The notes beneath the pieces were generated by a model, which saw only the letters and a program-made list of their open reading frames with translations, made no database searches and was not told the DNA's origin. A DNA stretch of 64,000 nt from assembly GCA_947484175.1 (NCBI GenBank), contig CANKOI010000005.1, forward strand, positions 1 through 64,000, given 5' to 3'. This document shows positions 1 through 64,000 of the stretch, piece by piece (the stretch's first letter is position 1; every line of letters starts with the position of its first letter). The translations under genes were made by a program, and so were the position numbers. The stretch is from Deltaproteobacteria bacterium (lineage in GTDB: Bacteria > Myxococcota_A > UBA796 > SXON01).

Positions 1-183
1 CGTCGTAGTTGCCCCGAAGGCGAGCGCTGTGCGATCTGGGTGGAGGCGCGCTGGGGTGCGCCGGTGCCCATGCCCACGGCGATGGCGGCCTTCGCTGAGG
101 GCCCCGCCACCTCGGCTGTCACCGTTCTCCGATTCGCCGGCCTCGCCGCCGAGCCCGCCACCCACGTGCAGGTGTCGCGATAG
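1..183 (+). CDS. 3' end of an unidentified gene, cut by the left edge
   Basis: Frame 1 is open from the first base to a TAG at 181-183 and reads 60 residues ending in THVQVSR. The composition (Ala, Val, Glu and Gly with G/C at third positions) looks coding, and the next gene starts 10 bases later, as is common in this densely packed window. The fragment contains CPEGERCAIWVEARWG near its start, so a disulphide or metal-binding Cys pair is possible. Too little is present to name a family. It could instead be chance open frame, which is frequent in DNA this rich in G+C. Confidence 0.45.
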   Translation, partial: RRSCPEGERCAIWVEARWGAPVPMPTAMAAFAEGPATSAVTVLRFAGLAAEPATHVQVSR

Positions 184-193
184 GCGAGCGCTG

Positions 194-847
194 ATGCTCC
201 TCCTGTCTGCGCTCGCCTTCGCCACCGATCCCGTAGCCCTCCGCAGCGCCATGGAGGCAGAAGCGGGGTGGGAGCTTGTGGACACGAAAACGGTCAAGGG
301 CGTGGGGCCGGTGGCCGTGCGCCACAAGCAGGTGCTCGGTGAAGACTGCCTCGAGGGCAGCACCACCGCCGCGCTCGACCCCGACGTGTTCCTCGCCGCC
401 GCCACCGACGTGGAAAACCAGCCCCGGTGGAGCTCGTGGTCGCTCCCCGCGGCGCGCCGACTCACCGCTGGCGCAGACAGCTTCGACTACTACCAACTGC
501 TCGACAACCCCGCGCCGGTGTCCGACCGCTTCTGGTTCGTGCACGCGACCACCAGCGTAGAGGGAGGCGCCCGGATTTTTCGCTGGGATCAGGTCGACGC
601 CGAGGCTCGTTATCCTGCCGAACTGGCCGAGTTGCAGGCTCGCTTTCCGGGCGCTCTGAGCACGCGCACGAACCTCGGCGACTGGACCTTTCGCCCCGAA
701 GCTGCCGGCACCCTCGTCCGCTACCGCATCTGCACCGATGCGGGGGGCAACATTCCCCGCTGGGTGGGCGAGATCGCGGCGCGCAGCACGCTCCCCGGCA
801 ACGTGGCCGACCTCATCAAAGAAGTGCGGCGGCGAACGGGCGGCTGA
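194..847 (+). CDS. secreted START/SRPBCC-like domain protein
   Basis: The product is 217 residues. I chose the ATG at 194 because it gives a short hydrophobic export signal (MLLLSALAFA, then TDP); the same frame is open upstream but becomes Arg/Pro-rich and unlike protein. The remainder looks like a START/SRPBCC-type helix-grip fold: a segment on perturbation and comparison of a ligand state (NQPRWSSWS), a central FWFVHATTSVEGG strand pair, then LGDWTFRPEAAGTLVRYRI, and a C-terminal amphipathic helix (NVADLIKEVRRR). Such domains bind hydrophobic ligands, including lipids. The ligand cannot be inferred here. The signal suggests a periplasmic location. The fold call rests on pattern memory rather than a search. 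Confidence 0.6.
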   Translation: MLLLSALAFATDPVALRSAMEAEAGWELVDTKTVKGVGPVAVRHKQVLGEDCLEGSTTAALDPDVFLAAATDVENQPRWSSWSLPAARRLTAGADSFDYYQLLDNPAPVSDRFWFVHATTSVEGGARIFRWDQVDAEARYPAELAELQARFPGALSTRTNLGDWTFRPEAAGTLVRYRICTDAGGNIPRWVGEIAARSTLPGNVADLIKEVRRRTGG

Positions 848-903
848 GCGCACTGTAAGGCATCACGGACGAGCGGCGTTGTGGGCGGCACCAAGGCTCC
901 GTG

Positions 904-1407
904 ATGAACTTCCTCGACAAGGTCCAGCTCGCTTATTCCTGCCCGCTCGCGTGGGAGAAGCTCGTCGGCGGCGAGCGGCGGCGCTTCTGCGGCGACTGCC
1001 AGAAGCACGTCACCAACCTCAGCGCGATGTCGCGCCCCGCGGCGTCGGCCTGGCTCGCACGGAACGAAGGGGTCTCGGTCTGTGTGCGGGTGGAGGTGGA
1101 CGAGACCGGGCGCTCGCTGCACCGGCCGGCGCCCGCTGCCTTCGCGCTCGCTGCGCTCGCGCTCGGCGCCGCCGGCTGCGCCACCGACGAGGACACCTCG
1201 TTCGACAGCGGCAACCGGGGCCCCGCCGAGGTGGTCACCGCCGACAATCGCGCGAACGCCGCCAACGAGGAGGCGCTGACGCTGCGTACCGAGGCGGGCG
1301 GCGTTCACCAGCTCCTCGGCGAGCCGCCGCCCGTAGCCGTGATGGGCGGCATTTCGCCGGTTCGCCCGATGGTGGGGCGAGTGGCTCCGAGCCCCGACGG
1401 CGAGTAG
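904..1407 (+). CDS. small membrane protein with N-terminal Cys-cluster domain
   Basis: The product is 167 residues from the ATG at 904; a GTG immediately before it at 901 is an equally possible start. The N-terminal domain carries C13, a RFCGDC pair (C29, C32) and C60, spaced like a zinc-ribbon-type cluster, with the phrase HVTNLSAMS after the second pair. I recall this 'RFC-x-x-C ... LS-x-M' arrangement at the N-terminus of several uncharacterised Myxococcota and Bacteroidota proteins. A hydrophobic stretch at about residues 76-94 ends in a Cys and probably spans the membrane. The C-terminal 70 residues are Ala/Gly/Pro-rich and likely periplasmic. The layout (cytoplasmic metal domain, one helix, extracytoplasmic tail) would suit a regulator such as an anti-sigma factor, but nothing shown here proves that. 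Confidence 0.6.
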   Translation: MNFLDKVQLAYSCPLAWEKLVGGERRRFCGDCQKHVTNLSAMSRPAASAWLARNEGVSVCVRVEVDETGRSLHRPAPAAFALAALALGAAGCATDEDTSFDSGNRGPAEVVTADNRANAANEEALTLRTEAGGVHQLLGEPPPVAVMGGISPVRPMVGRVAPSPDGE

Positions 1408-1439
1408 TTCCGCAGGCCGCCCACCAGCTATACTCCCCC

Positions 1440-2906
1440 ATGCCCGGTGTGAGCTCCCCACCCAAGTCTGGCGGCCTCCTCGACGCGCTGGAACGAGCCG
1501 GAAACCGCCTGCCCGATCCGGTCGTGCTCTTCGCGCTCGTCGCGGGGCTCATCGCCGTTGCGTCGGCGCTCATGGCCGGCGGAAACTGGACCGTCACCCA
1601 CCCCGGAACCGGCGATCCGGTGGCCGTTCAGAGCCTCCTGGAGGGTTCACAGCTGCGCCGGATGTGGACCGACGCGGTCAAAAACTTCGGAGCCTTTCCG
1701 CCCCTCGCCAGCGTGCTCGCGGCGGTGATGGGCATCGGTGTGGCCGAGCGCTCCGGCCTCATCGGGGCCGCGCTCAGCCGCGCCGTAAGCGCCGTCCCGC
1801 CGCGGCTCCTCACCGTGGCGATGCTGTTTGTGGGCGCCAATGGCGCCTTGGCCTCCGATGCGAGCTTCGTCGTGCTGGTGCCGCTCGGCGCCACCCTCTG
1901 GGCGCGCGCCGGCCGGCACCCCTTGGCGGGCATGAGCATCGCCTATGCGGCGGTGAGCGGCGGCTACGGCGCCAACCTGCTCGTCACCGCGCTCGACCCC
2001 TTGCTGGCCGGGCTCACCGACGCCGCCGCGAAGCTGGTGGATCCCGAGGTGCACGTGGCGGCCACCTGCAACTGGTACTTCAACGCTGCCAGCGTCTTCC
2101 TCGTTACCGGCGTGGGTGCGTTGGTGGCGCCCTCGGTGGAGCGGCGATTCGGGCCGTGGGCCACGCGAGAGGAGCCCGACGAGGCCGAATCCGCCTCGCT
2201 CCTCCCGGCTGGCATCGCCTGCGCCGTCACCGTCGCGCTGCTCGCGCTGGTCGCCGTGTTCATCCTCCGCGCCGACGACGGAAGGTGGACCCCCGTGTAC
2301 GAGAGCATGGTGCTCCTCGTGGCCACCGCGGCCCTCGTTCCCGGGCTCGTTCACGGCGTGCACACCGGCAGGGTGCGCAACACCCAGGACGCCGCGAAGC
2401 TCGCCGCCGACGCCGCGGGCGGCATGGGCGGCTACATCGTGCTCGCCTTCGCGGCCGCCCAGTTCGTGGCGTGGTTCAACTGGTCCAACCTCGGCATGGT
2501 GCTCGCGGTGCGTGGAGCCGACGTGGTGAGAGAGCTCGGCCTCTCGTCCGGCGTTTTGCTCGCCGCCTTCGTAGTGCTCTCGGGCTTCATCAACATCCTG
2601 ATCGCGAGTGCCTCGGCCAAGTGGGCGCTGATGGCGCCGCTGTTCGTGCCCATGCTGCTGCTCCTCGGCATCGATCCCGCGATGACGCAAGCGGCGTACC
2701 GGGTCGGCGATGCGGTCACCAACGTACTCACTCCGTTGATGCCGTACATGCCGATCGTGCTCGCCGCCGCGCGTCGCTACGTGCCCTCCGCGGGCATGGG
2801 GACCGTTTTCGCTGCCCAGTTGCCGTTCGCGGTGGCGTGGGGCGTCACCTGGACAGCGCTGTTGCTCTTGTGGAATGCGGTCGGCTGGCCATTGGGGCCC
2901 GGGTAG
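1440..2906 (+). CDS. AbgT-family transporter (aminobenzoyl-glutamate type)
   Basis: The product is 488 residues, the usual size for the AbgT family of polytopic inner-membrane transporters, which import p-aminobenzoyl-glutamate in E. coli or export sulfonamides in some other species. The N-terminus after the ATG at 1440 contains the family opening (LERAGNRLPDPVVLFA) followed by the first helix. About a dozen hydrophobic helices follow, with the re-entrant regions VGANGALASDASFVVLVPLG and SGFINILIASASAKWALMAP, which resemble the conserved hairpin segments of the family, and a C-terminal NVLTPLMPYMPIVL segment. The frame is open far upstream, but that part lacks membrane character. The substrate is not deducible; the neighbours give no folate context. 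Confidence 0.85.
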   Translation: MPGVSSPPKSGGLLDALERAGNRLPDPVVLFALVAGLIAVASALMAGGNWTVTHPGTGDPVAVQSLLEGSQLRRMWTDAVKNFGAFPPLASVLAAVMGIGVAERSGLIGAALSRAVSAVPPRLLTVAMLFVGANGALASDASFVVLVPLGATLWARAGRHPLAGMSIAYAAVSGGYGANLLVTALDPLLAGLTDAAAKLVDPEVHVAATCNWYFNAASVFLVTGVGALVAPSVERRFGPWATREEPDEAESASLLPAGIACAVTVALLALVAVFILRADDGRWTPVYESMVLLVATAALVPGLVHGVHTGRVRNTQDAAKLAADAAGGMGGYIVLAFAAAQFVAWFNWSNLGMVLAVRGADVVRELGLSSGVLLAAFVVLSGFINILIASASAKWALMAPLFVPMLLLLGIDPAMTQAAYRVGDAVTNVLTPLMPYMPIVLAAARRYVPSAGMGTVFAAQLPFAVAWGVTWTALLLLWNAVGWPLGPG

Positions 2907-2953
2907 CCTCGCCGCCGCGTGCCCCGGCGCCCGCCGCCGGATAGCCCCGCGCC

Positions 2954-3439
2954 ATGCTCGCCCTCGCCGATCTCACCGGCCGGTTCCTCGCGCACTCGGT
3001 GTGGTGCGTCATCGATCCTGAAGCCTTCGTACCGCTGCTGGGCCACGAGAAGGCCGGCAAGCGAGGGCTCCTCCGGCTCAAGCATTCCACCCTAGAAGAG
3101 TCGGTGGCCGCGGGCCGAGCGTGGTTGGAGAAGAACCCCGACGGTGTCGATCGCGCCGTGCTGGTGTACGACACCTTCCTCACGGTGGGCGGCCTGAAGA
3201 CCGACGCCCTCTTCCTTCGCGCCGTGGAGTACGGCGAGCGCCCGCTCACCCTCGAGCTCGGGCTCCGCTACCGCCCCAGCGGCACCGCCGAAGGCTTCCG
3301 CGTGGGCAGCCCGAAGGTGCTGGCAGATGGGGGCATCGGCGACCAGTGGGACCCCTTCTTCGCCCAGTTCTGGAAGGGCGTGAAGAGCCATGCCGAAGCG
3401 GCGAAGGTCTGGAACGACCACCTCGACGACGGGCTGTAG
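2954..3439 (+). CDS. hypothetical cytoplasmic protein, 161 residues
   Basis: The ATG at 2954 begins a 161-residue product with no signal peptide and no membrane segment. It mixes predicted strands (SVWCVIDPEAFVPLL, RAVLVYDTFLTV, LTLELGLRYRP) with helices, including a C-terminal helix KGVKSHAEAAKVWNDHL. It lies 47 bases after the transporter and 25 bases before the MscS-type channel, on the same strand, so the three may be co-transcribed. I do not recognise the family. Third-position G/C bias and the tight spacing support it being a real gene. Confidence 0.6.
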   Translation: MLALADLTGRFLAHSVWCVIDPEAFVPLLGHEKAGKRGLLRLKHSTLEESVAAGRAWLEKNPDGVDRAVLVYDTFLTVGGLKTDALFLRAVEYGERPLTLELGLRYRPSGTAEGFRVGSPKVLADGGIGDQWDPFFAQFWKGVKSHAEAAKVWNDHLDDGL

Positions 3440-3464
3440 GCCACCACCCCCCACGGATCGAACC

Positions 3465-4301
3465 ATGACCCCCGAAAATCTCGCCTCCTTGCAGCGTTTC
3501 ATCGGCATGAACCTGGCCACGCTTGGCATGAACGCGCTCGGTGCCATCGTCATCCTGCTTGCGGGTTGGTGGGCGGCCCAACGGATGGCGAAGGTCACGG
3601 GCTTCGTGATGCGGCGGTCGCCGGGGATCGACGACACCCTCAAACCCCTCGTGGTCTCGGTCGTCAAGAACACGGTCCGGCTGCTCACGGTCGTCGCGGC
3701 GCTGGGGAATTTCGGGGTGGAGACCTCCAGCCTGATCGCGGTTTTCGGGGCAGCCGGTCTCGCCGTGGGGCTCGCGCTGCAAGGCACGCTCACCAACGTA
3801 GCGGCCGGGGTGATGCTGCTCGTACTCCGGCCCTTCCAGCTCGGAGACTCCATCCTCGTGCAGGGACACAGCGGCACCGTGCAACGCATCGGCCTCTTCG
3901 CCACGGAGTTGACCACCACGGAAAACCTCTACGTCTCGCTTCCGAACGCCAGCGTCTGGGGCGCCCCGATCGTGAACTATTCCCGAAACCCCACCCGCCG
4001 AATCGACGTCGTCGTGAACCTCGACTACGCCAGCGATCTCGATCAGGCCATCCTGATCGCCACCGCCGCACTGCGCAGCGACCCCCGCGTACACGCCGAG
4101 CCGGCGCCGGTAGTGGCGGTACGGGCGCTAGGCCCCGCATCGGTGGAGCTCGTCCTTCGCGGTTTCGTGGACCAAGCCGAGCATCAGGTCGTCCTCTACG
4201 CCGTGCAAAAGTCAGCGAAGGAGCGACTCCAAGCCGCCGGCATCCTCCTCGCCGTGCTCGCGCCCACCCCCGTCTACCCGTCCCTCAACCCCGCGCAGTA
4301 G
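3465..4301 (+). CDS. small-conductance mechanosensitive channel (MscS family)
   Basis: This is a 278-residue inner-membrane channel, close to the 286 of E. coli MscS, which releases solutes when membrane tension rises during hypo-osmotic shock. Three membrane helices are visible at about residues 18-40, 62-84 and 90-121. The third, pore-lining helix has the Gly/Ala packing pattern FGAAGLAVGLALQGTLTN followed by the kink and LRPFQLGDSI, the signature joining the pore to the cytoplasmic beta domain. The beta domain (GTVQRIGLFATEL, then VSLPNASV and NYSRNPTRR) and the alpha/beta C-terminal domain complete a minimal MscS. The start at 3465 gives the expected short N-terminus. Its 3' end overlaps the convergent lipoprotein gene by 28 bases. 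Confidence 0.92.
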   Translation: MTPENLASLQRFIGMNLATLGMNALGAIVILLAGWWAAQRMAKVTGFVMRRSPGIDDTLKPLVVSVVKNTVRLLTVVAALGNFGVETSSLIAVFGAAGLAVGLALQGTLTNVAAGVMLLVLRPFQLGDSILVQGHSGTVQRIGLFATELTTTENLYVSLPNASVWGAPIVNYSRNPTRRIDVVVNLDYASDLDQAILIATAALRSDPRVHAEPAPVVAVRALGPASVELVLRGFVDQAEHQVVLYAVQKSAKERLQAAGILLAVLAPTPVYPSLNPAQ

Positions 4302-5050
4302 GCGCTGGTGTCGTCGAAATAGCCCTTCATGCCGTCGAGGATCAGCGCGCGGATGATGTCGGAGTCTTGGGTGGTGTCGGGGTTGATCTGGAATTCGCGC
4401 CACATGCCGTAGGCGTGAATCATCCCCCCGTCGCCCGGGAAGTAGGCCTCGATCTGATAGTCTTGGTCGAGCTTGGTGGCCTCTTCGTCGCTGTCGGCTG
4501 GGTTGGGAGCCCATGTGCGCGTGGCAAAGCCTTCCTCGCCGTCCACGTCGAGACGCATCGCGCCGCCGTGCACGAACGTGCGGTAGGCACCCGCGATGGG
4601 AATTTCAACCGCGTAGGTGGTGTCCCAGGTGACAATGTCGGTGTCTCCTGCCAAGAAACTGTCGCGGTCGGTTGTGAATTCCCGTTGGTAGTCGGTGTAA
4701 TTGTCCGGGAACACGAGCCGCTGATCGGGTTGGATGAGCGCGTCCATCAGCTCGGCAGAAGAGCAGTCGAGGGTGTCCACGAGGTAGAACCCCGCGGCGT
4801 CCTTCGGGTTCGCGTCCCACTCCACGTCCACCAGCAAGAATTCCTCTTGCGTGAGGTCGGAATAGTCACCCTGAAGGGGGAACTCTTCGGCGTCGAGGGT
4901 GGCGCCAAAGCTGATGGTCAGCTCCGCGAGGGCCTCGAGGTCTTCGCTGGCGTAGTTCACCCACGTGCTGTGGAGGAACTCGTCGAGGGTAGGCGGAGCG
5001 GGGGCGGCGTCGGGGGAGAGACAGCCGGTGAGCAGGAGGAGGGTAGACAT
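4274..5050 (-). CDS. lipoprotein of unknown function
   Basis: From the ATG at 5050 the product is 258 residues and opens MSTLLLLTGC, a lipobox (LLTG-Cys) after only nine residues. An in-frame ATG at 5086 would give a conventional Arg-containing signal of 21 residues, but would leave just 6 bases to the divergent peptidase gene at 5093. The mature part is acidic, with many Asp/Glu/Thr residues, PTLDEFLHSTWVNY near the start, and three scattered Cys residues, and reads like an outer-membrane or surface lipoprotein. I do not recognise a domain. It converges with the MscS gene with a 28-base overlap. Confidence 0.65.
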   Translation of the reverse strand: MSTLLLLTGCLSPDAAPAPPTLDEFLHSTWVNYASEDLEALAELTISFGATLDAEEFPLQGDYSDLTQEEFLLVDVEWDANPKDAAGFYLVDTLDCSSAELMDALIQPDQRLVFPDNYTDYQREFTTDRDSFLAGDTDIVTWDTTYAVEIPIAGAYRTFVHGGAMRLDVDGEEGFATRTWAPNPADSDEEATKLDQDYQIEAYFPGDGGMIHAYGMWREFQINPDTTQDSDIIRALILDGMKGYFDDTSAYCAGLRDG

Positions 5051-5092
5051 CTGCCGCAGGGTAGCCGCTCCTCGCGGAGTTAGCATTCGCCC

Positions 5093-6532
5093 ATGCTGGC
5101 CCTCCTCGCCTTCGCCTTCGCCCGTTCCCTCCCCTCCGATGCCCCTGCCCGGCCCGCCGATCGACTCTTGGAGCAGGTGGACTGGGCCGCGGCCACCCCT
5201 GAGCTCACCCGTTTGCTGTCGGAGCTGCTGCAGATCGAGTCCGTCAATCCGCCGGGAAACGAACGGGCCGCCGTGGACTACCTTGACCGCGTCTTGCAGG
5301 CCGAGGGCATCGTGACGGAGCTGGTGCCACTCGAAGACGGCCGGGCCTCACTCATCGCCCGCCTGCCTGGCACCGGCGACCAGCAGCCGCTGTGCCTGTT
5401 GAGCCATGTCGATGTGGTGCCCGCCGAAGCCGACCGCTGGAAGGTTTCCCCCTTTTCGGGCGAGGTGAAGGAGGGCTTTGTGTGGGGTCGCGGCGCCCTA
5501 GACATGAAGGGCATGACGGCCCTCGAAGTGATGACGATGATCCAAATCAAGAGGCTCGGCGTGCCGCTCAACCGGCAGCTGGTTCTGCTCGCGGTGGCCG
5601 ACGAAGAGGTGGACAGCAAGGGCATCGACTCGGTGGTGAAGCTGTGGGACCGCGTGAACTGTTCCCATTCCATCAACGAAGGCGGCTACGGCCTGCAAGA
5701 CCTGTTCATCAAGGGTCAAACCTTCCACGCCATCTCGGTGGCGGAGAAAGGCGCCGTCTGGATGAAGATGATCGCGTCGGGCGCCCCGGGGCACGGGTCC
5801 ACGCCGGTGCCTGGCCGCGCTCCCGAGGTGCTCACCCGCGCGCTGCAGCGGCTCGCGCAACGGAAGGATGTCGTGCACTGGAACCCGGTGCTGATGGAGA
5901 GCTTCCGGCGGGTTGGCGCCGAAGGCGGCGGGCTTTCAGGGGCCATCCTCCAGAACCCCTTTCTGGTGAAGCTGCTCGTGCGCGACCGGCTGATGAAGAA
6001 CCCGCCTACGCACGCGGCGCTCACCAACACCGTGAACGTGACCGGCTTCTTCGGCGGCAAGCAACCGAACGTCGTGCCCAGCGAAGTGGGTGCCGTACTC
6101 GACTGCCGCATCCTTCCCGGCGAGACGGCCGAGGCGCTGGTAGCTGAGCTGGTCGCGCTGGTCGACGACCCCGCTATCCGTTTCGAGATCACCAGCAGCA
6201 CCCTCGCCAACGCGAGCACCTGGGACGACCCCTTCTTCCGGGCCCTCGCCGACCGCGCCGTATTGGGTCAGGAACACGCGGTAGCCGGACCGATCGTGAG
6301 CATCGGCTACACCGACAGCCAGGCGCTGCGCCCCCTCGGCGTGCATGCCTATGGCTATGTGCCCTTCGTGATCGACGGCGAGCTGTTGGCTACGGCGCAC
6401 GGCGACAACGAACGCGTGCCGGTGTCAGAGCTGGAGCCTGGCCTGCGCCGCCTCCTCGGGGCTGTCCTCGATGTGAGCACCGGCCGGGAGGACGGCCCGC
6501 GCGCCGCGCCGAACGTAGAGCAGGCGCGGTAG
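5093..6532 (+). CDS. exported M20-family metallopeptidase
   Basis: The product is 479 residues with an N-terminal hydrophobic signal (MLALLAFAFA, then RS). The M20/ArgE/DapE/carboxypeptidase G2 fold is shown by SHVDVVP (metal ligand H105 and D107), GRGALDMKGM (bridging D137), LLAVADEEV (general base E171, ligand E172) and a late TAHGDNERV (His ligand). The lid-domain region follows the second ligand set. These enzymes remove terminal residues from short peptides or acylated amino acids using two zinc ions. The export signal implies periplasmic peptide turnover. The gene diverges from the lipoprotein at 4274-5050; the methyltransferase-like gene follows after 7 bases. Confidence 0.87.
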   Translation: MLALLAFAFARSLPSDAPARPADRLLEQVDWAAATPELTRLLSELLQIESVNPPGNERAAVDYLDRVLQAEGIVTELVPLEDGRASLIARLPGTGDQQPLCLLSHVDVVPAEADRWKVSPFSGEVKEGFVWGRGALDMKGMTALEVMTMIQIKRLGVPLNRQLVLLAVADEEVDSKGIDSVVKLWDRVNCSHSINEGGYGLQDLFIKGQTFHAISVAEKGAVWMKMIASGAPGHGSTPVPGRAPEVLTRALQRLAQRKDVVHWNPVLMESFRRVGAEGGGLSGAILQNPFLVKLLVRDRLMKNPPTHAALTNTVNVTGFFGGKQPNVVPSEVGAVLDCRILPGETAEALVAELVALVDDPAIRFEITSSTLANASTWDDPFFRALADRAVLGQEHAVAGPIVSIGYTDSQALRPLGVHAYGYVPFVIDGELLATAHGDNERVPVSELEPGLRRLLGAVLDVSTGREDGPRAAPNVEQAR

Positions 6533-6539
6533 AGCCCGG

Positions 6540-7208
6540 ATGCCGCGGCCCTGGAACCTCATCGCCAGCGAAAAGACCCCCGACGGCACCTTGGAGCTGC
6601 GCCGCCGGGCCGATGGTGAACACCTGATCCAGCTCTCGGGGCGAGTGCTGATGAACAGCGCGGCGCGGCGCTCCGAGGAGGTGCTGGCTACGCGAGGCTG
6701 CGGTGCGAGCCGTTCCCCTTCTCCGCGCGTGCTCATCGGCGGTCTGGGGATGGGCTGCACCCTGCGCGCGGCGCTGGACGTGCTCCCCAAGTCAGCGACC
6801 GTGATGGTGGCTGAGCTGAATCCAGTCATGGAAGAGTGGTGCCGAGGGCCGCTTGTCGAAGTCAACGGCGGAGCGATACATGACACAAGGGTCACCATGT
6901 TTCACGGCGATGTGTCACGACACATCTCGGGCGTTTCGCATGGAAGCTACGACGTGATCCTCTTGGACCTGTACGCCGGTCCGAACGAGGCCGCCGACAA
7001 CGCAGGAGACCCGTTCTACGGCTTGGCGGCCCTCGCTCACCAGCGCCGGGCGCTCTCCAAGGGTGGCGTGCTCGCCGTGTGGGGCGAACGCCGCGACCTC
7101 GCGTACGAGCGTCGCGTGGGTCAGTCCGGCTTCACCTTGCAGCCCCGCTCGTTGGAGGCGGGTGGCGATGCGTGGAAACATGCGGTGTACGTGGCGCTTC
7201 GGGAGTGA
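6540..7208 (+). CDS. spermidine-synthase-like protein (class I Rossmann methyltransferase fold)
   Basis: The product is 222 residues. The fold of spermidine synthase and related SAM-dependent enzymes is seen in VLIGGLGMGCTLRAAL at about residues 64-78 (glycine-rich nucleotide loop), TVMVAELNPVMEEW (acidic end of strand 2) and DVILLDLYAGPNE (motif IV), with GGVLAVWGE near the C-terminus. The N-terminal half-domain is shorter than in true polyamine synthases, and no tetramerisation segment is visible, so polyamine synthesis is not assured. Such short homologues are widespread and mostly uncharacterised. It starts 7 bases after the peptidase and is probably co-transcribed with it. Confidence 0.75.
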   Translation: MPRPWNLIASEKTPDGTLELRRRADGEHLIQLSGRVLMNSAARRSEEVLATRGCGASRSPSPRVLIGGLGMGCTLRAALDVLPKSATVMVAELNPVMEEWCRGPLVEVNGGAIHDTRVTMFHGDVSRHISGVSHGSYDVILLDLYAGPNEAADNAGDPFYGLAALAHQRRALSKGGVLAVWGERRDLAYERRVGQSGFTLQPRSLEAGGDAWKHAVYVALRE

Positions 7209-7231
7209 GGGCCACGCCGCCCCCCCCTCAC
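7205..7231. terminator. possible shared hairpin between convergent genes
   Basis: The arms GTGAGGG (7205-7211) and CCCTCAC (7225-7231) are perfect inverted copies around a 13-base C-rich loop, and they include the stop codons of both converging genes. No T-run follows in either direction, so this is at best a weak bidirectional terminator and may be chance. Confidence 0.25.
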
Positions 7232-8076
7232 CCCCACCAGCTCTGCAGCGGCGCTAGGACGACGGGCTCCGCACCTCCCGCCCGAATCTCGTCCACGAAC
7301 CCCTCCACATCCACGCCCGGCAGCTGACGTGGCGGAGTCTCGATTGGCACGCTGAAGTCGTCCCAATGGCAGGGGATGACCACGCGGGGCTTCACCCGCT
7401 CGAGCAGGCAGCGCGTGTAGTCTTGGCGGTACTGCCGCCCCACCGCGCAGAGGAGCAGCACGTCGGCGGGCGCGAGCTCGTCTTCGAGGAAGTCGGCAGA
7501 GTCGATGTGCAGTACCCGCAGCCCATCGAGTTCGAGGTGCCAGTGAAACACGTCGCCGTGCGGCAGCTCGTGGATTCGGGGGGGCCAAGGAGGCGGTGCG
7601 GTGAGCCGCCCCTGGAACGGAATGCGCCCGAAGATCGCCTTGCCGTGCCGAGAAGGCCACGCCGTCGCCGTTGCTGCGCCGCATGACACCGGCTCCCGCG
7701 GGTTGACCGTCACGTAGCTCTCAAGGTCAAAACCTGCGGCGGACGCGATCTGTCGGGTATCGCTGCTGCCTAAGAGGCGTGCGCCCGTTTGGGTGGCGAC
7801 AGCGGAGGCGTCGAGGGCGTGGTCGTAGTGGCTGTGGCCGACAAGGACTTCGTCGGCGGTGGGGAAGTACCGGCGCACACGCTCCGCATCCACCGGCAGG
7901 CGCCCGAAGGCGGTTCGCCACAGTCCGGCCCGCGACACATAAGGATCCAACACGAACGTGCGGGACTGCCCCTGCACGACAAACCCCGCGGTCCCCATGA
8001 AGGTGAACCGGACCTTTCCTTGCGAGGGCGCAAGGTGGAATTCCGGCGCCGGCCGGGTGAGCCAGCGACGGATCAC
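7228..8076 (-). CDS. metallo-beta-lactamase-fold hydrolase
   Basis: The product is 282 residues from the GTG at 8076, which I prefer because it overlaps the nadC stop as GTGA. A further in-frame GTG at 8109 would add 11 residues. The metal-binding motif GHSHYDHALD gives H81, H83, D85 and H86; later ligands are plausible at the DSAD and PCHWDD segments. The FMGTAGFVVQG start and VLDPYVSR segment match UlaG/YtnP-like MBL enzymes that act on phosphoesters, lactones or amides. The specific substrate is unknown. There is no signal peptide, so it is cytoplasmic. It is translationally coupled to nadC, though a role in NAD metabolism cannot be claimed from that alone. Confidence 0.82.
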   Translation of the reverse strand: MIRRWLTRPAPEFHLAPSQGKVRFTFMGTAGFVVQGQSRTFVLDPYVSRAGLWRTAFGRLPVDAERVRRYFPTADEVLVGHSHYDHALDASAVATQTGARLLGSSDTRQIASAAGFDLESYVTVNPREPVSCGAATATAWPSRHGKAIFGRIPFQGRLTAPPPWPPRIHELPHGDVFHWHLELDGLRVLHIDSADFLEDELAPADVLLLCAVGRQYRQDYTRCLLERVKPRVVIPCHWDDFSVPIETPPRQLPGVDVEGFVDEIRAGGAEPVVLAPLQSWWG

Positions 8077-8894
8077 GCCGGCAACATCCGGAGGCTCAGG
8101 TCTACCCACCGGGCCTGGTGGATGAGCCCCCCCATGCTCACCCGGTGCACCCCAAGCCCTCGCAAGAGCGGCAACCGTTCGGCGGTGATCCCGCCGCTCA
8201 CTTCGAGGCGGGCGCGGCCCGCGTTCAGCCGCACCGCCTCGGCAAGCAGGGTGTCATCCATGTTGTCGAGCAACACATCGTCGGCGCCCGCTTCGAGTGC
8301 CTCCGCAAGCTCGGCGAGGTCCTCCACCTCCACCTCCACGCGCAACAGCGGATGAGCGCCGGCGCGCGCCCGGGCCACCGCCTGCCGAATGCCGCCCGCC
8401 GCCACGATGTGGTTGTCCTTGATGAGGATCCCGTCGAACAGGCCGAACCGATGGTTGGCGGCTCCCCCGTGGCGCACCGCGGCCTTCTCCAAGCCCCGCA
8501 GCAGCGGGGTGGTCTTCCGGGTGTCGACCAGCCGCAGGCCAGGCGCCGCGGCCACCACGCGCCGTACATGAGTGGCAATTCCGCAGAGCCGCATCAGGAA
8601 GTTGAGCGCGGCCCGCTCACCAGTGAGCAGCCCGCGCGAGGGGCCCGACACCAGCGCGATCGTGTCCGGCTCGCTGCCGCCCGCACACGCGCCGTCGTCC
8701 ACCTGCGTCTCGTACCGGCACCCGAGCTGGCGGAACACCTCGGCGGCCACCTCCTGCCCGCTCACGACCAGAGCTTCCTTGGCGTAGATGCGCGCGCGCC
8801 CTGTCGCGCTGGCGGGAACGGTGGCCTCCGTCGTGAGGTCGCCGTGGCCGACGTCTTCTTCGAGGCTGAGCCGCACGAGTTCGTCGAGGTTCAT
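8073..8894 (-). CDS. nadC: nicotinate-nucleotide pyrophosphorylase (carboxylating)
   Basis: This 273-residue enzyme converts quinolinate and PRPP to nicotinate mononucleotide in de novo NAD synthesis. The family features are EEDVGHGDLTTEA at the N-terminus, LNFLMRLCGIAT, the substrate-binding DTRKTTPLLRGLEK, and FDGILIKDNH, followed by VEVEVED and DDVLLDNM in the barrel. Near the end, the segment usually read as G-x-L/I-T-H-S appears as GGLIHQA. It is a small departure at a generally conserved place. Length matches the family. No nadA or nadB is in the window. Confidence 0.95.
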   Translation of the reverse strand: MNLDELVRLSLEEDVGHGDLTTEATVPASATGRARIYAKEALVVSGQEVAAEVFRQLGCRYETQVDDGACAGGSEPDTIALVSGPSRGLLTGERAALNFLMRLCGIATHVRRVVAAAPGLRLVDTRKTTPLLRGLEKAAVRHGGAANHRFGLFDGILIKDNHIVAAGGIRQAVARARAGAHPLLRVEVEVEDLAELAEALEAGADDVLLDNMDDTLLAEAVRLNAGRARLEVSGGITAERLPLLRGLGVHRVSMGGLIHQARWVDLSLRMLPA

Positions 8895-8923
8895 TCCGCC
8901 GGCCTATCCCACCGCCGCGACCG

Positions 8924-11695
8924 CTAGTAGTTCACCTTCAACGACGCCCGGATGCTCCGGGGCTCTTGACGGTAGAGCGTGAGCCCGAAGTTCTCGTCGT
9001 CGTTCTCGTAGTAGGTGATCGCCTCGCTCAGATCGAGCACGTTGAAGATGTCGATGGCGACCTCGGCGGACTGGGACTTGCCCCACTCGAACGACTCGCC
9101 GAAGTGAAGGTCTACGTAGTGCACCGACGGCATGAACCGGGTGCCGCGACCTTCCGGCAGCGCCGAGTAATCCTGGTAGTTGGGCACCCAACCGCGCTTC
9201 TGCCAGGCATGTCCGCTGTCGAACTCGTAGACCGCGCCGACCGTGTGATTCCACGCGCCCGTCGTGAAGGTGTAACTGCCGTTCACTTTCACCGAGTGCA
9301 GCGAGTGATACGGCAGGTAGCCGTAGTAGCCTGCCTCGTTGGTGTAGCTGCCAAGCCCGGCGTACCCGGCCACGTATTCGCCGTAACCGGCATCGAAGTA
9401 CTCGGCGCGGGTTTCGGCGCTGCCGATGTCGTCGGCCCACACGCCCACTTCGTTGCCATTGCCGCCGTAGTCGCTGGCCGACGCCGACTCAAACTGCCCC
9501 GGCAAGGTGCCCGTGGACTCCGACACCGTGTAGCTGGCGAGCAGCTGCCAGTGCTTGTCGAACTGCTTCTCCGCCGTAAACTCAAGCGCCCAGTAGTCCC
9601 GACGCTTGTTTTCGGGGTTGGTGATCACCCAGTTGACGTCGTCGTAGTTGATGTCCTCAGGAATATCGACCGTTTGCGACAGGATGCCGCGCACGCCGAC
9701 CGCCACCGTCGGGAAGATCTCGCGCTCCACCGACACCACCGCCTTGTCCATGTGGTAGGGACGCAGCTCTCCGTTACACGCTTCGCGGGCGGCGCTCTGG
9801 GCCTCGTCGTCGAGCGTGGCGAAGCTCTCCTCGGTACAGAACACCAGCGGGTAGGCACCCTGACTAAAATAGGCTTCGGTTTGCGAGTAGGGACCGTAAT
9901 AATAGTCGTACCCAGCGCTGCTTTTGCTATCGCCCCACTCCGCAAAGGCCGCGCCGTTCACGTCGTAGTACTGCCCGGCGTTGAGCGTCACCTTGGTTTT
10001 GTGGTCGCCGGTTGCGTCCCACGCCACACCCAAACGAGGGGCGGGCATCACCTGATCGAGGATGCGGGTGCCCTGCACCGTGTACAGCGCTTCGTAGTCC
10101 ACCCGCATGCCCGCGTTGATGGTGAGCACGTCCACCGGCTGCCAGTCGTCTTGGAGGAAGCCCGAGAAGACGATCGCCCGATGGGTGAGCGGCCCAACGT
10201 AGAGGAATTCCTGCCGCGTGTAGCAGTCCGTGTAGTCGGGGCCGGTGCAGGGGTAGCCCTCGGCGCTGGTGCCGATCAGGCCGTCGCCGGGGCCCGTGTA
10301 GTCGAGCTCGCGGGTTTCGCTGAGCTGCCAGGCTTCGAGGCCAGCCTTCACGCGGTGGTCGCCCGTCTTGCCGCTGGCGAGCTGCGTACCGGTGAGGGTG
10401 AAGCCCGCCCGACTGCGCGTGTTGTAGTCAAACGCGCTCGCGTTGCCGGTGTACTGGCCCGACTCGCTGTCGAAGATCTGGGGCGTTTCGGCGTCGTCCG
10501 ACATCGGGCTGACGTCGAGCTTGCTCACGCTGTAAATGCCCTTCAGATCGATCTCGGTGAAGATGCCGGGCCGCCAGACCACTTCCACCTGGTTTCCGAG
10601 GTCGGTCGACTGGTAGTGCTCCTGCGCCTCGGGCAGCACCGTGGAGCTGGTGAGCAGGTTGTCGATGTCGGTGAGCTGGCCGTTGAACTGGTAGCGGAGC
10701 TTGGCATCGGGAGTGGCGAACCAGGTGACCTTGGCGAATCCGCCGCCGTCGTAGGCCGAATAGGGCGAGGACGGGTCCTGTCCTTCGTACACCGAGTTGT
10801 CGGCGCCGAGGTCGATCGAGGCGAGGTACCAGACCTTCTCCTTGGAGATCGGTCCGCCCGCGAGCAGCGACAGGGAGTGCGTGAGGAACTCCCGCTTGTC
10901 CGTAGCGACCTCTTCGTGCGTGGCGAGGTCGACGATGTCGTAGGTGCCCGAGGACGCCGCGGTGTTGAGGAAGTAGCCGACGCTGCCGAAGTGTTCGTCG
11001 CCGCCATCCTTCGTGACCACGTTCACGGTCATCCCGGTGGCTTGTCCGAACTCTGCGGGGGCGCCGTCGGTGTACACCTGAATCTCTTCGATGGCGTCGA
11101 AGTTCACGTTGGTGCCGAAGGTCTTCGTGGCGGGGTCGCGCGTGCTGATGCCGTCCACCAAGTAGTTGTTCCCGTACTGGCCTTCGCCGCGTACGCTGGG
11201 ATTGCCGTCGCTGGGGCCGCCGCTCGACGTGTCCACGCGGCCCGAAACGCCGGGGAGCACATTCACCACGTCTTGGTAGCTGCGCCCGACAGGGAGGTGG
11301 TCGAGGGCTTCTTTCGAGAGTTCGGTGCTCACCGAGCTCCGCGAGGTGTCCAGAGCCGGCAGCGTTTCTTCGATCACCACCACTTCGGTGCCGACCGTGA
11401 GCCCGATGCCCACGAACGCCGTCTCGCCGAGCTTCACCCGTACCTTCCGTTCCGCGCCGGGGAACCCCGTCTTGAACACCTTCAGGTCGTGGGTGCCGAC
11501 CGGCACCGAGACAAAGCGGAAGTTGCCTTCGTCATCGGTGGTGGCCTGCAGTTCGCCCGCGATCAGTGGCCCGGAGAGCACGACCGTGGCACCCGGGATG
11601 CCGAGCTCCGTCTCATCGGTAACGGCGCCGCGCAAGGACCCGGACTGGGCGGCTTCCACGTAGGGGATGACGAGGAGGGCGAGCAAGGTGATCAT
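8924..11695 (-). CDS. TonB-dependent receptor with N-terminal CarboxypepD_reg domain
   Basis: The product is 923 residues. After a short signal (MITLLALLVIPYVEA) comes a beta-sandwich carboxypeptidase-regulatory-like domain, about residues 19-95 (GSLRGAVTDETELGIPGATV ending near FKTGFPGAERKVRV). The plug follows, about 115-235, with GRSYQDVVNVLPGVSG, VRGEGQYGNNYLVDGI and GMTVNVVTKDGGDEHFGS. The rest is an aromatic-rich beta-barrel ending SLKVNY, with the terminal aromatic expected of an outer-membrane barrel. This is the Oar/SusC-like architecture typical of Myxococcota and Bacteroidota. Its ligand is unknown. Its start overlaps the upstream lipoprotein stop as ATGA, so the two are made together. 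Confidence 0.9.
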   Translation of the reverse strand: MITLLALLVIPYVEAAQSGSLRGAVTDETELGIPGATVVLSGPLIAGELQATTDDEGNFRFVSVPVGTHDLKVFKTGFPGAERKVRVKLGETAFVGIGLTVGTEVVVIEETLPALDTSRSSVSTELSKEALDHLPVGRSYQDVVNVLPGVSGRVDTSSGGPSDGNPSVRGEGQYGNNYLVDGISTRDPATKTFGTNVNFDAIEEIQVYTDGAPAEFGQATGMTVNVVTKDGGDEHFGSVGYFLNTAASSGTYDIVDLATHEEVATDKREFLTHSLSLLAGGPISKEKVWYLASIDLGADNSVYEGQDPSSPYSAYDGGGFAKVTWFATPDAKLRYQFNGQLTDIDNLLTSSTVLPEAQEHYQSTDLGNQVEVVWRPGIFTEIDLKGIYSVSKLDVSPMSDDAETPQIFDSESGQYTGNASAFDYNTRSRAGFTLTGTQLASGKTGDHRVKAGLEAWQLSETRELDYTGPGDGLIGTSAEGYPCTGPDYTDCYTRQEFLYVGPLTHRAIVFSGFLQDDWQPVDVLTINAGMRVDYEALYTVQGTRILDQVMPAPRLGVAWDATGDHKTKVTLNAGQYYDVNGAAFAEWGDSKSSAGYDYYYGPYSQTEAYFSQGAYPLVFCTEESFATLDDEAQSAAREACNGELRPYHMDKAVVSVEREIFPTVAVGVRGILSQTVDIPEDINYDDVNWVITNPENKRRDYWALEFTAEKQFDKHWQLLASYTVSESTGTLPGQFESASASDYGGNGNEVGVWADDIGSAETRAEYFDAGYGEYVAGYAGLGSYTNEAGYYGYLPYHSLHSVKVNGSYTFTTGAWNHTVGAVYEFDSGHAWQKRGWVPNYQDYSALPEGRGTRFMPSVHYVDLHFGESFEWGKSQSAEVAIDIFNVLDLSEAITYYENDDENFGLTLYRQEPRSIRASLKVNY

Positions 11696-12351
11696 TCGGC
11701 ACCCCCGTAGGTGAGCTTCTGGTCGGTGCAGCTACTGCCCGTGTCTCCCGAGTCGGGCGGAGGACAGGGAGCGCCGCTGAGGATGGCGCCGTCGGCAACG
11801 TTGATGAGCTCGAGGTAATACTCGCCGTCCGGCATCGCGGGGGCGGTGAAGCTCACGGTTGCCGTGCCACACATCGAGACCAGCGGCAGATCTGCGCTCT
11901 GCACCAAGCCGTCGGCCGAGACCACCCGAGCGGCCACCGCACCGCTGTCGAGCCCGCAGCCTTCCACGGTAACGAGCACGCCGGCTGCGAGTGCGCCCGC
12001 CGGCGAGACCGCCTCCATCGTGCCGGCGCCCGGGCACTCCACATAGTAGTAGCCGGCGGTCTTCGTTAAGGTCGACGTTTCTCCGCCGGATCGCAGGGAC
12101 ACGTCGGCGTACCCGTGTTGGCCCGCGGGCATGGTGCCGTACACCACAAACCCCTTGTCGATCTTACCTTCGGGGTAGGTGATCCCGGTGATGTCGGAGC
12201 CGCCCACCGAAGCGGAGACCTCATCCGAGAACCCGTGGCCGGAGAGGGTGACGGGGTTGCACCCATCCACCCAGCCGTAGATCGGGGAGATCGACACCAG
12301 GGCGTAGCCGGCGTCGTTGCATGCGCTGGAGAGCGCGAGGAGGAGGAACAC
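11692..12351 (-). CDS. lipoprotein with IPT/TIG-like domains
   Basis: The GTG at 12351 gives 219 residues opening MFLLLALSSAC, a lipobox with Cys at position 11. SISPIYGWVDGCNPVTLSGHGF and the later SPAGALAAGVLVTVEGCGLD are two typical IPT/TIG (Ig-like) openings; each is followed by strands ending in a SVGGSDI or VVSADG turn. The C-terminus carries a PPPDSGDTGSSC linker-like stretch. Cys residues recur in each repeat, suggesting disulphides. It is coupled by a 4-base overlap to the TonB-dependent receptor and preceded by another lipoprotein, so it is probably a surface partner of the receptor. Confidence 0.72.
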   Translation of the reverse strand: MFLLLALSSACNDAGYALVSISPIYGWVDGCNPVTLSGHGFSDEVSASVGGSDITGITYPEGKIDKGFVVYGTMPAGQHGYADVSLRSGGETSTLTKTAGYYYVECPGAGTMEAVSPAGALAAGVLVTVEGCGLDSGAVAARVVSADGLVQSADLPLVSMCGTATVSFTAPAMPDGEYYLELINVADGAILSGAPCPPPDSGDTGSSCTDQKLTYGGAE

Positions 12352-12388
12352 GAGTGGGCTCCGGGGGGCGCCCCGGTTCTACCACAAG

Positions 12389-13786
12389 TCAGGGGATCGT
12401 GATCGTGAACGCCTCGTCGAGGATCACGTTGGGCCACGGTCCGGCGTAGGTGCCGTCGTAGCAGTCGTGCTCCGGGCACGAACTGAGGCACACCACCTCG
12501 TTGAGCGACTGTTGTTTGCCGGTGCCCCAGTGAAGGACGAGCGCGTCGATCCGCGCATCGCACGTGTTCTGATCGACAGCGGTGATCTGGAGGCTGTCGC
12601 CGACGCGCGCGGAGAGCCGCACCGGGGCGAGATTGTCTTTGGTGTCGTTGTTGTCGTCGAACACCACGAGGCCGGCCACCGTGAACCGCACGTCGTCGTC
12701 CACCCCGAAGTAATCGAAGCTCGTGTTGCCGCCGGAGATCACGTAGTCGAGCGGGTCTTCGTGCTTGAACACCGTCACGCTCGTGCTGTCTTTGCCCTGC
12801 TCCCCCTCGCTGTCGAAACAGCGGAGCTCAACATCCACATCGCCTTCCGGAAGGAGCGAGCTGCCGGCGAGTGTGCCGTCGATGGCGACGGTGGCGTTGG
12901 CCGTGGCGAGGCGCGACCCATTCGCGTACCAGCCGCAAATGAGGTTCGTGACCGCCTCGTCGGCATCGTAGACCGCGCCCGTGAGGGTGACGAGCTGGTT
13001 GTCGAGGAAGTACTCGCCCACATCCGGCTCGGTGATCTCTACGACGGGAGGCTCGTTCTCGGTGGGATCGTCGACGGTGTTTCCCTTGAGGGCGACAGCA
13101 GCCGTGGCCTCGTCGGGGTCGTTGCTGTTGAACCAGAGTTCGCCTTCCCAAGGAGCATCGTCGGGAGGGCTGAACGTGACCGACATCGTGAACGAGAAGC
13201 CGGTGCGCAGCGGGTAGGGCTCCACCCAGCCATCGGGGTAGGTGAGGGTGTAGGCAGAGGCCTCGGCGCCAGGAAACACGACGCTCCCGATGTTGAGCGT
13301 CCCGCTGCACCCGGCCCGCACCGTGAACGACTTGGTCGCGCTCTCGCCGGGCGCCACCGTGCCGAACCAGAGCAGCTCCGGGTCGATGTCGATGCACGGC
13401 TTTACGCCGAGACCGGTGACCGAGAGCGGCGCTTCGGGATTGTCCGGTTCGTTGGTGCTGAGCACCACTGTTCCCCAGTCCTCGGCTTCCTGATCGGGCG
13501 TGTATTGCATCACCAGCAAGCCCTCGTCGTGCGCACCGAGCATGTCGGGCCACGAGAGGATCTGGAAATCGGACGACGAGCCGGTCTGAAGCTCGGCCCC
13601 GGAGATGCTCAACGAGCCAAGGCCCTCGTTCCGGAGCACCGCGCCCACCTCGGTGTACGTACCAAGCACCGTCTCCCCGAAGTCGACCGTGGGCGGCTCC
13701 AGCACCAGCACCGGCTCCGCTACGCTCAACTCGTTGTCAGGGTCGCAGCCCATCAGAGTGAGCGCAAGCGGCAGGAGGGCGAGCAT
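12389..13786 (-). CDS. surface lipoprotein with Ig-like (choice-of-anchor D/ASPM-type) domains
   Basis: The ATG at 13786 begins a 465-residue product (MLALLPLALTLMGC, lipobox LMG-Cys). Two ASPM-SPD-2-Hydin-like or choice-of-anchor D repeats follow: PPTVDFGETVLGTYTEVGAV with LRNEGLGSLSISG, and PELLWFGTVAPGESATKSF with SVTFSP. Then comes an Ig/PKD-like stretch (NEPPVVEITEPDVGEYF to LRCFDSEG), and a C-terminal domain with CDARIDALVLHWG, CLSSCPEHDCYDG. Such proteins are extracellular and often adhesive or structural. It heads the three-gene operon that ends with the TonB receptor; the gap to the next gene is 37 bases. The frame is open upstream to 13912, but that part lacks protein character. Confidence 0.75.
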   Translation of the reverse strand: MLALLPLALTLMGCDPDNELSVAEPVLVLEPPTVDFGETVLGTYTEVGAVLRNEGLGSLSISGAELQTGSSSDFQILSWPDMLGAHDEGLLVMQYTPDQEAEDWGTVVLSTNEPDNPEAPLSVTGLGVKPCIDIDPELLWFGTVAPGESATKSFTVRAGCSGTLNIGSVVFPGAEASAYTLTYPDGWVEPYPLRTGFSFTMSVTFSPPDDAPWEGELWFNSNDPDEATAAVALKGNTVDDPTENEPPVVEITEPDVGEYFLDNQLVTLTGAVYDADEAVTNLICGWYANGSRLATANATVAIDGTLAGSSLLPEGDVDVELRCFDSEGEQGKDSTSVTVFKHEDPLDYVISGGNTSFDYFGVDDDVRFTVAGLVVFDDNNDTKDNLAPVRLSARVGDSLQITAVDQNTCDARIDALVLHWGTGKQQSLNEVVCLSSCPEHDCYDGTYAGPWPNVILDEAFTITIP

Positions 13787-13981
13787 TGCAGTGGGGGCGA
13801 TATATACGCGGCGCGCCCCGAGTAGCAACTGTTCGACCTCCTCGCCCGAGCCCGAGAGCGTATCTGGCTTGTCGCACGTGCAGACACCGACGCGGTTGCC
13901 GCCGCCGCGCATGCGCTGTTCGGGCGCGGCCCGGAGCCCGACGAGTGGGCCGACCTGCTGGACTTCGCCGGCACGGAATGG

Positions 13982-14845
13982 ATGAATGAGGAGGGGCGCA
14001 CGGTGGCGGAGTCCTTGGCGGGGGAGCCGGGGCTAGGGGACCTTGCCCGGTGGCCGCTGGAGGCACGCCCTTCCTTGTGGATGGTGGACGGGCAGGACGG
14101 CAACGTGGTGCTGCTCCGCGACCTCCAGGACGACCGGGAGATTGCGGTGGCGGTACCGCCCGCCGCGCTGCTCGAGCTGCCCAAGCGCACGGTGGTGCGC
14201 GCGCGGGTCGTGCCGTGGCGGGGCGCCACCTGCTTCTTCGGTGATCCCGGCCTCTACGGCCAGCCCGGCGTGCTCGCCCGGATGCACCTGTTGCAACAGT
14301 GGAGAGACGGCGTGGAGCCAGAGCTGCTGGCGGGACTCCATGCTCGGCGCGTGACGTGGGCACGCCAGCGCAATCAGCACCGCGTCTTTCTGGCGCATTT
14401 TGGCAGCGACCTCGCCGAGTTCCGCAGCGGAGAGGCGATGCAGATCGCGGTGCGCGCGTTCCTCGACCAACTGTTGAACGTAGACCGGGGAATCGACGGA
14501 ACGGGACCGACGCTGCGGGAGCGCTTTCTCACTGAACACGGCCGCCTCCCGCAACAGGTCGACGTAGTGGTGGGAGAAACGTTGCTCACGGGGAGCCCCG
14601 CGCTCTGCTTCGACCCGCGCGAGGGGCTACTTTTCTTCCCTGGTTTCGGGGAGCTCAAGGCGCACCTCGCGGGCACGGCTGAAAATCCCGATATTCTCGC
14701 GCTTTGGATGTCCACCTCCGAACTTCCGGTGCAGGGACTCGCCCGCGCCGGCTTGTCCGTGGAGGACCTTGCTCCCGTGCGGGCGGCGCGTCCTGCGCAC
14801 TCCGAGCCTTCCTGCTTTCCGGAGTTCGAGCCGCACGACGGCTGA
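13982..14845 (+). CDS. hypothetical protein; true start probably upstream
   Basis: From the first ATG the product is 287 residues, but the frame is open without a stop from 13826, and the extra 52 codons read as convincing protein (for example LFDLLARARERIW, then PDEWADLLDFAGTEWM directly into the annotated Met). No ATG, GTG or TTG lies in that stretch; the only candidates are CTG codons such as 13829. The main part alternates strands with Arg/Val-rich segments (LRDLQDDREIAVAVPP, TVVRARVVPWRG) and has a long helical middle. The family is not recognised. It diverges from the lipoprotein operon at 13786. Confidence 0.6.
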   Translation: MNEEGRTVAESLAGEPGLGDLARWPLEARPSLWMVDGQDGNVVLLRDLQDDREIAVAVPPAALLELPKRTVVRARVVPWRGATCFFGDPGLYGQPGVLARMHLLQQWRDGVEPELLAGLHARRVTWARQRNQHRVFLAHFGSDLAEFRSGEAMQIAVRAFLDQLLNVDRGIDGTGPTLRERFLTEHGRLPQQVDVVVGETLLTGSPALCFDPREGLLFFPGFGELKAHLAGTAENPDILALWMSTSELPVQGLARAGLSVEDLAPVRAARPAHSEPSCFPEFEPHDG

Positions 14846-14965
14846 TCGCCCCCGACCCCGCCGCCACACGTGGTCGCCTGCACAATTGAGCTTGCGCCTA
14901 AGACTTCGACGAGATAGCTCCGCTGTCGCGCTTGCGATTGCTCATCACCCCGCTGGGGAGCTCCT

Positions 14966-15955
14966 GTGCCTTCCGATTCAACCCCCCCCTCGGCTCCGAC
15001 AACCGAACGAATCACGCTGCGCGCGTCCACCGGCGTGCAGGGCAAGACCGGCATGAACTTTGGCACGCTGGAGTGGATCGCGGGGCAGCGCATACACCTG
15101 CGGGTGGACTCCGAACTCGTTCCGCTTGAGGCCGTGAGTTTGCGCGTGGATCTGTCCCCAGTTGCCGGCACTGCATTGCTGGAAGCGACGGTGATGCGGG
15201 TGCTCCCTGGCGCACCAAGCGACCCGTCCCAGTACCTCCTTCGCCTCGATCGGGTCGCTCCCGTCGACCATCCCGCGTGGGATCGTTACCTCCGAACCAA
15301 GCATTCGGGGGGCACCCTGAGCGACGTGAGCGACATTCGCGGAGGCAGCTCCGACCTGCGACTGGGGTACGCAGCCGTGGCCAACTCCAAGCCCCCTCCC
15401 GGCTTGGGGGGCCTCCGCAGTGTTCCCGGCGACACGAGCACGGCATCGGTAGGCAGCGCCCTCGGAGGCGGCGCCCGCCGAATCGCCATGCGAGATGCGC
15501 TCCGGAGCGCGATCGAGCGCACACGAACCGCCCCTGCCGCCCCCGCGCCCGGCGCTGCTCCCGCCCAGTCCCCCGCCCCTGCCGCCGCCCCCCTGCCAGG
15601 AACACGCCCGCCCGACGACGAACTGGCTTGGGTCGCCTCCAACGTAGGCGGTCGGCAGTACCTCGAAGTGCGCTGGCCCTCCGCGGCGGCGTTCAGCTAC
15701 GACGTACACTCGCAGCTCACCGCCAACGCGCTGAGGCTCACCAGCGATGGTCGCCCCCTCCCCGCCATCCCCCCGATCTTCGTCGTCCTGCGCTTCAACG
15801 AGGTGGTGGTGCAGACGATGGCCACGCCCGCGCAAGTGGGGGAGCGCTCGGTGGTCTACCAGCTCACGCTCGACGATGCGCAGCGCGCCATGTTGCGGGG
15901 CGGGGCCAGGGCTACGTCCACGATTTCGGTGACACCCAGCTCATCGCCGCGGTGA
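14966..15955 (+). CDS. PilZ-like domain protein (tentative)
   Basis: The GTG at 14966 sits 5 bases after GGGGAG, a good ribosome binding site, and begins a 329-residue product. Residues about 15-110 form a compact beta domain (RITLRASTGVQG, GQRIHLRVDSEL, ATVMRVLPG, YLLRLDRV) that resembles atypical PilZ domains of Myxococcota; the usual c-di-GMP-binding RxxxR is not evident, so nucleotide binding is doubtful. A long Ala/Pro-rich linker (about residues 180-215) leads to a second beta domain (LEVRWPSAAAFSYDV to LTLDDAQRAML). There is no signal peptide. It converges with the subtilase gene with 3 bases between them. Confidence 0.55.
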   Translation: MPSDSTPPSAPTTERITLRASTGVQGKTGMNFGTLEWIAGQRIHLRVDSELVPLEAVSLRVDLSPVAGTALLEATVMRVLPGAPSDPSQYLLRLDRVAPVDHPAWDRYLRTKHSGGTLSDVSDIRGGSSDLRLGYAAVANSKPPPGLGGLRSVPGDTSTASVGSALGGGARRIAMRDALRSAIERTRTAPAAPAPGAAPAQSPAPAAAPLPGTRPPDDELAWVASNVGGRQYLEVRWPSAAAFSYDVHSQLTANALRLTSDGRPLPAIPPIFVVLRFNEVVVQTMATPAQVGERSVVYQLTLDDAQRAMLRGGARATSTISVTPSSSPR

Positions 15956-15958
15956 GGC

Positions 15959-17173
15959 TCAGGGCAGAAGCCAGGTGCGAAGAATTCGGCGCAGGTCGGG
16001 CAGCGCACCCACCGGCGCGGTGCCATCCGGCGGCTGGAGTCCGGACGTCACCAGCGCCGCCCTCAGCTCCACGGGCGTGAGCGGCTCGCCGCGCGTTGCG
16101 AGCGCGACGGATTGCACTGCCGCGGCCATTCCCGCCACCATGGCCGACGCCCCGCTGGTGCCCCCGAAGGCCGAGGTGTAGGCCTGCCGCTCGTCACGAT
16201 CCGGAAAATACAGATCGGTCAGCGGCGAACCGCCCGTCGTGACGATGTCCTCCGCCCACGCTTGCACGAGTACGCTCGAGCCCCAGTTGCTGCCCTCGCG
16301 AGCCCGAGGGGTCGGGCCCAACGACGATCCTCCACCGCCGACCCTGATTACGCCGGTGTCGTCGGTGAATGCGCCTTCGTACACCGGGTCGTCGAGGTCC
16401 ACGTCGTCGTTCCCCGCCGCCTCCACCACCACGATCCCGGCGGTCGTGGCCAGACGGATCGCGTCGCGGACCGCCGGGTCGATGCTCACGGGCACGAACT
16501 CGTCGAGGATGCCGTAGCTCTGCTGTTCCAAGAGGATCACGTCGCCCGGGGCCAGCAGCGCGGTCGACTCGACGATGGCCCGCGCCACGTCGTAGGTAAG
16601 CACCCCGTCCTCTCCAGAGAAATACGGGTGGTGGACGAAGACGGTCGCAAGCGGGACGGCGCCCGTCACGCCGAAGCCGTTGTCGCGAGCGCCGAGGATC
16701 CCCAACACCGCGGTGCCGTGGTAGGCCCAGGTGGCTTCGGCGACACCCCCCAGCGAGGTGGGCGGGAGTTGGAGAAGGTCCTCGTGAGTTGGGTCCCAGC
16801 CGTACTCGATGTCCACGATCGTGACGTACTCGCCAAAGCCGCCGGGAAAGTGGCTCGCCTCTTCGAGGCCGAGGCCGTCGGGGTAGGGGCTTCGCCACAG
16901 CTGCTCAAACTCGGGGGTGGCCGGCGGCAGGTCATCGGCGTCGGGGGGCGGCGCGGGCAAGGCGGCGCACCACGCGGCGCTGACGCGGCCGGCATCCAGC
17001 AGGCGAGCGGCCTCCGCGCGCGCCGCAGGTCCGCGAAGCTCCCAATGACGCGCCAGCACGCCGGTTGCGCCGGGAAAGCGGGGCTGTGCCCCCGGCGGGG
17101 CGGCCTCGGCGATGAGGTGCACTCGCTCCGCTTCGTGGCCCGGGCGCAGCTCCAGCGCCGACAGCGGCATCAT
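15959..17173 (-). CDS. S8 (subtilisin-family) serine peptidase
   Basis: The product is 404 residues from the ATG at 17173, chosen because it overlaps the upstream NUDIX stop as ATGA; a GTG at 17185 is possible. The catalytic triad is complete: VTIVDIEYGW (D121), YHGTAVLGILG (H152) and GGTSGASAMVAG (S340), with oxyanion Asn255 in EAAGND. The Asp segment, TIVDIEYGWDPTHEDL, fits S8A. There is no export signal and the first 100 residues form an unusual Ala/Pro/Glu-rich extension, so this may be an intracellular or unconventionally exported protease. An S8 enzyme coupled to a NUDIX hydrolase is not a standard arrangement. Confidence 0.83.
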   Translation of the reverse strand: MMPLSALELRPGHEAERVHLIAEAAPPGAQPRFPGATGVLARHWELRGPAARAEAARLLDAGRVSAAWCAALPAPPPDADDLPPATPEFEQLWRSPYPDGLGLEEASHFPGGFGEYVTIVDIEYGWDPTHEDLLQLPPTSLGGVAEATWAYHGTAVLGILGARDNGFGVTGAVPLATVFVHHPYFSGEDGVLTYDVARAIVESTALLAPGDVILLEQQSYGILDEFVPVSIDPAVRDAIRLATTAGIVVVEAAGNDDVDLDDPVYEGAFTDDTGVIRVGGGGSSLGPTPRAREGSNWGSSVLVQAWAEDIVTTGGSPLTDLYFPDRDERQAYTSAFGGTSGASAMVAGMAAAVQSVALATRGEPLTPVELRAALVTSGLQPPDGTAPVGALPDLRRILRTWLLP

Positions 17174-17862
17174 GCCGGCGCCCACCAGCGACCGGCAGCG
17201 AAGGCGTACCGCCAGGGGGGCTCCACCCGGTCGGTGGAAGGATGTTCGGGGTCGCCCGGCAACAACACATGGAGCGTGTCACCTTCGGAGAGGAATCGCG
17301 GCATGATCGGCGGCGCGTGGCGCTCAGCGGCCAGAATGGCCTCCACCGAAGGGTAGTCGGAGATTTCCGCGAGGGTACGCAACGTGGGCGGCGCGAGCGG
17401 CAGATCCCCTCGCGCGGCGGCCTCCATCGCCTCCCGCGGCCGGAACCAGCGGCCCTGCGCGGCCTCCTGCCCATCGGCCTCTGCCGAGGCTCCCTCGGGA
17501 AGCGGCGCCACGAAGAACCACGTGTCGTACCGACGCGGCTCCACTTCGGGCGTGAGCCAATGGGACCACACCCGCATCGTCCGAAGATCCCACACGTCGC
17601 CGACCCGCAGGGCCACGTTGGCTTCCTCGTGGAGCTCGCGGGCGGCCGCCGTCCAGAACGCTTTGGGAACCCGGGCGAAGTCGCCTCCGTCGGTCGGCGC
17701 CGCAGCGTCCGCGTCGTCCACCCGACCGCCGGGAAATACCCACGCCGAGGCCATGAACCCCACCGTCCTGGCGCGCTCCATCAGCCACACTTCCGGACCG
17801 GCCTCGCCCTCACGCAGGAGCACGACGGTGGCGGCGGGGCGGAGCGGCACGGGAGGCGACAT
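17170..17862 (-). CDS. NUDIX hydrolase, NUDT7/NUDT19-like
   Basis: The ATG at 17862 begins 230 residues opening with PLRPAATVVLLREG and WVFPGGRVDDAD. The Nudix helix is recognisable as RELHEEAN (residues 75-82) but is separated from the GG by an insertion of about 25 residues, as in the eukaryotic NUDT7/NUDT19 and related bacterial acyl-CoA diphosphatases. The C-terminal part has RYDTWFFVAPLP and PPTLRTLAEIS, also seen in that subgroup. It probably cleaves a nucleoside-diphosphate-linked compound such as a CoA ester. It precedes and overlaps the subtilase gene. Confidence 0.82.
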   Translation of the reverse strand: MSPPVPLRPAATVVLLREGEAGPEVWLMERARTVGFMASAWVFPGGRVDDADAAAPTDGGDFARVPKAFWTAAARELHEEANVALRVGDVWDLRTMRVWSHWLTPEVEPRRYDTWFFVAPLPEGASAEADGQEAAQGRWFRPREAMEAAARGDLPLAPPTLRTLAEISDYPSVEAILAAERHAPPIMPRFLSEGDTLHVLLPGDPEHPSTDRVEPPWRYAFAAGRWWAPA

Positions 17863-17969
17863 GGGGCACAGTATCCGGGAGCGCGCCCCACCGGATGCGA
17901 GATGCGCCCCTGCCCACCTCACCGCAAGGTTACCGGGCCCTTGCGCATCTCCCCGACCCGTCTGCACGT

Positions 17970-18010
17970 TGGACGAGTCCACAATCTAACGATACACTTG
18001 ACGAGTCAAG
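17970..18010 (+). promoter_or_regulatory. paired palindromes (putative operators) upstream of the OmpA-fusion gene
   Basis: Two perfect palindromes share the core GACGAGTC: TGGACGAGTCCA at 17970-17981 and CTTGACGAGTCAAG at 17997-18010. Their centres are 28 bases apart, just under three helical turns. The second ends 8 bases before the ATG at 18019 and abuts the AAGGG ribosome-binding sequence, so a bound protein could block both transcription and translation. A TTGACG within the second palindrome also resembles a -35 element, but no matching -10 fits before the start. Confidence 0.5.
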
Positions 18011-18018
18011 GGTTCACC

Positions 18019-21000
18019 ATGCACCTCCTCCTCCTGAGCCTCCCCGCCTTCGCCTTCCCCACCGACGCCGAATGGGTCGCCGTCGAAACGTCGGGCGCCG
18101 CCTTGGTGGACGACTTCAACGACCATGATCGGGAAGGCACGGGCAACCCCGATGCCATCGACTGTGTGGGCGACAACGCCGTTTCCGCCCCCGCGCTCTA
18201 CTGGTACACCGACGGCACCAGCCTGTGGTTCCGGATGCGGGTCGACGACACCCCCTGGCTTACGGCCGGCACCCTCCTGCAGCCCAACGCCTGGGCCTTC
18301 CTGATCGAAACGGACGGCAACCTCGACGACTTCGAGTACTCGCTCTCCGTCACCGGGGCCTCACCGACCGTTTACCTGTACCGCAACTCCAGCGGGGACG
18401 ACGGGGCCGACGCCTCCCTGGACTCACTCGAAGGCGTGCCGACGACCACCGGCTTCCAAGCGAGCGCCGCGGGAAGCACGATCCACACCCTCGAGGACTG
18501 GTTCGTAGACGTCGAAATCGATTTGGGCGAGCTCCCCGACAGCGTGAGATCGGGCCAGACCATCCGCGTGGCCGGCATCACGGGCGACTCCTCTACGCCA
18601 GACGGCGCCGACGCCGACCTCTGCGGCACCGACGACTCCGTGGCGCTCGGCCTGCTCACCGACGCGTGGAGTGAAGAATTCGGCGTCGATCGGGATGGCG
18701 ACGGGCTCCTCGACCTCGACGAGGTGACCGCGAGCACCGATCTCGACGACGCAGACTCCGACGACGACGGACTGAGCGACGGCGATGAGGTGAACATCTG
18801 GGGGAGCGACCCGCTGCGCTGTGACACCGATGGGGACTCGCTTGTTGACGGGTTGGAGGCTGGAGTGTCCGAGCCCATCGAGGGCACCGACCTCAGCGCC
18901 GCCTGCTTCCAAGCCGATGGCGACGCCGGAGCCACCACGACCAACCCCACGCTCGCCGACACCGACAGCGGTACGGTGAACGACAACGACGAGGACCGGG
19001 ACGGCGACGGCGTGGAAGGGAGCTGGGAGACAGACCCCAACGATCCTTCCGACGACAAAGACAGTAAAGACGAACCGGACGGAATCGCCGAGGCACTGGA
19101 AGACCGCTGCGCCGGCGAAGACGAGACCGACCGCGATGGCGACGGCGTGCCCGACATCGAGGAGGGACTCGCGGACACTGACGGCGACGGCCTCCCCGAT
19201 TTCTGCGACGAGGACGATGATGGAGACGGTGTGGCGACGGTCGAGGAAGGCGCCGCCGACAGCGACGCCGACGGACTTGACGACTACGAAGACCCGGACA
19301 GCGACAACAACGGCGTGGGGGACGGCGAAGAGCCCGCGGCGGACGTGGATAGTGACTGCGATGGCCTGACGGACCGCATCGACATGGACGACTCCGACGG
19401 GGACTGCGCCGACCCTGACGGCGACCTCCTCACCAACGCCGACGAGCGGGCGTGCGGCTCCGACCCCCAGAACCCCGACACCGACGGGGATGGCCTGTTG
19501 GACAGCGACGAAAGCTGCGACGAGGATGTGGACTGCGACGAGCTCACCGACATCCTCGACGCCGACGACGCCGACACGTCTGCCTGCGACTCGCCGGGCG
19601 ACACCGGCGCGGTGGGCGACACCAGCAGCGGTCCCACGTGCGTGAACGGGCTGTGCGACGGGCATTACACCGGCGGCTCGTGCTCGACGACGGGCGGAGC
19701 GGGCGCGGGCCTGCTTGGCGCCCTCGCGGCGGCCGGCCTCGCCGCCCGGAGGCGGCGTGCGGGCCTTCGTGGCGCCGCAGTCGTGATGGGAGCAGCGGCC
19801 GTCGTGTCCTCGCCGGCGCTGGCGGAGGAGCCAAGTGTGAACGCCCAACGGTTCCACCCCACCTTCGAAAGCGGCACGTTCATGACCGTGCACGACACGA
19901 GCCCCCACGCGCCCGGCGTGGGCCTCGGTCTGGTGTTCAATCAGGCGTCCCAACCGCTGATGTACCGGTACGGCGATGGGCGCGAGCCGGTGTCCGTCCT
20001 CGGCTCGGCCACCACGCTGGAGGTCGGAGGCAGCTACGCCACGAAGCGCCTCGCCCTGACGGTGAACATGCCGTTGCACGTGGTGGACGGCGACTTCATC
20101 GACGACGGCTTTGCTCCCGGCGATCTGCGCCTCGGCGTGCTCGCGAGCATTCTCGACCGAAAGAACGCGGGCGCCGGTTTCGGCCTGTACGGCAGTCTCG
20201 GACTCCCCACCGGCGACGGCGAGCGGTTCGTGGGAACGAACTCTCCCGAGGTGATCGCCGGCCTCGCGGGGAGCTACGGCGCAACGTGGGCGATGAGCGC
20301 AAACCTCGGAATGGCCATCGGCGCTCCGGCCTCGCTCGGCGACCTCAGTTGGGGCAGCCGGGCCCAGTGGGGCCTCGGCGTGCACGTTCCGATGCGTCGG
20401 GGCATCGCGCTCATCGGGGAGCTGGAAGGGGAGTCGGCGATCGCGAACATCGACGAAGTAGGCGGAACGCCCATCGAGTGGCGCGTCGGGGCAAGCGCCC
20501 AGACCAGTCGCACGGTCCTGTTCGATGTCGGTTTCGGCACGGGCCTGACGACCGGCATCGGGGCGCCCGAATACCGTGTCACGGCCGGCCTCAAGTACCT
20601 CCCCTCCTCAGTGGCGCGGGTGACCGCCGGGCTCGACCGGGATGGCGACGGCATCGTTGACGCCACCGACCTCTGCCCCGACCAGGCGGAGGACAAGAAT
20701 GGCCAGGCCGACGAAGACGGCTGCCCTGACGGCGGTTTCGTTCCCACCCACTTCGTCGTCACCGACCTCGGCGGCAGCCGCATCGCCGGCGCCTGGCTCG
20801 AGCTGTCGAGCGGTCCCGAGACCGGACGGTGGGCCCTCCCCTCCGGCGACGTGACCCGGTCGTTGCCCCCGGGCACCTACGCCCTCCGCGTGCGTGCCCC
20901 CCATTTCACGCCCGCGGAATCGTCGCTCACCGTCCCGGCCGACGCGCCTCGGCACGAACAGGTCGTGCAGCTCTCGCCCGCAGTGGCCGGCGGCACCCTG

Positions 21001-21666
21001 ATCCTGTCGGTACAGAACGAAGCGGGGCAGCCCGTTGCAGCGCTGGTGACCATCCTCGGCGAGGGCCGCAAGTTCACCACGGCCGGAGACGGCATCGGCA
21101 CGGAGGGCGTGCCGGTGGGTGAGGTGGAGCTCTCGGTGTGGGCCGAGGGGTACCGCCCCAAGCGCGTGAAGGTCAACGTGGCTGGCGGCGAGAAACAGAA
21201 CGTATCGGTGGTGCTCGATCTGACCCGCGTGGTGGTCCTCGCCGACCGGGTGGACATCCGCGACAAGGTGTTCTTCGACCTCGACAGCGCCACGATCACG
21301 GCCGCGAGCCACAACATCCTCGACGACGTGGCGGGCGCCCTCGAAAACCACGAGGAGCTGCGGCTCGTAGAGGTGCAGGGCCACACGGACGATCAGGGTG
21401 CGGAGGAGTACAACCTCGAGTTGTCCCAACGCCGCGCCGAGGCTGTCCGCGCCTACCTGATCGGCCAAGGCATCGAGGCCGAGCGCCTCGTGGCCCGCGG
21501 CTACGGCGAGAGCCAACCCCTCGAGTTTGGCACCAGCGAGAACTCACGCGAAGTGAACCGGCGCGTCGTATTCAAGATTCTGGCCGGCCCCCCCGAGTCC
21601 GATCGCCGCCCCGGCCGCCCCGGTCGTCCGGGTCGCCCCGGACCCGGCCCAGGCCGTCGGGACTGA
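18019..21666 (+). CDS. fusion of a TSP3/MYXO-CTERM-type surface protein and an OmpA-family outer-membrane protein
   Basis: The product is 1215 residues. Order of parts: short signal (MHLLLLSLPAFA); an N-terminal beta domain to about residue 215; about ten TSP3-type calcium repeats rich in D-x-D-x-DGL (220-535); at residues 555-580 a Cys, a Gly/Ala helix and Arg cluster like a MYXO-CTERM tail; immediately after, a second hydrophobic segment ending SSPALA-EEP (about 583-604), like a signal peptide; a beta-barrel-like region (605-870); one more TSP3 unit (DRDGDGIVDATDLCPD); a carboxypeptidase-regulatory-like domain; an OmpA peptidoglycan-binding domain (about 1080-1190, with VFFDLDSATI and GHTDDQGAEEYN); and a Gly/Pro/Arg tail. 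No stop divides the halves. An internal ATG at 19786 could start the second half alone but has no clear ribosome binding site. Confidence 0.82.
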   Translation: MHLLLLSLPAFAFPTDAEWVAVETSGAALVDDFNDHDREGTGNPDAIDCVGDNAVSAPALYWYTDGTSLWFRMRVDDTPWLTAGTLLQPNAWAFLIETDGNLDDFEYSLSVTGASPTVYLYRNSSGDDGADASLDSLEGVPTTTGFQASAAGSTIHTLEDWFVDVEIDLGELPDSVRSGQTIRVAGITGDSSTPDGADADLCGTDDSVALGLLTDAWSEEFGVDRDGDGLLDLDEVTASTDLDDADSDDDGLSDGDEVNIWGSDPLRCDTDGDSLVDGLEAGVSEPIEGTDLSAACFQADGDAGATTTNPTLADTDSGTVNDNDEDRDGDGVEGSWETDPNDPSDDKDSKDEPDGIAEALEDRCAGEDETDRDGDGVPDIEEGLADTDGDGLPDFCDEDDDGDGVATVEEGAADSDADGLDDYEDPDSDNNGVGDGEEPAADVDSDCDGLTDRIDMDDSDGDCADPDGDLLTNADERACGSDPQNPDTDGDGLLDSDESCDEDVDCDELTDILDADDADTSACDSPGDTGAVGDTSSGPTCVNGLCDGHYTGGSCSTTGGAGAGLLGALAAAGLAARRRRAGLRGAAVVMGAAAVVSSPALAEEPSVNAQRFHPTFESGTFMTVHDTSPHAPGVGLGLVFNQASQPLMYRYGDGREPVSVLGSATTLEVGGSYATKRLALTVNMPLHVVDGDFIDDGFAPGDLRLGVLASILDRKNAGAGFGLYGSLGLPTGDGERFVGTNSPEVIAGLAGSYGATWAMSANLGMAIGAPASLGDLSWGSRAQWGLGVHVPMRRGIALIGELEGESAIANIDEVGGTPIEWRVGASAQTSRTVLFDVGFGTGLTTGIGAPEYRVTAGLKYLPSSVARVTAGLDRDGDGIVDATDLCPDQAEDKNGQADEDGCPDGGFVPTHFVVTDLGGSRIAGAWLELSSGPETGRWALPSGDVTRSLPPGTYALRVRAPHFTPAESSLTVPADAPRHEQVVQLSPAVAGGTLILSVQNEAGQPVAALVTILGEGRKFTTAGDGIGTEGVPVGEVELSVWAEGYRPKRVKVNVAGGEKQNVSVVLDLTRVVVLADRVDIRDKVFFDLDSATITAASHNILDDVAGALENHEELRLVEVQGHTDDQGAEEYNLELSQRRAEAVRAYLIGQGIEAERLVARGYGESQPLEFGTSENSREVNRRVVFKILAGPPESDRRPGRPGRPGRPGPGPGRRD

Positions 21667-21678
21667 GCGCCCCCGCTC
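21665..21678 (+). terminator. short hairpin at the end of the OmpA-fusion gene
   Basis: GAGCG and CGCTC are perfect 5-base arms around a CCCC loop, beginning in the TGA stop. It lies between convergent genes. The stem is short and there is no T-run, so support is weak. Confidence 0.2.
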
Positions 21679-21684
21679 CGCCCC

Positions 21685-22308
21685 TCACGCGCCGCCGCCG
21701 CCCGCCCCAGCTACTTCTTGGCCGAACGTTCGGAGAAGTTCGACCCCCTCGCGATCATGCGCGATCACGCTGACACGGACGCGCGGCGTGCCCACGACGA
21801 GCCACTCGGTGAGTGGGAGGACCGTGACCGTGGTGTAGACGTAGGCCTCGTTCGGCACGGAGCCACCGAGTACCGCGCCCATCCGCTTGAGGGTGCCGCC
21901 GGCGAACAGCGTGTCGGTGGCCACCCGCAAGGCGAGGCCGTCGGGATCGACCCACGTGCCGCTCAGCACGGTGAAGTCGTTGGCCACCGCGCCCCAGTCC
22001 GTTGTTTCTTCGCCCATGACTCGCGACTTGTCTGTCGTCTGGGTGACGCCCTGTGAGGCCAACCACGCGGACACCGAGCGCTCCACCTTTTCCCCGAACT
22101 AGTCGAGCTCCGCGTTGTTCACAAGCGCGAGCACGCCCTCCAACACACCCAAGGTACCGCCATTCGACGTGTTGGGCACCGACGTCTCGATGATGGTGGA
22201 GACCATCAGCCCAGGCGCAGGCGCATCCGCCTTGAGGTCAGTAGAACGTACGACTTTCGTTGCGTAGCAGCCGGCCAAGAGCGGAGCGAATGCGAAGACA
22301 GAGACCAC
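21685..22308 (-). pseudogene. lipoprotein gene interrupted by an in-frame TAG
   Basis: The GTG at 22308 follows a GGAG ribosome binding site and begins MVSVFAFAPLLAGC, a clear lipobox, continuing to NNAELD and a TAG at 22099-22101 (69 residues). The same frame continues without change through FGEKVERSVSAWLASQG to a stop at 21685, another 137 codons. The composition on both sides matches, and the downstream part has no signal of its own, so this looks like one 207-residue lipoprotein split by a nonsense codon. The downstream part could still be translated from the GTG at 22086, preceded by GGGGAAAAG. Family unknown. It lies directly beside repeat and IS debris. Confidence 0.6.
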
Positions 22309-22773
22309 GAAAACTCCACGGGGTGCGCCGAGTATCACAACGGTCGGACGCCTGCTGGGGGCCGCCAGGGCCGTCGCAACGTCCGCGGGCACCTCGACCG
22401 GTCTCCGCCCGACGGTGTCCGATGACCGATTACCGGCGACCGAGGTTCGAAAGGCGAATCTCGATAGCCGAGGTTCGAAAGCCGAAACTCGACTAGCGAT
22501 CACCGAGCCCCGAACGTCGAGTCGCGTAATGCATCCGACGGATGAACGAGGTTCGATGAACGAACGCTCCCTGCGACTCCGGCAGGCCCCGGGTTGGTTC
22601 GGCTGCGGCGCTCTCGCGGTGGAGATGCGGGGCGCAACCACTACAGAATCGCGGCGGGCTCGGCCGCGGAGGCCTGCGCCGCCCTGGATCTGGTGGGCAC
22701 GTCCGAAGCACTGGCGCTCCAGCCGAAGCTTCGGCGGGTCGGGGCGATGTTGCGCGGGGAGTTCGCTGCCGGC
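22309..22773. other. spacer without a convincing gene
   Basis: Between the broken lipoprotein and the IS remnant I see no frame with protein-like composition. The stretch holds the TTCGAA-centred repeats listed separately (22440-22496) and their weaker relatives to about 22570. The reverse strand up to about 22773 could include the 3' flank of the former IS. No terminal inverted repeat was recognised. Confidence 0.5.
22440..22496. repeat. two tandem 28-29 bp repeats centred on TTCGAA
   Basis: Unit 1 (22440-22467) and unit 2 (22468-22496) both begin CCGAGGTTCGAAAG, continue with a CGAA then CTCGA element and end in TAG. They differ at a few bases and by one insertion. Degenerate relatives occur at 22503-22525 (CCGAG then CCGAACGTCGAG) and 22547-22565 (CGAGGTTCGATGAACGAACG). 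Each unit holds short self-complementary TTCGAA and TCGA words. They lie between the broken lipoprotein and the transposase remnant, and may be an eroded repeat family or the former edge of an element. Confidence 0.55.
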
Positions 22774-23157
22774 AAGCACGGAGAGCATGAACCCTCGGTC
22801 CCACCCGCAGCGTTGTCGCCGCTTCACCATGCTCCGCTTCTTTCCCGGCGCCGTGCGCATCAAGTTCATTACGAGATGGCGCAGTACCGCCAGGTTCTGA
22901 GCGGCGTTTCCGGCTCGCACCCTGCACTGGTCCTCGTTGAACGTCATGTCCAGAACCCAGTGGAGCCCGTTCTCGATGCCCCAGTGCGCACGCACGACGC
23001 CCGCCACCGAAGCTGCTGTCGGGGTCGGAGTATTCACGACGAAGTAGGCTTGCTCCGTGGACACCTGGCCGGTGCGCTTGTCTTCACGTCGTCGGGCGAG
23101 GAGGCGGCGTCGAAGCTCCCGCGCACGGTCTTGCCGTCCAACGCTACGTGGCCGCCT
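22774..23157 (-). mobile_element. ISAs1-family transposase remnant with internal deletion
   Basis: On the minus strand, 23157 to about 23110 reads GGHVALDGKTVRGSFD, the ISAs1-family motif around the first catalytic Asp. Close after it, in another frame, comes GQVSTEQAYFVVN, then RAHWGIENGLHWVLDMTF, NEDQCRVRAGNAAQNLAVLR and KRRQRCGWDRGFMLSVL, the conserved C-terminal third of the family. In intact members these blocks are separated by roughly 150 residues, so the middle is deleted and the frame changed at about 23100. The N-terminal 120 or so residues are also absent, since unrelated sequence starts at about 23160. The remnant cannot make an active transposase. Confidence 0.8.
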
Positions 23158-23177
23158 TCCCACACCGTCCGCAGGCC

Positions 23178-23883
23178 GTGGACCCGATCACCTACGCCTA
23201 CACGTGGTTCGCGGACGGCACCGAGGTGCAGTCGGGCGAGAGCGACACCCTTGCGGCCGGGAGCTTTGCCAAGCACCAGCGCATCTCGGTGGAGGTGACC
23301 CCGAACGACGGGTTCACCGACGGCGAGGCGATGCTCTCTGCCGACGCGGTCGCGCTCAACAGCCAGCCCACGGCCACCGCCGCGAGCCTCGACCCCGCCA
23401 CCGCGTACGAGGCCTCCACGCTCACCTGCCTGCCCGCTGGCTTTGCCGACGCGGACGCGGACGCCGAGGGCTGGGCGTACAGCTAGTCCGTCAACGGCGC
23501 CGACGCCGCGACCGCCGCCACGCTCGACGGCAGCGCCTTCTCCAAGGGCGATTCCGTCGTCTGCACCGCCACTCCGTGGGACGGCGAAGAGAGCGGCGCG
23601 GCGGTCAGCTCCGCGGCGCTCACGATCTCCAACACGGCGCCCGTCCTCGCCAGCGCGGACCTGTCCACCACCACCCCCTCCGAGAACGACACGATCGCCG
23701 TGACGCTCGGCGCCGGCACCGACGACGACGGGGACACGATCAGCTACGGCTACGACTGGTACGTGAACGGAGCCGTCGCGAGCACATCGAGCACGCTGTT
23801 GGCGAACCGCTTCGCAAAGGGCGACAGCATGTACGTCGTGGTGACCCCCTGGGACGGCACCGACTACGGCACGGAGGCGAGCC
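23178..23883 (+). pseudogene. fragment of a repeat-domain surface protein with a Trp-to-TAG nonsense codon
   Basis: A single frame encodes Ig/PKD-like repeats of roughly 90-100 residues. Each has a Tyr-x-Tyr-x-Trp core: ITYAYTWFADG, then WAYS-stop-SVNG, then ISYGYDWYVNG. Each is followed by a S/G-rich strand with KGDS or KHQR and VTPWDG or VTPNDG. At 23484-23486 the expected Trp (TGG) of the second repeat is TAG, so translation would end there. The 5' end is lost at the IS junction near 23165, and after GTEAS at 23883 the frame stops resembling protein. This is the inner part of a once larger secreted protein. Confidence 0.7.
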
Positions 23884-23884
23884 G

Positions 23885-24445
23885 ATGTGGGCGCTCGTGG
23901 AGTCGTGGTCACTGGCCTCGCAACCCGCGGGATCGACCGCTGCGAATGGCGCTTTCGGGGGTCAGTCGGTCGCGACCGTTGGCGGGTACTCGTGCTGGAA
24001 TCAGACCTCGGGCTGGAACTACTTGTGGATCCCGCACCCTGATCCCTCGGCCAGCCGGATGGCCATCGAGGTGGACGTGTATGTGAATACCGCGAGTGCA
24101 GAGTTTCTGGTGATGCCGATCGTGGACGGCCCGTTCTGGATTCCGAGCACGTTTATTCGGAACGGGATTGGGTTCGACTCCACCAGGGCGTGGTCCACAA
24201 TTTCGTACTCCTCGACCACGCTGGCCACCTACTCTGCGCTGGCGGCATCGTCCGTGTGGGTCACCGTTCGGCAGGACGTGGATCTGATCGAGGGTACCGT
24301 CACAGTCTACCGAGACGGCGTTGAGGTTGGCAGCGCGGGCGTCGACACTGCTGCCGCAGTCGGCTCCAACGTGCTTTTCAGCTCCTTCCAGCCGTTCTCT
24401 GGGAGTCACTGCTTCCAGAACCTCAACTTCTACACGGCTCCGTGA
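23885..24445 (+). pseudogene. 3' fragment of a second secreted protein (lectin-like beta domain)
   Basis: From about 23885 a different frame encodes 186 residues beginning WALVESWSLASQPAG and ending FSGSHCFQNLNFYTAP. The alternating strands (MAIEVDVYVN, FLVMPIVDG, WVTVRQDVDLIEGTVTVYRDG) resemble a concanavalin-A/laminin-G-type domain of the sort found at the C-terminus of surface proteins. There is an ATG at 23885, but no signal peptide and no ribosome binding site, and the sequence runs straight out of the preceding fragment in another frame. It is probably a truncated gene end brought here by rearrangement. The next 249 bases to 24694 hold nothing I can identify. Confidence 0.6.
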
Positions 24446-24694
24446 CGAGCGGCCGTAGCCTCCGCTGAGAAGGCGTCCGCACCGCCAGTCGGGCCACCCC
24501 GCCCCGCGCTCATCCCTCCCTCCCGCCGAAGGGGTCGTCAGCGCACCCTCGGCACCCACGGATCGACAAGCACGACGCCAGCATGGAGTCAATCGGCGGC
24601 CGCGCACGGCCCGTGCGACGACCGGCCGCGCTGATCGCCCCCCACTGCAGAGCGACGGCCTTGTCAACGGGGACCAGCGGGGGGCCATCTCCCG

Positions 24695-24982
24695 CTACGG
24701 CTTCGCTTTGATGATCGCCGTGAAGTCAGACCACTGCTCGACCTTGAACGCGCGGATCTCGCGGACGCTCGGCGGGAACCACGGGAGCGCCTTCAGCGCC
24801 ATCAGCGCCGCGAACAGGTTCGCCATGTCGTCGCTGTCCACGGTGTACAGGCTGCCTTGCCGCCACTCGAAGCCAGGACGGGAGAGCACCTGGCCGATCT
24901 CGCGGTACGCGGCCGCCGGATCGCCCTTCGGGTGGTTGGCGACCGTGTCCTTGACGACGAGGTCGAACGCGACCGCGTACAT
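24695..24982 (-). CDS. vapD: VapD-family toxin (Cas2-like endoribonuclease)
   Basis: This is a 95-residue protein matching the VapD family over its whole length: MYAVAFDLVVKDT at the N-terminus (conserved Asp7), HPKG, FEWRQGSLYTV, MANLFAALMALK, and the C-terminal SVREIRAFKVEQWSDFT. It resembles the Haemophilus-type VapD as I recall it. VapD proteins have a ferredoxin-like fold shared with CRISPR Cas2, and H. pylori VapD is an mRNA-cleaving RNase. The ATG at 24982 overlaps the stop of the upstream small gene as TGATG, the usual order of antitoxin before toxin in vapXD. Confidence 0.92.
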   Translation of the reverse strand: MYAVAFDLVVKDTVANHPKGDPAAAYREIGQVLSRPGFEWRQGSLYTVDSDDMANLFAALMALKALPWFPPSVREIRAFKVEQWSDFTAIIKAKP

Positions 24983-25197
24983 CAGTCGGCTTCGGGATGC
25001 CGGAGGACGATCGAGTAGAGCACGTCTACCTCTTCGCTCGTCTCGGGTACCAGCAGGTGAAGCACCGCATCGCCTTCCGGAAGCCGAGCTTCGACGCGTT
25101 GGACCTCGTAGACAGGGCCGAAGTCGCCGAAGCGGCGGTAGGACCCCACAAGATCCTCGGGGCTGGGAACGGCGGTGAGGGCGCGGGCGGGGATCAC
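24982..25197 (-). CDS. vapX: VapX-like antitoxin
   Basis: The GTG at 25197 gives a 71-residue acidic protein; an ATG at 25278 in the same frame would add 27 residues. Recognisable parts are GSYRRFGDFGPVYEV, LPEGDAVLHLLVPETSEE and a final VLRHPEAD. This resembles small proteins (VapX or DUF5397-type, from memory) that precede vapD and neutralise it. The 1-base overlap of its TGA with the vapD ATG implies coupled translation. No strong ribosome binding site precedes 25197, so the start is uncertain. Confidence 0.75.
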   Translation of the reverse strand: MIPARALTAVPSPEDLVGSYRRFGDFGPVYEVQRVEARLPEGDAVLHLLVPETSEEVDVLYSIVLRHPEAD

Positions 25198-25343
25198 GGC
25201 TTTGATCTTACCGGCGTCGGCGGTGTGCGTCCACGACGGACCCGCGGTGGTGAACTGCCTGCCCGCCAAAGCGCCCATCTCGCCGCGCGATCGGGCGATG
25301 CTCGCAGCGCCGGTCACCCGACCCCGCACCCGCCCCACGTCGC

Positions 25344-26702
25344 TCACCGCAGCGCGGCCAATACGAGATCCGGGGTGACGATGTCGTCGCCAGATGCGCC
25401 CTGGCGGACCCAGAGCGCATGGAGGATGCGCCGCCCGCGCACGAAGGGCGCGCCCGCGGCCCGGGCGCGCAGTTCCCCCCGCCACCTGGCTACATCGGGC
25501 CGCGTTGCCCACTTCGCCTCGCCGATCAGCACGCTCTCCCCGTCGAGGGACTCTGCGACCACGTCGAATTCCCGGGGACCCTCGGGGCCGCTTCCCCACC
25601 AGCGCGACGCCGGACCCCACGCGGTTCCTCCGATGCCCAGCCGCGGAACCGACTCCCGCGCCAGCACCTCCCAAGCCTCGGCACAATGCTGAGGGAAGCC
25701 CTCGACCAGCCGAGCCTCGACGGGTTCGAGCAGGTCCCGCTGAAGGAGGGTGCGTGCGGGCTGCACGAAGCGGAACCAGAACGCGAGGAGGGGGTCGTCG
25801 ATACGGTAGAGCGTTCGCTTGGACGATCGTTCGTCCTCCCCGAACGGGGTGTCCTTCCGGAGGTAGCCGAGCTCGATAAGGTTCGAAAGCGGGCGCGTCA
25901 ACGAGCCCGCCGGCTTCCCCATGCGCGCCGCGATCTCGGAGAGTCGGTTGCACCCGGCACCCACGAGCGCCAGGAGTGAGGACGCCTGGCTGGCGCTCCG
26001 CATGTCGTCCAGCAACAGGCCCTCCGGCTCGTCGTGGAGCACTCCGTGACGATGCAGCACAAGGTCTCGGATGGACTCCTGCAGCGACGCATACCGGCTG
26101 GCGAGCTCCCAATAGCGGGGCACGCCACCCCACACCGCCCAGGCTTCCACGGCCGCCGCCCCTCGCACTCCGAGGGCATCGCAGATCCACCCGGGCTTCA
26201 GCGGCGCGAGACGTATGATTTCCTGAGCTCGTCCGAACAGCGGAGCGCTCCGATCGAGGGCCAGCCCTTGCATCATGCGTTGCGACGACCCACACAGCAC
26301 GAAGCGAAGGCGCCGCGGGCCAGGTAGATCGAGGTGCCGCTGGAGCACACTCGGGAGTTCCGGCGCGGAAGAGACGAGGTAGGGGAACTCGTCGAGCACG
26401 ACGTTGAGGCGCTCTACACGAGCTTCGAGCGACGTGAACAGGGCGTCCCATGATGGATACCGTGCGGCGTCGAACTCCGGCACCACTCGGGAGAGCTCGG
26501 AGGCCAACGCTTGTATCTGGAGGGGCGCGTCCCGCTCGTCCGCGAGGGAGTAGGCATCACCCTCCCCGCACATTCGCTGAACCAAGGTGGATTTTCCGCA
26601 TCGACGGCGCCCGTAGACTACCGCCAGCCGAGAGTCATCCCCGCCCATGAACCGCCGGAGCCGGCGCTGCTCGTCCAGTCGATCGAGAAAAGGAATGGCC
26701 AC
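25344..26702 (-). CDS. AAA ATPase with C-terminal DUF234/nuclease-like domain
   Basis: The product is 452 residues from the GTG at 26702. A P-loop (VVYGRRRCGKSTL, about residues 27-39) and Walker B (LNVVLDEFPYLV) mark an archaeal-type ATPase of the STAND/AAA group; FVLCGSSQRMM holds a sensor-like Ser. A winged-helix region (SEIAARMGKPAGSLTRPLSN) precedes the DUF234 domain, which has FDVVAESLDGESVLIGEAKW: a D, then E-x-K pattern expected of PD-(D/E)xK nucleases. Biological roles of this family are poorly known; it is common in genomic islands and suspected in defence. It lies 146 bases upstream of vapXD on the same strand and next to a 7-base inverted repeat. Confidence 0.85.
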   Translation of the reverse strand: MAIPFLDRLDEQRRLRRFMGGDDSRLAVVYGRRRCGKSTLVQRMCGEGDAYSLADERDAPLQIQALASELSRVVPEFDAARYPSWDALFTSLEARVERLNVVLDEFPYLVSSAPELPSVLQRHLDLPGPRRLRFVLCGSSQRMMQGLALDRSAPLFGRAQEIIRLAPLKPGWICDALGVRGAAAVEAWAVWGGVPRYWELASRYASLQESIRDLVLHRHGVLHDEPEGLLLDDMRSASQASSLLALVGAGCNRLSEIAARMGKPAGSLTRPLSNLIELGYLRKDTPFGEDERSSKRTLYRIDDPLLAFWFRFVQPARTLLQRDLLEPVEARLVEGFPQHCAEAWEVLARESVPRLGIGGTAWGPASRWWGSGPEGPREFDVVAESLDGESVLIGEAKWATRPDVARWRGELRARAAGAPFVRGRRILHALWVRQGASGDDIVTPDLVLAALR

Positions 26703-26705
26703 TCG

Positions 26706-26726
26706 ATCATGTATCTACAACATGAT
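26706..26726. promoter_or_regulatory. inverted repeat abutting the AAA ATPase start
   Basis: ATCATGT (26706-26712) and ACATGAT (26720-26726) are perfect 7-base arms around ATCTACA. The site begins 3 bases upstream of the GTG at 26702 and is AT-rich compared with its surroundings. It would suit a dimeric repressor or a hairpin controlling translation initiation. No partner site was found. Confidence 0.45.
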
Positions 26727-26788
26727 GTTCGTCAAGCATGTTTGCAGGAAGAGGCTGCGAGGACGGACAGCGCGGCCAGCGCCCGTTG

Positions 26789-26805
26789 GTCTACACATCG
26801 TAGAC
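26789..26805. promoter_or_regulatory. inverted repeat in the divergent intergenic region
   Basis: GTCTAC (26789-26794) and GTAGAC (26800-26805) are perfect 6-base arms around ACATC. The site is 93 bases upstream of the alpha-2-macroglobulin gene. The CTACA word also occurs in the centre of the neighbouring repeat at 26706-26726. It could be a regulator site or a transcript hairpin. Confidence 0.3.
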
Positions 26806-26898
26806 GACCCCGCTCCCGATTATCGCAGAAGCCATCGGAAAGGCGCCTTCCCGCTGGCCCGCCGCTTGCTACTCTCCCGATCGAGCCCGAGAGTCCCC

Positions 26899-29800
26899 AT
26901 GCGTTCGACTGTTCCTGCCGCCCTGATCGCGGCGCTTGTCCTCGGCGCGCTGGCGTTGCCCGCCTGCACCTGCAACGAGGCCTTGGAGCCACAGGAGTCG
27001 TTCTCCGAGGCGGTTCCCGAAGTCGTGAGCGCCTACACCTCGGGCCTCGTGAGCCGCAAGTCGCCGATCACGGTGCAGCTTGCGCAGGCCAGCACGGCGT
27101 TCAGCGCCGTCGGGGCGCCCGCAGAGGGCATCTTCACCGTGAGCCCGCAGGTGGAGGGAGCGGCGGTGTGGACGAGCAGCACCGAGCTCACGTTCACCCC
27201 CGGCGCCGACCTGAAGCCGGGCGAAACCTACAACGTCGGCGTGAACCTGCCCGTGGCGCTCCCCGGTGTGGCCAAAGCCCATCCCTTCTCGTTTCGCTTC
27301 ACCGTCGTCCAGCCCGACTTCTCCGGCGAGCTGCTGGGGCTCGCGGCCGAGGGAGATGCGGGAAAGCAGACCTTCTCCGGACGCCTCGATCTGGCCGATG
27401 TGGCCGACCCCGGCGACGTGGAAAAGCTGTTGACCGCCGCGCACAACGCAGACGCCCTCAGCGTGGACTGGAGCCACGACGAAGACGGCCGCGCCCACCG
27501 CTACACCGTCCGCGGAATCCAGCGCGTGGCCGACGACAGCACGCTCACCCTCTCGTTCGATGGCGCTTCGCTCGGCGTGCCGCGAACGGAAGTCGAAGAA
27601 GTGACGGTCCCGGGGCTCAACAAGTTCCTGGTGAACTCTGTCCGCGCGGAGACGGTGGGGGAGCGCCACATCGAGCTTCGTTTCAGCGACCCGCTGTTGG
27701 AGAAGCAGGACCTGCGCGGGCTCATTCAGGTGGAGGGACACACCGACTTGCAGCTCGCCCGCGAAGGGAGCGTGGTGCGCGTGTACGCCACAGGGGGTTG
27801 GCGGGACAGCGAAACGGTGATCGTGAGCGGGGTCAAAAACACCGGCGGCTTCGTGCTGAAGGCCGAGCACCGCACGGTGGTGAGCTTCGCGCCGCTCCAG
27901 CCGAGCGTCCGATTCGTGGGCGACGGCGTGATCCTCCCGACCACCGCCAACCTCACCATCCCGGTTGAGGCCACCAACGTGCGCGCCATCGAGGTGGAGG
28001 CCACGCGGGTGTACGCCGCAAACGTGCCGCAGTTCCTCCAAGTCAGCACGCTCGCGGAGAGCACCGAGATGCGGCGCGTGGGCAAGGTGGTGTGGAAATC
28101 ACGGGTGGAGCTGCCGAGCGGGGCGGACAGCTACAACCGGGTGCAGCGCGTGGGGCTCGACCTCGCGCCGCTGGTGCGCGACAACCCAGGCGGTCTCTAC
28201 CGAATCGCCGTGAAGTTCACCCGCGCCGACATCCTGCTCGACTGTCCCGCGCAGAACTGGGACGACAAGGAATTGGCCGAGGGGCGGTGGGACGAACAAG
28301 TGTCCGCGCCGAGCTTCTGGGATTATTTCGAGGGCGAGGACGGCGAGGACGGCGAGGATGGCTGGTCGGCGTGGCAGCACCGCGACGACCCGTGCCGCCG
28401 GGCGTTTTACGTCCCGTCCTACGACCACGACCTGACGGTGTCGCGCAACGTGGTGGTTTCCGACTTGGGGCTCGTGGCCAAGCAGGGCGCGGACGACGTT
28501 TTGCGCGTGGTGGCCACGAACCTCGTGCGTGCCACCCCCACCGCGGGCGCCTCGCTCGACGTGCTCGACTACCAGCTCCAATCGCTGGCGAAGGGCACCA
28601 CCGATCAGGACGGCCTCGCCACCGTGCGGCTGCCGGCCGGCTCCGCGCCCTTCGCGATCGTCGCCACCTCGGGCGCCGACCGCGGCTGGCTGCGGCTGGC
28701 CCGGTCGGCCGCGCTCGCCACCGCCCACTTCGACGTGAGCGGCGCCGAAGTGGTGGAGGGCCTCGAAGGCTTCCTGTACGGCGAACGGGGCATCTGGCGC
28801 CCCGGCGACGACATCTTCCTCACCTTCGTGCTGCGCGACACCGCCAACACCCTCCCGGCGGGCCACCCCGCCGAGTTTGAGCTGGTGAATCCGCGCGGGC
28901 AGGTGGTGGACCGCCGCACCGTGACCGACCCGGTCGACGGGTTCTACCGCCTCACCACCCGCACCGCTGCCGACGCACCGACGGGCGCGTACACGGCTCG
29001 GGTGCGGGTCGGCGGCGCCCACTTCGAGAAATCGCTCCGCGTGGAAACGGTGGTGCCCAATCGCCTCAAGATCGAGCTCGACAACGCGGACATGGTGAAG
29101 AGCGCCGAGCTGGCGCTGCACAGCACGCTGAAGTCCCGCTGGCTGCACGGGGCGCCGGCGCCCGGATTCGCCGCGGACGTGGAGCTGCGTCTCGCCCCCA
29201 AAACGACCACCTTCCCCAAGTACGGGGAGTACGTTTTCGACAACCCGTTGGCCCAGTTCAGCTACGAAGCGGCGAAGGTGTGGGAGGGCGAGCTCGACGA
29301 GTCGGGCGTGGCCGTGGTGAACGCCGAAATCCCCGCCCCCGAAGGAGCCCCCGGCCTCTTGGCCGGCACCCTCCGAACACGGGTCTTCGAGCCCAGCGGC
29401 GCCTTCAGCGTAGACGAGAGCGAGCTGACGGTCTCCCCCCACCCCCGCTACGTGGGCCTGAAGTTGCCCAAGGGCGACGCCGCTCGCGGCATGCTGCTCA
29501 CCGACATTCAGCAGCCCGCCACCCTCGTGCTGGTCGACGAAGCCGGCAAGCCGGTGCCCGAGGGCAAACTCGACGTCACGCTCTACAAACTCGACTGGCG
29601 CTGGTGGTGGGAGAAGAGCCCCGAGAACCTCGCGGAGTACGCCGAGGGCGCACATTTGCGTCCGCTGATGAACGGCACGGTGGACGTAAAGGACGGGAAA
29701 GCGACCTGGAACTTCGAGGTGAAATACCCCGACTGGGGCCGCTACCTGGTGTTGGCCAAGGACGCCCAGGGCGGCCACGCCGCCGGCCGCATCGTGTACA

Positions 29801-32445
29801 TCGATTGGCCCGGTTGGGCGGGGCGCGCCGGGGCCGATCAGCCCGGTGGCGCCAGCGTTCTCTCGGTGAGCGCGGACAAGCCGAAGGCCGAAGTGGGCGA
29901 GTCCGTGACGCTCTCCTTCCCGATGGCGGCGAAGGCCCGCGCGCTGGTCAGCCTCGAGTCGGGCACCCACGTGCTGAAGATGGCCTGGGTGGAACCCACC
30001 GCGGGCAGCGCGACCAGCACCTACACCTTCCCGGTCACCGGCGAGATGGCGCCCGGTGTGTACGCCAACGTGACCGTGCTCCAGCCTTGGTCGGACCGCG
30101 GCAACGACGCGCCGATCCGCATGTACGGGATCACCCCCATCGAGGTGATGGACAAGGCCACCCGGCTGGAGCCGAAGGCCACAATGGCTTCGGTGTTTGA
30201 GCCCGAATCCACCGCGCTCGTGAGTGTGTCGGAGGCCCAGGGCCGCCCGATGACGTACACCCTCGCGGTGGTGGACGAAGGCCTGCTGGGCCTCACCCGC
30301 TTCAAGACGCCCAACGCCTGGAGCACCTTCTACAGCCGCAAAGCCCTCGGCGTGCGCACCTGGGACCTGTTCGAGCTCGTGGCCGGTGCCTACGGCGGCG
30401 CCCTCGACGGCCTCGTGGCGATCGGCGGCGACGGTTCCGGCGGAGACGGACAGCCCCCGCAGGCCCAACGCTTCAAGCCGATGGTGCACTACGCCGGCCC
30501 CTTCCAACTCGCGGCGGGTGCGAGCGCCAAGCACGAGGTGCCTATCCCGCAGTACGTCGGCGAAGTGCGCGTGATGGTGGTGGCGGGCGCCGGTCAGGCC
30601 TATGGCGCCTTCGACCACGCGGTGCCCGTCAAAAAGCCGCTCATGGTGCTCGCGAGCCTGCCCCGCCAGCTCGGCGTGGAGGAGGACGTAGACCTGCCCG
30701 TGTCGGTGTTCGCGCTCGACCCCAAGCTCAAGGAGGTCACGCTCACCGTCGCCACCGAGGGCCCAGTGACGGTGGTGGGCGACAAGAAGCGCACGCTGAA
30801 GTTCACCACGATCGGCGACAAGCTCGGGGTGTTCAAGTTGCACGTCGGCGCGACCGCGGGCGTGGCCAAGGTTCGAGTGACGGCGACCGGAGCGGGCGAG
30901 AAGGCCGTGCAGGAGGTGGAGATCGACGTGCGCCACCCCGGACGGCCCGAGTCGAGGGCCGTGGCGCAGGTCCTGAAGCCAGGAGGGAGCTGGAACGTTT
31001 CGCTCGAGCTCCCCGGCGTTCCCGGCACGAACGACGCGGTTCTGGAGCTCAGCGCGATGCCGCCGCTCGACCTCGGCAGGCGGCTGCCCGAGCTGCTGCG
31101 CTACCCGCACGGCTGCATCGAACAGACGACCAGCGCCGTCTTCCCCCAGCTCTACCTCACCAAGCTGGAAACCCTCTCGGGCCCGGAAACCCGCAAGGTG
31201 GAGACGAACGTGCGCGCCGGCCTCACACGGCTGCGCTCCTTTCAGAACGGCGATGGCGGCTTCGGCTACTGGCCCGGCACGCCCAGCGATGGGTGGGGAA
31301 CTACGTACGCCGGCCACTTCCTGCTCGAAGCGGAGCGGGCCGGCCACCCCGCTCCCGCCGGCGTGAAGTCTGCGTGGGTGAAGTACCAGCAGCAGCGTGC
31401 GCAGCGGTGGGTGAAGGAGGGGGAGGACTCCGACCTCGACCAGGCCTACCGACTGTACACGCTGGCTCTCGCCAGCAAGGCCGACGTGGCGGCGATGAAC
31501 CGCCTCAAAGAAACCCGGCTCGGCACCGCCGCCCGCTGGCGCCTCGCCGCCGCCTACGCGCTCGCCGGGCAGGAAAAGACCGGCAAGGCGCTCCTCAAGG
31601 GCGCCGAAACCAAGGTGGACCGCCCCCGCGGCCTCTCCGGCACCTACGGCTCCACCCTCCGCGACGAGGCGATGGTGCTCGAAGCGGCCACCCTCCTCGG
31701 CGAGAGCGCGCGCGCCAGCAAGCTCGCCGAAACGGTGTCGGCCGGCCTCACCGCGGAGACATGGCTGAGCACGCAGGAGACGGCCTACTCCCTCGTGGCG
31801 CTGGCCCGCTTCGCTACCAGCGGGCAGGCAGGCGTCCTCTCGGGCGCGTCGTGGAAGCTCGACAAGGGAGCCAGCGTCAAGGTGGACGCGACGACCGCGT
31901 TGGTACGGATTCCGCTCCCCGTGGGGCAGGCCGGTCGGCCCGCGCTCACCGTGCAGAACGGCGGCAAGGGGGTGCTGTACGCCCGCGCCGTGACCACCGG
32001 CACTCCGGCCCTCGGGAAGGAGACCGCGGCGGCGTCGGGCCTCGCGCTCTCGGTGAGTTGGCTCTCGCCCACCGGGGAGTCCGTCGGGGTGACCCAACTG
32101 GAGCACGGCACCGATCTGGTGGCCCATGTCACGGTCAAAAACACCACCGACCGGAGGCTCCCCGAGCTCGCGCTGAGCGAGCTGTTCCCCACCGGCTGGC
32201 AAATCAACGGCGTGTCCCCAGGCGCGGGCCCCGGCTACGACTACCGCGACGTTCGGGACGACCGGGTGTACACCTACTTCGACCTCGACGCGGGCGCTTC
32301 GGTGGAGTTCGACGTACCCGTGAACGCCACCTACGCCGGCCGTTACTACCTTCCCGCGGTGGTGGTGGAGGCGATGTACGACGCGAGCCTCGTGGCCCGC
32401 GAGCCTGGGCAGTGGGTGACGGTCTTGGCGCAGCCGGAGGGCTGA
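26899..32445 (+). CDS. bacterial alpha-2-macroglobulin-family lipoprotein
   Basis: The product is 1848 residues, slightly longer than E. coli YfhM. The N-terminus is a normal lipoprotein signal (residues 2-22, lipobox LPA-Cys23). A chain of beta-sandwich (MG) domains follows, including an acidic GEDGEDGED insert near residue 480. The complement-like thioester domain carries the motif YPHGCIEQTT, with C1406 and Q1409 forming the reactive internal thioester. C-terminal MG-like domains with a PTGWQINGVSPGAG segment complete the family order. Such proteins are periplasmic protease traps that protect the envelope when its integrity is breached. The stop overlaps the pbpC ATG (TGATG), the classic YfhM-PbpC pairing. 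Confidence 0.93.
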   Translation: MRSTVPAALIAALVLGALALPACTCNEALEPQESFSEAVPEVVSAYTSGLVSRKSPITVQLAQASTAFSAVGAPAEGIFTVSPQVEGAAVWTSSTELTFTPGADLKPGETYNVGVNLPVALPGVAKAHPFSFRFTVVQPDFSGELLGLAAEGDAGKQTFSGRLDLADVADPGDVEKLLTAAHNADALSVDWSHDEDGRAHRYTVRGIQRVADDSTLTLSFDGASLGVPRTEVEEVTVPGLNKFLVNSVRAETVGERHIELRFSDPLLEKQDLRGLIQVEGHTDLQLAREGSVVRVYATGGWRDSETVIVSGVKNTGGFVLKAEHRTVVSFAPLQPSVRFVGDGVILPTTANLTIPVEATNVRAIEVEATRVYAANVPQFLQVSTLAESTEMRRVGKVVWKSRVELPSGADSYNRVQRVGLDLAPLVRDNPGGLYRIAVKFTRADILLDCPAQNWDDKELAEGRWDEQVSAPSFWDYFEGEDGEDGEDGWSAWQHRDDPCRRAFYVPSYDHDLTVSRNVVVSDLGLVAKQGADDVLRVVATNLVRATPTAGASLDVLDYQLQSLAKGTTDQDGLATVRLPAGSAPFAIVATSGADRGWLRLARSAALATAHFDVSGAEVVEGLEGFLYGERGIWRPGDDIFLTFVLRDTANTLPAGHPAEFELVNPRGQVVDRRTVTDPVDGFYRLTTRTAADAPTGAYTARVRVGGAHFEKSLRVETVVPNRLKIELDNADMVKSAELALHSTLKSRWLHGAPAPGFAADVELRLAPKTTTFPKYGEYVFDNPLAQFSYEAAKVWEGELDESGVAVVNAEIPAPEGAPGLLAGTLRTRVFEPSGAFSVDESELTVSPHPRYVGLKLPKGDAARGMLLTDIQQPATLVLVDEAGKPVPEGKLDVTLYKLDWRWWWEKSPENLAEYAEGAHLRPLMNGTVDVKDGKATWNFEVKYPDWGRYLVLAKDAQGGHAAGRIVYIDWPGWAGRAGADQPGGASVLSVSADKPKAEVGESVTLSFPMAAKARALVSLESGTHVLKMAWVEPTAGSATSTYTFPVTGEMAPGVYANVTVLQPWSDRGNDAPIRMYGITPIEVMDKATRLEPKATMASVFEPESTALVSVSEAQGRPMTYTLAVVDEGLLGLTRFKTPNAWSTFYSRKALGVRTWDLFELVAGAYGGALDGLVAIGGDGSGGDGQPPQAQRFKPMVHYAGPFQLAAGASAKHEVPIPQYVGEVRVMVVAGAGQAYGAFDHAVPVKKPLMVLASLPRQLGVEEDVDLPVSVFALDPKLKEVTLTVATEGPVTVVGDKKRTLKFTTIGDKLGVFKLHVGATAGVAKVRVTATGAGEKAVQEVEIDVRHPGRPESRAVAQVLKPGGSWNVSLELPGVPGTNDAVLELSAMPPLDLGRRLPELLRYPHGCIEQTTSAVFPQLYLTKLETLSGPETRKVETNVRAGLTRLRSFQNGDGGFGYWPGTPSDGWGTTYAGHFLLEAERAGHPAPAGVKSAWVKYQQQRAQRWVKEGEDSDLDQAYRLYTLALASKADVAAMNRLKETRLGTAARWRLAAAYALAGQEKTGKALLKGAETKVDRPRGLSGTYGSTLRDEAMVLEAATLLGESARASKLAETVSAGLTAETWLSTQETAYSLVALARFATSGQAGVLSGASWKLDKGASVKVDATTALVRIPLPVGQAGRPALTVQNGGKGVLYARAVTTGTPALGKETAAASGLALSVSWLSPTGESVGVTQLEHGTDLVAHVTVKNTTDRRLPELALSELFPTGWQINGVSPGAGPGYDYRDVRDDRVYTYFDLDAGASVEFDVPVNATYAGRYYLPAVVVEAMYDASLVAREPGQWVTVLAQPEG

Positions 32446-34787
32446 TGTCGCCGCGATGGAAGCGGGCGCGGCGGGTGGCGGGCGTCGCTGCGCTGCTCGT
32501 CGTCCTGTTTCTACTCGTCCCCGTGCCTCGGGTAGACACCCCCCGCTCGCGCCTGCTGCTCGACGGCGCCGGCAACCTCGCGGGGGCCACCGTCGCCTCC
32601 GACGAGCAGTGGCGATTTCCCGGCACCGGCCGCGTTCCCGACAAGTACGCCCGCGCCGTCGTCGCCTACGAGGACCGCCGCTTCTGGATGCACCCGGGAG
32701 TAGACCCGCTCGCCGTCGCACGGGCGGTGAAGCTGAACGTGGCCGGTGGCAGCGTGGTGAGCGGCGCCAGCACCCTGTCGATGCAGGTGGTGCGCATCGC
32801 GCGCGGCAACCCTCCGCGAACGCTCTCCGAAAAAATCCTCGAGGCCGGGCTGGCGTTGCGACTGGAGGCGGCAGACTCCAAACTGGAGATTTTAGCGGCC
32901 TACGCGGAGAACGCCCCGTTCGGCGGCAACACCGTGGGCATCGAGGCCGCCGCGTGGCGCTATTTCGGCCACTCGCCCGACCAGCTCAGCTGGGCGGAGG
33001 CGGCCACCCTCGCCGTCCTCCCCAACAGCCCCGCGCTCATCCACCCCGGCCGAAACCGCGAGGCGCTCCGGCACAAAAGAAACGCACTCCTCGACCGCTT
33101 GGCCGCCGCCGGCGACCTCGACCCCATCGACCTCGAAGCGGCCCGGCTGGAGCCCGTGCCCGAGACGCTCACCCCCATTCCGCAGGACGCACCGCACCTC
33201 TTGGCCAAGTCGCACGGGGAGCGGCTCTCCACCACGCTCGATGCCGGGCTTCAGGCCCGCGTGCGGGCCGTGGTGGAGCAGCACGCCCGAGTACACGCCG
33301 CACAGGGCATTCAGCACGCTGCTGCCCTGATCGTAGAGCTGGAGTCCGGCCGGGTGCTGGCCTACGTCGGGAACGTGACGCCGAGCGCCACCCCGGGGAG
33401 CCACGTGGATGTGGTGAACCAACCGCGGAGCACCGGCAGCCTCCTAAAACCGCTGTTGTACGCTTCCGCGCTCGGCGAGGGCACCGTTCTCCCCCGGCAG
33501 CTGCTCCCCGATGTGCCGGCGCGCCTCGGCGGCTGGAGCCCCGAGAACTTCGACCACAACTGGACAGGCGCGATCACGGCCGCCACGGCTCTCGCACGCA
33601 GCCGCAACGTTCCGGCGGTGTGGATGTTGCGCGACTACGGCACCGAGCGCTTCACCGCCCAGCTCCGCCGCATGGGCATGACCACGCTGTTCCGCACCGC
33701 CGATCAGTACGGCCTGAGCCTCGTGATCGGGGGCGCCGAGGGCAGCCTCTGGGAGCTGACTGGCCTGTACCGCGACCTCGCCCTGACCGTGGCGCACCCC
33801 GACGGCCACCTCCCCTCCGCGATGCACTGGCGGTCGGACGGGGAGACGCCGGAGCGCGCCGCAGTCCTCGATCCCGGCGCCGCGTGGCTCACGCTGCAGG
33901 CCCTCGACGAAGTGGCGCGGCCGGGGGTGGAGAGCCAGTGGCGGTCCTTTCGAGGCGCAGACTCGGTGTCGTGGAAGACCGGCACCAGCCAGGGCTTCCG
34001 AGACGCCTGGGCGATCGGCGTGACCCCGAGCCACGCCATCGGCGTGTGGGTGGGCAACGCAGACGGCGAAGGACGTGCCGGCCTCACGGGCTACGAGGCC
34101 GCCGCCCCCGTGCTGTTCGACCTCTTCGGCCTGGTGGGCAGCACCGCGGGCTTTCGCGCCCCGATGGAGCACCTCGCGCCCGTGAAGGTGTGCGCCCACA
34201 GCGGGCTCCTCGCCTCCCCCGACTGCGCCGACACCACCCTGATCGAGGCCCCCCGCGCCTCGGAGCGCGGCCCCGGCTGCGACCGCTGCCAGCTCGTGCA
34301 CTGCACCAACGGCTGTACCGAGCGCGTGAACGCGAGCTGTGTCGGACTCGACCAGATCGAGACTCGTTCGTGGTTCGTCCTGCCGCCGGGACAGGAGGCC
34401 TGGTACGCGCGCCAGCACCCGGAGTACCGCCGCCTCCCTCCCCTTCGAGCCGGGTGTACCGAGGAGAACGACGGCACCAACCCGATGGCGATCCTCTCCC
34501 CCGCGCCGGGCAGCGCGCTGTTTGTGCCGGTGGAGGTGAGCGGCGAGCTGGGGCGCGTGCTCTTCGAGGCCAGCCATCGAGACCGGAACGCACGGGTATA
34601 TTGGCACCTCGACACCGACTTCCTCGGCATCACCACCTCGCCCCACCAGATGGCCCTCGCCCCGAGCCCCGGAAAGCACACGCTCACGCTTGTGGACGAG
34701 CAGGGGCGGCGTGTGGAACGGGGGTTCAGCGTGATGGCAGCAGAACCGCGGCCTACCCCCCCCGCAACAGCCGAGCCGCCGCGTTGA
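32445..34787 (+). CDS. pbpC: penicillin-binding protein 1C
   Basis: This is a 780-residue bifunctional-type PBP. One membrane helix at about residues 10-30; a GT51 glycosyltransferase domain with the catalytic Glu of AYEDRRFW (E76), then SGASTLSMQ and EILAAYAENAPFGGN; a transpeptidase domain with active Ser332 in RSTGSLLKP, SRN (ARSRNVP) and KTGT (Lys511). A Cys-containing segment (VCAHSGLLASPDC) leads into a BiPBP_C-type domain. Domain order, length and position after the alpha-2-macroglobulin gene identify PbpC, which is thought to help repair peptidoglycan with that partner. The 3' end overlaps the convergent J-domain gene by 35 bases. Confidence 0.94.
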   Translation: MSPRWKRARRVAGVAALLVVLFLLVPVPRVDTPRSRLLLDGAGNLAGATVASDEQWRFPGTGRVPDKYARAVVAYEDRRFWMHPGVDPLAVARAVKLNVAGGSVVSGASTLSMQVVRIARGNPPRTLSEKILEAGLALRLEAADSKLEILAAYAENAPFGGNTVGIEAAAWRYFGHSPDQLSWAEAATLAVLPNSPALIHPGRNREALRHKRNALLDRLAAAGDLDPIDLEAARLEPVPETLTPIPQDAPHLLAKSHGERLSTTLDAGLQARVRAVVEQHARVHAAQGIQHAAALIVELESGRVLAYVGNVTPSATPGSHVDVVNQPRSTGSLLKPLLYASALGEGTVLPRQLLPDVPARLGGWSPENFDHNWTGAITAATALARSRNVPAVWMLRDYGTERFTAQLRRMGMTTLFRTADQYGLSLVIGGAEGSLWELTGLYRDLALTVAHPDGHLPSAMHWRSDGETPERAAVLDPGAAWLTLQALDEVARPGVESQWRSFRGADSVSWKTGTSQGFRDAWAIGVTPSHAIGVWVGNADGEGRAGLTGYEAAAPVLFDLFGLVGSTAGFRAPMEHLAPVKVCAHSGLLASPDCADTTLIEAPRASERGPGCDRCQLVHCTNGCTERVNASCVGLDQIETRSWFVLPPGQEAWYARQHPEYRRLPPLRAGCTEENDGTNPMAILSPAPGSALFVPVEVSGELGRVLFEASHRDRNARVYWHLDTDFLGITTSPHQMALAPSPGKHTLTLVDEQGRRVERGFSVMAAEPRPTPPATAEPPR

Positions 34788-35751
34788 CCTCCGCCAACCG
34801 CCGGTTGCGCACCACCGCCTCCTCCGGCGTGCGCGCGAGATCGGGGTGCCACCGCTGCACCAAGGCATGCCACGCGGCGCGCACGGCGTCCGCGTCGGCG
34901 TCCTCGGCTACGCCGAGCGTGGCGCGCGCCTCGCGCTGCGCGTCGGCGAGGCCCGGCGGCGGCCGGGCCGGCGAGGCGCCCAGCGCGTCGGCGAGGGCCT
35001 CGATGTAGGCGACGCTCTCGGGGGCCGTCCAGGCCTCCGCCGCGCCGCGCCACAGCCACTCGAGGAGCCCGGCCCGGCCCTCGTCGTCGAGGTGGGGGTC
35101 GAGGCGCGCGGCCACGCGCCCGGGCGCGAGGCGCTCGGGCGCCGCCGCGCGCAGCTCGCGGAGCCAGGCGCGGAGCCAGAGGCGGCCGTCGTCGTCGAGG
35201 GCGAGGCCCTCCGCGAAGCTCTCCCGGATGAAGCGCACGGCGTCGGGCGAGAGCTCGCCCGACGCCCGCGCGGCCGCGACGAGCGCCATCACCGCACGGG
35301 CTGGCCCGCTCCCGCCGAGCCGACGCACCGCATTGGGCGTGCGCACCCGAAACGTGGCTTCGTCTTCCTGACCGGGCCCCGCTCGCAGCCGCACCTGCAC
35401 CGACACCGTCTGCGCTTCCGGCAGGTCGGCGTAGGGCAGGAACACCCGCGGCAGCGCCACCGTCTCGGGGTCGGTATCGGGCGACACCGTGGCGCGATGC
35501 CGCAGTTCGCCGCAGGTGAAGGTGACGCGGACCTCGGCATCGGCGAGTCCGCGGGCGGTAAACACCGGCGTGACGAGCATCCCCGGGCCGGCCTCGCGGA
35601 AGGCGTGCTGGTGCCAATCGAGACGGTGCAGCTCCAGAGCGCGCCTGCCGTCCCCCAAAACATGGCCCACCGTGGCGCCGATCCCCGCCCCCAGCGGACC
35701 CCCCAGCATGCCGCCGATCAGCCCACCAACGAGCTTACCCGACCAAGCCAT
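34753..35751 (-). CDS. DjlA-like J-domain protein
   Basis: The product is 332 residues. The N-terminus after the ATG at 35751 is a glycine-rich membrane-inserting segment (KLVGGLIGGMLGGPLGAGIG), as in DjlA. A TerB-like helical middle with SGELSPDAVRFIRESF follows, and the C-terminus is a J domain with the invariant HPD in RWHPDLA. DjlA-type proteins are membrane-anchored co-chaperones that stimulate DnaK. It additionally carries a beta-rich insert (about residues 55-135) between anchor and TerB-like region that is not in the E. coli protein as I recall it. Its start overlaps the end of queD by 17 bases. Confidence 0.8.
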   Translation of the reverse strand: MAWSGKLVGGLIGGMLGGPLGAGIGATVGHVLGDGRRALELHRLDWHQHAFREAGPGMLVTPVFTARGLADAEVRVTFTCGELRHRATVSPDTDPETVALPRVFLPYADLPEAQTVSVQVRLRAGPGQEDEATFRVRTPNAVRRLGGSGPARAVMALVAAARASGELSPDAVRFIRESFAEGLALDDDGRLWLRAWLRELRAAAPERLAPGRVAARLDPHLDDEGRAGLLEWLWRGAAEAWTAPESVAYIEALADALGASPARPPPGLADAQREARATLGVAEDADADAVRAAWHALVQRWHPDLARTPEEAVVRNRRLAEVNAAARLLRGG

Positions 35752-36190
35752 CCCACTCGGCGCTCCCGTTCGGGGTCTCCCACACCCGCACGCGCACCAC
35801 TCGCACTCCCGTGTCGGCGAGGAGGCGCTGCGCGTGGCCGGCCAGTTCCGCGGCCACGTTCTCGGCCGTGGGAGGGACCGCCATCCAATACACGGGGCGG
35901 CCGTGGCCGGCATTGCTCTGGGCGATGACCGCAACGGCGGGGTCGGGGTCGCCTTCCTGGAGGATCGCGGTGTGGTCCCAGTGGGTGTCGATCCAGGCGC
36001 CCACACGCTCCTTGACCACCCCGAAGTCGATCACGCGCCCGCGATCGTCGAGAGCGTCGGCGTGGCAGGTGATCTCGGCGGCGTAGCGGTGGCCGTGGAA
36101 GGCCGCGCACTTGGATTCGTGGCGAGGGATGCGATGCATCGCGTCCCATTCGAGGCGGCGGGTACAGGTGAGCACGGTCGCCGGTATCAC
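35735..36190 (-). CDS. queD: 6-carboxytetrahydropterin synthase-type enzyme
   Basis: This is a 151-residue enzyme of the 6-pyruvoyl-tetrahydropterin synthase/QueD family, acting early in queuosine synthesis. Zinc ligands are His19 (DAMHR) and His32/His34 (FHGHRY), and the catalytic Cys is C28 in HESKCAAFHG. The DTHWDHTAIL and VWETPNGSAEW segments supply the remaining active-site His and Glu. The usual length is 120-150. A divergent pterin enzyme of the same fold cannot be ruled out because no queC or queE lies nearby. Confidence 0.87.
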   Translation of the reverse strand: MIPATVLTCTRRLEWDAMHRIPRHESKCAAFHGHRYAAEITCHADALDDRGRVIDFGVVKERVGAWIDTHWDHTAILQEGDPDPAVAVIAQSNAGHGRPVYWMAVPPTAENVAAELAGHAQRLLADTGVRVVRVRVWETPNGSAEWDGLVG

Positions 36191-36203
36191 GGGAGGACGC
36201 GCG

Positions 36204-38044
36204 CTACCCTGCGCCGACGGCCGGGTCGGTGACGCACAACGGGAGCACCAGCGAGCCGTAGTACCAGGTCAGGAGACCGATGATTGCGTAGGGCGCCGCC
36301 TCCAATCCCCCGGCGGGGAGCCGAGTGGGGATTTCCTCGAACGCCGCGATGCAAGAGGCGCTCTCGGTGTCGCGGGCCCGAGAGGGGGCGGTCTGCACCC
36401 ACTTCACGGCGTCGGCGCCGGTGGCGAAGCGGGCGGGAGTGCTCAGGAGGCAGCCCATGTCGCGCAAGGGGGCCAGAGTCGAGCGGGCGTACGCGGCGCT
36501 CCCCTTGGTGGCGGAGGCGTAGGCCTTGAGGAACTCTAGGGGCTGCTTGCAGTCGGGGTCGGCTACCGCAACGCGTTGGGGGTCGGCGGCGGCCACAGCG
36601 TCGAGAGCCGCACGGAGGGTGGTGGGGGTGAAGGCCAGACGGGAGACCCGCTCGCGCTCGACGGCGAGGCCCATTCCTGCGAGCTGCCTCGCCTGGCTCT
36701 CGGCCCAGGCGCGGGCGGTGCCGCCCCCCGTCGCCTTCAGCGTCGTTTCGTCGTCGTAGGCCGACACCAGCGCCGCAATCCGGGCCGCCATCGCGGCGTC
36801 GATGCCTGTCCCACGCGCCCGGATCGCCAGCGCCGACCACTCGAGCCGCCCGGAGAGCATCGCCGGGTAGTCAAAGGGGCGCTCGTCGCCCACCTTGTGC
36901 CGGGTGACAGCTTCACGGAGGGCGGCCAGTTCGGTGAGCTGCTCGGGCACGCTCATGCAGGTGGTCATCGCCGTGAGCAGGTCGGGCGACGAAGGTACGT
37001 CGAGGAGCATGGTGGGAAAGTCGTAGAACCAGCGGCCCACCGAGCTGAACAGGCCCGCGCCCTTGGACTGGATGCGGAACTCGGCGTCGCGGTGGCCGCC
37101 CGGGTCGGCCTTGGGGTCGGGGGCGTAGCCTACGCTTACGGCCAAGGCGGTGGCATCCTTCCAGAGCTGCCCGTACGCCTCCTTGCCGCCCGGGAACTTC
37201 CAGCCCACCACGTCGAGGTGGCGGCGCATCTCGGCGTAGCGTTCGCAGGCTTGGCCCTGTTCGTGGAGAACGAGGAGCCGCAGGAGGAAGGCGGCGCGGG
37301 CTTTCCGGTCGGGGGGCGAGGAGGGCTCCGGGAGCAAGGTCAGGAGCTGGTCGAGCTTCTCGGCGCGTTTGGCGGACTGTTTCTGCTGGCGGTCGCGGGC
37401 GGCGCGGTCGAGCGACTTCCGGAGGCCAAAGAGCGACTCGGCGGCGAGCGTGAACGCGGGGTCCGCAGCCAGCGCCTGGCCGTAGGCGGCCTGCGCCTCG
37501 GGGAGCTTGCCGGCGCTCTCCTTGGCGAGCCCTTCGCCGTAGGCGGCGAAGGCATCGAACGTGCGGGTGGGGGCGGTGGCGAGGATGCGCGCTAAGGCGT
37601 CGTCGGCCAGCTTCACTTCCAGGCCGTCGAGCAGTCCCGAAACCAGCCGCTTCTCCACATCCACAAAGGCCGCGACGGTGCCTTGAGCGTCGGCCGCGCG
37701 CACCACGGTGCCCGACTCCACCTTCACGAGGCGGGCATCCAACAAGAACTGCTCGCCCACCACGCTGTATCCGCCGACCACCACGAACTCGGCGCCCAGC
37801 CCCTTCCCGAACTTCTGGGCGGTGGCGGCGTCGAGAAAGGCGGACTCCGCGAGGTTCAGCTCGGCGGTGAGGGCATCGAGCTGGGAGCGCTCCACCAGCG
37901 TGAGGCCGGGGGCGTTGCTCAAGTCGGTGGTGAGCATCCCGGAGAGGGCGCGCCCGAGGCCCTCGTAGGCCGTGCCGCCGGCGCCCTGCTGAGCGGGAGC
38001 ACCGCCACGGTGGAGGCCAGCGCGGCGGAGAGGAGGAGCACCAT
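36204..38044 (-). CDS. CsgG-like secreted protein, apparently frameshifted near its N-terminus
   Basis: The main frame runs from about 37991 down to the TGA at 36204 (595 residues), opening QQGAGGTAYEGLGRALSGM then TTDLSNAPGLTLVERSQLDA, a CsgG/FlgO-like start in which a protein binds low-abundance transcript or signal is not implied; the family usually shows a secreted lipid- or membrane-associated subunit. The expected secretion signal, MVLLLSAALA then STVAVLPL, is encoded from an ATG at 38044 but in a frame offset by one base, meeting the main frame at 37991. One base appears missing there. Without the signal the first ATG is 37937. The C-terminal two thirds hold TPR-like helices (KLPEAQAAYGQALAADP) and a Cys-containing region. 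It may be a pseudogene or an assembly error. Confidence 0.65.
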
Positions 38045-38092
38045 GGGCGCGGCCTATCTCGCTAGCCCGGCGACAGAATCCGCAAGGGGGAG

Positions 38093-39763
38093 CTACTGCC
38101 CCATCACATCGGTGCTCAGCACCCCCCGCCACTCCGCGCCCCGCTCGGTGCTGGCCACGTCGAGCGTGAGCGAGCCGCCCGCTAAGTAGGCCGCCGTCTG
38201 CCACTGGCCTCCGGTGTCGGGCGAGAGGTACAAGAGCGCCGCCGTGGCCGACCGGCCGTCGATGGGGAGCACCGCGCCGTCCTCCACGAGGTTCGCGTCG
38301 AAGGTCACGTAGGGGGCAATCCACGTCTCCGGGGCGATCTCGCTGATGGTGAGCCAGAGCGCGGTGGTGTCGTCGGCGTAGCCGGCGGTGACGCCGTCCT
38401 GGCTCGACGGATAGGCCACACCGTCGATCTCGTAGGCCACCTCGGCCTCTCCACCGCCGAAAACGTCGCCGTTGGGGTAGGTGCCCCACGTCGTGGCGAA
38501 CTCCACCCACACCGTTCCGGCGGGGCGCCAACAGATGCTCCCGCGCAGGGGAAGCTGTTCGAAACGGCCGCCGATGTTGGCGCGCAGGTCGGCCTCCTTG
38601 GTGGCCAGCACCTCCCGCGTTTCCGCCATCCCCGCCCGCATCTCCGCCGTGTCCACCCGCTTCACCAACGTGGCCCATTCCTCCGCCTGCGCCACCCGCT
38701 CGTCGCCGTTCCAAGCCTCGTCAAGCAGGCGCTCCACCTCCGCGAGGTACCGCGCTTCGCCTTCCTCGGTGGCCCAGATGCGCGACGACAGCTCGCTGGA
38801 GGTGACGATCCACGGCGGCCGACCGTAGCCGAAGGGGGTGCGTGAATCGAAGGCCGAGTCGGGACCGCTAGCCATGAACCGAGCGAGGCCCGTGTGGGGA
38901 TCGGTGTAAACGTAGAAGTTGTTGGTGTTGCCGTTGTAGCCGTCCCAATGACCGGCGATCGACTCGGCGGCCCAGAAGGTGATGAAGGCGTCGAGGTCGA
39001 GGACGGGTCGCAGGCGCGCGAGCAATCCGTCGTCGTCGCCGTCGAGCGCCGCCGCGATGGCCGCGATCGCCGTGCCGTCGGAGGAGTCCGTCTCAAACTC
39101 AAAGGTCACGAGCAGCTCGTCATTGAAGTCGGAGAGCGCGCCCTCGTACATCTCGGCCGGTCGGGCACCCAACTGTCGGCCCACCAGCTCCTCGTCGAGC
39201 GTCTCGGTGTGGGCGTACACTCCAAGGTCCTCGCCGTTGACCACGACGTGCACCAGCGCGCACCGGGGCGCCACCAGCCCAGCATCCGCGAACCACTGGT
39301 GAGCGAGGCAGGTGCGCAGGCGGCCCGGGTCCTGGTTTCCATTGTTGAAGGTTAGCTTTTCGAGCCCGTGAAAGCGCTGGTCGGGCACTTCGCGGTCCAC
39401 GTCGAGCTTCAGGCTGGGCCGGGTGTCGCTGAGCGAACCGAAGAAGCCCTTCTTTCGCACGCCGACGGCGCCGAGCTCCTCCCCGTCAAACGTGGCCTCG
39501 GCCGAGAACCAGTCGTACGGGCTGCCCCAGGGCCCGGTGAGGCAGTCGTCTCCCAGCAGATCGTAGATCGTCCGTTCTTGCTGCCGCAGCACCTCCCAGT
39601 CCTCGGGTGCGACCGTGACCTCCAGCTCGTGCAACACATCGACATCGAAGAGCACGTCGGCCTCGGCGCCGCCGGAGATTTCGGGCGCGCCCGCCGAGTC
39701 GCCGGGAGCGGCGTCGGAGGCCTCGGGGGAGCAGGCCAGAGCGAGAGGGAGCAGGGTGTACAC
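38093..39763 (-). CDS. CotH-family lipoprotein
   Basis: The GTG at 39763 gives 556 residues opening MYTLLPLALAC, a lipobox (ALA-Cys11). The CotH kinase-like domain spans about residues 40-390, with VRKKGFFGS, SLKLDVDRE, HGLEKLTFNN and CLAHQWFADAG near its start and GYNGNTNNFYVYTDP in the catalytic-like core. CotH proteins include spore-coat protein kinases, and Myxococcota often have several as surface lipoproteins. The C-terminal 150 residues form a separate Ig-like beta domain (TVWVEFATTWGTYPNGD). It begins 8 bases after the SDR gene ends, so both lie in the lnt-to-djlA run. Confidence 0.82.
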   Translation of the reverse strand: MYTLLPLALACSPEASDAAPGDSAGAPEISGGAEADVLFDVDVLHELEVTVAPEDWEVLRQQERTIYDLLGDDCLTGPWGSPYDWFSAEATFDGEELGAVGVRKKGFFGSLSDTRPSLKLDVDREVPDQRFHGLEKLTFNNGNQDPGRLRTCLAHQWFADAGLVAPRCALVHVVVNGEDLGVYAHTETLDEELVGRQLGARPAEMYEGALSDFNDELLVTFEFETDSSDGTAIAAIAAALDGDDDGLLARLRPVLDLDAFITFWAAESIAGHWDGYNGNTNNFYVYTDPHTGLARFMASGPDSAFDSRTPFGYGRPPWIVTSSELSSRIWATEEGEARYLAEVERLLDEAWNGDERVAQAEEWATLVKRVDTAEMRAGMAETREVLATKEADLRANIGGRFEQLPLRGSICWRPAGTVWVEFATTWGTYPNGDVFGGGEAEVAYEIDGVAYPSSQDGVTAGYADDTTALWLTISEIAPETWIAPYVTFDANLVEDGAVLPIDGRSATAALLYLSPDTGGQWQTAAYLAGGSLTLDVASTERGAEWRGVLSTDVMGQ

Positions 39764-39771
39764 GCTCGTGC

Positions 39772-40617
39772 CTACCGACCGTTCCGCGTGGACCAGCCCG
39801 GATCCACCAGCTCGATCGACATGGGCGTGGGCTCCCGGTCAGGATCGCAGCGGTAACGGGCGAGATCGGTGACTCCCGCCTCCGCGAGCACCTCCTCGTC
39901 GAGCCAGGCGCGGAACCGGTTGTGGCGGGGGTCTCGTTTGAGGAGGAGCACGGTAGCGTCCGCGAGGATGTCCGGCGTGCGCCAGTCGGCCACGCTGCCC
40001 ATGCCGAGGTTCTCGGTGGCGGCGGTACGGATGCCCGTGACGGGCCACAACGCGGAGGCGCTCACGCCCGTGTCGGCCTCTTCCGCGTCGATCGCCATCG
40101 CCAGCGCCGTCATCCCCCACTTCGACACGAGGTAGGGCGCCTTGCCGGGGAGCGCGCCCAGGACGATCGGCGGAGACATCATCAGGATGTGCCCCCCCCC
40201 GCGCTTCCGCATCTCGGGGATGGCTGCGTGGCTCAGCGCGAAGGCCGCGCGCATGTTCACGCCAAACACGAGGTCAAAACGCTTCACCGACCAGTCGGCG
40301 ACGGGACCCCAGAAGATCGCCCCCGCGTTGTTCACGAGAATGTCGATGCCCCCGAAGCGCGTGAGGGTCTCCTCTACGAGGCGGCTGCACGCCTGGCTGT
40401 CTCGTGCGTCGAACGCCACGACGTGCGCCTCTCCGCCGGCCGCCTCCACTTCACGGGCGGTGTCGAGGAGCGTTCCCGGCAGTCGGGGGTCCGGCTGGAT
40501 GGTTTTGGCCGCCAACACCAGCCGGCACCCCTCTCGGGCCAGCGCCACCGCACACGAAGCGCCCACGCCGCGGCTGGCGCCGGTCAGGAGCACCACCTTG
40601 TCCTTCAGCGACCACAT
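39772..40617 (-). CDS. short-chain dehydrogenase (HSDL2-like)
   Basis: The product is 281 residues. The NAD(P)-binding TGASRGVG (residues 13-20), NNAG near residue 96, and the YLVSK catalytic pair with an upstream Ser in MMSPP define a classical SDR. The phrase AAKTIQPDPRLPGTLLDTAR after strand 2 is characteristic of the HSDL2 subgroup, which in animals is a peroxisomal enzyme tied to fatty-acid metabolism; the substrate here is unknown. It starts 16 bases after lnt. Confidence 0.88.
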   Translation of the reverse strand: MWSLKDKVVLLTGASRGVGASCAVALAREGCRLVLAAKTIQPDPRLPGTLLDTAREVEAAGGEAHVVAFDARDSQACSRLVEETLTRFGGIDILVNNAGAIFWGPVADWSVKRFDLVFGVNMRAAFALSHAAIPEMRKRGGGHILMMSPPIVLGALPGKAPYLVSKWGMTALAMAIDAEEADTGVSASALWPVTGIRTAATENLGMGSVADWRTPDILADATVLLLKRDPRHNRFRAWLDEEVLAEAGVTDLARYRCDPDREPTPMSIELVDPGWSTRNGR

Positions 40618-40633
40618 CGCACACCCCGCAAGA

Positions 40634-42166
40634 CTACCTATGCTCCCGCGGGCGTAGCAGGAGGAGCAGCGCCACTACGAGTGATGAAATCCACCCGACC
40701 GCGTCACCCACCCGCTCGTAGAGGGTGCCCCCCTGCAGGAGTCGCACGTGGACGATGCGGTCCTCCGCAACGAACAGCCCGCCCAGCTGCGTGGCCGTGC
40801 CGGTAGCGTCCACCACGCCGGACGGGCCGCTGTTGGTGGCGCGCACGAGGAAACGACGGTGCTCGATGGCGCGCAGCCGGGCCTCGGCTTGGTGAATCCA
40901 CGGCTCGGCGCTGTCTCCAAACCAGGCGTCGTTCGTGAGGTTCACCAGCAGGTCGGGCTGAGAGGCGGCCACCTGCTCGTTCACGAAGCCCGCCAAGATG
41001 TCCTCGTAGCAGACCAGCGCCTGAACTCGGTGGCCGTCCCACTCCAAGGGTTGGGGGCCGACCCCCGGCGTGTACCTGCCCCCACGCACCAACCCGCTCG
41101 CCCACGCGGGGAGGATTTCGGAGAACGGCGTGTACTCGCCGAACACCAACAGCCGGTGTTTGTCGTAGCGGCCCAAGATGGAGCCATCGCGAGCGGCGAG
41201 CATCACCGAGTTGTGCCGAACCTTTGGCGCACCCTCCGTCGCGCCCAACCTCCACGTTCGCACGCCGAAGATCGTGGGGATGCCCAGTGAGCCCGTCACC
41301 TGCTCCGGAATGGTTTTTTGGTAAGTCAGGTCGTTGTAGGAGGTGTGGATCGCGGTTTCAGGCCACACCACGAGCTCGGCGCCGGCAGCGGCGAGCGCTC
41401 GCGTCGAGGCTTGGAGATCGGACACCGCGGCGTCTCCACCAGTACGGACATTGGGCTGAACGAGGCCGACTCGCAGCTCGGGAGCGCCCGCCTGCCGCTC
41501 CGTGATCTGCCCCATCCGGATGACACCCCAACCCGCCGCGAGAGCAGGCAGCATCAGGCCCACGCCCACCACGGCCGCGGAGGGAGAACGCCCCTCTGCA
41601 CGCGACCGCCACAGCTCCCCGAGGGCAAGACTGGGCCCGAGGATCAGGAGGTCGACGAGGAGGGGACCGCCGAGCTCGGCCGACTGCAGGAGGGCGCCGT
41701 TGTCGCCCATCGCCGTGGCGAGGTTCCAGGTGAAGATGAGCGGGAACAGCCACTCGAGGGCCAGCACCGACACGGCAAACGTAGGCGCCGCGGGCCAGCC
41801 CCGCCCTTCGGCGCGGACCGCGAGGGCGGTTGCCAAACCGAGGCGGAGACCGTGCCACGCGCTGAGCAGCAGCAGCCCGAGGATGGCGAGCGGCAACGGC
41901 AGTCCGCCAAACGCACGCAGAGTGCCCACCAGCCAGGAAAATACGAGGGTGCTCGACAAGAAGAGAGAGGTCCATCCAAGCAGAAGCGCGCGAGCGGGTG
42001 TCTGCCCGGCGAGGGCTCGGTAGAGCGGGGCGAACGCCACCAGAGTGCACGGCCACCAGCCCACAGGCGGAAATCCCGGCACGAAAAGCAGTCCGGAGAG
42101 GGCCGAGAGGGCGAGCGCGGAGCGGAGCGGCAGCGGCTGCAACGAAGGCACCGACGCGTTTAGCAT
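40634..42166 (-). CDS. lnt: apolipoprotein N-acyltransferase
   Basis: Lnt adds the third acyl chain to the N-terminal Cys of outer-membrane lipoproteins. The product is 510 residues: about eight membrane helices (residues 15-215), then a nitrilase-type periplasmic domain with the triad E270 (VVWPETA), K336 (YDKHRLL) and C387 (ALVCYEDI). These positions are within a few residues of the E. coli triad. The many lipoproteins in this window are its natural substrates. It probably heads the minus-strand run down to 34753. Confidence 0.95.
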   Translation of the reverse strand: MLNASVPSLQPLPLRSALALSALSGLLFVPGFPPVGWWPCTLVAFAPLYRALAGQTPARALLLGWTSLFLSSTLVFSWLVGTLRAFGGLPLPLAILGLLLLSAWHGLRLGLATALAVRAEGRGWPAAPTFAVSVLALEWLFPLIFTWNLATAMGDNGALLQSAELGGPLLVDLLILGPSLALGELWRSRAEGRSPSAAVVGVGLMLPALAAGWGVIRMGQITERQAGAPELRVGLVQPNVRTGGDAAVSDLQASTRALAAAGAELVVWPETAIHTSYNDLTYQKTIPEQVTGSLGIPTIFGVRTWRLGATEGAPKVRHNSVMLAARDGSILGRYDKHRLLVFGEYTPFSEILPAWASGLVRGGRYTPGVGPQPLEWDGHRVQALVCYEDILAGFVNEQVAASQPDLLVNLTNDAWFGDSAEPWIHQAEARLRAIEHRRFLVRATNSGPSGVVDATGTATQLGGLFVAEDRIVHVRLLQGGTLYERVGDAVGWISSLVVALLLLLRPREHR

Positions 42167-42233
42167 CCACGCTCGGCCTTTTCATTGACAAGCTGGCCGC
42201 AGGTGGGCACGTTCGGGCCCCTGCGGACCCCCC

Positions 42234-43391
42234 ATGCACGTGCTCGACATTCTGAAGGAGCGTGGCTTCTTCAACCAGTGTACCGACGAGGAGGGGCTTC
42301 GCGCCCACCTCGACACGCCGCGCACGTTCTACATCGGGTTCGATCCCACCGCCGACTCGCTGCACGTGGGCAGCCTCGTTCAGCTCATGGCGATGGCGTG
42401 GCTCGCACGGGCCGGGCACCGGGCCATCGCCGTAGTCGGCGGCGGCACCGCGAAGGTGGGAGACCCTAGCGGGCGCGACAGCACCCGCGACATCCTCGAC
42501 GCCGAGCGCCTCCGGGCCAACAAGGAAGGCATCTCCAAGCAGATCGCGCGTTTCTGCGACGGAAAGCTCGTAGACAACGCCGATTGGCTCGACGGGCTTG
42601 GCTACATCGAGGTGCTACGCACGATCGGGCGACATTTTTCCGTGAACGACATGCTTCGCGCCGAGAGCGTGCGTCAACGTCTGGAGCGGCAGCAGGGGCT
42701 CTCGTTCATCGAGTTCAACTACGTACTCCTGCAAAGCTACGACTACCTCGAACTGTACCGGCGCGAAGGCTGCACCTTGCAGGTGGGCGGGGGCGACCAG
42801 TGGTACAACATCGTGTCGGGAATGGACCTGATCCGCCGCCTCGAAGGTGGACAGTCCTTTGGCCTCACGACCCCGCTCTTGACGACGGCCAGCGGCGCCA
42901 AGATGGGGAAGACCGCCGCGGGTGCGGTGTGGCTCAGCGCCGAGCGCGTGTCGGCCTACGACTACTTCCAGTACTGGATCAACGTGGACGACCGAGACGT
43001 TCCGCGCTTCCTGCGGCTGTTCACCTTCTTGCCCATCGAAGACTGCAACATGGGGGACATCCGCCAGGCGAAACGAACGCTGGCCATCGAAGCCACGGCG
43101 GTGGTGCACGGGCGAGCGGCGGCCGAGGCGGCCGACGAGGCGGCCAAGGCGGCCTTCGCGGGGGGCGTGAGCGATGACATGCCCACCGTCACGGTCACCT
43201 TTCCGGTGGGGGTCCTCGCCGCTCTGGTCGCTTCGGGCGCGGCCGCCAGCAACAGCGAGGCGAGGAGGATGGTCGAAGGCAACGCGGTCCGTTTCGGAGA
43301 GGAGCGGATCAGCGATCCCAAAGCTCAGCTCGCGGGGCCCGGCGTGTTGTGGGCCGGAAAGAAAAAACCGTTCCGACTCGAGCCGGCCTGA
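42234..43391 (+). CDS. tyrS: tyrosyl-tRNA synthetase
   Basis: This class I synthetase (385 residues) charges tRNA-Tyr. The HIGH-type motif is LHVGS (residues 43-47), GFDPTADSLHVG precedes it, and the KMSKS-type motif is AKMGKT (about 222-227), the KMGKT variant of many bacterial TyrS. IEFNYVLLQSYDY and GGGDQWYNI supply tyrosine-binding residues. An S4 RNA-binding domain is at the C-terminus (SNSEARRMVEGNAVRFG). The stop overlaps the next ATG as TGATG. A TTGACA at 42185-42190 lies upstream without a convincing -10. Confidence 0.96.
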   Translation: MHVLDILKERGFFNQCTDEEGLRAHLDTPRTFYIGFDPTADSLHVGSLVQLMAMAWLARAGHRAIAVVGGGTAKVGDPSGRDSTRDILDAERLRANKEGISKQIARFCDGKLVDNADWLDGLGYIEVLRTIGRHFSVNDMLRAESVRQRLERQQGLSFIEFNYVLLQSYDYLELYRREGCTLQVGGGDQWYNIVSGMDLIRRLEGGQSFGLTTPLLTTASGAKMGKTAAGAVWLSAERVSAYDYFQYWINVDDRDVPRFLRLFTFLPIEDCNMGDIRQAKRTLAIEATAVVHGRAAAEAADEAAKAAFAGGVSDDMPTVTVTFPVGVLAALVASGAAASNSEARRMVEGNAVRFGEERISDPKAQLAGPGVLWAGKKKPFRLEPA

Positions 43392-44116
43392 TGCCTCCGC
43401 AGCGGCGTGAAGATGCCCTCTTCGCGTGGTTCGAGAAGCTCCACGGGCCCACCTGGGGGAGTGTGCTGGACTCCGGCACGGGCGACCACTCGCTCGCTTG
43501 GCTGCACAGCCTCGCGCCCCGCGAGCTCACCGCCGTAACCGTGGAGAACTGGCGCCTTCCTTCGCTGAGTACCCTCGCTCCCGGCGTGCGGGTGGTGCTG
43601 GGCCAGTGGACCGACCCGGCCCTCCTCGCCGGGGAGAAGTTCGACGTGGTGCTCGCCGACTACGTGCTCGGCGCCATCGATGGCCACGCCCCCTATTTTC
43701 AGTACGGCTTCCTCGAGCGCATCCGGCCCCACGTCGCCGACCGCCTCTACCTCGTCGGTCTGGAGCCCCCGCCCCGCGATGGCAGCGTGCTCGACGAGGT
43801 GTGCCGCCTCCGCGATGCCGCCATCCTGCTCGCCGGGCATCGCTGCTACCGCGAGTACCCCCGCGAGCTGGTGCTCTCCTGGCTCGACCGCGCGGGGTTC
43901 GATCTGATCGACTCCAGCAGCTTCGCCAACCGGCTCGGCGAGCGCTTCGTGAATGGCCAGCTCGATGTTGCGGTGCGCAAGCTCCCCCACTTCCGCGACC
44001 GAGCAGTGGCGGCCGCCTTCGAGGCCCACATCGCCGAGTTGCGCACCCGCGCGCTGGATGCCGTGCCCATGGCGTGGGGCTCGGACTGGGTCATCGCGGC
44101 CAAGGTTCGAGCGTAG
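43391..44116 (+). CDS. class I SAM-dependent methyltransferase-like protein
   Basis: The ATG at 43391, coupled to tyrS, begins 241 residues. VLDSGTGDHSLAWL (about residues 25-38) is the glycine-rich SAM loop, followed by LTAVTVENWRLPS and FDVVLADYVLGAIDG (motif IV). The second half has the methyltransferase C-terminal strands and VIAAKVRA at the end. The substrate is unknown, and the segment after motif I is unusually short, so an inactive homologue is possible. Confidence 0.75.
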   Translation: MPPQRREDALFAWFEKLHGPTWGSVLDSGTGDHSLAWLHSLAPRELTAVTVENWRLPSLSTLAPGVRVVLGQWTDPALLAGEKFDVVLADYVLGAIDGHAPYFQYGFLERIRPHVADRLYLVGLEPPPRDGSVLDEVCRLRDAAILLAGHRCYREYPRELVLSWLDRAGFDLIDSSSFANRLGERFVNGQLDVAVRKLPHFRDRAVAAAFEAHIAELRTRALDAVPMAWGSDWVIAAKVRA

Positions 44117-44130
44117 GCGCCAGCGGCACC

Positions 44131-44166
44131 GGCGCGGCGTCCTGCGCGGCGAACCGCAGCGAGGTC
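44131..44166 (+). repeat. 36-bp interspersed repeat, copy A
   Basis: Bases 44131-44166 match the reverse complement of 55215-55250 at 32 of 36 positions, including the uninterrupted core CCTGCGCGGCGAACCGC. Both copies lie between convergent genes. Here the potential hairpin has 7-base arms with one central G-G mismatch around TCCTG. It could act as a transcription end or be a REP-like element. Confidence 0.6.
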
Positions 44167-44174
44167 AGTCGCTC

Positions 44175-46103
44175 TCAGCTCTCCTGCTTGCGAAGCAGCT
44201 CGATGGCCGCCTCGGGCGTACAGGGGCGCGCGAACAGGTAGCCTTGGCCCCGGTCGCAGCCGAGGCTTCGAATCGCCTCGAGCTCGGCCTCGGTCTCCAC
44301 ACCCTCCGCCACGATGCCCATCTTCAGCGCCTGAGCAATCGCCACGAGGCCGCGGACGATCTCCGCCGTCGTAGAATCGGACACCACCGCCTCGGTGAAC
44401 GAGCGGTCGATCTTCAAGCACTGCACCGGAAAGCGGCGCAGATGAGAGAGGGACGACCAGCCCGTGCCGAAGTCGTCCAGAGCGAAACCGACTCCGAGGC
44501 TGCGGAAGCGACCAATGAGGCGCACCATCTCGTCGGGCCGGTTGATGAGCGCCGTCTCGGTAATTTCAATGTTCAGCATGCCGGGCGCGAGGCCGGCCGT
44601 GCGGCGGAGGGCCTCCAATGCAGCCTCGAAGCGCTGATCGTGCATGAGCCGCGCGTTCGCGTTCACGTGCATCACGAAATCGTCGCCCACGAGCGCACTG
44701 CGGCGGGCGGCGAGCAGCCACGCCACAGCCTGGCCGAGCACGAACAGGCCGAGATCCGTACCGAGCCCAAGTTCGTCGGCCGCGTCCACCAACTCCTGCG
44801 GCCTGACGGCGCCGAGCTCGGGGTGCTGCCAACGCAGCAACGCCTCCATCCCCACCACCCGCCTCGAAGGCAACTCCACCATCGGCTGGAACACCACCCT
44901 CAGACCACTGCGGCGCAACGCGAGTGGGAACAGCGCAGCGATACTCGAGCGCCGCTGAATCCGCGCGCGCATGTCGGCGTCGGCAACCTTGTGCCCGACG
45001 TTCCCCTCTGTGCGGGCGTAGTACATCGCCGAGTCGGCATCGCGGATCAACGCGTCGATATTGCCGCTCGTATCGCCCATGACCGCGCCAACTGTGCCCG
45101 CGATCTCCACCGTGAGGGGCCCAAGCGGAAACGGCACAGAGAGCGCCCGCTCCACCCTTTGCGCCGCGGTAACCATGTGGTGTTCGTTTCCCACAGGCTC
45201 CAAGAGCAGTCCGAACTCGTCGCCGCCGAGACGGGACACCGTGTCGCCGGGGCGAACGGCCGCGAGCAGGCGGGTCGCCACGCTGCGGAGCAGGTCGTCG
45301 CCCACCTGATGGCCGTACTGGTCATTCACCTGCTTGAACTTACGGAGGTCAACGTAGAGCACCGCAAAGTTGGCCGTCACGCTACGGTGGGCTCGACGCG
45401 AAGCCTGCTCCATACGCTCCACAAAAACCCGACGGTTGTAGAGGTTGGTGAGCGGGTCACGGGTCGCCTGCTGCACCAACTTCTCCTCGGCGTCCTTCCG
45501 GTCCTGGATGTCGGAGAGCCCGCCGGCCACGCGCTCCGGCCCACCGTCGGGACCACAGAAAATCATGGCGCGTAAGAGCACCCACCGCCAGCGTCCCTCA
45601 CGGTCGCGCAGTCGCAACTCCTCTGCAAGATGGCCACCCGAGCCGGGCACCGGACCCCGGAGGGTGTCGAGGAGCCGTGCGAGATCGTCGGGATGCACCA
45701 GATGCTTGGCGTGAGCGATCGTCGTTTCTTGCGAGGGGAAGTCCACCAGCTCAAGGCAGCGCGGGGAGAGCAGTACCGCGCCTGTCGCCAGCTCCAACTC
45801 CCAGAGCCCTTCGCTTGCACCGCGCACCGCCAGATCGAAACGGGCGTCGCGTTCGGTGGGGCGCCCCCTGCCCGTGCGGGGCGTATCCCTCCGGAAGATC
45901 ACGCTGTGCGAGCGCCCGCCGGCTTCGTCGTTGATGAGCAGGCGACGCACGCCGCGGGTGGGCAAAGGCGGCGACGGTTGCCCGATCGCCTGGTCGGCGC
46001 GCTGCCCCGTGAGCCGTACCCAGGCCGGATTCACGAAAACGCAGACACCGTCTGCATCGTGGATTTCCACGGCATCCTCGACGTACAGCAGCACCCGCAC
46101 CAA
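44175..46103 (-). CDS. PAS-GGDEF-EAL protein (c-di-GMP metabolism)
   Basis: The 642-residue reading from TTG 46103 (or GTG 46100) contains two PAS regions (about 8-60 and 85-205, the latter with RWRWVLLRAM and a PAC-type end), a GGDEF domain (about 215-375) and an EAL domain (about 395-638). The diguanylate cyclase motif GGDEF (293-297) is intact, with the inhibitory RxxD site RPGD at 284-287. The EAL domain keeps MEAL, NIEITE, DDFGTG, KIDRSF and the EGVETE pair, so it looks catalytically competent. The frame is open upstream through protein-like sequence (PPEPVGARLFSAS), so the true start may lie earlier. No membrane segment is seen. Confidence 0.88.
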   Translation of the reverse strand: MVRVLLYVEDAVEIHDADGVCVFVNPAWVRLTGQRADQAIGQPSPPLPTRGVRRLLINDEAGGRSHSVIFRRDTPRTGRGRPTERDARFDLAVRGASEGLWELELATGAVLLSPRCLELVDFPSQETTIAHAKHLVHPDDLARLLDTLRGPVPGSGGHLAEELRLRDREGRWRWVLLRAMIFCGPDGGPERVAGGLSDIQDRKDAEEKLVQQATRDPLTNLYNRRVFVERMEQASRRAHRSVTANFAVLYVDLRKFKQVNDQYGHQVGDDLLRSVATRLLAAVRPGDTVSRLGGDEFGLLLEPVGNEHHMVTAAQRVERALSVPFPLGPLTVEIAGTVGAVMGDTSGNIDALIRDADSAMYYARTEGNVGHKVADADMRARIQRRSSIAALFPLALRRSGLRVVFQPMVELPSRRVVGMEALLRWQHPELGAVRPQELVDAADELGLGTDLGLFVLGQAVAWLLAARRSALVGDDFVMHVNANARLMHDQRFEAALEALRRTAGLAPGMLNIEITETALINRPDEMVRLIGRFRSLGVGFALDDFGTGWSSLSHLRRFPVQCLKIDRSFTEAVVSDSTTAEIVRGLVAIAQALKMGIVAEGVETEAELEAIRSLGCDRGQGYLFARPCTPEAAIELLRKQES

Positions 46104-46299
46104 GGAGCTGAGGGAGGGCGGTGAAGCGGAAAACAGGCGGGCGCCTACGGGCTCTGGCGGCAGCGCCGCCCATTGTACGTTCCGTGCCGGGTGGCCGCCG
46201 CCCCCCGGTCGATCGCGTCCTCAGCCGTCAACTCGTCTTCCCCCCCGCAGCGGACCAGATCGGCACGACCGCCGCGCGTCATGATAGCCGCCGAGTATA

Positions 46300-47871
46300 A
46301 TGGACCCGATAGAAACGCTCGCCCACGAAGCCGCCCGCCGGCGAACGTTCGCGATCATCTCCCATCCGGACGCCGGCAAGACCACGCTCACGGAGAAGCT
46401 CCTGCTCTACGGGGGAGCCATTCACATCGCCGGCGCTGTGAAGTCGCGAAAGGCCAGCCGACACGCGGTGAGCGATTGGATGCAGATGGAGCAGGAGCGC
46501 GGCATCTCCATCACCAGCTCCGTGCTGCAGTTCGACCACCACGGCTGCCGCCTCAACCTCTTGGACACTCCCGGCCACGCCGACTTCTCCGAGGACACCT
46601 ACCGGGTGCTCGCCGCGGTGGACTGCGCCGTGATGCTGATCGACAACGCCAAGGGTGTGGAAGAGCGCACCCGCAAACTCTTCGACGTGTGCCGGCTGCG
46701 CGGCATCCCGGTGCTCACGTTCATCAACAAGTGCGACCGCGAAGGCATCGAGCCCCTCACCCTCCTCGACGACGTGAGCCGGGCCCTGGGGATCGAATGT
46801 GCGCCCGTAAACTGGCCGGTGGGCACCGGGCGCGACTTCGTCGGCGTGTACGAACGCGCGTCGGGAAAGGTGCTCCGTTTTGGAGAAGGACGAGGCACCG
46901 ACCTCGTTCAGTTCGAGGCGATCGACCCGTCGGCGCTCGAAGCGGGCCTGTTAGCCAAGCTCAACGAGGACCGCGAGCTCCTCGACATGGCCGGGGAAAC
47001 CTACGATCCGGAGAGCTTCCGCGCCGGCCTGCAAACGCCGGTGTTCTTCGGGTCTGCCATGAAGAACTTCGGCGTGGAGCCCTTCCTCAACGCCATGGTC
47101 AACATGGCGCCGGGGCCGGGCATGCGGCCCTGTGTGGGCGAGGCGCGCGAACCTTGCGACCCCCGCTTCTCCGGCTTCATCTTCAAGATCCAAGCGAACA
47201 TGAACCCGCGCCACCGCGACAGGGTGGCGTTTCTTCGCATCCAGAGTGGAAAGTTTGAGCGCTCGATGGAAGTGCAGGTGCATCGAACCGGCCAAACGCT
47301 GAAGCTGAGCAAGCCCCACACCTTCCTCGGGAGCGACCGCGAACTGCTCGAAGAAGCCTGGCCAGGCGATGTGGTGGGCCTGTTCGACCCCGGCGAGCTG
47401 CGTATCGGCGACACACTCTACGTCGGGCCGAAGGTGGAGTTTCAGGGCATCCCCCGTTTTGCCCCCGAGCACTTCGCACGCGTCAAGCTCAAAGACCCGA
47501 TGCGCCGTAAGCACCTGTCGGCTGGGCTCCAACAGCTCAGCTCCGAAGGCGCAATCCAGCTGTTCTTCCGCCCCGAGCTGGGCGACCAGGACCCCTTCCT
47601 CGGCGCCGTGGGGCAGCTCCAGTTCGAGGTGTTGTTGCATCGCCTCGAAACGGAGTACGGCGTCAAGTCGGTGCTCGACCCGAGCCCCTTCCGCATCGCA
47701 CGGTGGATTCGCGGCGATGTAGGCCTCGCTTGGTTGCGGTCGCGGCGCGACTACACCGTCGTGGAGGACCGCCATGGCCGCCCGGTGGTGCTCGCCGAGA
47801 GCCCGTGGCCGCTCCAGTACGCGCTGCGCGAGAACCCGGGAACAGAGCTGCTCGAAGTCGAGCCGCTGTAG
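46300..47871 (+). CDS. prfC: peptide chain release factor 3
   Basis: RF3 is the GTPase that recycles RF1/RF2 from the ribosome. The product is 523 residues. The GTPase has ISHPDAGKTT (P-loop), MEQERGISITSS (switch I), LLDTPGHADFSED (switch II) and FINKCDRE (NKxD). Domain II begins with DPRFSGFIFKIQANM. RF3-specific features include RTFAIISHPD, WPVGTG and ELGDQDPFLGAVGQLQFEV. Length equals the family's. A TATAAT at 46296 overlaps the start but is too close to be its promoter. Confidence 0.96.
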   Translation: MDPIETLAHEAARRRTFAIISHPDAGKTTLTEKLLLYGGAIHIAGAVKSRKASRHAVSDWMQMEQERGISITSSVLQFDHHGCRLNLLDTPGHADFSEDTYRVLAAVDCAVMLIDNAKGVEERTRKLFDVCRLRGIPVLTFINKCDREGIEPLTLLDDVSRALGIECAPVNWPVGTGRDFVGVYERASGKVLRFGEGRGTDLVQFEAIDPSALEAGLLAKLNEDRELLDMAGETYDPESFRAGLQTPVFFGSAMKNFGVEPFLNAMVNMAPGPGMRPCVGEAREPCDPRFSGFIFKIQANMNPRHRDRVAFLRIQSGKFERSMEVQVHRTGQTLKLSKPHTFLGSDRELLEEAWPGDVVGLFDPGELRIGDTLYVGPKVEFQGIPRFAPEHFARVKLKDPMRRKHLSAGLQQLSSEGAIQLFFRPELGDQDPFLGAVGQLQFEVLLHRLETEYGVKSVLDPSPFRIARWIRGDVGLAWLRSRRDYTVVEDRHGRPVVLAESPWPLQYALRENPGTELLEVEPL

Positions 47872-47905
47872 CCTGCGAAGTCGCGGTCCGGTGTACACTC
47901 CGCAG

Positions 47906-48886
47906 GTGAGCCGCCGCCTCGTGTTCGTGCTGGCCGTTGCGGGTTTGCTGCTCGCCATGGCGTGGTGGGCGCAGCGCGCCGACGGCGCGAGGCTGGGGGC
48001 CTGGAGCCCGCCGCGCCTGATCTTCGGGAAGGACACTCGCCCGGATGCCGCGGTTGCCACGGAAGAGGACGGGCGCGAGTGGGGGGTGGTGAGCTGTGTG
48101 GTGGACCCGTCCTTAGGGGAGAAGCCCGGCCGGCTAGTGGCCACGGAGTCTGAGGGGAACGGTGTCGTGGTCAGCACCACTGCGGGTCGGGAGCTCAGCC
48201 TCGTGTTGCCGCCCGGCGACTGGAAGGTGAGCTGGCACGCCAACGTCGAGGGCCGCCGCGCTGAGGTGCGCCGGGTAGGGATCGCGGTCGTCGAGGCGGG
48301 AAACGTGGACCGCTGCCGAATCGAGGGCTCCGGGTGGACCCTCGGCGGACAGGTCACGGACCTCGACGGCGAGCCCACCCCGGGCGCGTGGGTGGAAGGC
48401 TGCGGGGAGGCAACCACCACCGACGAGGCCGGCCGTTATTCTCTCTTGACCCAGAACGGCGACTGCTTGCTGCGTGCTTGGAGCCGCGACGGCGAGCTCC
48501 GGCGCCCTGGCGAGGCCGAGTACTTCGACGCCTTCGCCCCCCCTGCCGCCATCAACCTTCGGGTAAACGTCGACCCCATCGGCGGGTTGGGGATGGGGCT
48601 CGCCACCAACACCGACGGCCTATCCGTGGTGTTCGTGGCCGATGAGTCTCCGGCGGCAGCGGCAGGAATTGTGGCCGGCGACCTCGTCGTGGCGGTGGAT
48701 GGGGTGTCCGCCGCGGGGTGGAGCACCCTTCGCGGCGTGCAAAGCATCACCGGCGATCCCGGCACCCGGGTGGCGATCCGGGTCCGCTCCGAGGGAGGTG
48801 AAGAGCGGGAGCTCAGCCTAGAGCGGGCTCGCATCGCCGAGGCGGAGCCTGCCGTCGCCGATACGGGGTCGCTACTCGCCCCCTGA
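47906..48886 (+). CDS. membrane-anchored protein with carboxypeptidase-regulatory-like and PDZ domains
   Basis: From the GTG at 47906 (a GTG at 47891 is also possible) the product is 326 residues. A single hydrophobic anchor (LVFVLAVAGLLLAMAWWAQ) leads to a beta region, then a carboxypeptidase-regulatory-like fold (about 145-205, GGQVTDLDGEPTPGAWVEGC with a Gly-rich end) and a C-terminal PDZ domain (about 220-310, GLGMGL, then AAAAGIVAGDLVVAVDGVS). PDZ domains bind peptide tails, so it may be a periplasmic adaptor or a partner of a protease. No catalytic domain is visible. It converges with the TonB receptor gene with 15 bases of overlap. Confidence 0.72.
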   Translation: MSRRLVFVLAVAGLLLAMAWWAQRADGARLGAWSPPRLIFGKDTRPDAAVATEEDGREWGVVSCVVDPSLGEKPGRLVATESEGNGVVVSTTAGRELSLVLPPGDWKVSWHANVEGRRAEVRRVGIAVVEAGNVDRCRIEGSGWTLGGQVTDLDGEPTPGAWVEGCGEATTTDEAGRYSLLTQNGDCLLRAWSRDGELRRPGEAEYFDAFAPPAAINLRVNVDPIGGLGMGLATNTDGLSVVFVADESPAAAAGIVAGDLVVAVDGVSAAGWSTLRGVQSITGDPGTRVAIRVRSEGGEERELSLERARIAEAEPAVADTGSLLAP

Positions 48887-50815
48887 AGCGGGCAGGCCCC
48901 ATTCGCCGCGCGCACCGAGGAGCGGGATCACCACGGGCCCCGCCACACTCTGCTGCGCGTCGTAGTCGTAACTCCACACCTCGTACATCACGTTGTTGCC
49001 CGGCGGAACGAACCAGAGTTCGCCATACAGCGCGAGGCTCCACGTCCGGAACCGCCAGTCCTTCTGGACATGCACGTCCACCTTCTGAAAGAACGGCAGC
49101 CTCGCGCTATTCGGCTCCCCCAGCACGGCTTCGTACTGGTCGCTGGCCGCCAAGAAGGTGCCATCCACGATGGGGGTGTAGGGCAATCCGGCGCTGGCTC
49201 GGTATCGGAGCCCGACGTTCCATGTGGGCCGAACGTTCCAGCTCCCGACGAGGTTCACGGCCCAGGGCTGGTCGTAGTCGGAGGGGTGACCGTCGTGCTC
49301 GCTCCGCGAAGCGGCGACCGAGGCGCTCGCGAAGAAGCGCTGACGGATTCGATACCGGCTCTCCACTTCCACTCCCCACGCGGTGCCGTCGACCGAGCGC
49401 GGACCCTCGCCCACCTCGGTCTCCACGAGGTCTTCGCTCAGCTTCCCGTACACGTCGAAAGCAAGCTCCCAGCGGTGCGCGATGGCGTAGTCGAACCCCA
49501 GCGCGGCCTGACGCGAGACCGACGGCGGCAACCAGGGATCGCCCACTTCAGGGGCGAGGTGCAGCAAGTCGGGGAACTGGCTGTACTGGCCGGCAGCTAA
49601 GCGGAGCTGTTCGTCCTCCCCGATCTTCCACCGGGCGTTGAAGCGCGGGTCGACGACGGTGCGGCCGGTGAGGGTGTCGCCGTCGGCACGCACTCCGGGA
49701 ACGAACCGAAACGGGCCGGCACGCAGGCGGGCCTCCGCGTACGCCCCGCCCATGACCCGCTCCACGGTTTCCGAAGCGCTCACGCCGCGCAGAAGCAGCG
49801 CCGACTCTCGCGCCAGCTCGGACCACGCACGGTCGGTCTGCACCTCGAGCGCCAGCGATTCGTACCGACCCTCCACCCCCACCGCGAGATGGAACCACGG
49901 TTTCACGAGCAACAGCGCATCCTCACGGCCCTGCACGCGAAGGAGGTCCTGTCGATCGAGCGCACCCGGCATGCTCCCGGAGATGCCGTAGCTGGTGGCG
50001 GCCACCGCACCGTCCAGACGGTTCGCCCCCAGCAGATGGCGATGGGACAGCTGCGCCAAGCCGTACTGTTTTCGAAAGGCAAAGCTGGGGTTGACCGTCT
50101 GCTCGTAGGGGTCTAGCTGATCGGGCTCGCCAGCGAAGCGCGTGTACTCATCGCTGGCACCCACGAGGCTCAGCGCCCACCGCGCGTCGGCGCTGGGCGC
50201 GTACTCCAAACGGCCGAAGCCGTCGGCGAAGATGGGGAACGCACTGTACTGGGGGTCGTCCCGGGTGACGAGGTCCAGAAAACTGCGGCGGGCGCTGGCC
50301 CGAACGGTCCAGTCGTCCCCGCTAGGGGCGGTGGCCTCCGTGCCGATCATCACGAAGTTCACGTTGGCGCTGGCGCGGGCGGCCTCCGGGCGAGTCCACG
50401 TGCTCGTGGCGTCCACGATGCCGCCGGTGGCGTTGCCGTGCTCCGCCCCGAAGGTGGAGGGGAGCAACTGCAGCTCGTCGAGCAGGCGCGTGGGGATGAC
50501 GGAGCTGTACCCGTTGAAGTGGTACAGGTAGGGAATCTCGATGCCGTCGAGCAGGTAGCGAGTTTCCCGGGGGTCGGCGCCGCGCACGGCGATGTCACCG
50601 GCGGTGGGGGAATACTCTGGCGTGATCGCCACACCCGGCAGCGACTGCACGAGCCGGACAGCATCTTCGAACGTGCCGGGCGTGAGCAGCACGCGCTCGC
50701 GATCGAGCGTGTGTTCGGCCACGACCGGGGCATCGCGACGGGCCTCAACCACCACCTCGAGCTTGGCCGGAGGCGCATCCTCGGCCGCGGCCCAAGAAAG
50801 CAGGAAGAGGCTCAC
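48872..50815 (-). CDS. TonB-dependent receptor (second in window)
   Basis: The GTG at 50815 overlaps the upstream lipoprotein stop as GTGA and begins 647 residues (signal MSLFLLSWAAA). The plug is at about 30-140: TFEDAVRLVQSLPGVAITPE, GDIAVRGADPRETRYLLDGI and LPSTFGAEHGNATGGIVD. The barrel follows to the C-terminus. Unlike the receptor at 8924-11695 it lacks the N-terminal carboxypeptidase-regulatory domain. No TonB box is obvious in the short N-terminus. The ligand is unknown. Confidence 0.86.
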   Translation of the reverse strand: MSLFLLSWAAAEDAPPAKLEVVVEARRDAPVVAEHTLDRERVLLTPGTFEDAVRLVQSLPGVAITPEYSPTAGDIAVRGADPRETRYLLDGIEIPYLYHFNGYSSVIPTRLLDELQLLPSTFGAEHGNATGGIVDATSTWTRPEAARASANVNFVMIGTEATAPSGDDWTVRASARRSFLDLVTRDDPQYSAFPIFADGFGRLEYAPSADARWALSLVGASDEYTRFAGEPDQLDPYEQTVNPSFAFRKQYGLAQLSHRHLLGANRLDGAVAATSYGISGSMPGALDRQDLLRVQGREDALLLVKPWFHLAVGVEGRYESLALEVQTDRAWSELARESALLLRGVSASETVERVMGGAYAEARLRAGPFRFVPGVRADGDTLTGRTVVDPRFNARWKIGEDEQLRLAAGQYSQFPDLLHLAPEVGDPWLPPSVSRQAALGFDYAIAHRWELAFDVYGKLSEDLVETEVGEGPRSVDGTAWGVEVESRYRIRQRFFASASVAASRSEHDGHPSDYDQPWAVNLVGSWNVRPTWNVGLRYRASAGLPYTPIVDGTFLAASDQYEAVLGEPNSARLPFFQKVDVHVQKDWRFRTWSLALYGELWFVPPGNNVMYEVWSYDYDAQQSVAGPVVIPLLGARGEWGLPASGGE

Positions 50816-51612
50816 GGCACCACCTCCCCGCGCAGGCGGACCCGCGCGCCCACCGTTTCGCCGAGGCCGCAGCGCCGCTCCAGCAGGTCCGTAGCGGTCC
50901 AGTGCCCGTCGGCCGTGCCGCAAGGAGCCGCCGGCGTCTCGGTGCCGTCGTCCGCCACGACCCCCGTGAGCTCGAAGCCGCGTACTGCCGACGCCTGGGT
51001 GAGCGTGGCCAAGAGGGTGGCGCCGCCTTCCGGCGTGGACGCGGGCACTGGCAGCAGCCGGCCATCCTGCGCAAGGAAAGGCCCGCTCACACCCACCGGA
51101 ACGTCGAAGGTCTCCCACCCCACGCCCCCCGCGCCGTCGAACCACAGCGCCACCACCGGCCACACCCCCGCCGCGACCGCCTTCCCCTCCGCATCCACAC
51201 CCGTCCATGTCGTGGTCGCAGCGCCACTCTCATCAAAGGTCCCCGTTGGGGCCATCCAATGCACCGTGGCGGCCTCGGACAGCGTCAGCGACAGCTCAGC
51301 ACCGTCGTCCGTCAGCTCCCGACTCCACGCCTCCACAGTCGGCGAAACGTGGCCGGGCTCCACCCACAGCTCACCGCGCTCGGTGGCGCCCGTGGCGTCC
51401 GTAATCGCCAGCGCGATCAGGCCCGCCTCCGGGGCGCTCCAAGCCTGGGCAGGCGGCGACTCGCTCCACGCGTCCGAACCTTCCCACACGAACGCCCGCG
51501 CCTGTGCGAAGTCACCTTCCGGCGCAGACATGCCCACGATCCGCAGGTCAGCGAGATCGTGACGGTCGAGGGCGAAGGGCTCGTAGCAGCCGAATGCGAG
51601 GACGAGCAGCAC
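50812..51612 (-). CDS. lipoprotein partner of the TonB receptor
   Basis: The GTG at 51612 is the only possible usual start: an in-frame TAG lies three codons upstream. It gives 266 residues opening MLLVLAFGC, so the lipid-carrying Cys is at position 9, exceptionally short for a lipoprotein signal. The rest alternates Trp/Gly-rich strands (FVWEGSDAWSESPPAQAWSA, VHWMAPTGTFD, VALWFDGAGGVGWETF), suggesting beta-sandwich domains; the last 30 residues carry two Cys. Family not recognised. It is coupled to the receptor by a 4-base overlap. Confidence 0.68.
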   Translation of the reverse strand: MLLVLAFGCYEPFALDRHDLADLRIVGMSAPEGDFAQARAFVWEGSDAWSESPPAQAWSAPEAGLIALAITDATGATERGELWVEPGHVSPTVEAWSRELTDDGAELSLTLSEAATVHWMAPTGTFDESGAATTTWTGVDAEGKAVAAGVWPVVALWFDGAGGVGWETFDVPVGVSGPFLAQDGRLLPVPASTPEGGATLLATLTQASAVRGFELTGVVADDGTETPAAPCGTADGHWTATDLLERRCGLGETVGARVRLRGEVVP

Positions 51613-51695
51613 GCCGCGGTGCTAACCCGGGGCTCCGCCGAGATCGTCTACCGCCGGGTTGCGGTCGGTCAGCGCATCGTCGCGCGAGGCCCCGC

Positions 51696-52457
51696 TCACT
51701 TCGCCGCGACCGCCAGCTCCTCACCACGCTGTTCGGGGGGCAAGGCTTCGTTCACCACCCGGTGCACCTCCGCCACATGAAGTTCGAGGGTGTCGAGGGT
51801 CCACAGGCTGGTGTCGATGGCGGGCAGCACCTTCACGTTCACTTCGCCGGGGTGGATGAGGAAGCTGTTTTTGCGCCAGATGCGGTGGGCCCCGCTCACC
51901 ACCACCGGCACGACCGGCAGCCCCGTGGCCAGCGCCAAGTGAACAAACCCCTTTTTGAAGGACCGCAACCTCCCGTCCTTCGACCGCGTTCCTTCCGGCC
52001 AAATCCACAAGCCGAGTCCGTTCTCGCGCACCAGCTCCGCCATGTTGGCGAGCGCGGCGATGGCACTCCCCCGGTTCGAACGGTCGATGCGCAGATGCCC
52101 CGACATCACGTACAGCTGGCCGAAGAAGGGGTAGTAGGCGACCTCCTTCTTCGCCACCCCGCACACCCCGATGGGGCTCAGCCAGATGCCCAGAAAGATG
52201 TCGATGGGGGACGTGTGGTTGGACACGTAGATGGCCGGCATCGAGCGGTCCATCTCCGGCTTCGCGCCGCCGGTCACGGTGGTTCCGGTGACCGCGAGGA
52301 TGCTGCGGCCCACGATGTGCCCGAAAACGTTGCACACGCGGATGCGCAGCGTGCGCCAGGGCAAAAGCAGGGTGCAGAGGACAGCGAAGATCGCCACCGC
52401 AACGACCATGATGAGCAGGCCGAGCAGCTGACGGACCGCACTGGAGAGAAGTGCCAT
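51696..52457 (-). CDS. plsC: 1-acyl-sn-glycerol-3-phosphate acyltransferase
   Basis: The ATG at 52457 begins 253 residues. An N-terminal membrane helix (LLGLLIMVVAVAIFAVLC) precedes the acyltransferase motifs: NHTSPID (HX4D catalytic motif), then LRIDRSN, WPEGTRS (motif III) and LPVVPVVVSG (motif IV). PlsC makes phosphatidic acid by acylating lysophosphatidate. The sequence fits the bacterial PlsC class. It lies 83 bases before the lipoprotein at 51612 on the same strand and diverges from the KAS III-like gene. Confidence 0.9.
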   Translation of the reverse strand: MALLSSAVRQLLGLLIMVVAVAIFAVLCTLLLPWRTLRIRVCNVFGHIVGRSILAVTGTTVTGGAKPEMDRSMPAIYVSNHTSPIDIFLGIWLSPIGVCGVAKKEVAYYPFFGQLYVMSGHLRIDRSNRGSAIAALANMAELVRENGLGLWIWPEGTRSKDGRLRSFKKGFVHLALATGLPVVPVVVSGAHRIWRKNSFLIHPGEVNVKVLPAIDTSLWTLDTLELHVAEVHRVVNEALPPEQRGEELAVAAK

Positions 52458-52517
52458 TCCGCCAATCTCGCACGCCGAGGTCACGGGATCGTCACCACGT
52501 GCTAAAGACCTGCCCTC

Positions 52518-53531
52518 GTGCCGGTCTACCTCTCGCTCCCTGCCGCGAACCTGCCGCCGGCCGTGGTGCCCAACGAGGCGGTCATCGAACGGGTTCGCGC
52601 GCGCTTCCGGGGCGGCGCCCTGCAGTGGAAGGCGCTCGAGCGCGCCCTTCGTTTGGTCTTCCAGAGCTGCGGGACGACTGTGCGGCACCAAGAAACCGCC
52701 GAGCCGGCTGCGCCGGGCCTGCACGCCGCCAACCGAGCGGCCGACGTGCTGCGGGAGCAGGAGCTGCGGGCCGACGCCCTCGACACCGTCGTGTACGGCA
52801 GCATCGCCCGTACCGTCTTCGAGCCCGCGACGGCGTGTGAGGTGGCCGCCCGCATCGGAGCTCACCGGGCCCTAGCGTTCGACGTCGTGGCTGCCTGTGC
52901 GGGCCCCCTGGTGGCCGTCGAACAGCTGCTGGGGAAGGCTGCGATCGATCCGAGCTGGCGGCTCGGGGTGATCACGTCCGCTTCGCTCTCGGAGGGGCAT
53001 CTCAGCTACGACATCCAGGTCCTCGACGACCTCGAGACCCTCGCCGCCGGCCTCACAATCGGCAACGCATCCACGGCCATGCTGATGGGTCGGCGTCCAT
53101 TCCGGCACGGGGGGCGCATCGTGGCCACGCACACTCAGGGTCAGTCGGCTCAACACGCGCTCTGCCAGGTGCCCACCAACGGGCCCTTCCTCTCCTCACG
53201 GGCCACCCTCGTGCAACTTGCGGCGCTCGTTCCGCAGCACGTCGAGGCGGTCACGCGCCGCGCCGGCTGGGCGATCCGCGATGTGGACTTGTTCGTGTTC
53301 CACCAGCCCTCCGACCGCGTGCTGCGCGGAGTGGCCCGCACCCTCGGGGTGCCCGCCGACCGGGTGCCGCAGCTTCATGGCCTGCACGCCAACACCGAGG
53401 CCAGCGCGGTGCCGCTGGCGCTGCGTACGCTGCACGACACCGGCCGCCTGCGCCCCGGGATGAAGTTGCTGTTGGGCTCGGCGGCAGCGGGCTTCACGAT
53501 GGCCTCGGTGCTGGTAGAATGGGAGGGCTGA
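52518..53531 (+). CDS. 3-oxoacyl-ACP synthase III-like enzyme
   Basis: The GTG at 52518 begins 337 residues. The thiolase-fold active-site triad is complete: Cys127 in DVVAACAGPL, His in FVFHQPSDR (about 262), Asn in LHANTEASAVPLAL (about 292). The fold and length match FabH/KAS III, but its closest subgroup cannot be told apart from acyl-CoA condensing enzymes of OleA or BioZ type. It is divergent from plsC (60 bases apart) and followed 7 bases later by a cytochrome gene; no acyl carrier protein is nearby. Confidence 0.82.
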   Translation: MPVYLSLPAANLPPAVVPNEAVIERVRARFRGGALQWKALERALRLVFQSCGTTVRHQETAEPAAPGLHAANRAADVLREQELRADALDTVVYGSIARTVFEPATACEVAARIGAHRALAFDVVAACAGPLVAVEQLLGKAAIDPSWRLGVITSASLSEGHLSYDIQVLDDLETLAAGLTIGNASTAMLMGRRPFRHGGRIVATHTQGQSAQHALCQVPTNGPFLSSRATLVQLAALVPQHVEAVTRRAGWAIRDVDLFVFHQPSDRVLRGVARTLGVPADRVPQLHGLHANTEASAVPLALRTLHDTGRLRPGMKLLLGSAAAGFTMASVLVEWEG

Positions 53532-53538
53532 GAGACTG

Positions 53539-55206
53539 GTGACCCTCCCTCCCCTTCTGCTCCTAATGGCCTGCGAGCCTGTCGGCGGCGCAGCGTGCGA
53601 GAACGGGCTCGATGCCAACGCCGACGGGAAGTGCGACGCCCTCGTGGCCGACTGGTCGGAGGGCGCTTCGATTGAGCCGGGCACCGACCGCCACAACATC
53701 TACGAGCTCGAAGCAGCCTCGCTCGAGACCACCACGGCAGCCGGCCTCGCGCACGCCTCTGCTTGGCCCGTCGGCGTGTCGGGGCTGCTGCTCCCGGACC
53801 GCTCGTTCCGCCTGCTGTTCGAGGAGGACACCACCCACGAAGGCCGCGAGACCTTCCAGACCCTCGCTGGCAACCTGCTCGGCTTCGGCACCATGGAGGA
53901 GATGACCGACTGGCTCGGGCTCGCACGCTATCCCGACGACGGATCCATCCCGCTCCCGCCCAACGCGCAGCCGGGCGACCCGATGGGCATGGGCACGGTG
54001 GATACCGAGTGGGGGCCGGCGTTCAGCGTTTCCTGCTTCGCCTGTCACGCGAGTGAGCTCTTCGGGCGGCCCGTGGTGGGGCTCACGAACCGGCGAAGCC
54101 GGGCCAACGAGTTCTTCCACAACACGCGCGTGTTCTTCCCGCTGTTTCCCGCGGCCGACTACCAGGAGCTGACGGGCGCAAGCGAACTCGAGATGGACTT
54201 GTATGTCCGGGCGCAGCAGAACCTGCCGGCCGTCGGCGCAACCCTGCCGGTCGCCCGCGGGCTCGACACCTCGCTCGCCCAAGTGGGACTCAGCCTCGCC
54301 CGACGCCAGCCCGACGCGTGGGCTACCCGCGATCCGGAGCTGGAACGGGATCCCCGCGAGAGCCTCCTCGACGACCTCGTGGCCGACAGCAAGCCCGCCG
54401 TGTGGTGGACGCTCCGCTACAAGACCCACTGGCTCGCCGACGGCAGTGTGCGCTCCGGCAACCCGGTCTTCACCAACTTCTTGTGGAACGAGATCGGCCG
54501 CGGCACCGATCTGCACGACCTCGACGACTGGATGGACGAGAACGGCGTGGCGATGGATGAGCTGACGGTGGCGATCTTCAACACGCCCGCGCCCCGCTGG
54601 GAGGACTTCCTGCCCGAACTTGTCGTCGACGTGGAGGCCGCGCAGCGAGGGGAAGTCGTGTTCGAGGCCGCGTGCGCCGGCTGCCACGGGCACTACGAGA
54701 AAGCCTGGAGCACGGGCGAGGCGGGGGTGGACGCCCTCGGCACCACACGCGTGGTGTACGCGGCGCAGACCGAAGTGCTCGACGTGGGCACCGACCCGCA
54801 ACGCGCGGAGGGCATGGGGGCCTTCGCCGAGGCGCTGAACCTCCTTGAGCTCTCGCAGGAGATGAACACGGTGCTATCGGTGCAGCAGGGCTACGTGCCG
54901 CCTCCGCTCGACGGCATCTGGTCCCGTTTTCCCTACCTCCACAACGGCAGCGTTCCCACCCTCTGCGACCTCCTTCGCCCGCCGGCCGAGCGCCCCACCC
55001 GCTTCGTGGTGGGCCCCGCCGACGACCCCGACACCGACTTCGACGCCGCTTGCGTGGGCCTGCCGTCCACGCCCCCCGCAGCCTGGCTCGAAGACGAAGC
55101 GAACGTCGTCGACACGTCGCTGCCCGGCCTCGGGAACGGCGGGCATGAGGTGGAGGTTCCCGAAGCGGACCGGGCGGACCTCGTGGAGTTTCTGAAGACG
55201 CTCTGA
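53539..55206 (+). CDS. di-haem c-type cytochrome lipoprotein
   Basis: The GTG at 53539 gives 555 residues with a lipobox (MTLPPLLLLMAC). Two haem c sites are visible: CFACH at about residue 166 and CAGCH at about 379. The region between and after them (WTLRYKTHWLADGS, FTNFLWNEIG, PPPLDGIWSRFPYLHNGSVP) resembles the RoxA/RoxB and MauG-like di-haem families, where the two haems exchange electrons in the periplasm; the substrate is not deducible. The C-terminus carries several Cys (LCDLLRPP, AACVGLP). It lies directly downstream of the KAS III-like gene. Confidence 0.78.
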   Translation: MTLPPLLLLMACEPVGGAACENGLDANADGKCDALVADWSEGASIEPGTDRHNIYELEAASLETTTAAGLAHASAWPVGVSGLLLPDRSFRLLFEEDTTHEGRETFQTLAGNLLGFGTMEEMTDWLGLARYPDDGSIPLPPNAQPGDPMGMGTVDTEWGPAFSVSCFACHASELFGRPVVGLTNRRSRANEFFHNTRVFFPLFPAADYQELTGASELEMDLYVRAQQNLPAVGATLPVARGLDTSLAQVGLSLARRQPDAWATRDPELERDPRESLLDDLVADSKPAVWWTLRYKTHWLADGSVRSGNPVFTNFLWNEIGRGTDLHDLDDWMDENGVAMDELTVAIFNTPAPRWEDFLPELVVDVEAAQRGEVVFEAACAGCHGHYEKAWSTGEAGVDALGTTRVVYAAQTEVLDVGTDPQRAEGMGAFAEALNLLELSQEMNTVLSVQQGYVPPPLDGIWSRFPYLHNGSVPTLCDLLRPPAERPTRFVVGPADDPDTDFDAACVGLPSTPPAAWLEDEANVVDTSLPGLGNGGHEVEVPEADRADLVEFLKTL

Positions 55207-55214
55207 GTCGCTAC

Positions 55215-55250
55215 GACCTCGGGGCGGTTCGCCGCGCAGGACGCGGCGCT
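55215..55250 (-). repeat. 36-bp interspersed repeat, copy B, containing a perfect hairpin
   Basis: Reverse complement of this stretch matches copy A at 44131-44166 (32 of 36). It contains CGCCGCG (55230-55236) and CGCGGCG (55242-55248), perfect 7-base arms around CAGGA. It fills the convergent space between the cytochrome stop (55206) and the minus-strand gene ending at 55250. This position suggests a bidirectional transcription end. Confidence 0.6.
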
Positions 55251-55984
55251 CAGGGCTGGACCGTCTGGGCCTCGAGCACCAGCGGATCGAGGCTCTGGCG
55301 ACCGTCGTTGAGCGACTTCAGCTCCTCGGCGGGGAAGGGCTCGGCGCCGGACTGCACCACGCCGAGCACGTACGAGCGGATCGCGGCCTTGGCGGCGAAG
55401 CCCGCTTCGTTCTCAAGCCGGCTGTCCCAGTAGAGGAAGATGACCCGACGGCGCACCTCGGCGGGCTGGGTGGTGTCGCGCCAGATGGTGTCCAGGTCGG
55501 CGGGGATGTCCTTGTACACACGCTGACCGAGGTGTTCCCGCACCACTGCATCGTTGAGCGCACGCACCTCCCCGCGGGTGCCCTCCAGAACATCGGACTT
55601 GATTGCGCTGTACTTTCGCTCGCCGATCGCCCAGCCGCCGACCGAAACACACGCGGTCATCAGCGTGGGGATGCACCACAGGTAGTTCAGCGGGCTGCCC
55701 TGGTCGGCGAAGCTGTGACCGGGCGAATGAATTCTCGGCGGCTGCCGACGCAGCGACACCCACCCGTCGTCGTGAACCCACACCTGCGGGTGCCAAGGGG
55801 TGTTGTTCTTGAACACCGTGTAGTCGCCGCGCCTCTCGGAGCGGACGTACCCCTCCTCCCGGAGCTTGAGCTTCAGCGCGTCGCGCGCGCGCCCCACCTC
55901 GCGGTCGTAGATGATCATCACCTCGTCGACGTCGTCGTCGACAGGGGTTTCCTCCGCGAGCGCGAGGGCGAGCAACAGCAGCAT
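55250..55984 (-). CDS. secreted protein of unknown function
   Basis: The ATG at 55984 begins 244 residues with a very short signal (MLLLLALALA, then EETP). The mature part starts acidic (PVDDDVDEVMIIYDREV), followed by RDALKLKLREEGYVRSER, HPQVWVHDDGWVSLRR, a hydrophobic CIPTLMTACVSVGGWAIG at about 100-120 and a Lys/Arg-rich helical end. The mid hydrophobic stretch may cross a membrane. Family not recognised. It begins 8 bases after the SGNH hydrolase gene. Confidence 0.6.
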   Translation of the reverse strand: MLLLLALALAEETPVDDDVDEVMIIYDREVGRARDALKLKLREEGYVRSERRGDYTVFKNNTPWHPQVWVHDDGWVSLRRQPPRIHSPGHSFADQGSPLNYLWCIPTLMTACVSVGGWAIGERKYSAIKSDVLEGTRGEVRALNDAVVREHLGQRVYKDIPADLDTIWRDTTQPAEVRRRVIFLYWDSRLENEAGFAAKAAIRSYVLGVVQSGAEPFPAEELKSLNDGRQSLDPLVLEAQTVQP

Positions 55985-55992
55985 GGGCCCGT

Positions 55993-57147
55993 TTATCTCG
56001 GCGCGCCCGCCGCCACGCAGCGCGCCACCTGCGCGGCCACGACCTCGTGGCCGCGGACCGAGAGGTGGCCGTCGAACGGCAGGTACGGGCGCTCGCCCGC
56101 GTCGGAGGCGGCGCGCAGCGCGGGCAGGAGGTCGCAGACCTCCGTGCCGGCGCTGCGCGCTGCATCGACCGCGAGCTTCTGCGCAGCGTCGAGGTCCGGC
56201 GTGGCGCCGTCGAGCCCCACGGAGCGGAACGTGCGCGTGGCTACGTCGGCGTCCATGACCAGCGCCGGTGGAACCACGGCCACGACGATGCGAGCGCGGA
56301 GCGCGTCGGCCGCGCCCTTCGCGTAGCGAAGGGCGGCCTCCGTGGAGGCGAGATCGCGCCCGGCGCTCGCCGATCCCTCGGTGGTGAACAGGCGCAGCTC
56401 GTCGCGGAAGCGACGGGCGGTGGGCCCCGTGCCGCTGCGCGCCCGGCGCGTTTCCGCCCACGACCAGTAGTGCGCGGCGATCACGCTGTGATCACGGATG
56501 AACTTCACCCAGGCCGGCGTGACCGGGCCGATCGCGCCGATCACCGGCAACGAGAACGGCGGGGCGCCCGGTTCACCCGGACCGAGAGGCACCTCGCTCA
56601 CCGGCTGGTTCACGACCTGCCGATTGTCGAAGTAGTCGTTGCCCGTGAAGAAGGTGATCAGCACCAGTTCCGCGGGAAAGTTGCGACCCAGCTGCACCGC
56701 GCGCAGCCCTTCCTTCCACGTGGAATAGCCGTCCACCCCAGCGTTGAGCACCTGCACGCCCTCCGAGGCGGCGAGCCGCGCCGAGTAGGTCTGCTCCTCC
56801 TCTACCTGCAATGCGATGGTGAACGAGTCTCCGAGCGAGAGCCAGGTGCGCACCCCCTTCGTCGGCTCCGCCCCCCGCGTGCCCCAAGAGGAAAAGCGCG
56901 GCTTCACCGAGTAGCCGAACGAGCGGATCGTGCCGCGGAACCCGGGGTTGGGGTAGTTCATGCCCCCGCCCATCACGTAGATGTCCTGCGGGTACGACAT
57001 CGGCGCCATGAACACCAGGTCGTTTCCACGCGCAAGGCCGTCTACGCGCCCCACCGATTCGGCGATCCCGAGCCCGACCACGAGCCCGCCCAAAACAAGC
57101 CCCACTCGTTTCAGCCACACCCGCTTCGCCGCGCCCGCGAACCTCAC
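55993..57147 (-). CDS. membrane-anchored SGNH/GDSL hydrolase
   Basis: The GTG at 57147 overlaps the upstream kinase stop as GTGA and begins 384 residues. An N-terminal anchor (VGLVLGGLVVGLGIAES) leads to an SGNH hydrolase: LGDSFT (Ser108), a later NAGVDGYS Gly block, FFTGNDYFD (Asn) and PFDGHLSVRGHEV (Asp-x-x-His pair). Such enzymes act as esterases, acetyltransferase partners or peptidoglycan/polysaccharide deacetylases; topology places it outside the cytoplasm. It is second of four genes from 58391 to 55250. Confidence 0.85.
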   Translation of the reverse strand: MRFAGAAKRVWLKRVGLVLGGLVVGLGIAESVGRVDGLARGNDLVFMAPMSYPQDIYVMGGGMNYPNPGFRGTIRSFGYSVKPRFSSWGTRGAEPTKGVRTWLSLGDSFTIALQVEEEQTYSARLAASEGVQVLNAGVDGYSTWKEGLRAVQLGRNFPAELVLITFFTGNDYFDNRQVVNQPVSEVPLGPGEPGAPPFSLPVIGAIGPVTPAWVKFIRDHSVIAAHYWSWAETRRARSGTGPTARRFRDELRLFTTEGSASAGRDLASTEAALRYAKGAADALRARIVVAVVPPALVMDADVATRTFRSVGLDGATPDLDAAQKLAVDAARSAGTEVCDLLPALRAASDAGERPYLPFDGHLSVRGHEVVAAQVARCVAAGAPR

Positions 57148-58145
57148 CGTCCCTCCAGCAAAGGGGCGATCTTGGACCGCTGAGCGGCTGCGCTCCGGGC
57201 CAGAGAGAGCTGCCCCTGCGCGCGGAACAAGTTGTGGGCCGGGCGGCTCTCGAAGCGTGTGGCGTTCCAGCCAAAGTAGCGGTCCTCCACCACGTCACGA
57301 CAGAACCGGGCCGCCAACTCCAAGGCGATCCGCTCCACGGCAAACGTGAGGGAGTGGATTTCGGCGGGGCTGAGCGACCGCTCCCGGCGGTAACCACCCA
57401 CAGCAGCCGCGAAAATCTCCAGGTCGAGACGCGTGTCCAGACCATCTTCGCCCACCGGGTTGCACCAGGACCGCCACGCGTCGCCAAGCTCCACATCGAG
57501 GGAGAGGCGCGAGAGCGTGTCGAGATCGAGCAGGCACAGACCCCGCCCGGCCTCGTCGAAGCGCAGGTTGCTGATCTTCAGATCTCCGTGGGCGTGTCGG
57601 GTAGGGTGCTCGAGCGAGCCGGGCCAGGCGCGCCAGCCGGCGAGGATGCCCTCCGCCACCGGAAGCGCAGGGCCGCCCTGGACCACCCTCTCCAACGACT
57701 GCATGTGGGCCACCGTGTCGTGCGCTCCGGGGCGAACGTGGCGGTACTCCCATTCCAACGAGTCGACCGCGGCGTGGAACCGCGCCACCAGCGCGCCCGC
57801 CTCGAACGCCCGCGACGCGCTGTCGATCTTGTGAACGGTCACGCCCGGCACGAACTCCATCACCCGCCAGGCCGCGCCGTCGTCGGCCACCGCACACAGG
57901 GCCCCGCTGTCCGTGCGCACCAGCCTGGGCGTACACAGCGCCCGCCCCGCGAGGTGCGCCGTCACGGCCTCGATGTCTTCGTGCACCTCGGGTTTGAACA
58001 ACACGTTCACGCGCTGCACGACGAACCGTGGCGGCGACCCCACCAGCCACGTGTGGTTGATTAGACCTGCGTCGGCGCAGTCGTCGAGGCGGGCCTCCGC
58101 CAGCGCGCGCCACGCCGCGGGCCGCGGCGCTGGAGCGGCAGACAC
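57144..58145 (-). CDS. APH-fold kinase (aminoglycoside phosphotransferase family)
   Basis: The GTG at 58145 begins 333 residues. The APH catalytic loop HAHGDLKISNLRFD and the metal-binding LLDLDTLS are present, as is a nucleotide-binding N-lobe (INHTWLVGSPPRFVVQRVN). The N-lobe wording resembles N-acetylhexosamine 1-kinases such as NahK, so a sugar is a likely substrate, though this is inference. It lies 3 bases after a small membrane protein gene and overlaps the SGNH hydrolase gene. Confidence 0.82.
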   Translation of the reverse strand: MSAAPAPRPAAWRALAEARLDDCADAGLINHTWLVGSPPRFVVQRVNVLFKPEVHEDIEAVTAHLAGRALCTPRLVRTDSGALCAVADDGAAWRVMEFVPGVTVHKIDSASRAFEAGALVARFHAAVDSLEWEYRHVRPGAHDTVAHMQSLERVVQGGPALPVAEGILAGWRAWPGSLEHPTRHAHGDLKISNLRFDEAGRGLCLLDLDTLSRLSLDVELGDAWRSWCNPVGEDGLDTRLDLEIFAAAVGGYRRERSLSPAEIHSLTFAVERIALELAARFCRDVVEDRYFGWNATRFESRPAHNLFRAQGQLSLARSAAAQRSKIAPLLEGR

Positions 58146-58148
58146 GAG

Positions 58149-58391
58149 CTACTCTTCGGCTTCGTTGTTGCCGCGGGACATGCCCACGGCCAAGAGTACG
58201 ACGGCGAGCACGCCGCTGAGGCAGCAACAGCCGTTGCTGCCGTAGCTGAGCGCAGTGAACAAGGTGGGGCCCAAGTCAGCGTCCACCCCGTTGAAAGCAT
58301 CGGCCAGCTGGGCGGCAGCCACGTAAAAACCCAACGACACGACCATGAAGATGAGCGTGAGACAGGCAAAACAACCAGCGGCGATCTTCAC
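58149..58391 (-). CDS. small membrane protein, 80 residues, two helices
   Basis: The GTG at 58391 follows GGAG by 5 bases and starts an 80-residue protein. Two hydrophobic helices are seen at about residues 4-29 and 47-71, separated by an acidic loop (DAFNGVDADLGP). The second contains three adjacent Cys (GSNGCCCLSG). The tail is acidic (NNEAEE). It is the first gene of the 58391-55250 group. Function unknown. Confidence 0.62.
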   Translation of the reverse strand: MKIAAGCFACLTLIFMVVSLGFYVAAAQLADAFNGVDADLGPTLFTALSYGSNGCCCLSGVLAVVLLAVGMSRGNNEAEE

Positions 58392-58562
58392 GGGGACTCC
58401 GACTTCGCGGGGATAGGTATTGCAGACCGGGCGGGATGCAAGGTCCCGGCGGCGAAAATGCCGATCCTCGCGGCGATCCCGCGCGTGACCGGACTTGACG
58501 ACGGAAGACCTGCACGGACGAGCGTGCGCGAGATAAGCAGCCCGAACGGTCTTAGGAGCCCC

Positions 58563-59087
58563 ATGACCCGCACCGTGCCCTGCCTCATCCTCCCCGCCCT
58601 CCTCCTCGCGCTCGTCGGCTGTCCCAAGGCCCCCCCTCCCGAACCCCCGCCGCCGCCCGAAGTCGTCGTCGAGGCCCCCCCCGTCAAGCGCGAGGTGCCC
58701 GCGCCGGTCCAAGAGCTGGTGAAGAACTTCAGTCGCGTCTTCTTCGAATTCGACAGCGCCGAGCTCAATGCCGACGGGCGAGATGCCCTCGACGCGAACG
58801 CCGCCATCCTCGCGGAATACCTCGACATCTGGGTAGAGGTGCAGGGCCACGCCGACGAACGCGGCACCACCGAGTACAACCTCGCGCTCGGCCAGAAGCG
58901 AGCCGACGCCGTGGTGCGGTACCTGCTAGGCCGCAACGTATCGACGGCCCGAGTGAAGTCGGTCTCCTACGGCGAGGAACGCCCTGCCGACGGCCGCACC
59001 GTCGAGACGGCCTACTCGTCGAATCGCCGAGCAGAGTTCGTCGTGAGCTGGAGCGGTGAGGCTCCCGTGCGCGGCACCTTGAACTAA
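58563..59087 (+). CDS. pal: peptidoglycan-associated lipoprotein
   Basis: The product is 174 residues: signal and lipobox (ALVG-Cys20), a Pro/Glu/Val-rich spacer (PPPEPPPPPEVVVEAPP), and an OmpA-like domain from about 55 to 165 with VFFEFDSAEL, GHADERGTTEYNLALGQKRA and SSNRRAEFVV. Pal links the outer membrane to peptidoglycan and works with Tol proteins, none of which is in the window. It is divergent from the small membrane protein at 58391 and followed 11 bases later by a dehydrogenase gene. Confidence 0.93.
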   Translation: MTRTVPCLILPALLLALVGCPKAPPPEPPPPPEVVVEAPPVKREVPAPVQELVKNFSRVFFEFDSAELNADGRDALDANAAILAEYLDIWVEVQGHADERGTTEYNLALGQKRADAVVRYLLGRNVSTARVKSVSYGEERPADGRTVETAYSSNRRAEFVVSWSGEAPVRGTLN

Positions 59088-59098
59088 CGGAGCTCTGC

Positions 59099-59953
59099 AT
59101 GTCCTTCGCCACCATCGGCATCGTGGGTGCCGGAACGATGGGCCACGGCATCGGCCATGTTTGCGCGCTCGCCGGGCAAACGGTGGTCCTCTACGATCTC
59201 GACGATGCCCGGGTCGCCGCCGGTCTGAAGAAGGTGGAGGTCAACCTCCGCAAGGGCGTGGAAAAGGGGAAGGTGACAGCGGAGGAGAGTGCCGCGGCAC
59301 TCGCCCGGATGAGCGGCACCAGCCGTCTTCAGAATCTGGCCGACTGCGACGTGGTCGTGGAGGCCGTCCCCGAAAATCTCTCCCTGAAGCAGGAGCTGTT
59401 TCGCTCCCTTGACGGCATCCTCGCCCCCGGCGCCGTGCTCGCCACCAACACCTCGTCGCTGAGCGTGGCCGCGATCGCTTCGGTAGTGGCCGACCCATCG
59501 CGGGTAATCGGCACGCACTTCTTCAACCCCGTTCACATCATGGCCCTCTTGGAGGTCGTCGTGCACGTAGGTACCCGCGCCGACGTTCTGGAGCGCACGC
59601 TCGCGTGGGGCGTGGCCATCGGGAAGGAGTGCATCACCGTCCGCGACTTCCCCGGCTTCGCCACCTCGCGCCTCGGGGTGTGCCTCGGCATGGAGGCGAT
59701 CCGCATGGTGGAAGAGGGCGTCGCCAGCGCCGAGGACATCGACAAGGCCATGGTGCTCGGGTATCGCCACCCCATCGGGCCGCTGCGCCTGACCGACATG
59801 GTCGGCCTCGATGTGCGGCTCGCCATCGGAGAGTACCTTGCCGGCGAGCTCGGCAACGCCGCCTTCCAGCCCCCCCAGTTGATGCGGCGCATGGTCGCCG
59901 AGGGCAAACTCGGCGCGAAGTCGGGCGAAGGCTTCTACGCGTGGCCGAAGTAG
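59099..59953 (+). CDS. 3-hydroxyacyl-CoA dehydrogenase (short, Hbd-type)
   Basis: This 284-residue NAD-dependent enzyme oxidises 3-hydroxyacyl-CoA or reduces acetoacetyl-CoA. The Rossmann loop is GAGTMGHGI (residues 10-18), followed by YDLDD at the end of strand 2, and NTSSLSV and THFFNPVH (catalytic His) with EVV after it. The later FPGFATSRLG carries Ser where the family generally has Asn. Length matches single-domain Hbd/FadB2 enzymes. Confidence 0.9.
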   Translation: MSFATIGIVGAGTMGHGIGHVCALAGQTVVLYDLDDARVAAGLKKVEVNLRKGVEKGKVTAEESAAALARMSGTSRLQNLADCDVVVEAVPENLSLKQELFRSLDGILAPGAVLATNTSSLSVAAIASVVADPSRVIGTHFFNPVHIMALLEVVVHVGTRADVLERTLAWGVAIGKECITVRDFPGFATSRLGVCLGMEAIRMVEEGVASAEDIDKAMVLGYRHPIGPLRLTDMVGLDVRLAIGEYLAGELGNAAFQPPQLMRRMVAEGKLGAKSGEGFYAWPK

Positions 59954-59991
59954 GGCGTCGCCGCTCCGCCGATTGTTGATATGCGGCGGGC

Positions 59992-60183
59992 ATGCTCCTG
60001 AGCCTCCTCCTCTCCTGCACGCCGCTCGCCACGCCGCTTGTTCCGCCCGCCGCCGCCAGCAGCTGCGGTAGCATCAGCAACAACGACCTGCGCTACTACT
60101 GCGACAGCAACTGCGGCAGCATCAGCAACTCCGACCTCCGCTACCTCTGCGGCAGCGGACGGAAGTACCCGGGCAGTCACTGA
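59992..60183 (+). CDS. tiny Cys-rich repeat lipoprotein, 63 residues
   Basis: The ATG at 59992 begins 63 residues with MLLSLLLSC, a very short lipobox-type signal (Cys9). After a Pro/Ala spacer come two copies of a 16-residue unit: SCGSISNNDLRYYCDS and NCGSISNSDLRYLCGS, followed by GRKYPGSH. Four spaced Cys could form disulphides. I recall similar CxSISxxDLRxxC units in small Myxococcota proteins but know of no function. It is followed by the membrane-protein gene, perhaps overlapping as CTGA if that gene starts at 60180. Confidence 0.6.
   Translation: MLLSLLLSCTPLATPLVPPAAASSCGSISNNDLRYYCDSNCGSISNSDLRYLCGSGRKYPGSH
60061..60156 (+). repeat. two tandem 48-bp coding repeats
   Basis: 60061-60108 and 60109-60156 encode the two Cys-rich units of the preceding lipoprotein. 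They share most bases in the first two codon positions, with differences mainly at third positions and at one Asn/Ser and two Tyr/Leu-type changes, consistent with an old internal duplication. Confidence 0.7.
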
Positions 60184-60215
60184 ACAGGGTCCACCTCGCG
60201 CCCGCGCTGGGCCTG

Positions 60216-61850
60216 TTGGCGTTGGCGGCCCTCCTCGTCGGCCCCGCCGTGGGTGAGCTGGGTGCGGCGGTACCGGGACACCCGCAGGGCGACACCTACG
60301 AACACCTGCATGGCTACGCTTGGGTCGCGCGACGCCTCGCGGCGGGCTCGCTGCCCTGGGACGCCGTGGACTTCGGGCTTCCCGAGGGGGGGGTGCTGTG
60401 GTTCCCCGATCTGCTCGGGGCGCTGCTCATGCTTCCCCTCACCCTCACGGTCGGGGCGCCGTTGGCGTACACCGCCGGCGTGGTGGTGCAGGTGTGGCTC
60501 GGCCTCCTCGGGGGGTACGCGCTGGGCGTGCGGTTTGGCGGCACCCGGTCGACAGGCGCGCTCTCGGCGGTCGTTTTTGGGGCGAGCCCCTTCGTTCTCG
60601 GGCTCCTGCACAGCGGGGTGTCGGAGTACCTGCACGTGGGCATGTTTCCGCTCCTTTGGCTCGCCGCCGAACGTGCGTTCGAGCGAGGCGGCCGCTGGAT
60701 CGTGGCGGCGGGCCTCGCCTGGGCGTGGCTGGGCTGGGCCAACGTGTACTACGCGCTCTTCGCGGCGTTCGTGCCCGTCGTGGCCTGGCTGGCGGGGCCG
60801 CCCGTGCCTTGGGGGCTGGCTCTCCGCCGCACTCTGGCCGCCGCGGCCCTCGCCGCCGTCCTCCTCACGCCGGTGGCGCTCACCATCGCGGCGAGCCTAG
60901 CCGCCCCCGGCGCCCTGCTCCGCGAAGACAGCGCGCCCGGGTGGTCGTGGGTGTTCCTGCCCGCGAACGACCTCGCCGGCTTCGTGCTCCCCGGCGACCA
61001 GCTGTTCCCCGACTTCCGCGACGGCGGCAACTTCGGCATCCGGCATGTGAGCTACCTCGGCGCCATCGCCGTGCTCTGCGCCGCGTCCGTGTGGCGCCGC
61101 TGGTGGAAGCCTCTGCTCTTCGTCGGCGTTCTCGCGCTCGGCCCCACGCTTCACTGGCGAGGCCAGCCGGTGCGGGTGGCCGGGCGCTTCGTGCCGCTCC
61201 CCGCCGCGCTCCTGTGGCTCCCGGGCTCGCCGTTCAACGCCGTCCACCATCCCTACCGGCTCACGGTGCTGCCGATGCTCGTGCTCGCCGCAGCCGCCGC
61301 AGACGCGCTCCGCCGTCGCCCTCGCCTCGCCCTCGGGGCCGGTGCCGCCGTGCTGATCGAGAGCTTCGTCGTCTCGCCGGGGGCCGGCCCCACGCCCCTG
61401 GCGCCGCTCTCAGGCGTGGCGGAATTTCCGGAGAAGGGCGGCGTGCTCGACCTCCCGCCTGACTTCCGCTCCGACAACCGCCGGTGGATGGGCCTGCAAG
61501 CGGTTCACGGCCGCCCCATCGCCTACACCATCAACGTTTTCCTGCCCGCCCCCTTCAGGGCGAATCGCGTGTACCAGGCCTCGATGGGCTGCCTCGCGCA
61601 AGCGGGCCGCCACACCATGGCCCGCGATGCGCGACCGCCCCTCGGGGCGTGGCTGCGACAGGACTCCGTCCAGAGCGTGCCCGAGGGCCTCGCGGAGATG
61701 CGCGACTGGGGCTTCCGCTACGTCGTCCTCCACCGCGATGTGCTCGCCGATAGCGAACTCGAGTGCCTCTCAGCGATGCTGGAGGAGGGCGGGGCAACGC
61801 CGGTACCGGGGCGGCCGGGTTTGTCGGTGTACGACGTGGGGGGCAGGTAG
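60216..61850 (+). CDS. polytopic membrane protein, glycosyltransferase-C-like (tentative)
   Basis: From TTG 60216 the product is 544 residues, but a CTG at 60180, overlapping the previous stop as CTGA, would give a better N-terminus (LNRVHLAPALGLLALAA). About ten membrane helices fill residues 1-375, with an early loop DTYEHLHGYAWVARRLAAG that sits where GT-C glycosyltransferases have their acidic catalytic loop. The C-terminal 150 residues are soluble and Arg-rich (DLPPDFRSDNRRWMGLQAVHG). Resemblance to GT-C or YfhO-like enzymes is inference. Confidence 0.62.
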   Translation: MALAALLVGPAVGELGAAVPGHPQGDTYEHLHGYAWVARRLAAGSLPWDAVDFGLPEGGVLWFPDLLGALLMLPLTLTVGAPLAYTAGVVVQVWLGLLGGYALGVRFGGTRSTGALSAVVFGASPFVLGLLHSGVSEYLHVGMFPLLWLAAERAFERGGRWIVAAGLAWAWLGWANVYYALFAAFVPVVAWLAGPPVPWGLALRRTLAAAALAAVLLTPVALTIAASLAAPGALLREDSAPGWSWVFLPANDLAGFVLPGDQLFPDFRDGGNFGIRHVSYLGAIAVLCAASVWRRWWKPLLFVGVLALGPTLHWRGQPVRVAGRFVPLPAALLWLPGSPFNAVHHPYRLTVLPMLVLAAAAADALRRRPRLALGAGAAVLIESFVVSPGAGPTPLAPLSGVAEFPEKGGVLDLPPDFRSDNRRWMGLQAVHGRPIAYTINVFLPAPFRANRVYQASMGCLAQAGRHTMARDARPPLGAWLRQDSVQSVPEGLAEMRDWGFRYVVLHRDVLADSELECLSAMLEEGGATPVPGRPGLSVYDVGGR

Positions 61851-61889
61851 GGGGCGTAGCGCGGTTACAGTGCGCCCCGAGAGGTTCCT

Positions 61890-62915
61890 ATGTTCCTTCT
61901 AGTATCGCTCTGCGCCCCCGCCGAGGCCGGCTTCGTGGAGGTCTGGACCTACGATCGCTTCGAGGTGGACGCCGATCTCGCCGGGGCCGACGGCTGGGAG
62001 GGCGGCTACGACGGCGACCCCTGGAGCGGTGCTCGCGACGGCGGGGATTCTTGGGCATACTCGACGGCCGACCACGCGCCCACCGGCGACTTCGGCGCTG
62101 GCGGGCCCCATGACAACTGGCTCGTGCACGAGGCCGCCGACGTGCAGCAGGGCGCGTACACCGTCACGGCTTACCCCACCGACAATGACGCCTTCGGGGT
62201 GGTGTTCGGCCACAATCGGAACGACTACTACATGCTGCTGGTGTGCGGCGAAGAGGGCAACGACACCAGCATCCAGAGCTGCCCGATTTCGGGGCTCGCC
62301 GTGCATGTCACCGCGCTCGTCTACGTGAGCGGCTCGCAAGTAGAAGTGCTCGACTCGGCCGACCGAGGGGCGTCGACCTACGAGGAAGCGGAGGTGGACA
62401 TCGTCATGGACAACGGGCAATTGACCGCCACCATCGGACGTGTCTCGCTGAGCAGTGAAGTGGACGAGGACTTCGTGCTCAACGGGGTCGGCTTCTACGC
62501 GTTCAACGAAGGCGTATACGACGAAGCAGGCGAGAGCGACGGCGACACCGTGTTCTTCCGCAATCCCGTGCTCGCCGCGTTGGATGAAGACGACGACGGC
62601 GTGGTGGACGACGAGGACAACTGCGAGGCCGACTCCAACCCCGATCAGGAAGACGCCGACGGCGACGGCCTCGGCACCGCCTGCGACGAAGAAGAAGCCC
62701 CCGTGGACACCGGCTCCGGCGATACCGGGACCGACGACACCGGCGGAGGCGGCGGCGGTGGTGGCAAGAAGGACAACGGAACCGTGAGCATCAACAAGAC
62801 CGGCTGCGGCTGCGACGCGGGAGGCGGCGCCGCTGGAGTTGGGGCGGTGGCGCTGACCGTGGCGGCGTTGAGGCGGCGGCGGGGAGTGGCTGCGCTTCAA
62901 GAACGGAGAGGCTGA
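61890..62915 (+). CDS. secreted TSP3-repeat protein with MYXO-CTERM-like tail
   Basis: The product is 341 residues. A short signal (MFLLVSLCAPAEA) is followed by a lectin-like beta domain of about 210 residues (FGVVFGHNRNDYYMLLVC), two TSP3 calcium repeats (DEDDDGVVDDEDNC and DGDGLGTACDEEEAPVD), a Ser/Asp-Thr-Gly linker with a GGGGGGGGKK run, and a C-terminal TGCGCDAGGG, hydrophobic helix and RRRRG. This is the sorting-tail layout typical of Myxococcota surface proteins. Its stop overlaps the next ATG as TGATG. Confidence 0.82.
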   Translation: MFLLVSLCAPAEAGFVEVWTYDRFEVDADLAGADGWEGGYDGDPWSGARDGGDSWAYSTADHAPTGDFGAGGPHDNWLVHEAADVQQGAYTVTAYPTDNDAFGVVFGHNRNDYYMLLVCGEEGNDTSIQSCPISGLAVHVTALVYVSGSQVEVLDSADRGASTYEEAEVDIVMDNGQLTATIGRVSLSSEVDEDFVLNGVGFYAFNEGVYDEAGESDGDTVFFRNPVLAALDEDDDGVVDDEDNCEADSNPDQEDADGDGLGTACDEEEAPVDTGSGDTGTDDTGGGGGGGGKKDNGTVSINKTGCGCDAGGGAAGVGAVALTVAALRRRRGVAALQERRG

Positions 62916-63124
62916 TGCCGCGACGGCGCAGGAAACAATCCTCCGAGACGCGGGCGGAATCACCAGTCCCGAGTAGTGGGGACGCCGTGGTGGACTGGAT
63001 GAAGGCGCACAACATTCCGCTTACCCGAAGCAATTACCTCAATCTTGCGTTTTGGGGGGACCCCCCGGATGAGCTGGACGGAGAGCAGAAGGCGGACCTG
63101 CCGCGGGGGCTCCTTCCGGATTAG
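62915..63124 (+). CDS. small conserved protein, 69 residues
   Basis: The ATG at 62915 overlaps the preceding stop and begins 69 residues. The N-terminus is Arg/Ser-rich and probably disordered. The second half (VVDWMKAHNIPLTRSNYLNL, then GDPPDELDGEQKADLP) matches a short motif I recall in many small, uncharacterised bacterial proteins: a W-x-x-x-N-x-PLTR-x-NYL core followed by a D/E-rich stretch. No membrane segment. Confidence 0.7.
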   Translation: MPRRRRKQSSETRAESPVPSSGDAVVDWMKAHNIPLTRSNYLNLAFWGDPPDELDGEQKADLPRGLLPD

Positions 63125-63170
63125 TTCCCCACGCCGCCCCGAACGTCGGCTCTTGGAGCGATCCGCCGGT

Positions 63171-64000
63171 TCAGCTCGCGAATCGCCTCGACCGAAAGCG
63201 GTCCGCCACGGGCGAGGTGCCCTCCAGGACCAGCTCGGCGAGGGCGGCGCCGCAGAGCCAGGCGAAACCAAAGCCGTGCCCCGTGAAGCCCACCGCGGCG
63301 AGCGCGCCCGGCAGGCCCGGCACCGCTCCCACGATCGGCATGCCGTCGCGCGAAAAACCCATGGTGCCGGCCCAGCGGTGGGTAACGAGCACGCCGCGCA
63401 GCGCAGGGAAGCGCTCGAGAAACTCGCCCATGCGCGCCTGGATGCCGGCGTGGAGCACCTCGGCGGTGCCCTTCTCACCGTCGGGGTCGAGGTTGCGCCA
63501 GCCGCCGAGCACGATGCGCCCGTGTTCGTCCTGGCGCCAGTAGTCAAATCCGTGGTCGGCATAGACGGGGCAGGAAAACAGCGGCGGCACCGGGGCCGTG
63601 GCGAGCATCTGACCCCGCACCGGGTCGACCTTGTCGGCCAACCACGGCGCCAGCTCCCCCGCCCAGGCGTTGGTGCAGAGCAGCACGATCTGGGCACGCA
63701 CCTCGCCGTGCGCGGTTCGAACCACGACATCGCCGGGGGCGGGGGCGTCGAGGGAAACCACGGGCGAGTCTTCGTAGAGCGCCACCCCGGAATCCATGGC
63801 CGCTCGGGCCACCCCGCGCACGAACCGCGCAGGATCGAGCTCGCCGTCGTCGGCGATGTGCACGCCCACTCTGAAGCCAGCCTCGCGGTACACGGGCTCC
63901 AGCGCACTGCCCTGGCGGATCTCGCTGCAGAACCCGTCTTCGCAGAGGAGCGCGGCGGATTCCAGCAGCTCGGCCTCCTCGGCTTCGCTGCACGCGAGCT
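63171..64000 (-). CDS. FAD-dependent oxidoreductase (DAO family), 5' end beyond the window
   Basis: The minus-strand frame is open from the right edge to a stop at 63171, about 276 residues. It is the C-terminal part of a D-amino-acid-oxidase-type flavoprotein: DPARFVRGVARAAMDSGVALYE, VVVRTAHGEVRAQIVLLCTNAW, VRGQMLATAPVP, and the late FTGHGFGFAWLCGAALAELV. The N-terminal FAD-binding GxGxxG lies outside the window. The substrate is unknown. Confidence 0.85.
   Translation of the reverse strand, partial: LACSEAEEAELLESAALLCEDGFCSEIRQGSALEPVYREAGFRVGVHIADDGELDPARFVRGVARAAMDSGVALYEDSPVVSLDAPAPGDVVVRTAHGEVRAQIVLLCTNAWAGELAPWLADKVDPVRGQMLATAPVPPLFSCPVYADHGFDYWRQDEHGRIVLGGWRNLDPDGEKGTAEVLHAGIQARMGEFLERFPALRGVLVTHRWAGTMGFSRDGMPIVGAVPGLPGALAAVGFTGHGFGFAWLCGAALAELVLEGTSPVADRFRSRRFAS

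Follow-up and report, generated by a model that had tools for sequence, protein, structure and literature searches.

Several described bacterial systems resemble the one reported here in what they control or in how their operators are built. In the Alphaproteobacteria, CtrA and GcrA/CcrM act at scattered promoter sites to control genes for division and the envelope. MraZ regulates the division and wall genes of the dcw cluster, with direct repeats before mraZ. BlaI, MecI, and CopY use short inverted repeats with a 2-bp center (TACA-NN-TGTA) that overlap promoters. The locus analyzed in this study lies in a stretch of 64,000 nucleotides (the window) from a deltaproteobacterium of the Myxococcota, in which a candidate operator precedes a gene for a large envelope protein (the fusion gene); the candidate regulator is a protein of 82 residues. 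The operator is like those of BlaI/MecI/CopY in its 2-bp center and its promoter overlap, but a PF03965 gene is absent from the window's genome. The likeness to CtrA and GcrA/CcrM is one of analogous working only, because the motif is neither TTAA-N7-TTAA nor GANTC and the 82-residue protein is unrelated to these regulators and much smaller. As compared with MraZ, there is an inverted repeat before dispersed genes in place of direct repeats. The candidate regulator is like region 4.2 of sigma70 (PF04545; Escherichia coli RpoD) in its helix, R-E-R-[IV]-R-Q, and in the half-site TTGAC. Unlike sigma70, it is free-standing and without the other sigma regions, its site has two inverted half-sites 2 bp apart, and its domain score is below the cut-off. 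In the literature searched, there was no transcriptional regulator of division or wall genes for this part of the Myxococcota and no sigma4-like repressor. No paper in the literature searched writes TTGACNNGTCAA; one of six specific operator forms occurs in each of three papers, a BetI study and two that deal with engineering or enzymes.

Inverted Repeats Upstream of the Fusion Gene

The fusion gene (18019–21666, plus strand) encodes a 1215-residue envelope protein in which Pfam identifies TSP3 repeat, carboxypeptidase-regulatory-like, and OmpA domains. The protein comprises a TSP3-repeat part with a hydrophobic, arginine-rich, sorting-like end, followed by a second signal-like segment and the OmpA-domain part, and this joined form is retained in the full-length orthologues. 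Each of the 58 genomes searched contains a relative, and most family members have it over its full length. A divergent gene (17182–17862, minus strand) encodes a NUDIX domain according to Pfam, and nothing indicates that it is controlled by the operator.

Two inverted repeats, neither assigned to a strand, lie before the fusion gene: TGGACGAGTCCA at 17970–17981 (TGGAC-GA-GTCCA) and CTTGACGAGTCAAG at 17997–18010 (CTTGAC-GA-GTCAAG), with a center-to-center distance of 28 bp. The sequence GACGAGTC reads GACTCGTC on the opposite strand, so that arms of 5 and 6 bp flank a 2-bp spacer, GA. An earlier note on this DNA had described two perfect palindromes with the look of a dimeric repressor's paired sites; their places and spacing were correct, but the palindromes are not perfect, as the central GA is unpaired. 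The pair is not significant alone, because simulated 64-kb sequences with the same dinucleotide content held a mean of 0.8 (0–4) same-core inverted-repeat pairs each, where a pair was defined by arms of at least 5 bp, a common 8-bp core, and both repeats within 60 bp. GACGAGTC is not over-represented (3 found versus 5.4 expected). The same chance test found a second same-core pair in the window, at 37478/37535; this further pair, GGCCGTAGGCGGCC / CGCCGTAGGCGGCG with one core, occupies 37478–37548.

The upstream element TTGGAC at 17969–17974 (plus strand), from which the first repeat takes its left half, is assigned as the -35 element of the fusion-gene promoter, and TACACT at 17993–17998 (plus strand), 18 bp past it, as the -10 element, which is TATACT, TAAACT, or TAGACT in orthologues. 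A standard sigma70 consensus scan called no promoter at this site, and the assignment is based on conservation. T.G.C at 17970–17974 and TA.AC at 17993–17997 are invariant in nine genus orthologues, and the -35 region TGGAC(A/G) is also present in genera g3, g5, and g6. The candidate operator at 17997–18010 shares bases with the last part of the -10 element and takes in the expected transcription start (~18004–18006). It ends at 18010, where its AAG runs into the weak ribosome-binding site AAGGG, and the ATG is at 18019. The ribosome-binding region, GTCAAGGG...ATG, was assigned from sequence to 18010–18014 (plus strand), and its G at 18012 is invariant.

The footprint of the operator was read from 24 orthologue upstream regions (L003–L026) in gene orientation. 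All 10 genus orthologues have CTTGACNNGTCAAG, exact or with one mismatch, 8–10 bp before the start codon. Among further orthologues of the family, nine keep the operator with 1–3 mismatches, and one (G013) has an exact copy at -78. Two orthologues from other families (G047 and G029) carry the operator at -62 with a single mismatch, and it is missing before two f5 orthologues among the 24 regions. Across the nine aligned sequences, TTGAC and GTCAA never vary, and the central NN is GA, GT, GG, AG, AC, or GC; judged from the alignment, invariant arms with a freely changing center would be the mark of a dimer-binding site. In lying over core promoter elements and in being kept before orthologues, the second repeat is as expected of a repressor operator, and the pattern is also enriched over its reversed control.

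No such conservation extends to the first repeat beyond its -35 half. Its right arm is not conserved, and no orthologue keeps GTCCA at that place. Two repeats that form a paired operator with fixed spacing were therefore rejected as a model, the right arm of the first being absent in all orthologues and the frequency of such pairs being at the level of chance. We judge the first repeat to be the -35 element TTGGAC with a chance extension, the right arm of which is unique to the window's species. Only the second repeat is supported, through comparison with relatives. One operator-like site remains of the proposed pair. The absence before orthologues, or the high background, that the earlier note named as evidence against its proposal applies to the first palindrome and not to the second.

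Genome-wide Sites and Their Genes

The named relatives are metagenome bins of Myxococcota, several of them from lakes. CTTGACNNGTCAAG is found at three places in the window's genome and at two to eight in each of 11 genus genomes, whereas the reversed control is found at none. Among 54 distinct genus sites, 48 lie 0–300 bp upstream of a gene, 1 lies inside a gene, and 5 are unassigned; the count takes in locus L057, the genome of which is unconfirmed, and without it the numbers shift by one. Coding sequence makes up 86% of the total, yet only 1 of 54 sites is intragenic (binomial P about 7e-45). The -10 hexamers have fixed offsets from the palindrome, at -6 in seven promoters (the ftsW type) and at -4 in another seven (the fusion-gene type).

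Sites that are exact or have one mismatch precede the following genes of the window's genome, as identified with Pfam among other evidence: ftsW-murC, ftsQ followed by ftsZ, mreB, and the gene for an S11 D-Ala-D-Ala carboxypeptidase, as well as a divIC/ftsB-like gene, a parA-like gene (L245), and an MBOAT acyltransferase gene; ftsK is possibly a further target. Part of this list is expected to be chance, because one-mismatch sites in this genome are only twofold over control (18 versus 9). In the genus relatives, the exact motif is found before ftsW in several genomes (eight homologues are near sites), and the further targets are genes for an S11 carboxypeptidase, CHAP/NlpC-like proteins, a Glucosaminidase, an M74 endopeptidase, Pal/OmpA, a cyclophilin, and ParA. 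A Gate-domain gene and an HNH gene are targets in the genus and in other families alike. The common theme of the targets is division and envelope building. Within a single genome, the site recurs before multiple genes at more than background frequency, as would be expected for a repressor regulon. In three genomes (L082, L094, and L105), the operator is 8 bp before the start of a gene for a short coiled-coil protein that begins MS(I/L/F)(V/I)D(S/T)L...RPAGKALDP, and this gene is a conserved target.

The Candidate Regulator

One site of the window's genome lies before a gene that encodes an 82-residue helix-turn-helix protein (G000:C13:53473–53718). The scan of the genome for the core that had been suggested therefore yielded both further sites and a candidate regulator, and the location of this gene on another contig agrees with the remark that no regulator gene is adjacent to the repeats. 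The protein is single-copy and 81–99% identical in 19 of 22 family genomes. Elsewhere in the order, 30 of 36 genomes have it, and a search of 156 genomes from the rest of the phylum found none. An exact TTGACNNGTCAA lies no more than 300 bp upstream of 44 of the 49 orthologues of the gene, in six families and with a variable central NN. The promoter of the gene has TTGACA at -35 and a TATGCT-like -10 element 16 bp on. Sites and regulator co-occur across 186 genomes of the phylum (Mann-Whitney P about 6e-17). The 30 genomes with the regulator gene have 339 sites versus 16 for the control, and the 156 genomes without it, all outside the order, have 206 versus 164, or 165 versus 161 when genome G098 is left out.

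Library searches with the 82-residue protein gave weak matches only, of helix-turn-helix, sigma, and transposase type. A Sigma70_r4 match is present in 15 of 15 members of the protein's family, with an E value of 6.5e-4 for the best member, and the whole-domain PF04545 score of the protein is below the Pfam cut-off (17.9 versus 24.1 bits). The recognition helix, VSRER[IV]RQWK, is invariant at nearly all positions across the order and aligns with sigma region 4 of SigA, RpoH, and RpoD. In E. coli RpoD, residues R584, E585, and Q589 of the region 4.2 helix read the -35 box (PMC2613000, PMC8407463). The recognition-helix residues R, E, R, and Q at the -35-reading positions are invariant in the alignment of the 82-residue family, and the operator half-site, TTGAC, equals the first five bases of the -35 consensus TTGACA. 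The identity between this helix and sigma region 4 is short, which counts against the explanation that we favor. The 82-residue protein is previously undescribed and is probably the binder of TTGAC-NN-GTCAA in this order of lake Myxococcota.

Taken together, we think it likely that 17997–18010 is the operator of a regulon for division, peptidoglycan, and envelope genes and that its regulator is, most probably, the order-restricted 82-residue protein, which would act as an autoregulated repressor. The observations that bear directly on this reading are the conservation of the operator, its enrichment, its position in promoters, the set of targets, the site before the regulator gene, the co-occurrence of site and gene, and the identity of the helix; from these we infer that the 82-residue protein binds the site, forms a dimer, and represses.

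A different regulator for the same operator, for example a dimer of the GntR, MarR, or NarL type, with the 82-residue protein merely a conserved target, is unlikely but deserves consideration, as the operator data are independent of the identity of the regulator and the gene of the 82-residue protein could itself be the target of some unseen regulator. Sites are also present in five genomes in which the 82-residue protein was not found (G005, G010, G013, G025, and G041), all of them incomplete draft assemblies, although true loss of the gene is possible there. The site before the gene of the 82-residue protein is, however, the best conserved of all, extending over six families; outside the order, the sites vanish along with the gene; and the helix resembles a known reader of TTGAC. 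One other family considered, BlaI/CopY, is absent from the window's genome and from most of the genus. BlaI/MecI/CopY (PF03965) was rejected as the regulator after no match was found in 7 of 11 genus genomes, namely G000 (the window's), G001, G002, G006, G007, G008, and G010.

Proposed Mechanism of Repression

In the mechanism that we propose for the 82-residue protein, the operator, of the form (C)TTGAC-NN-GTCAA(G), would lie within the sigma70-type promoter of the fusion gene, over the start point and the last bases of the -10 element. The protein would bind as a dimer, each subunit setting a helix like that of sigma70 region 4.2 on one TTGAC half-site. At the fusion gene and ftsW, the predicted binding at -10/+1 would block RNA polymerase, and at the regulator's own gene the predicted binding across the -35 box would lead to autorepression. 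It is from this cover of -10/+1 in the first two promoters and of -35 in the third that repression is predicted; for sites between -35 and -10, or at -35, activation is possible as well.

The TTGAC of the half-site is also the -35 consensus, and many sites are located between divergent genes. The palindromes might accordingly be overlapping, opposed -35 boxes of divergent sigma70 promoters and not operators, and the promoter of the 82-residue protein's own gene, with its TTGACA and its TATGCT-like element 16 bp on, would suit such an arrangement. We regard this as very improbable. In the fusion gene's promoter, the palindrome is on -10/+1, and the -35 and -10 elements are located upstream; because the palindrome is only 8 bp before the ATG, no -10 element would fit downstream. 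At ftsW and the fusion gene alike, the -10 hexamers reach up to the palindrome or into it, and sites that serve a single gene still have both arms conserved at exactly 2 bp from each other. It is extremely improbable that the site works as RNA, in the form of a small 5'-terminal hairpin (CUUGA-CGAG-UCAAG) of the message that would hide the ribosome-binding site or stabilize the RNA. The site does adjoin the ribosome-binding region with its invariant G at 18012, but transcription is expected to start within the palindrome, and the left arm would not be transcribed because the -10 element at 17993–17998 places the start there. Elsewhere, sites precede -10 elements or lie on either strand, and the arms are invariant and not compensated. 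Chance, in the form of GC-rich sequence with two look-alike inverted repeats, can be all but dismissed, since the expectation of about 0.8 same-core pairs per window is set against family-wide conservation of 17997–18010 and 0 control matches genome-wide; the first palindrome alone is still best read as chance.

In a broader proposal, for and against which we find the balance about even, an undescribed family of dimeric mini-regulators with the -35-reading helix of sigma70 would control division (ftsZ, ftsQ, ftsW, and divIC), shape (mreB), and wall remodeling across the order by occupying palindromes that each consist of a pair of -35 half-sites. Its own -35 box would be among those occupied, and there it would compete with sigma70 for identical bases. 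If true, a repressor that reads TTGAC by a sigma-like helix would be a clean case of competition with sigma for the -35 box. This study presents an operator, its targets (ftsZ/ftsQ, ftsW-mur, mreB, divIC, and a carboxypeptidase), and one small candidate regulator side by side, so that the question of how division and wall genes are regulated in this part of the Myxococcota can be tested with a single purified protein of 82 residues and a DNA of 26 bp.

Genomes and Sites outside the Pattern

Some genomes contain sites in other settings. The family member G013 has 131 exact CTTGACNNGTCAAG sites, and its reversed control has 0; many of the sites (L037, L066–L079, L109–L119, and L328–L331) are inside genes or at convergent gene ends and could represent an uptake-like, terminator-like, or chromosome-organizing signal. 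In G055, there are 22 sites (L036, L120, and L198–L216), several of which span convergent stop codons and have extended stems (act...agt). The intragenic and gene-end sites of these two genomes are not accounted for by a promoter repressor. G098, which belongs to the same phylum outside the order and does not have the 82-residue protein, contains 41 TTGACNNGTCAA sites versus 3 for the control, likely reflecting another binder or use. Contig ends in G020 (L121, L180–L185, and L188) and G012 (L190–L197) have a multi-copy repeat that contains CTTGACGTGTCAAG and, after it, a stretch resembling (t)a(a/t)gttagcgcctatg; this mobile or repeated element carries the operator.
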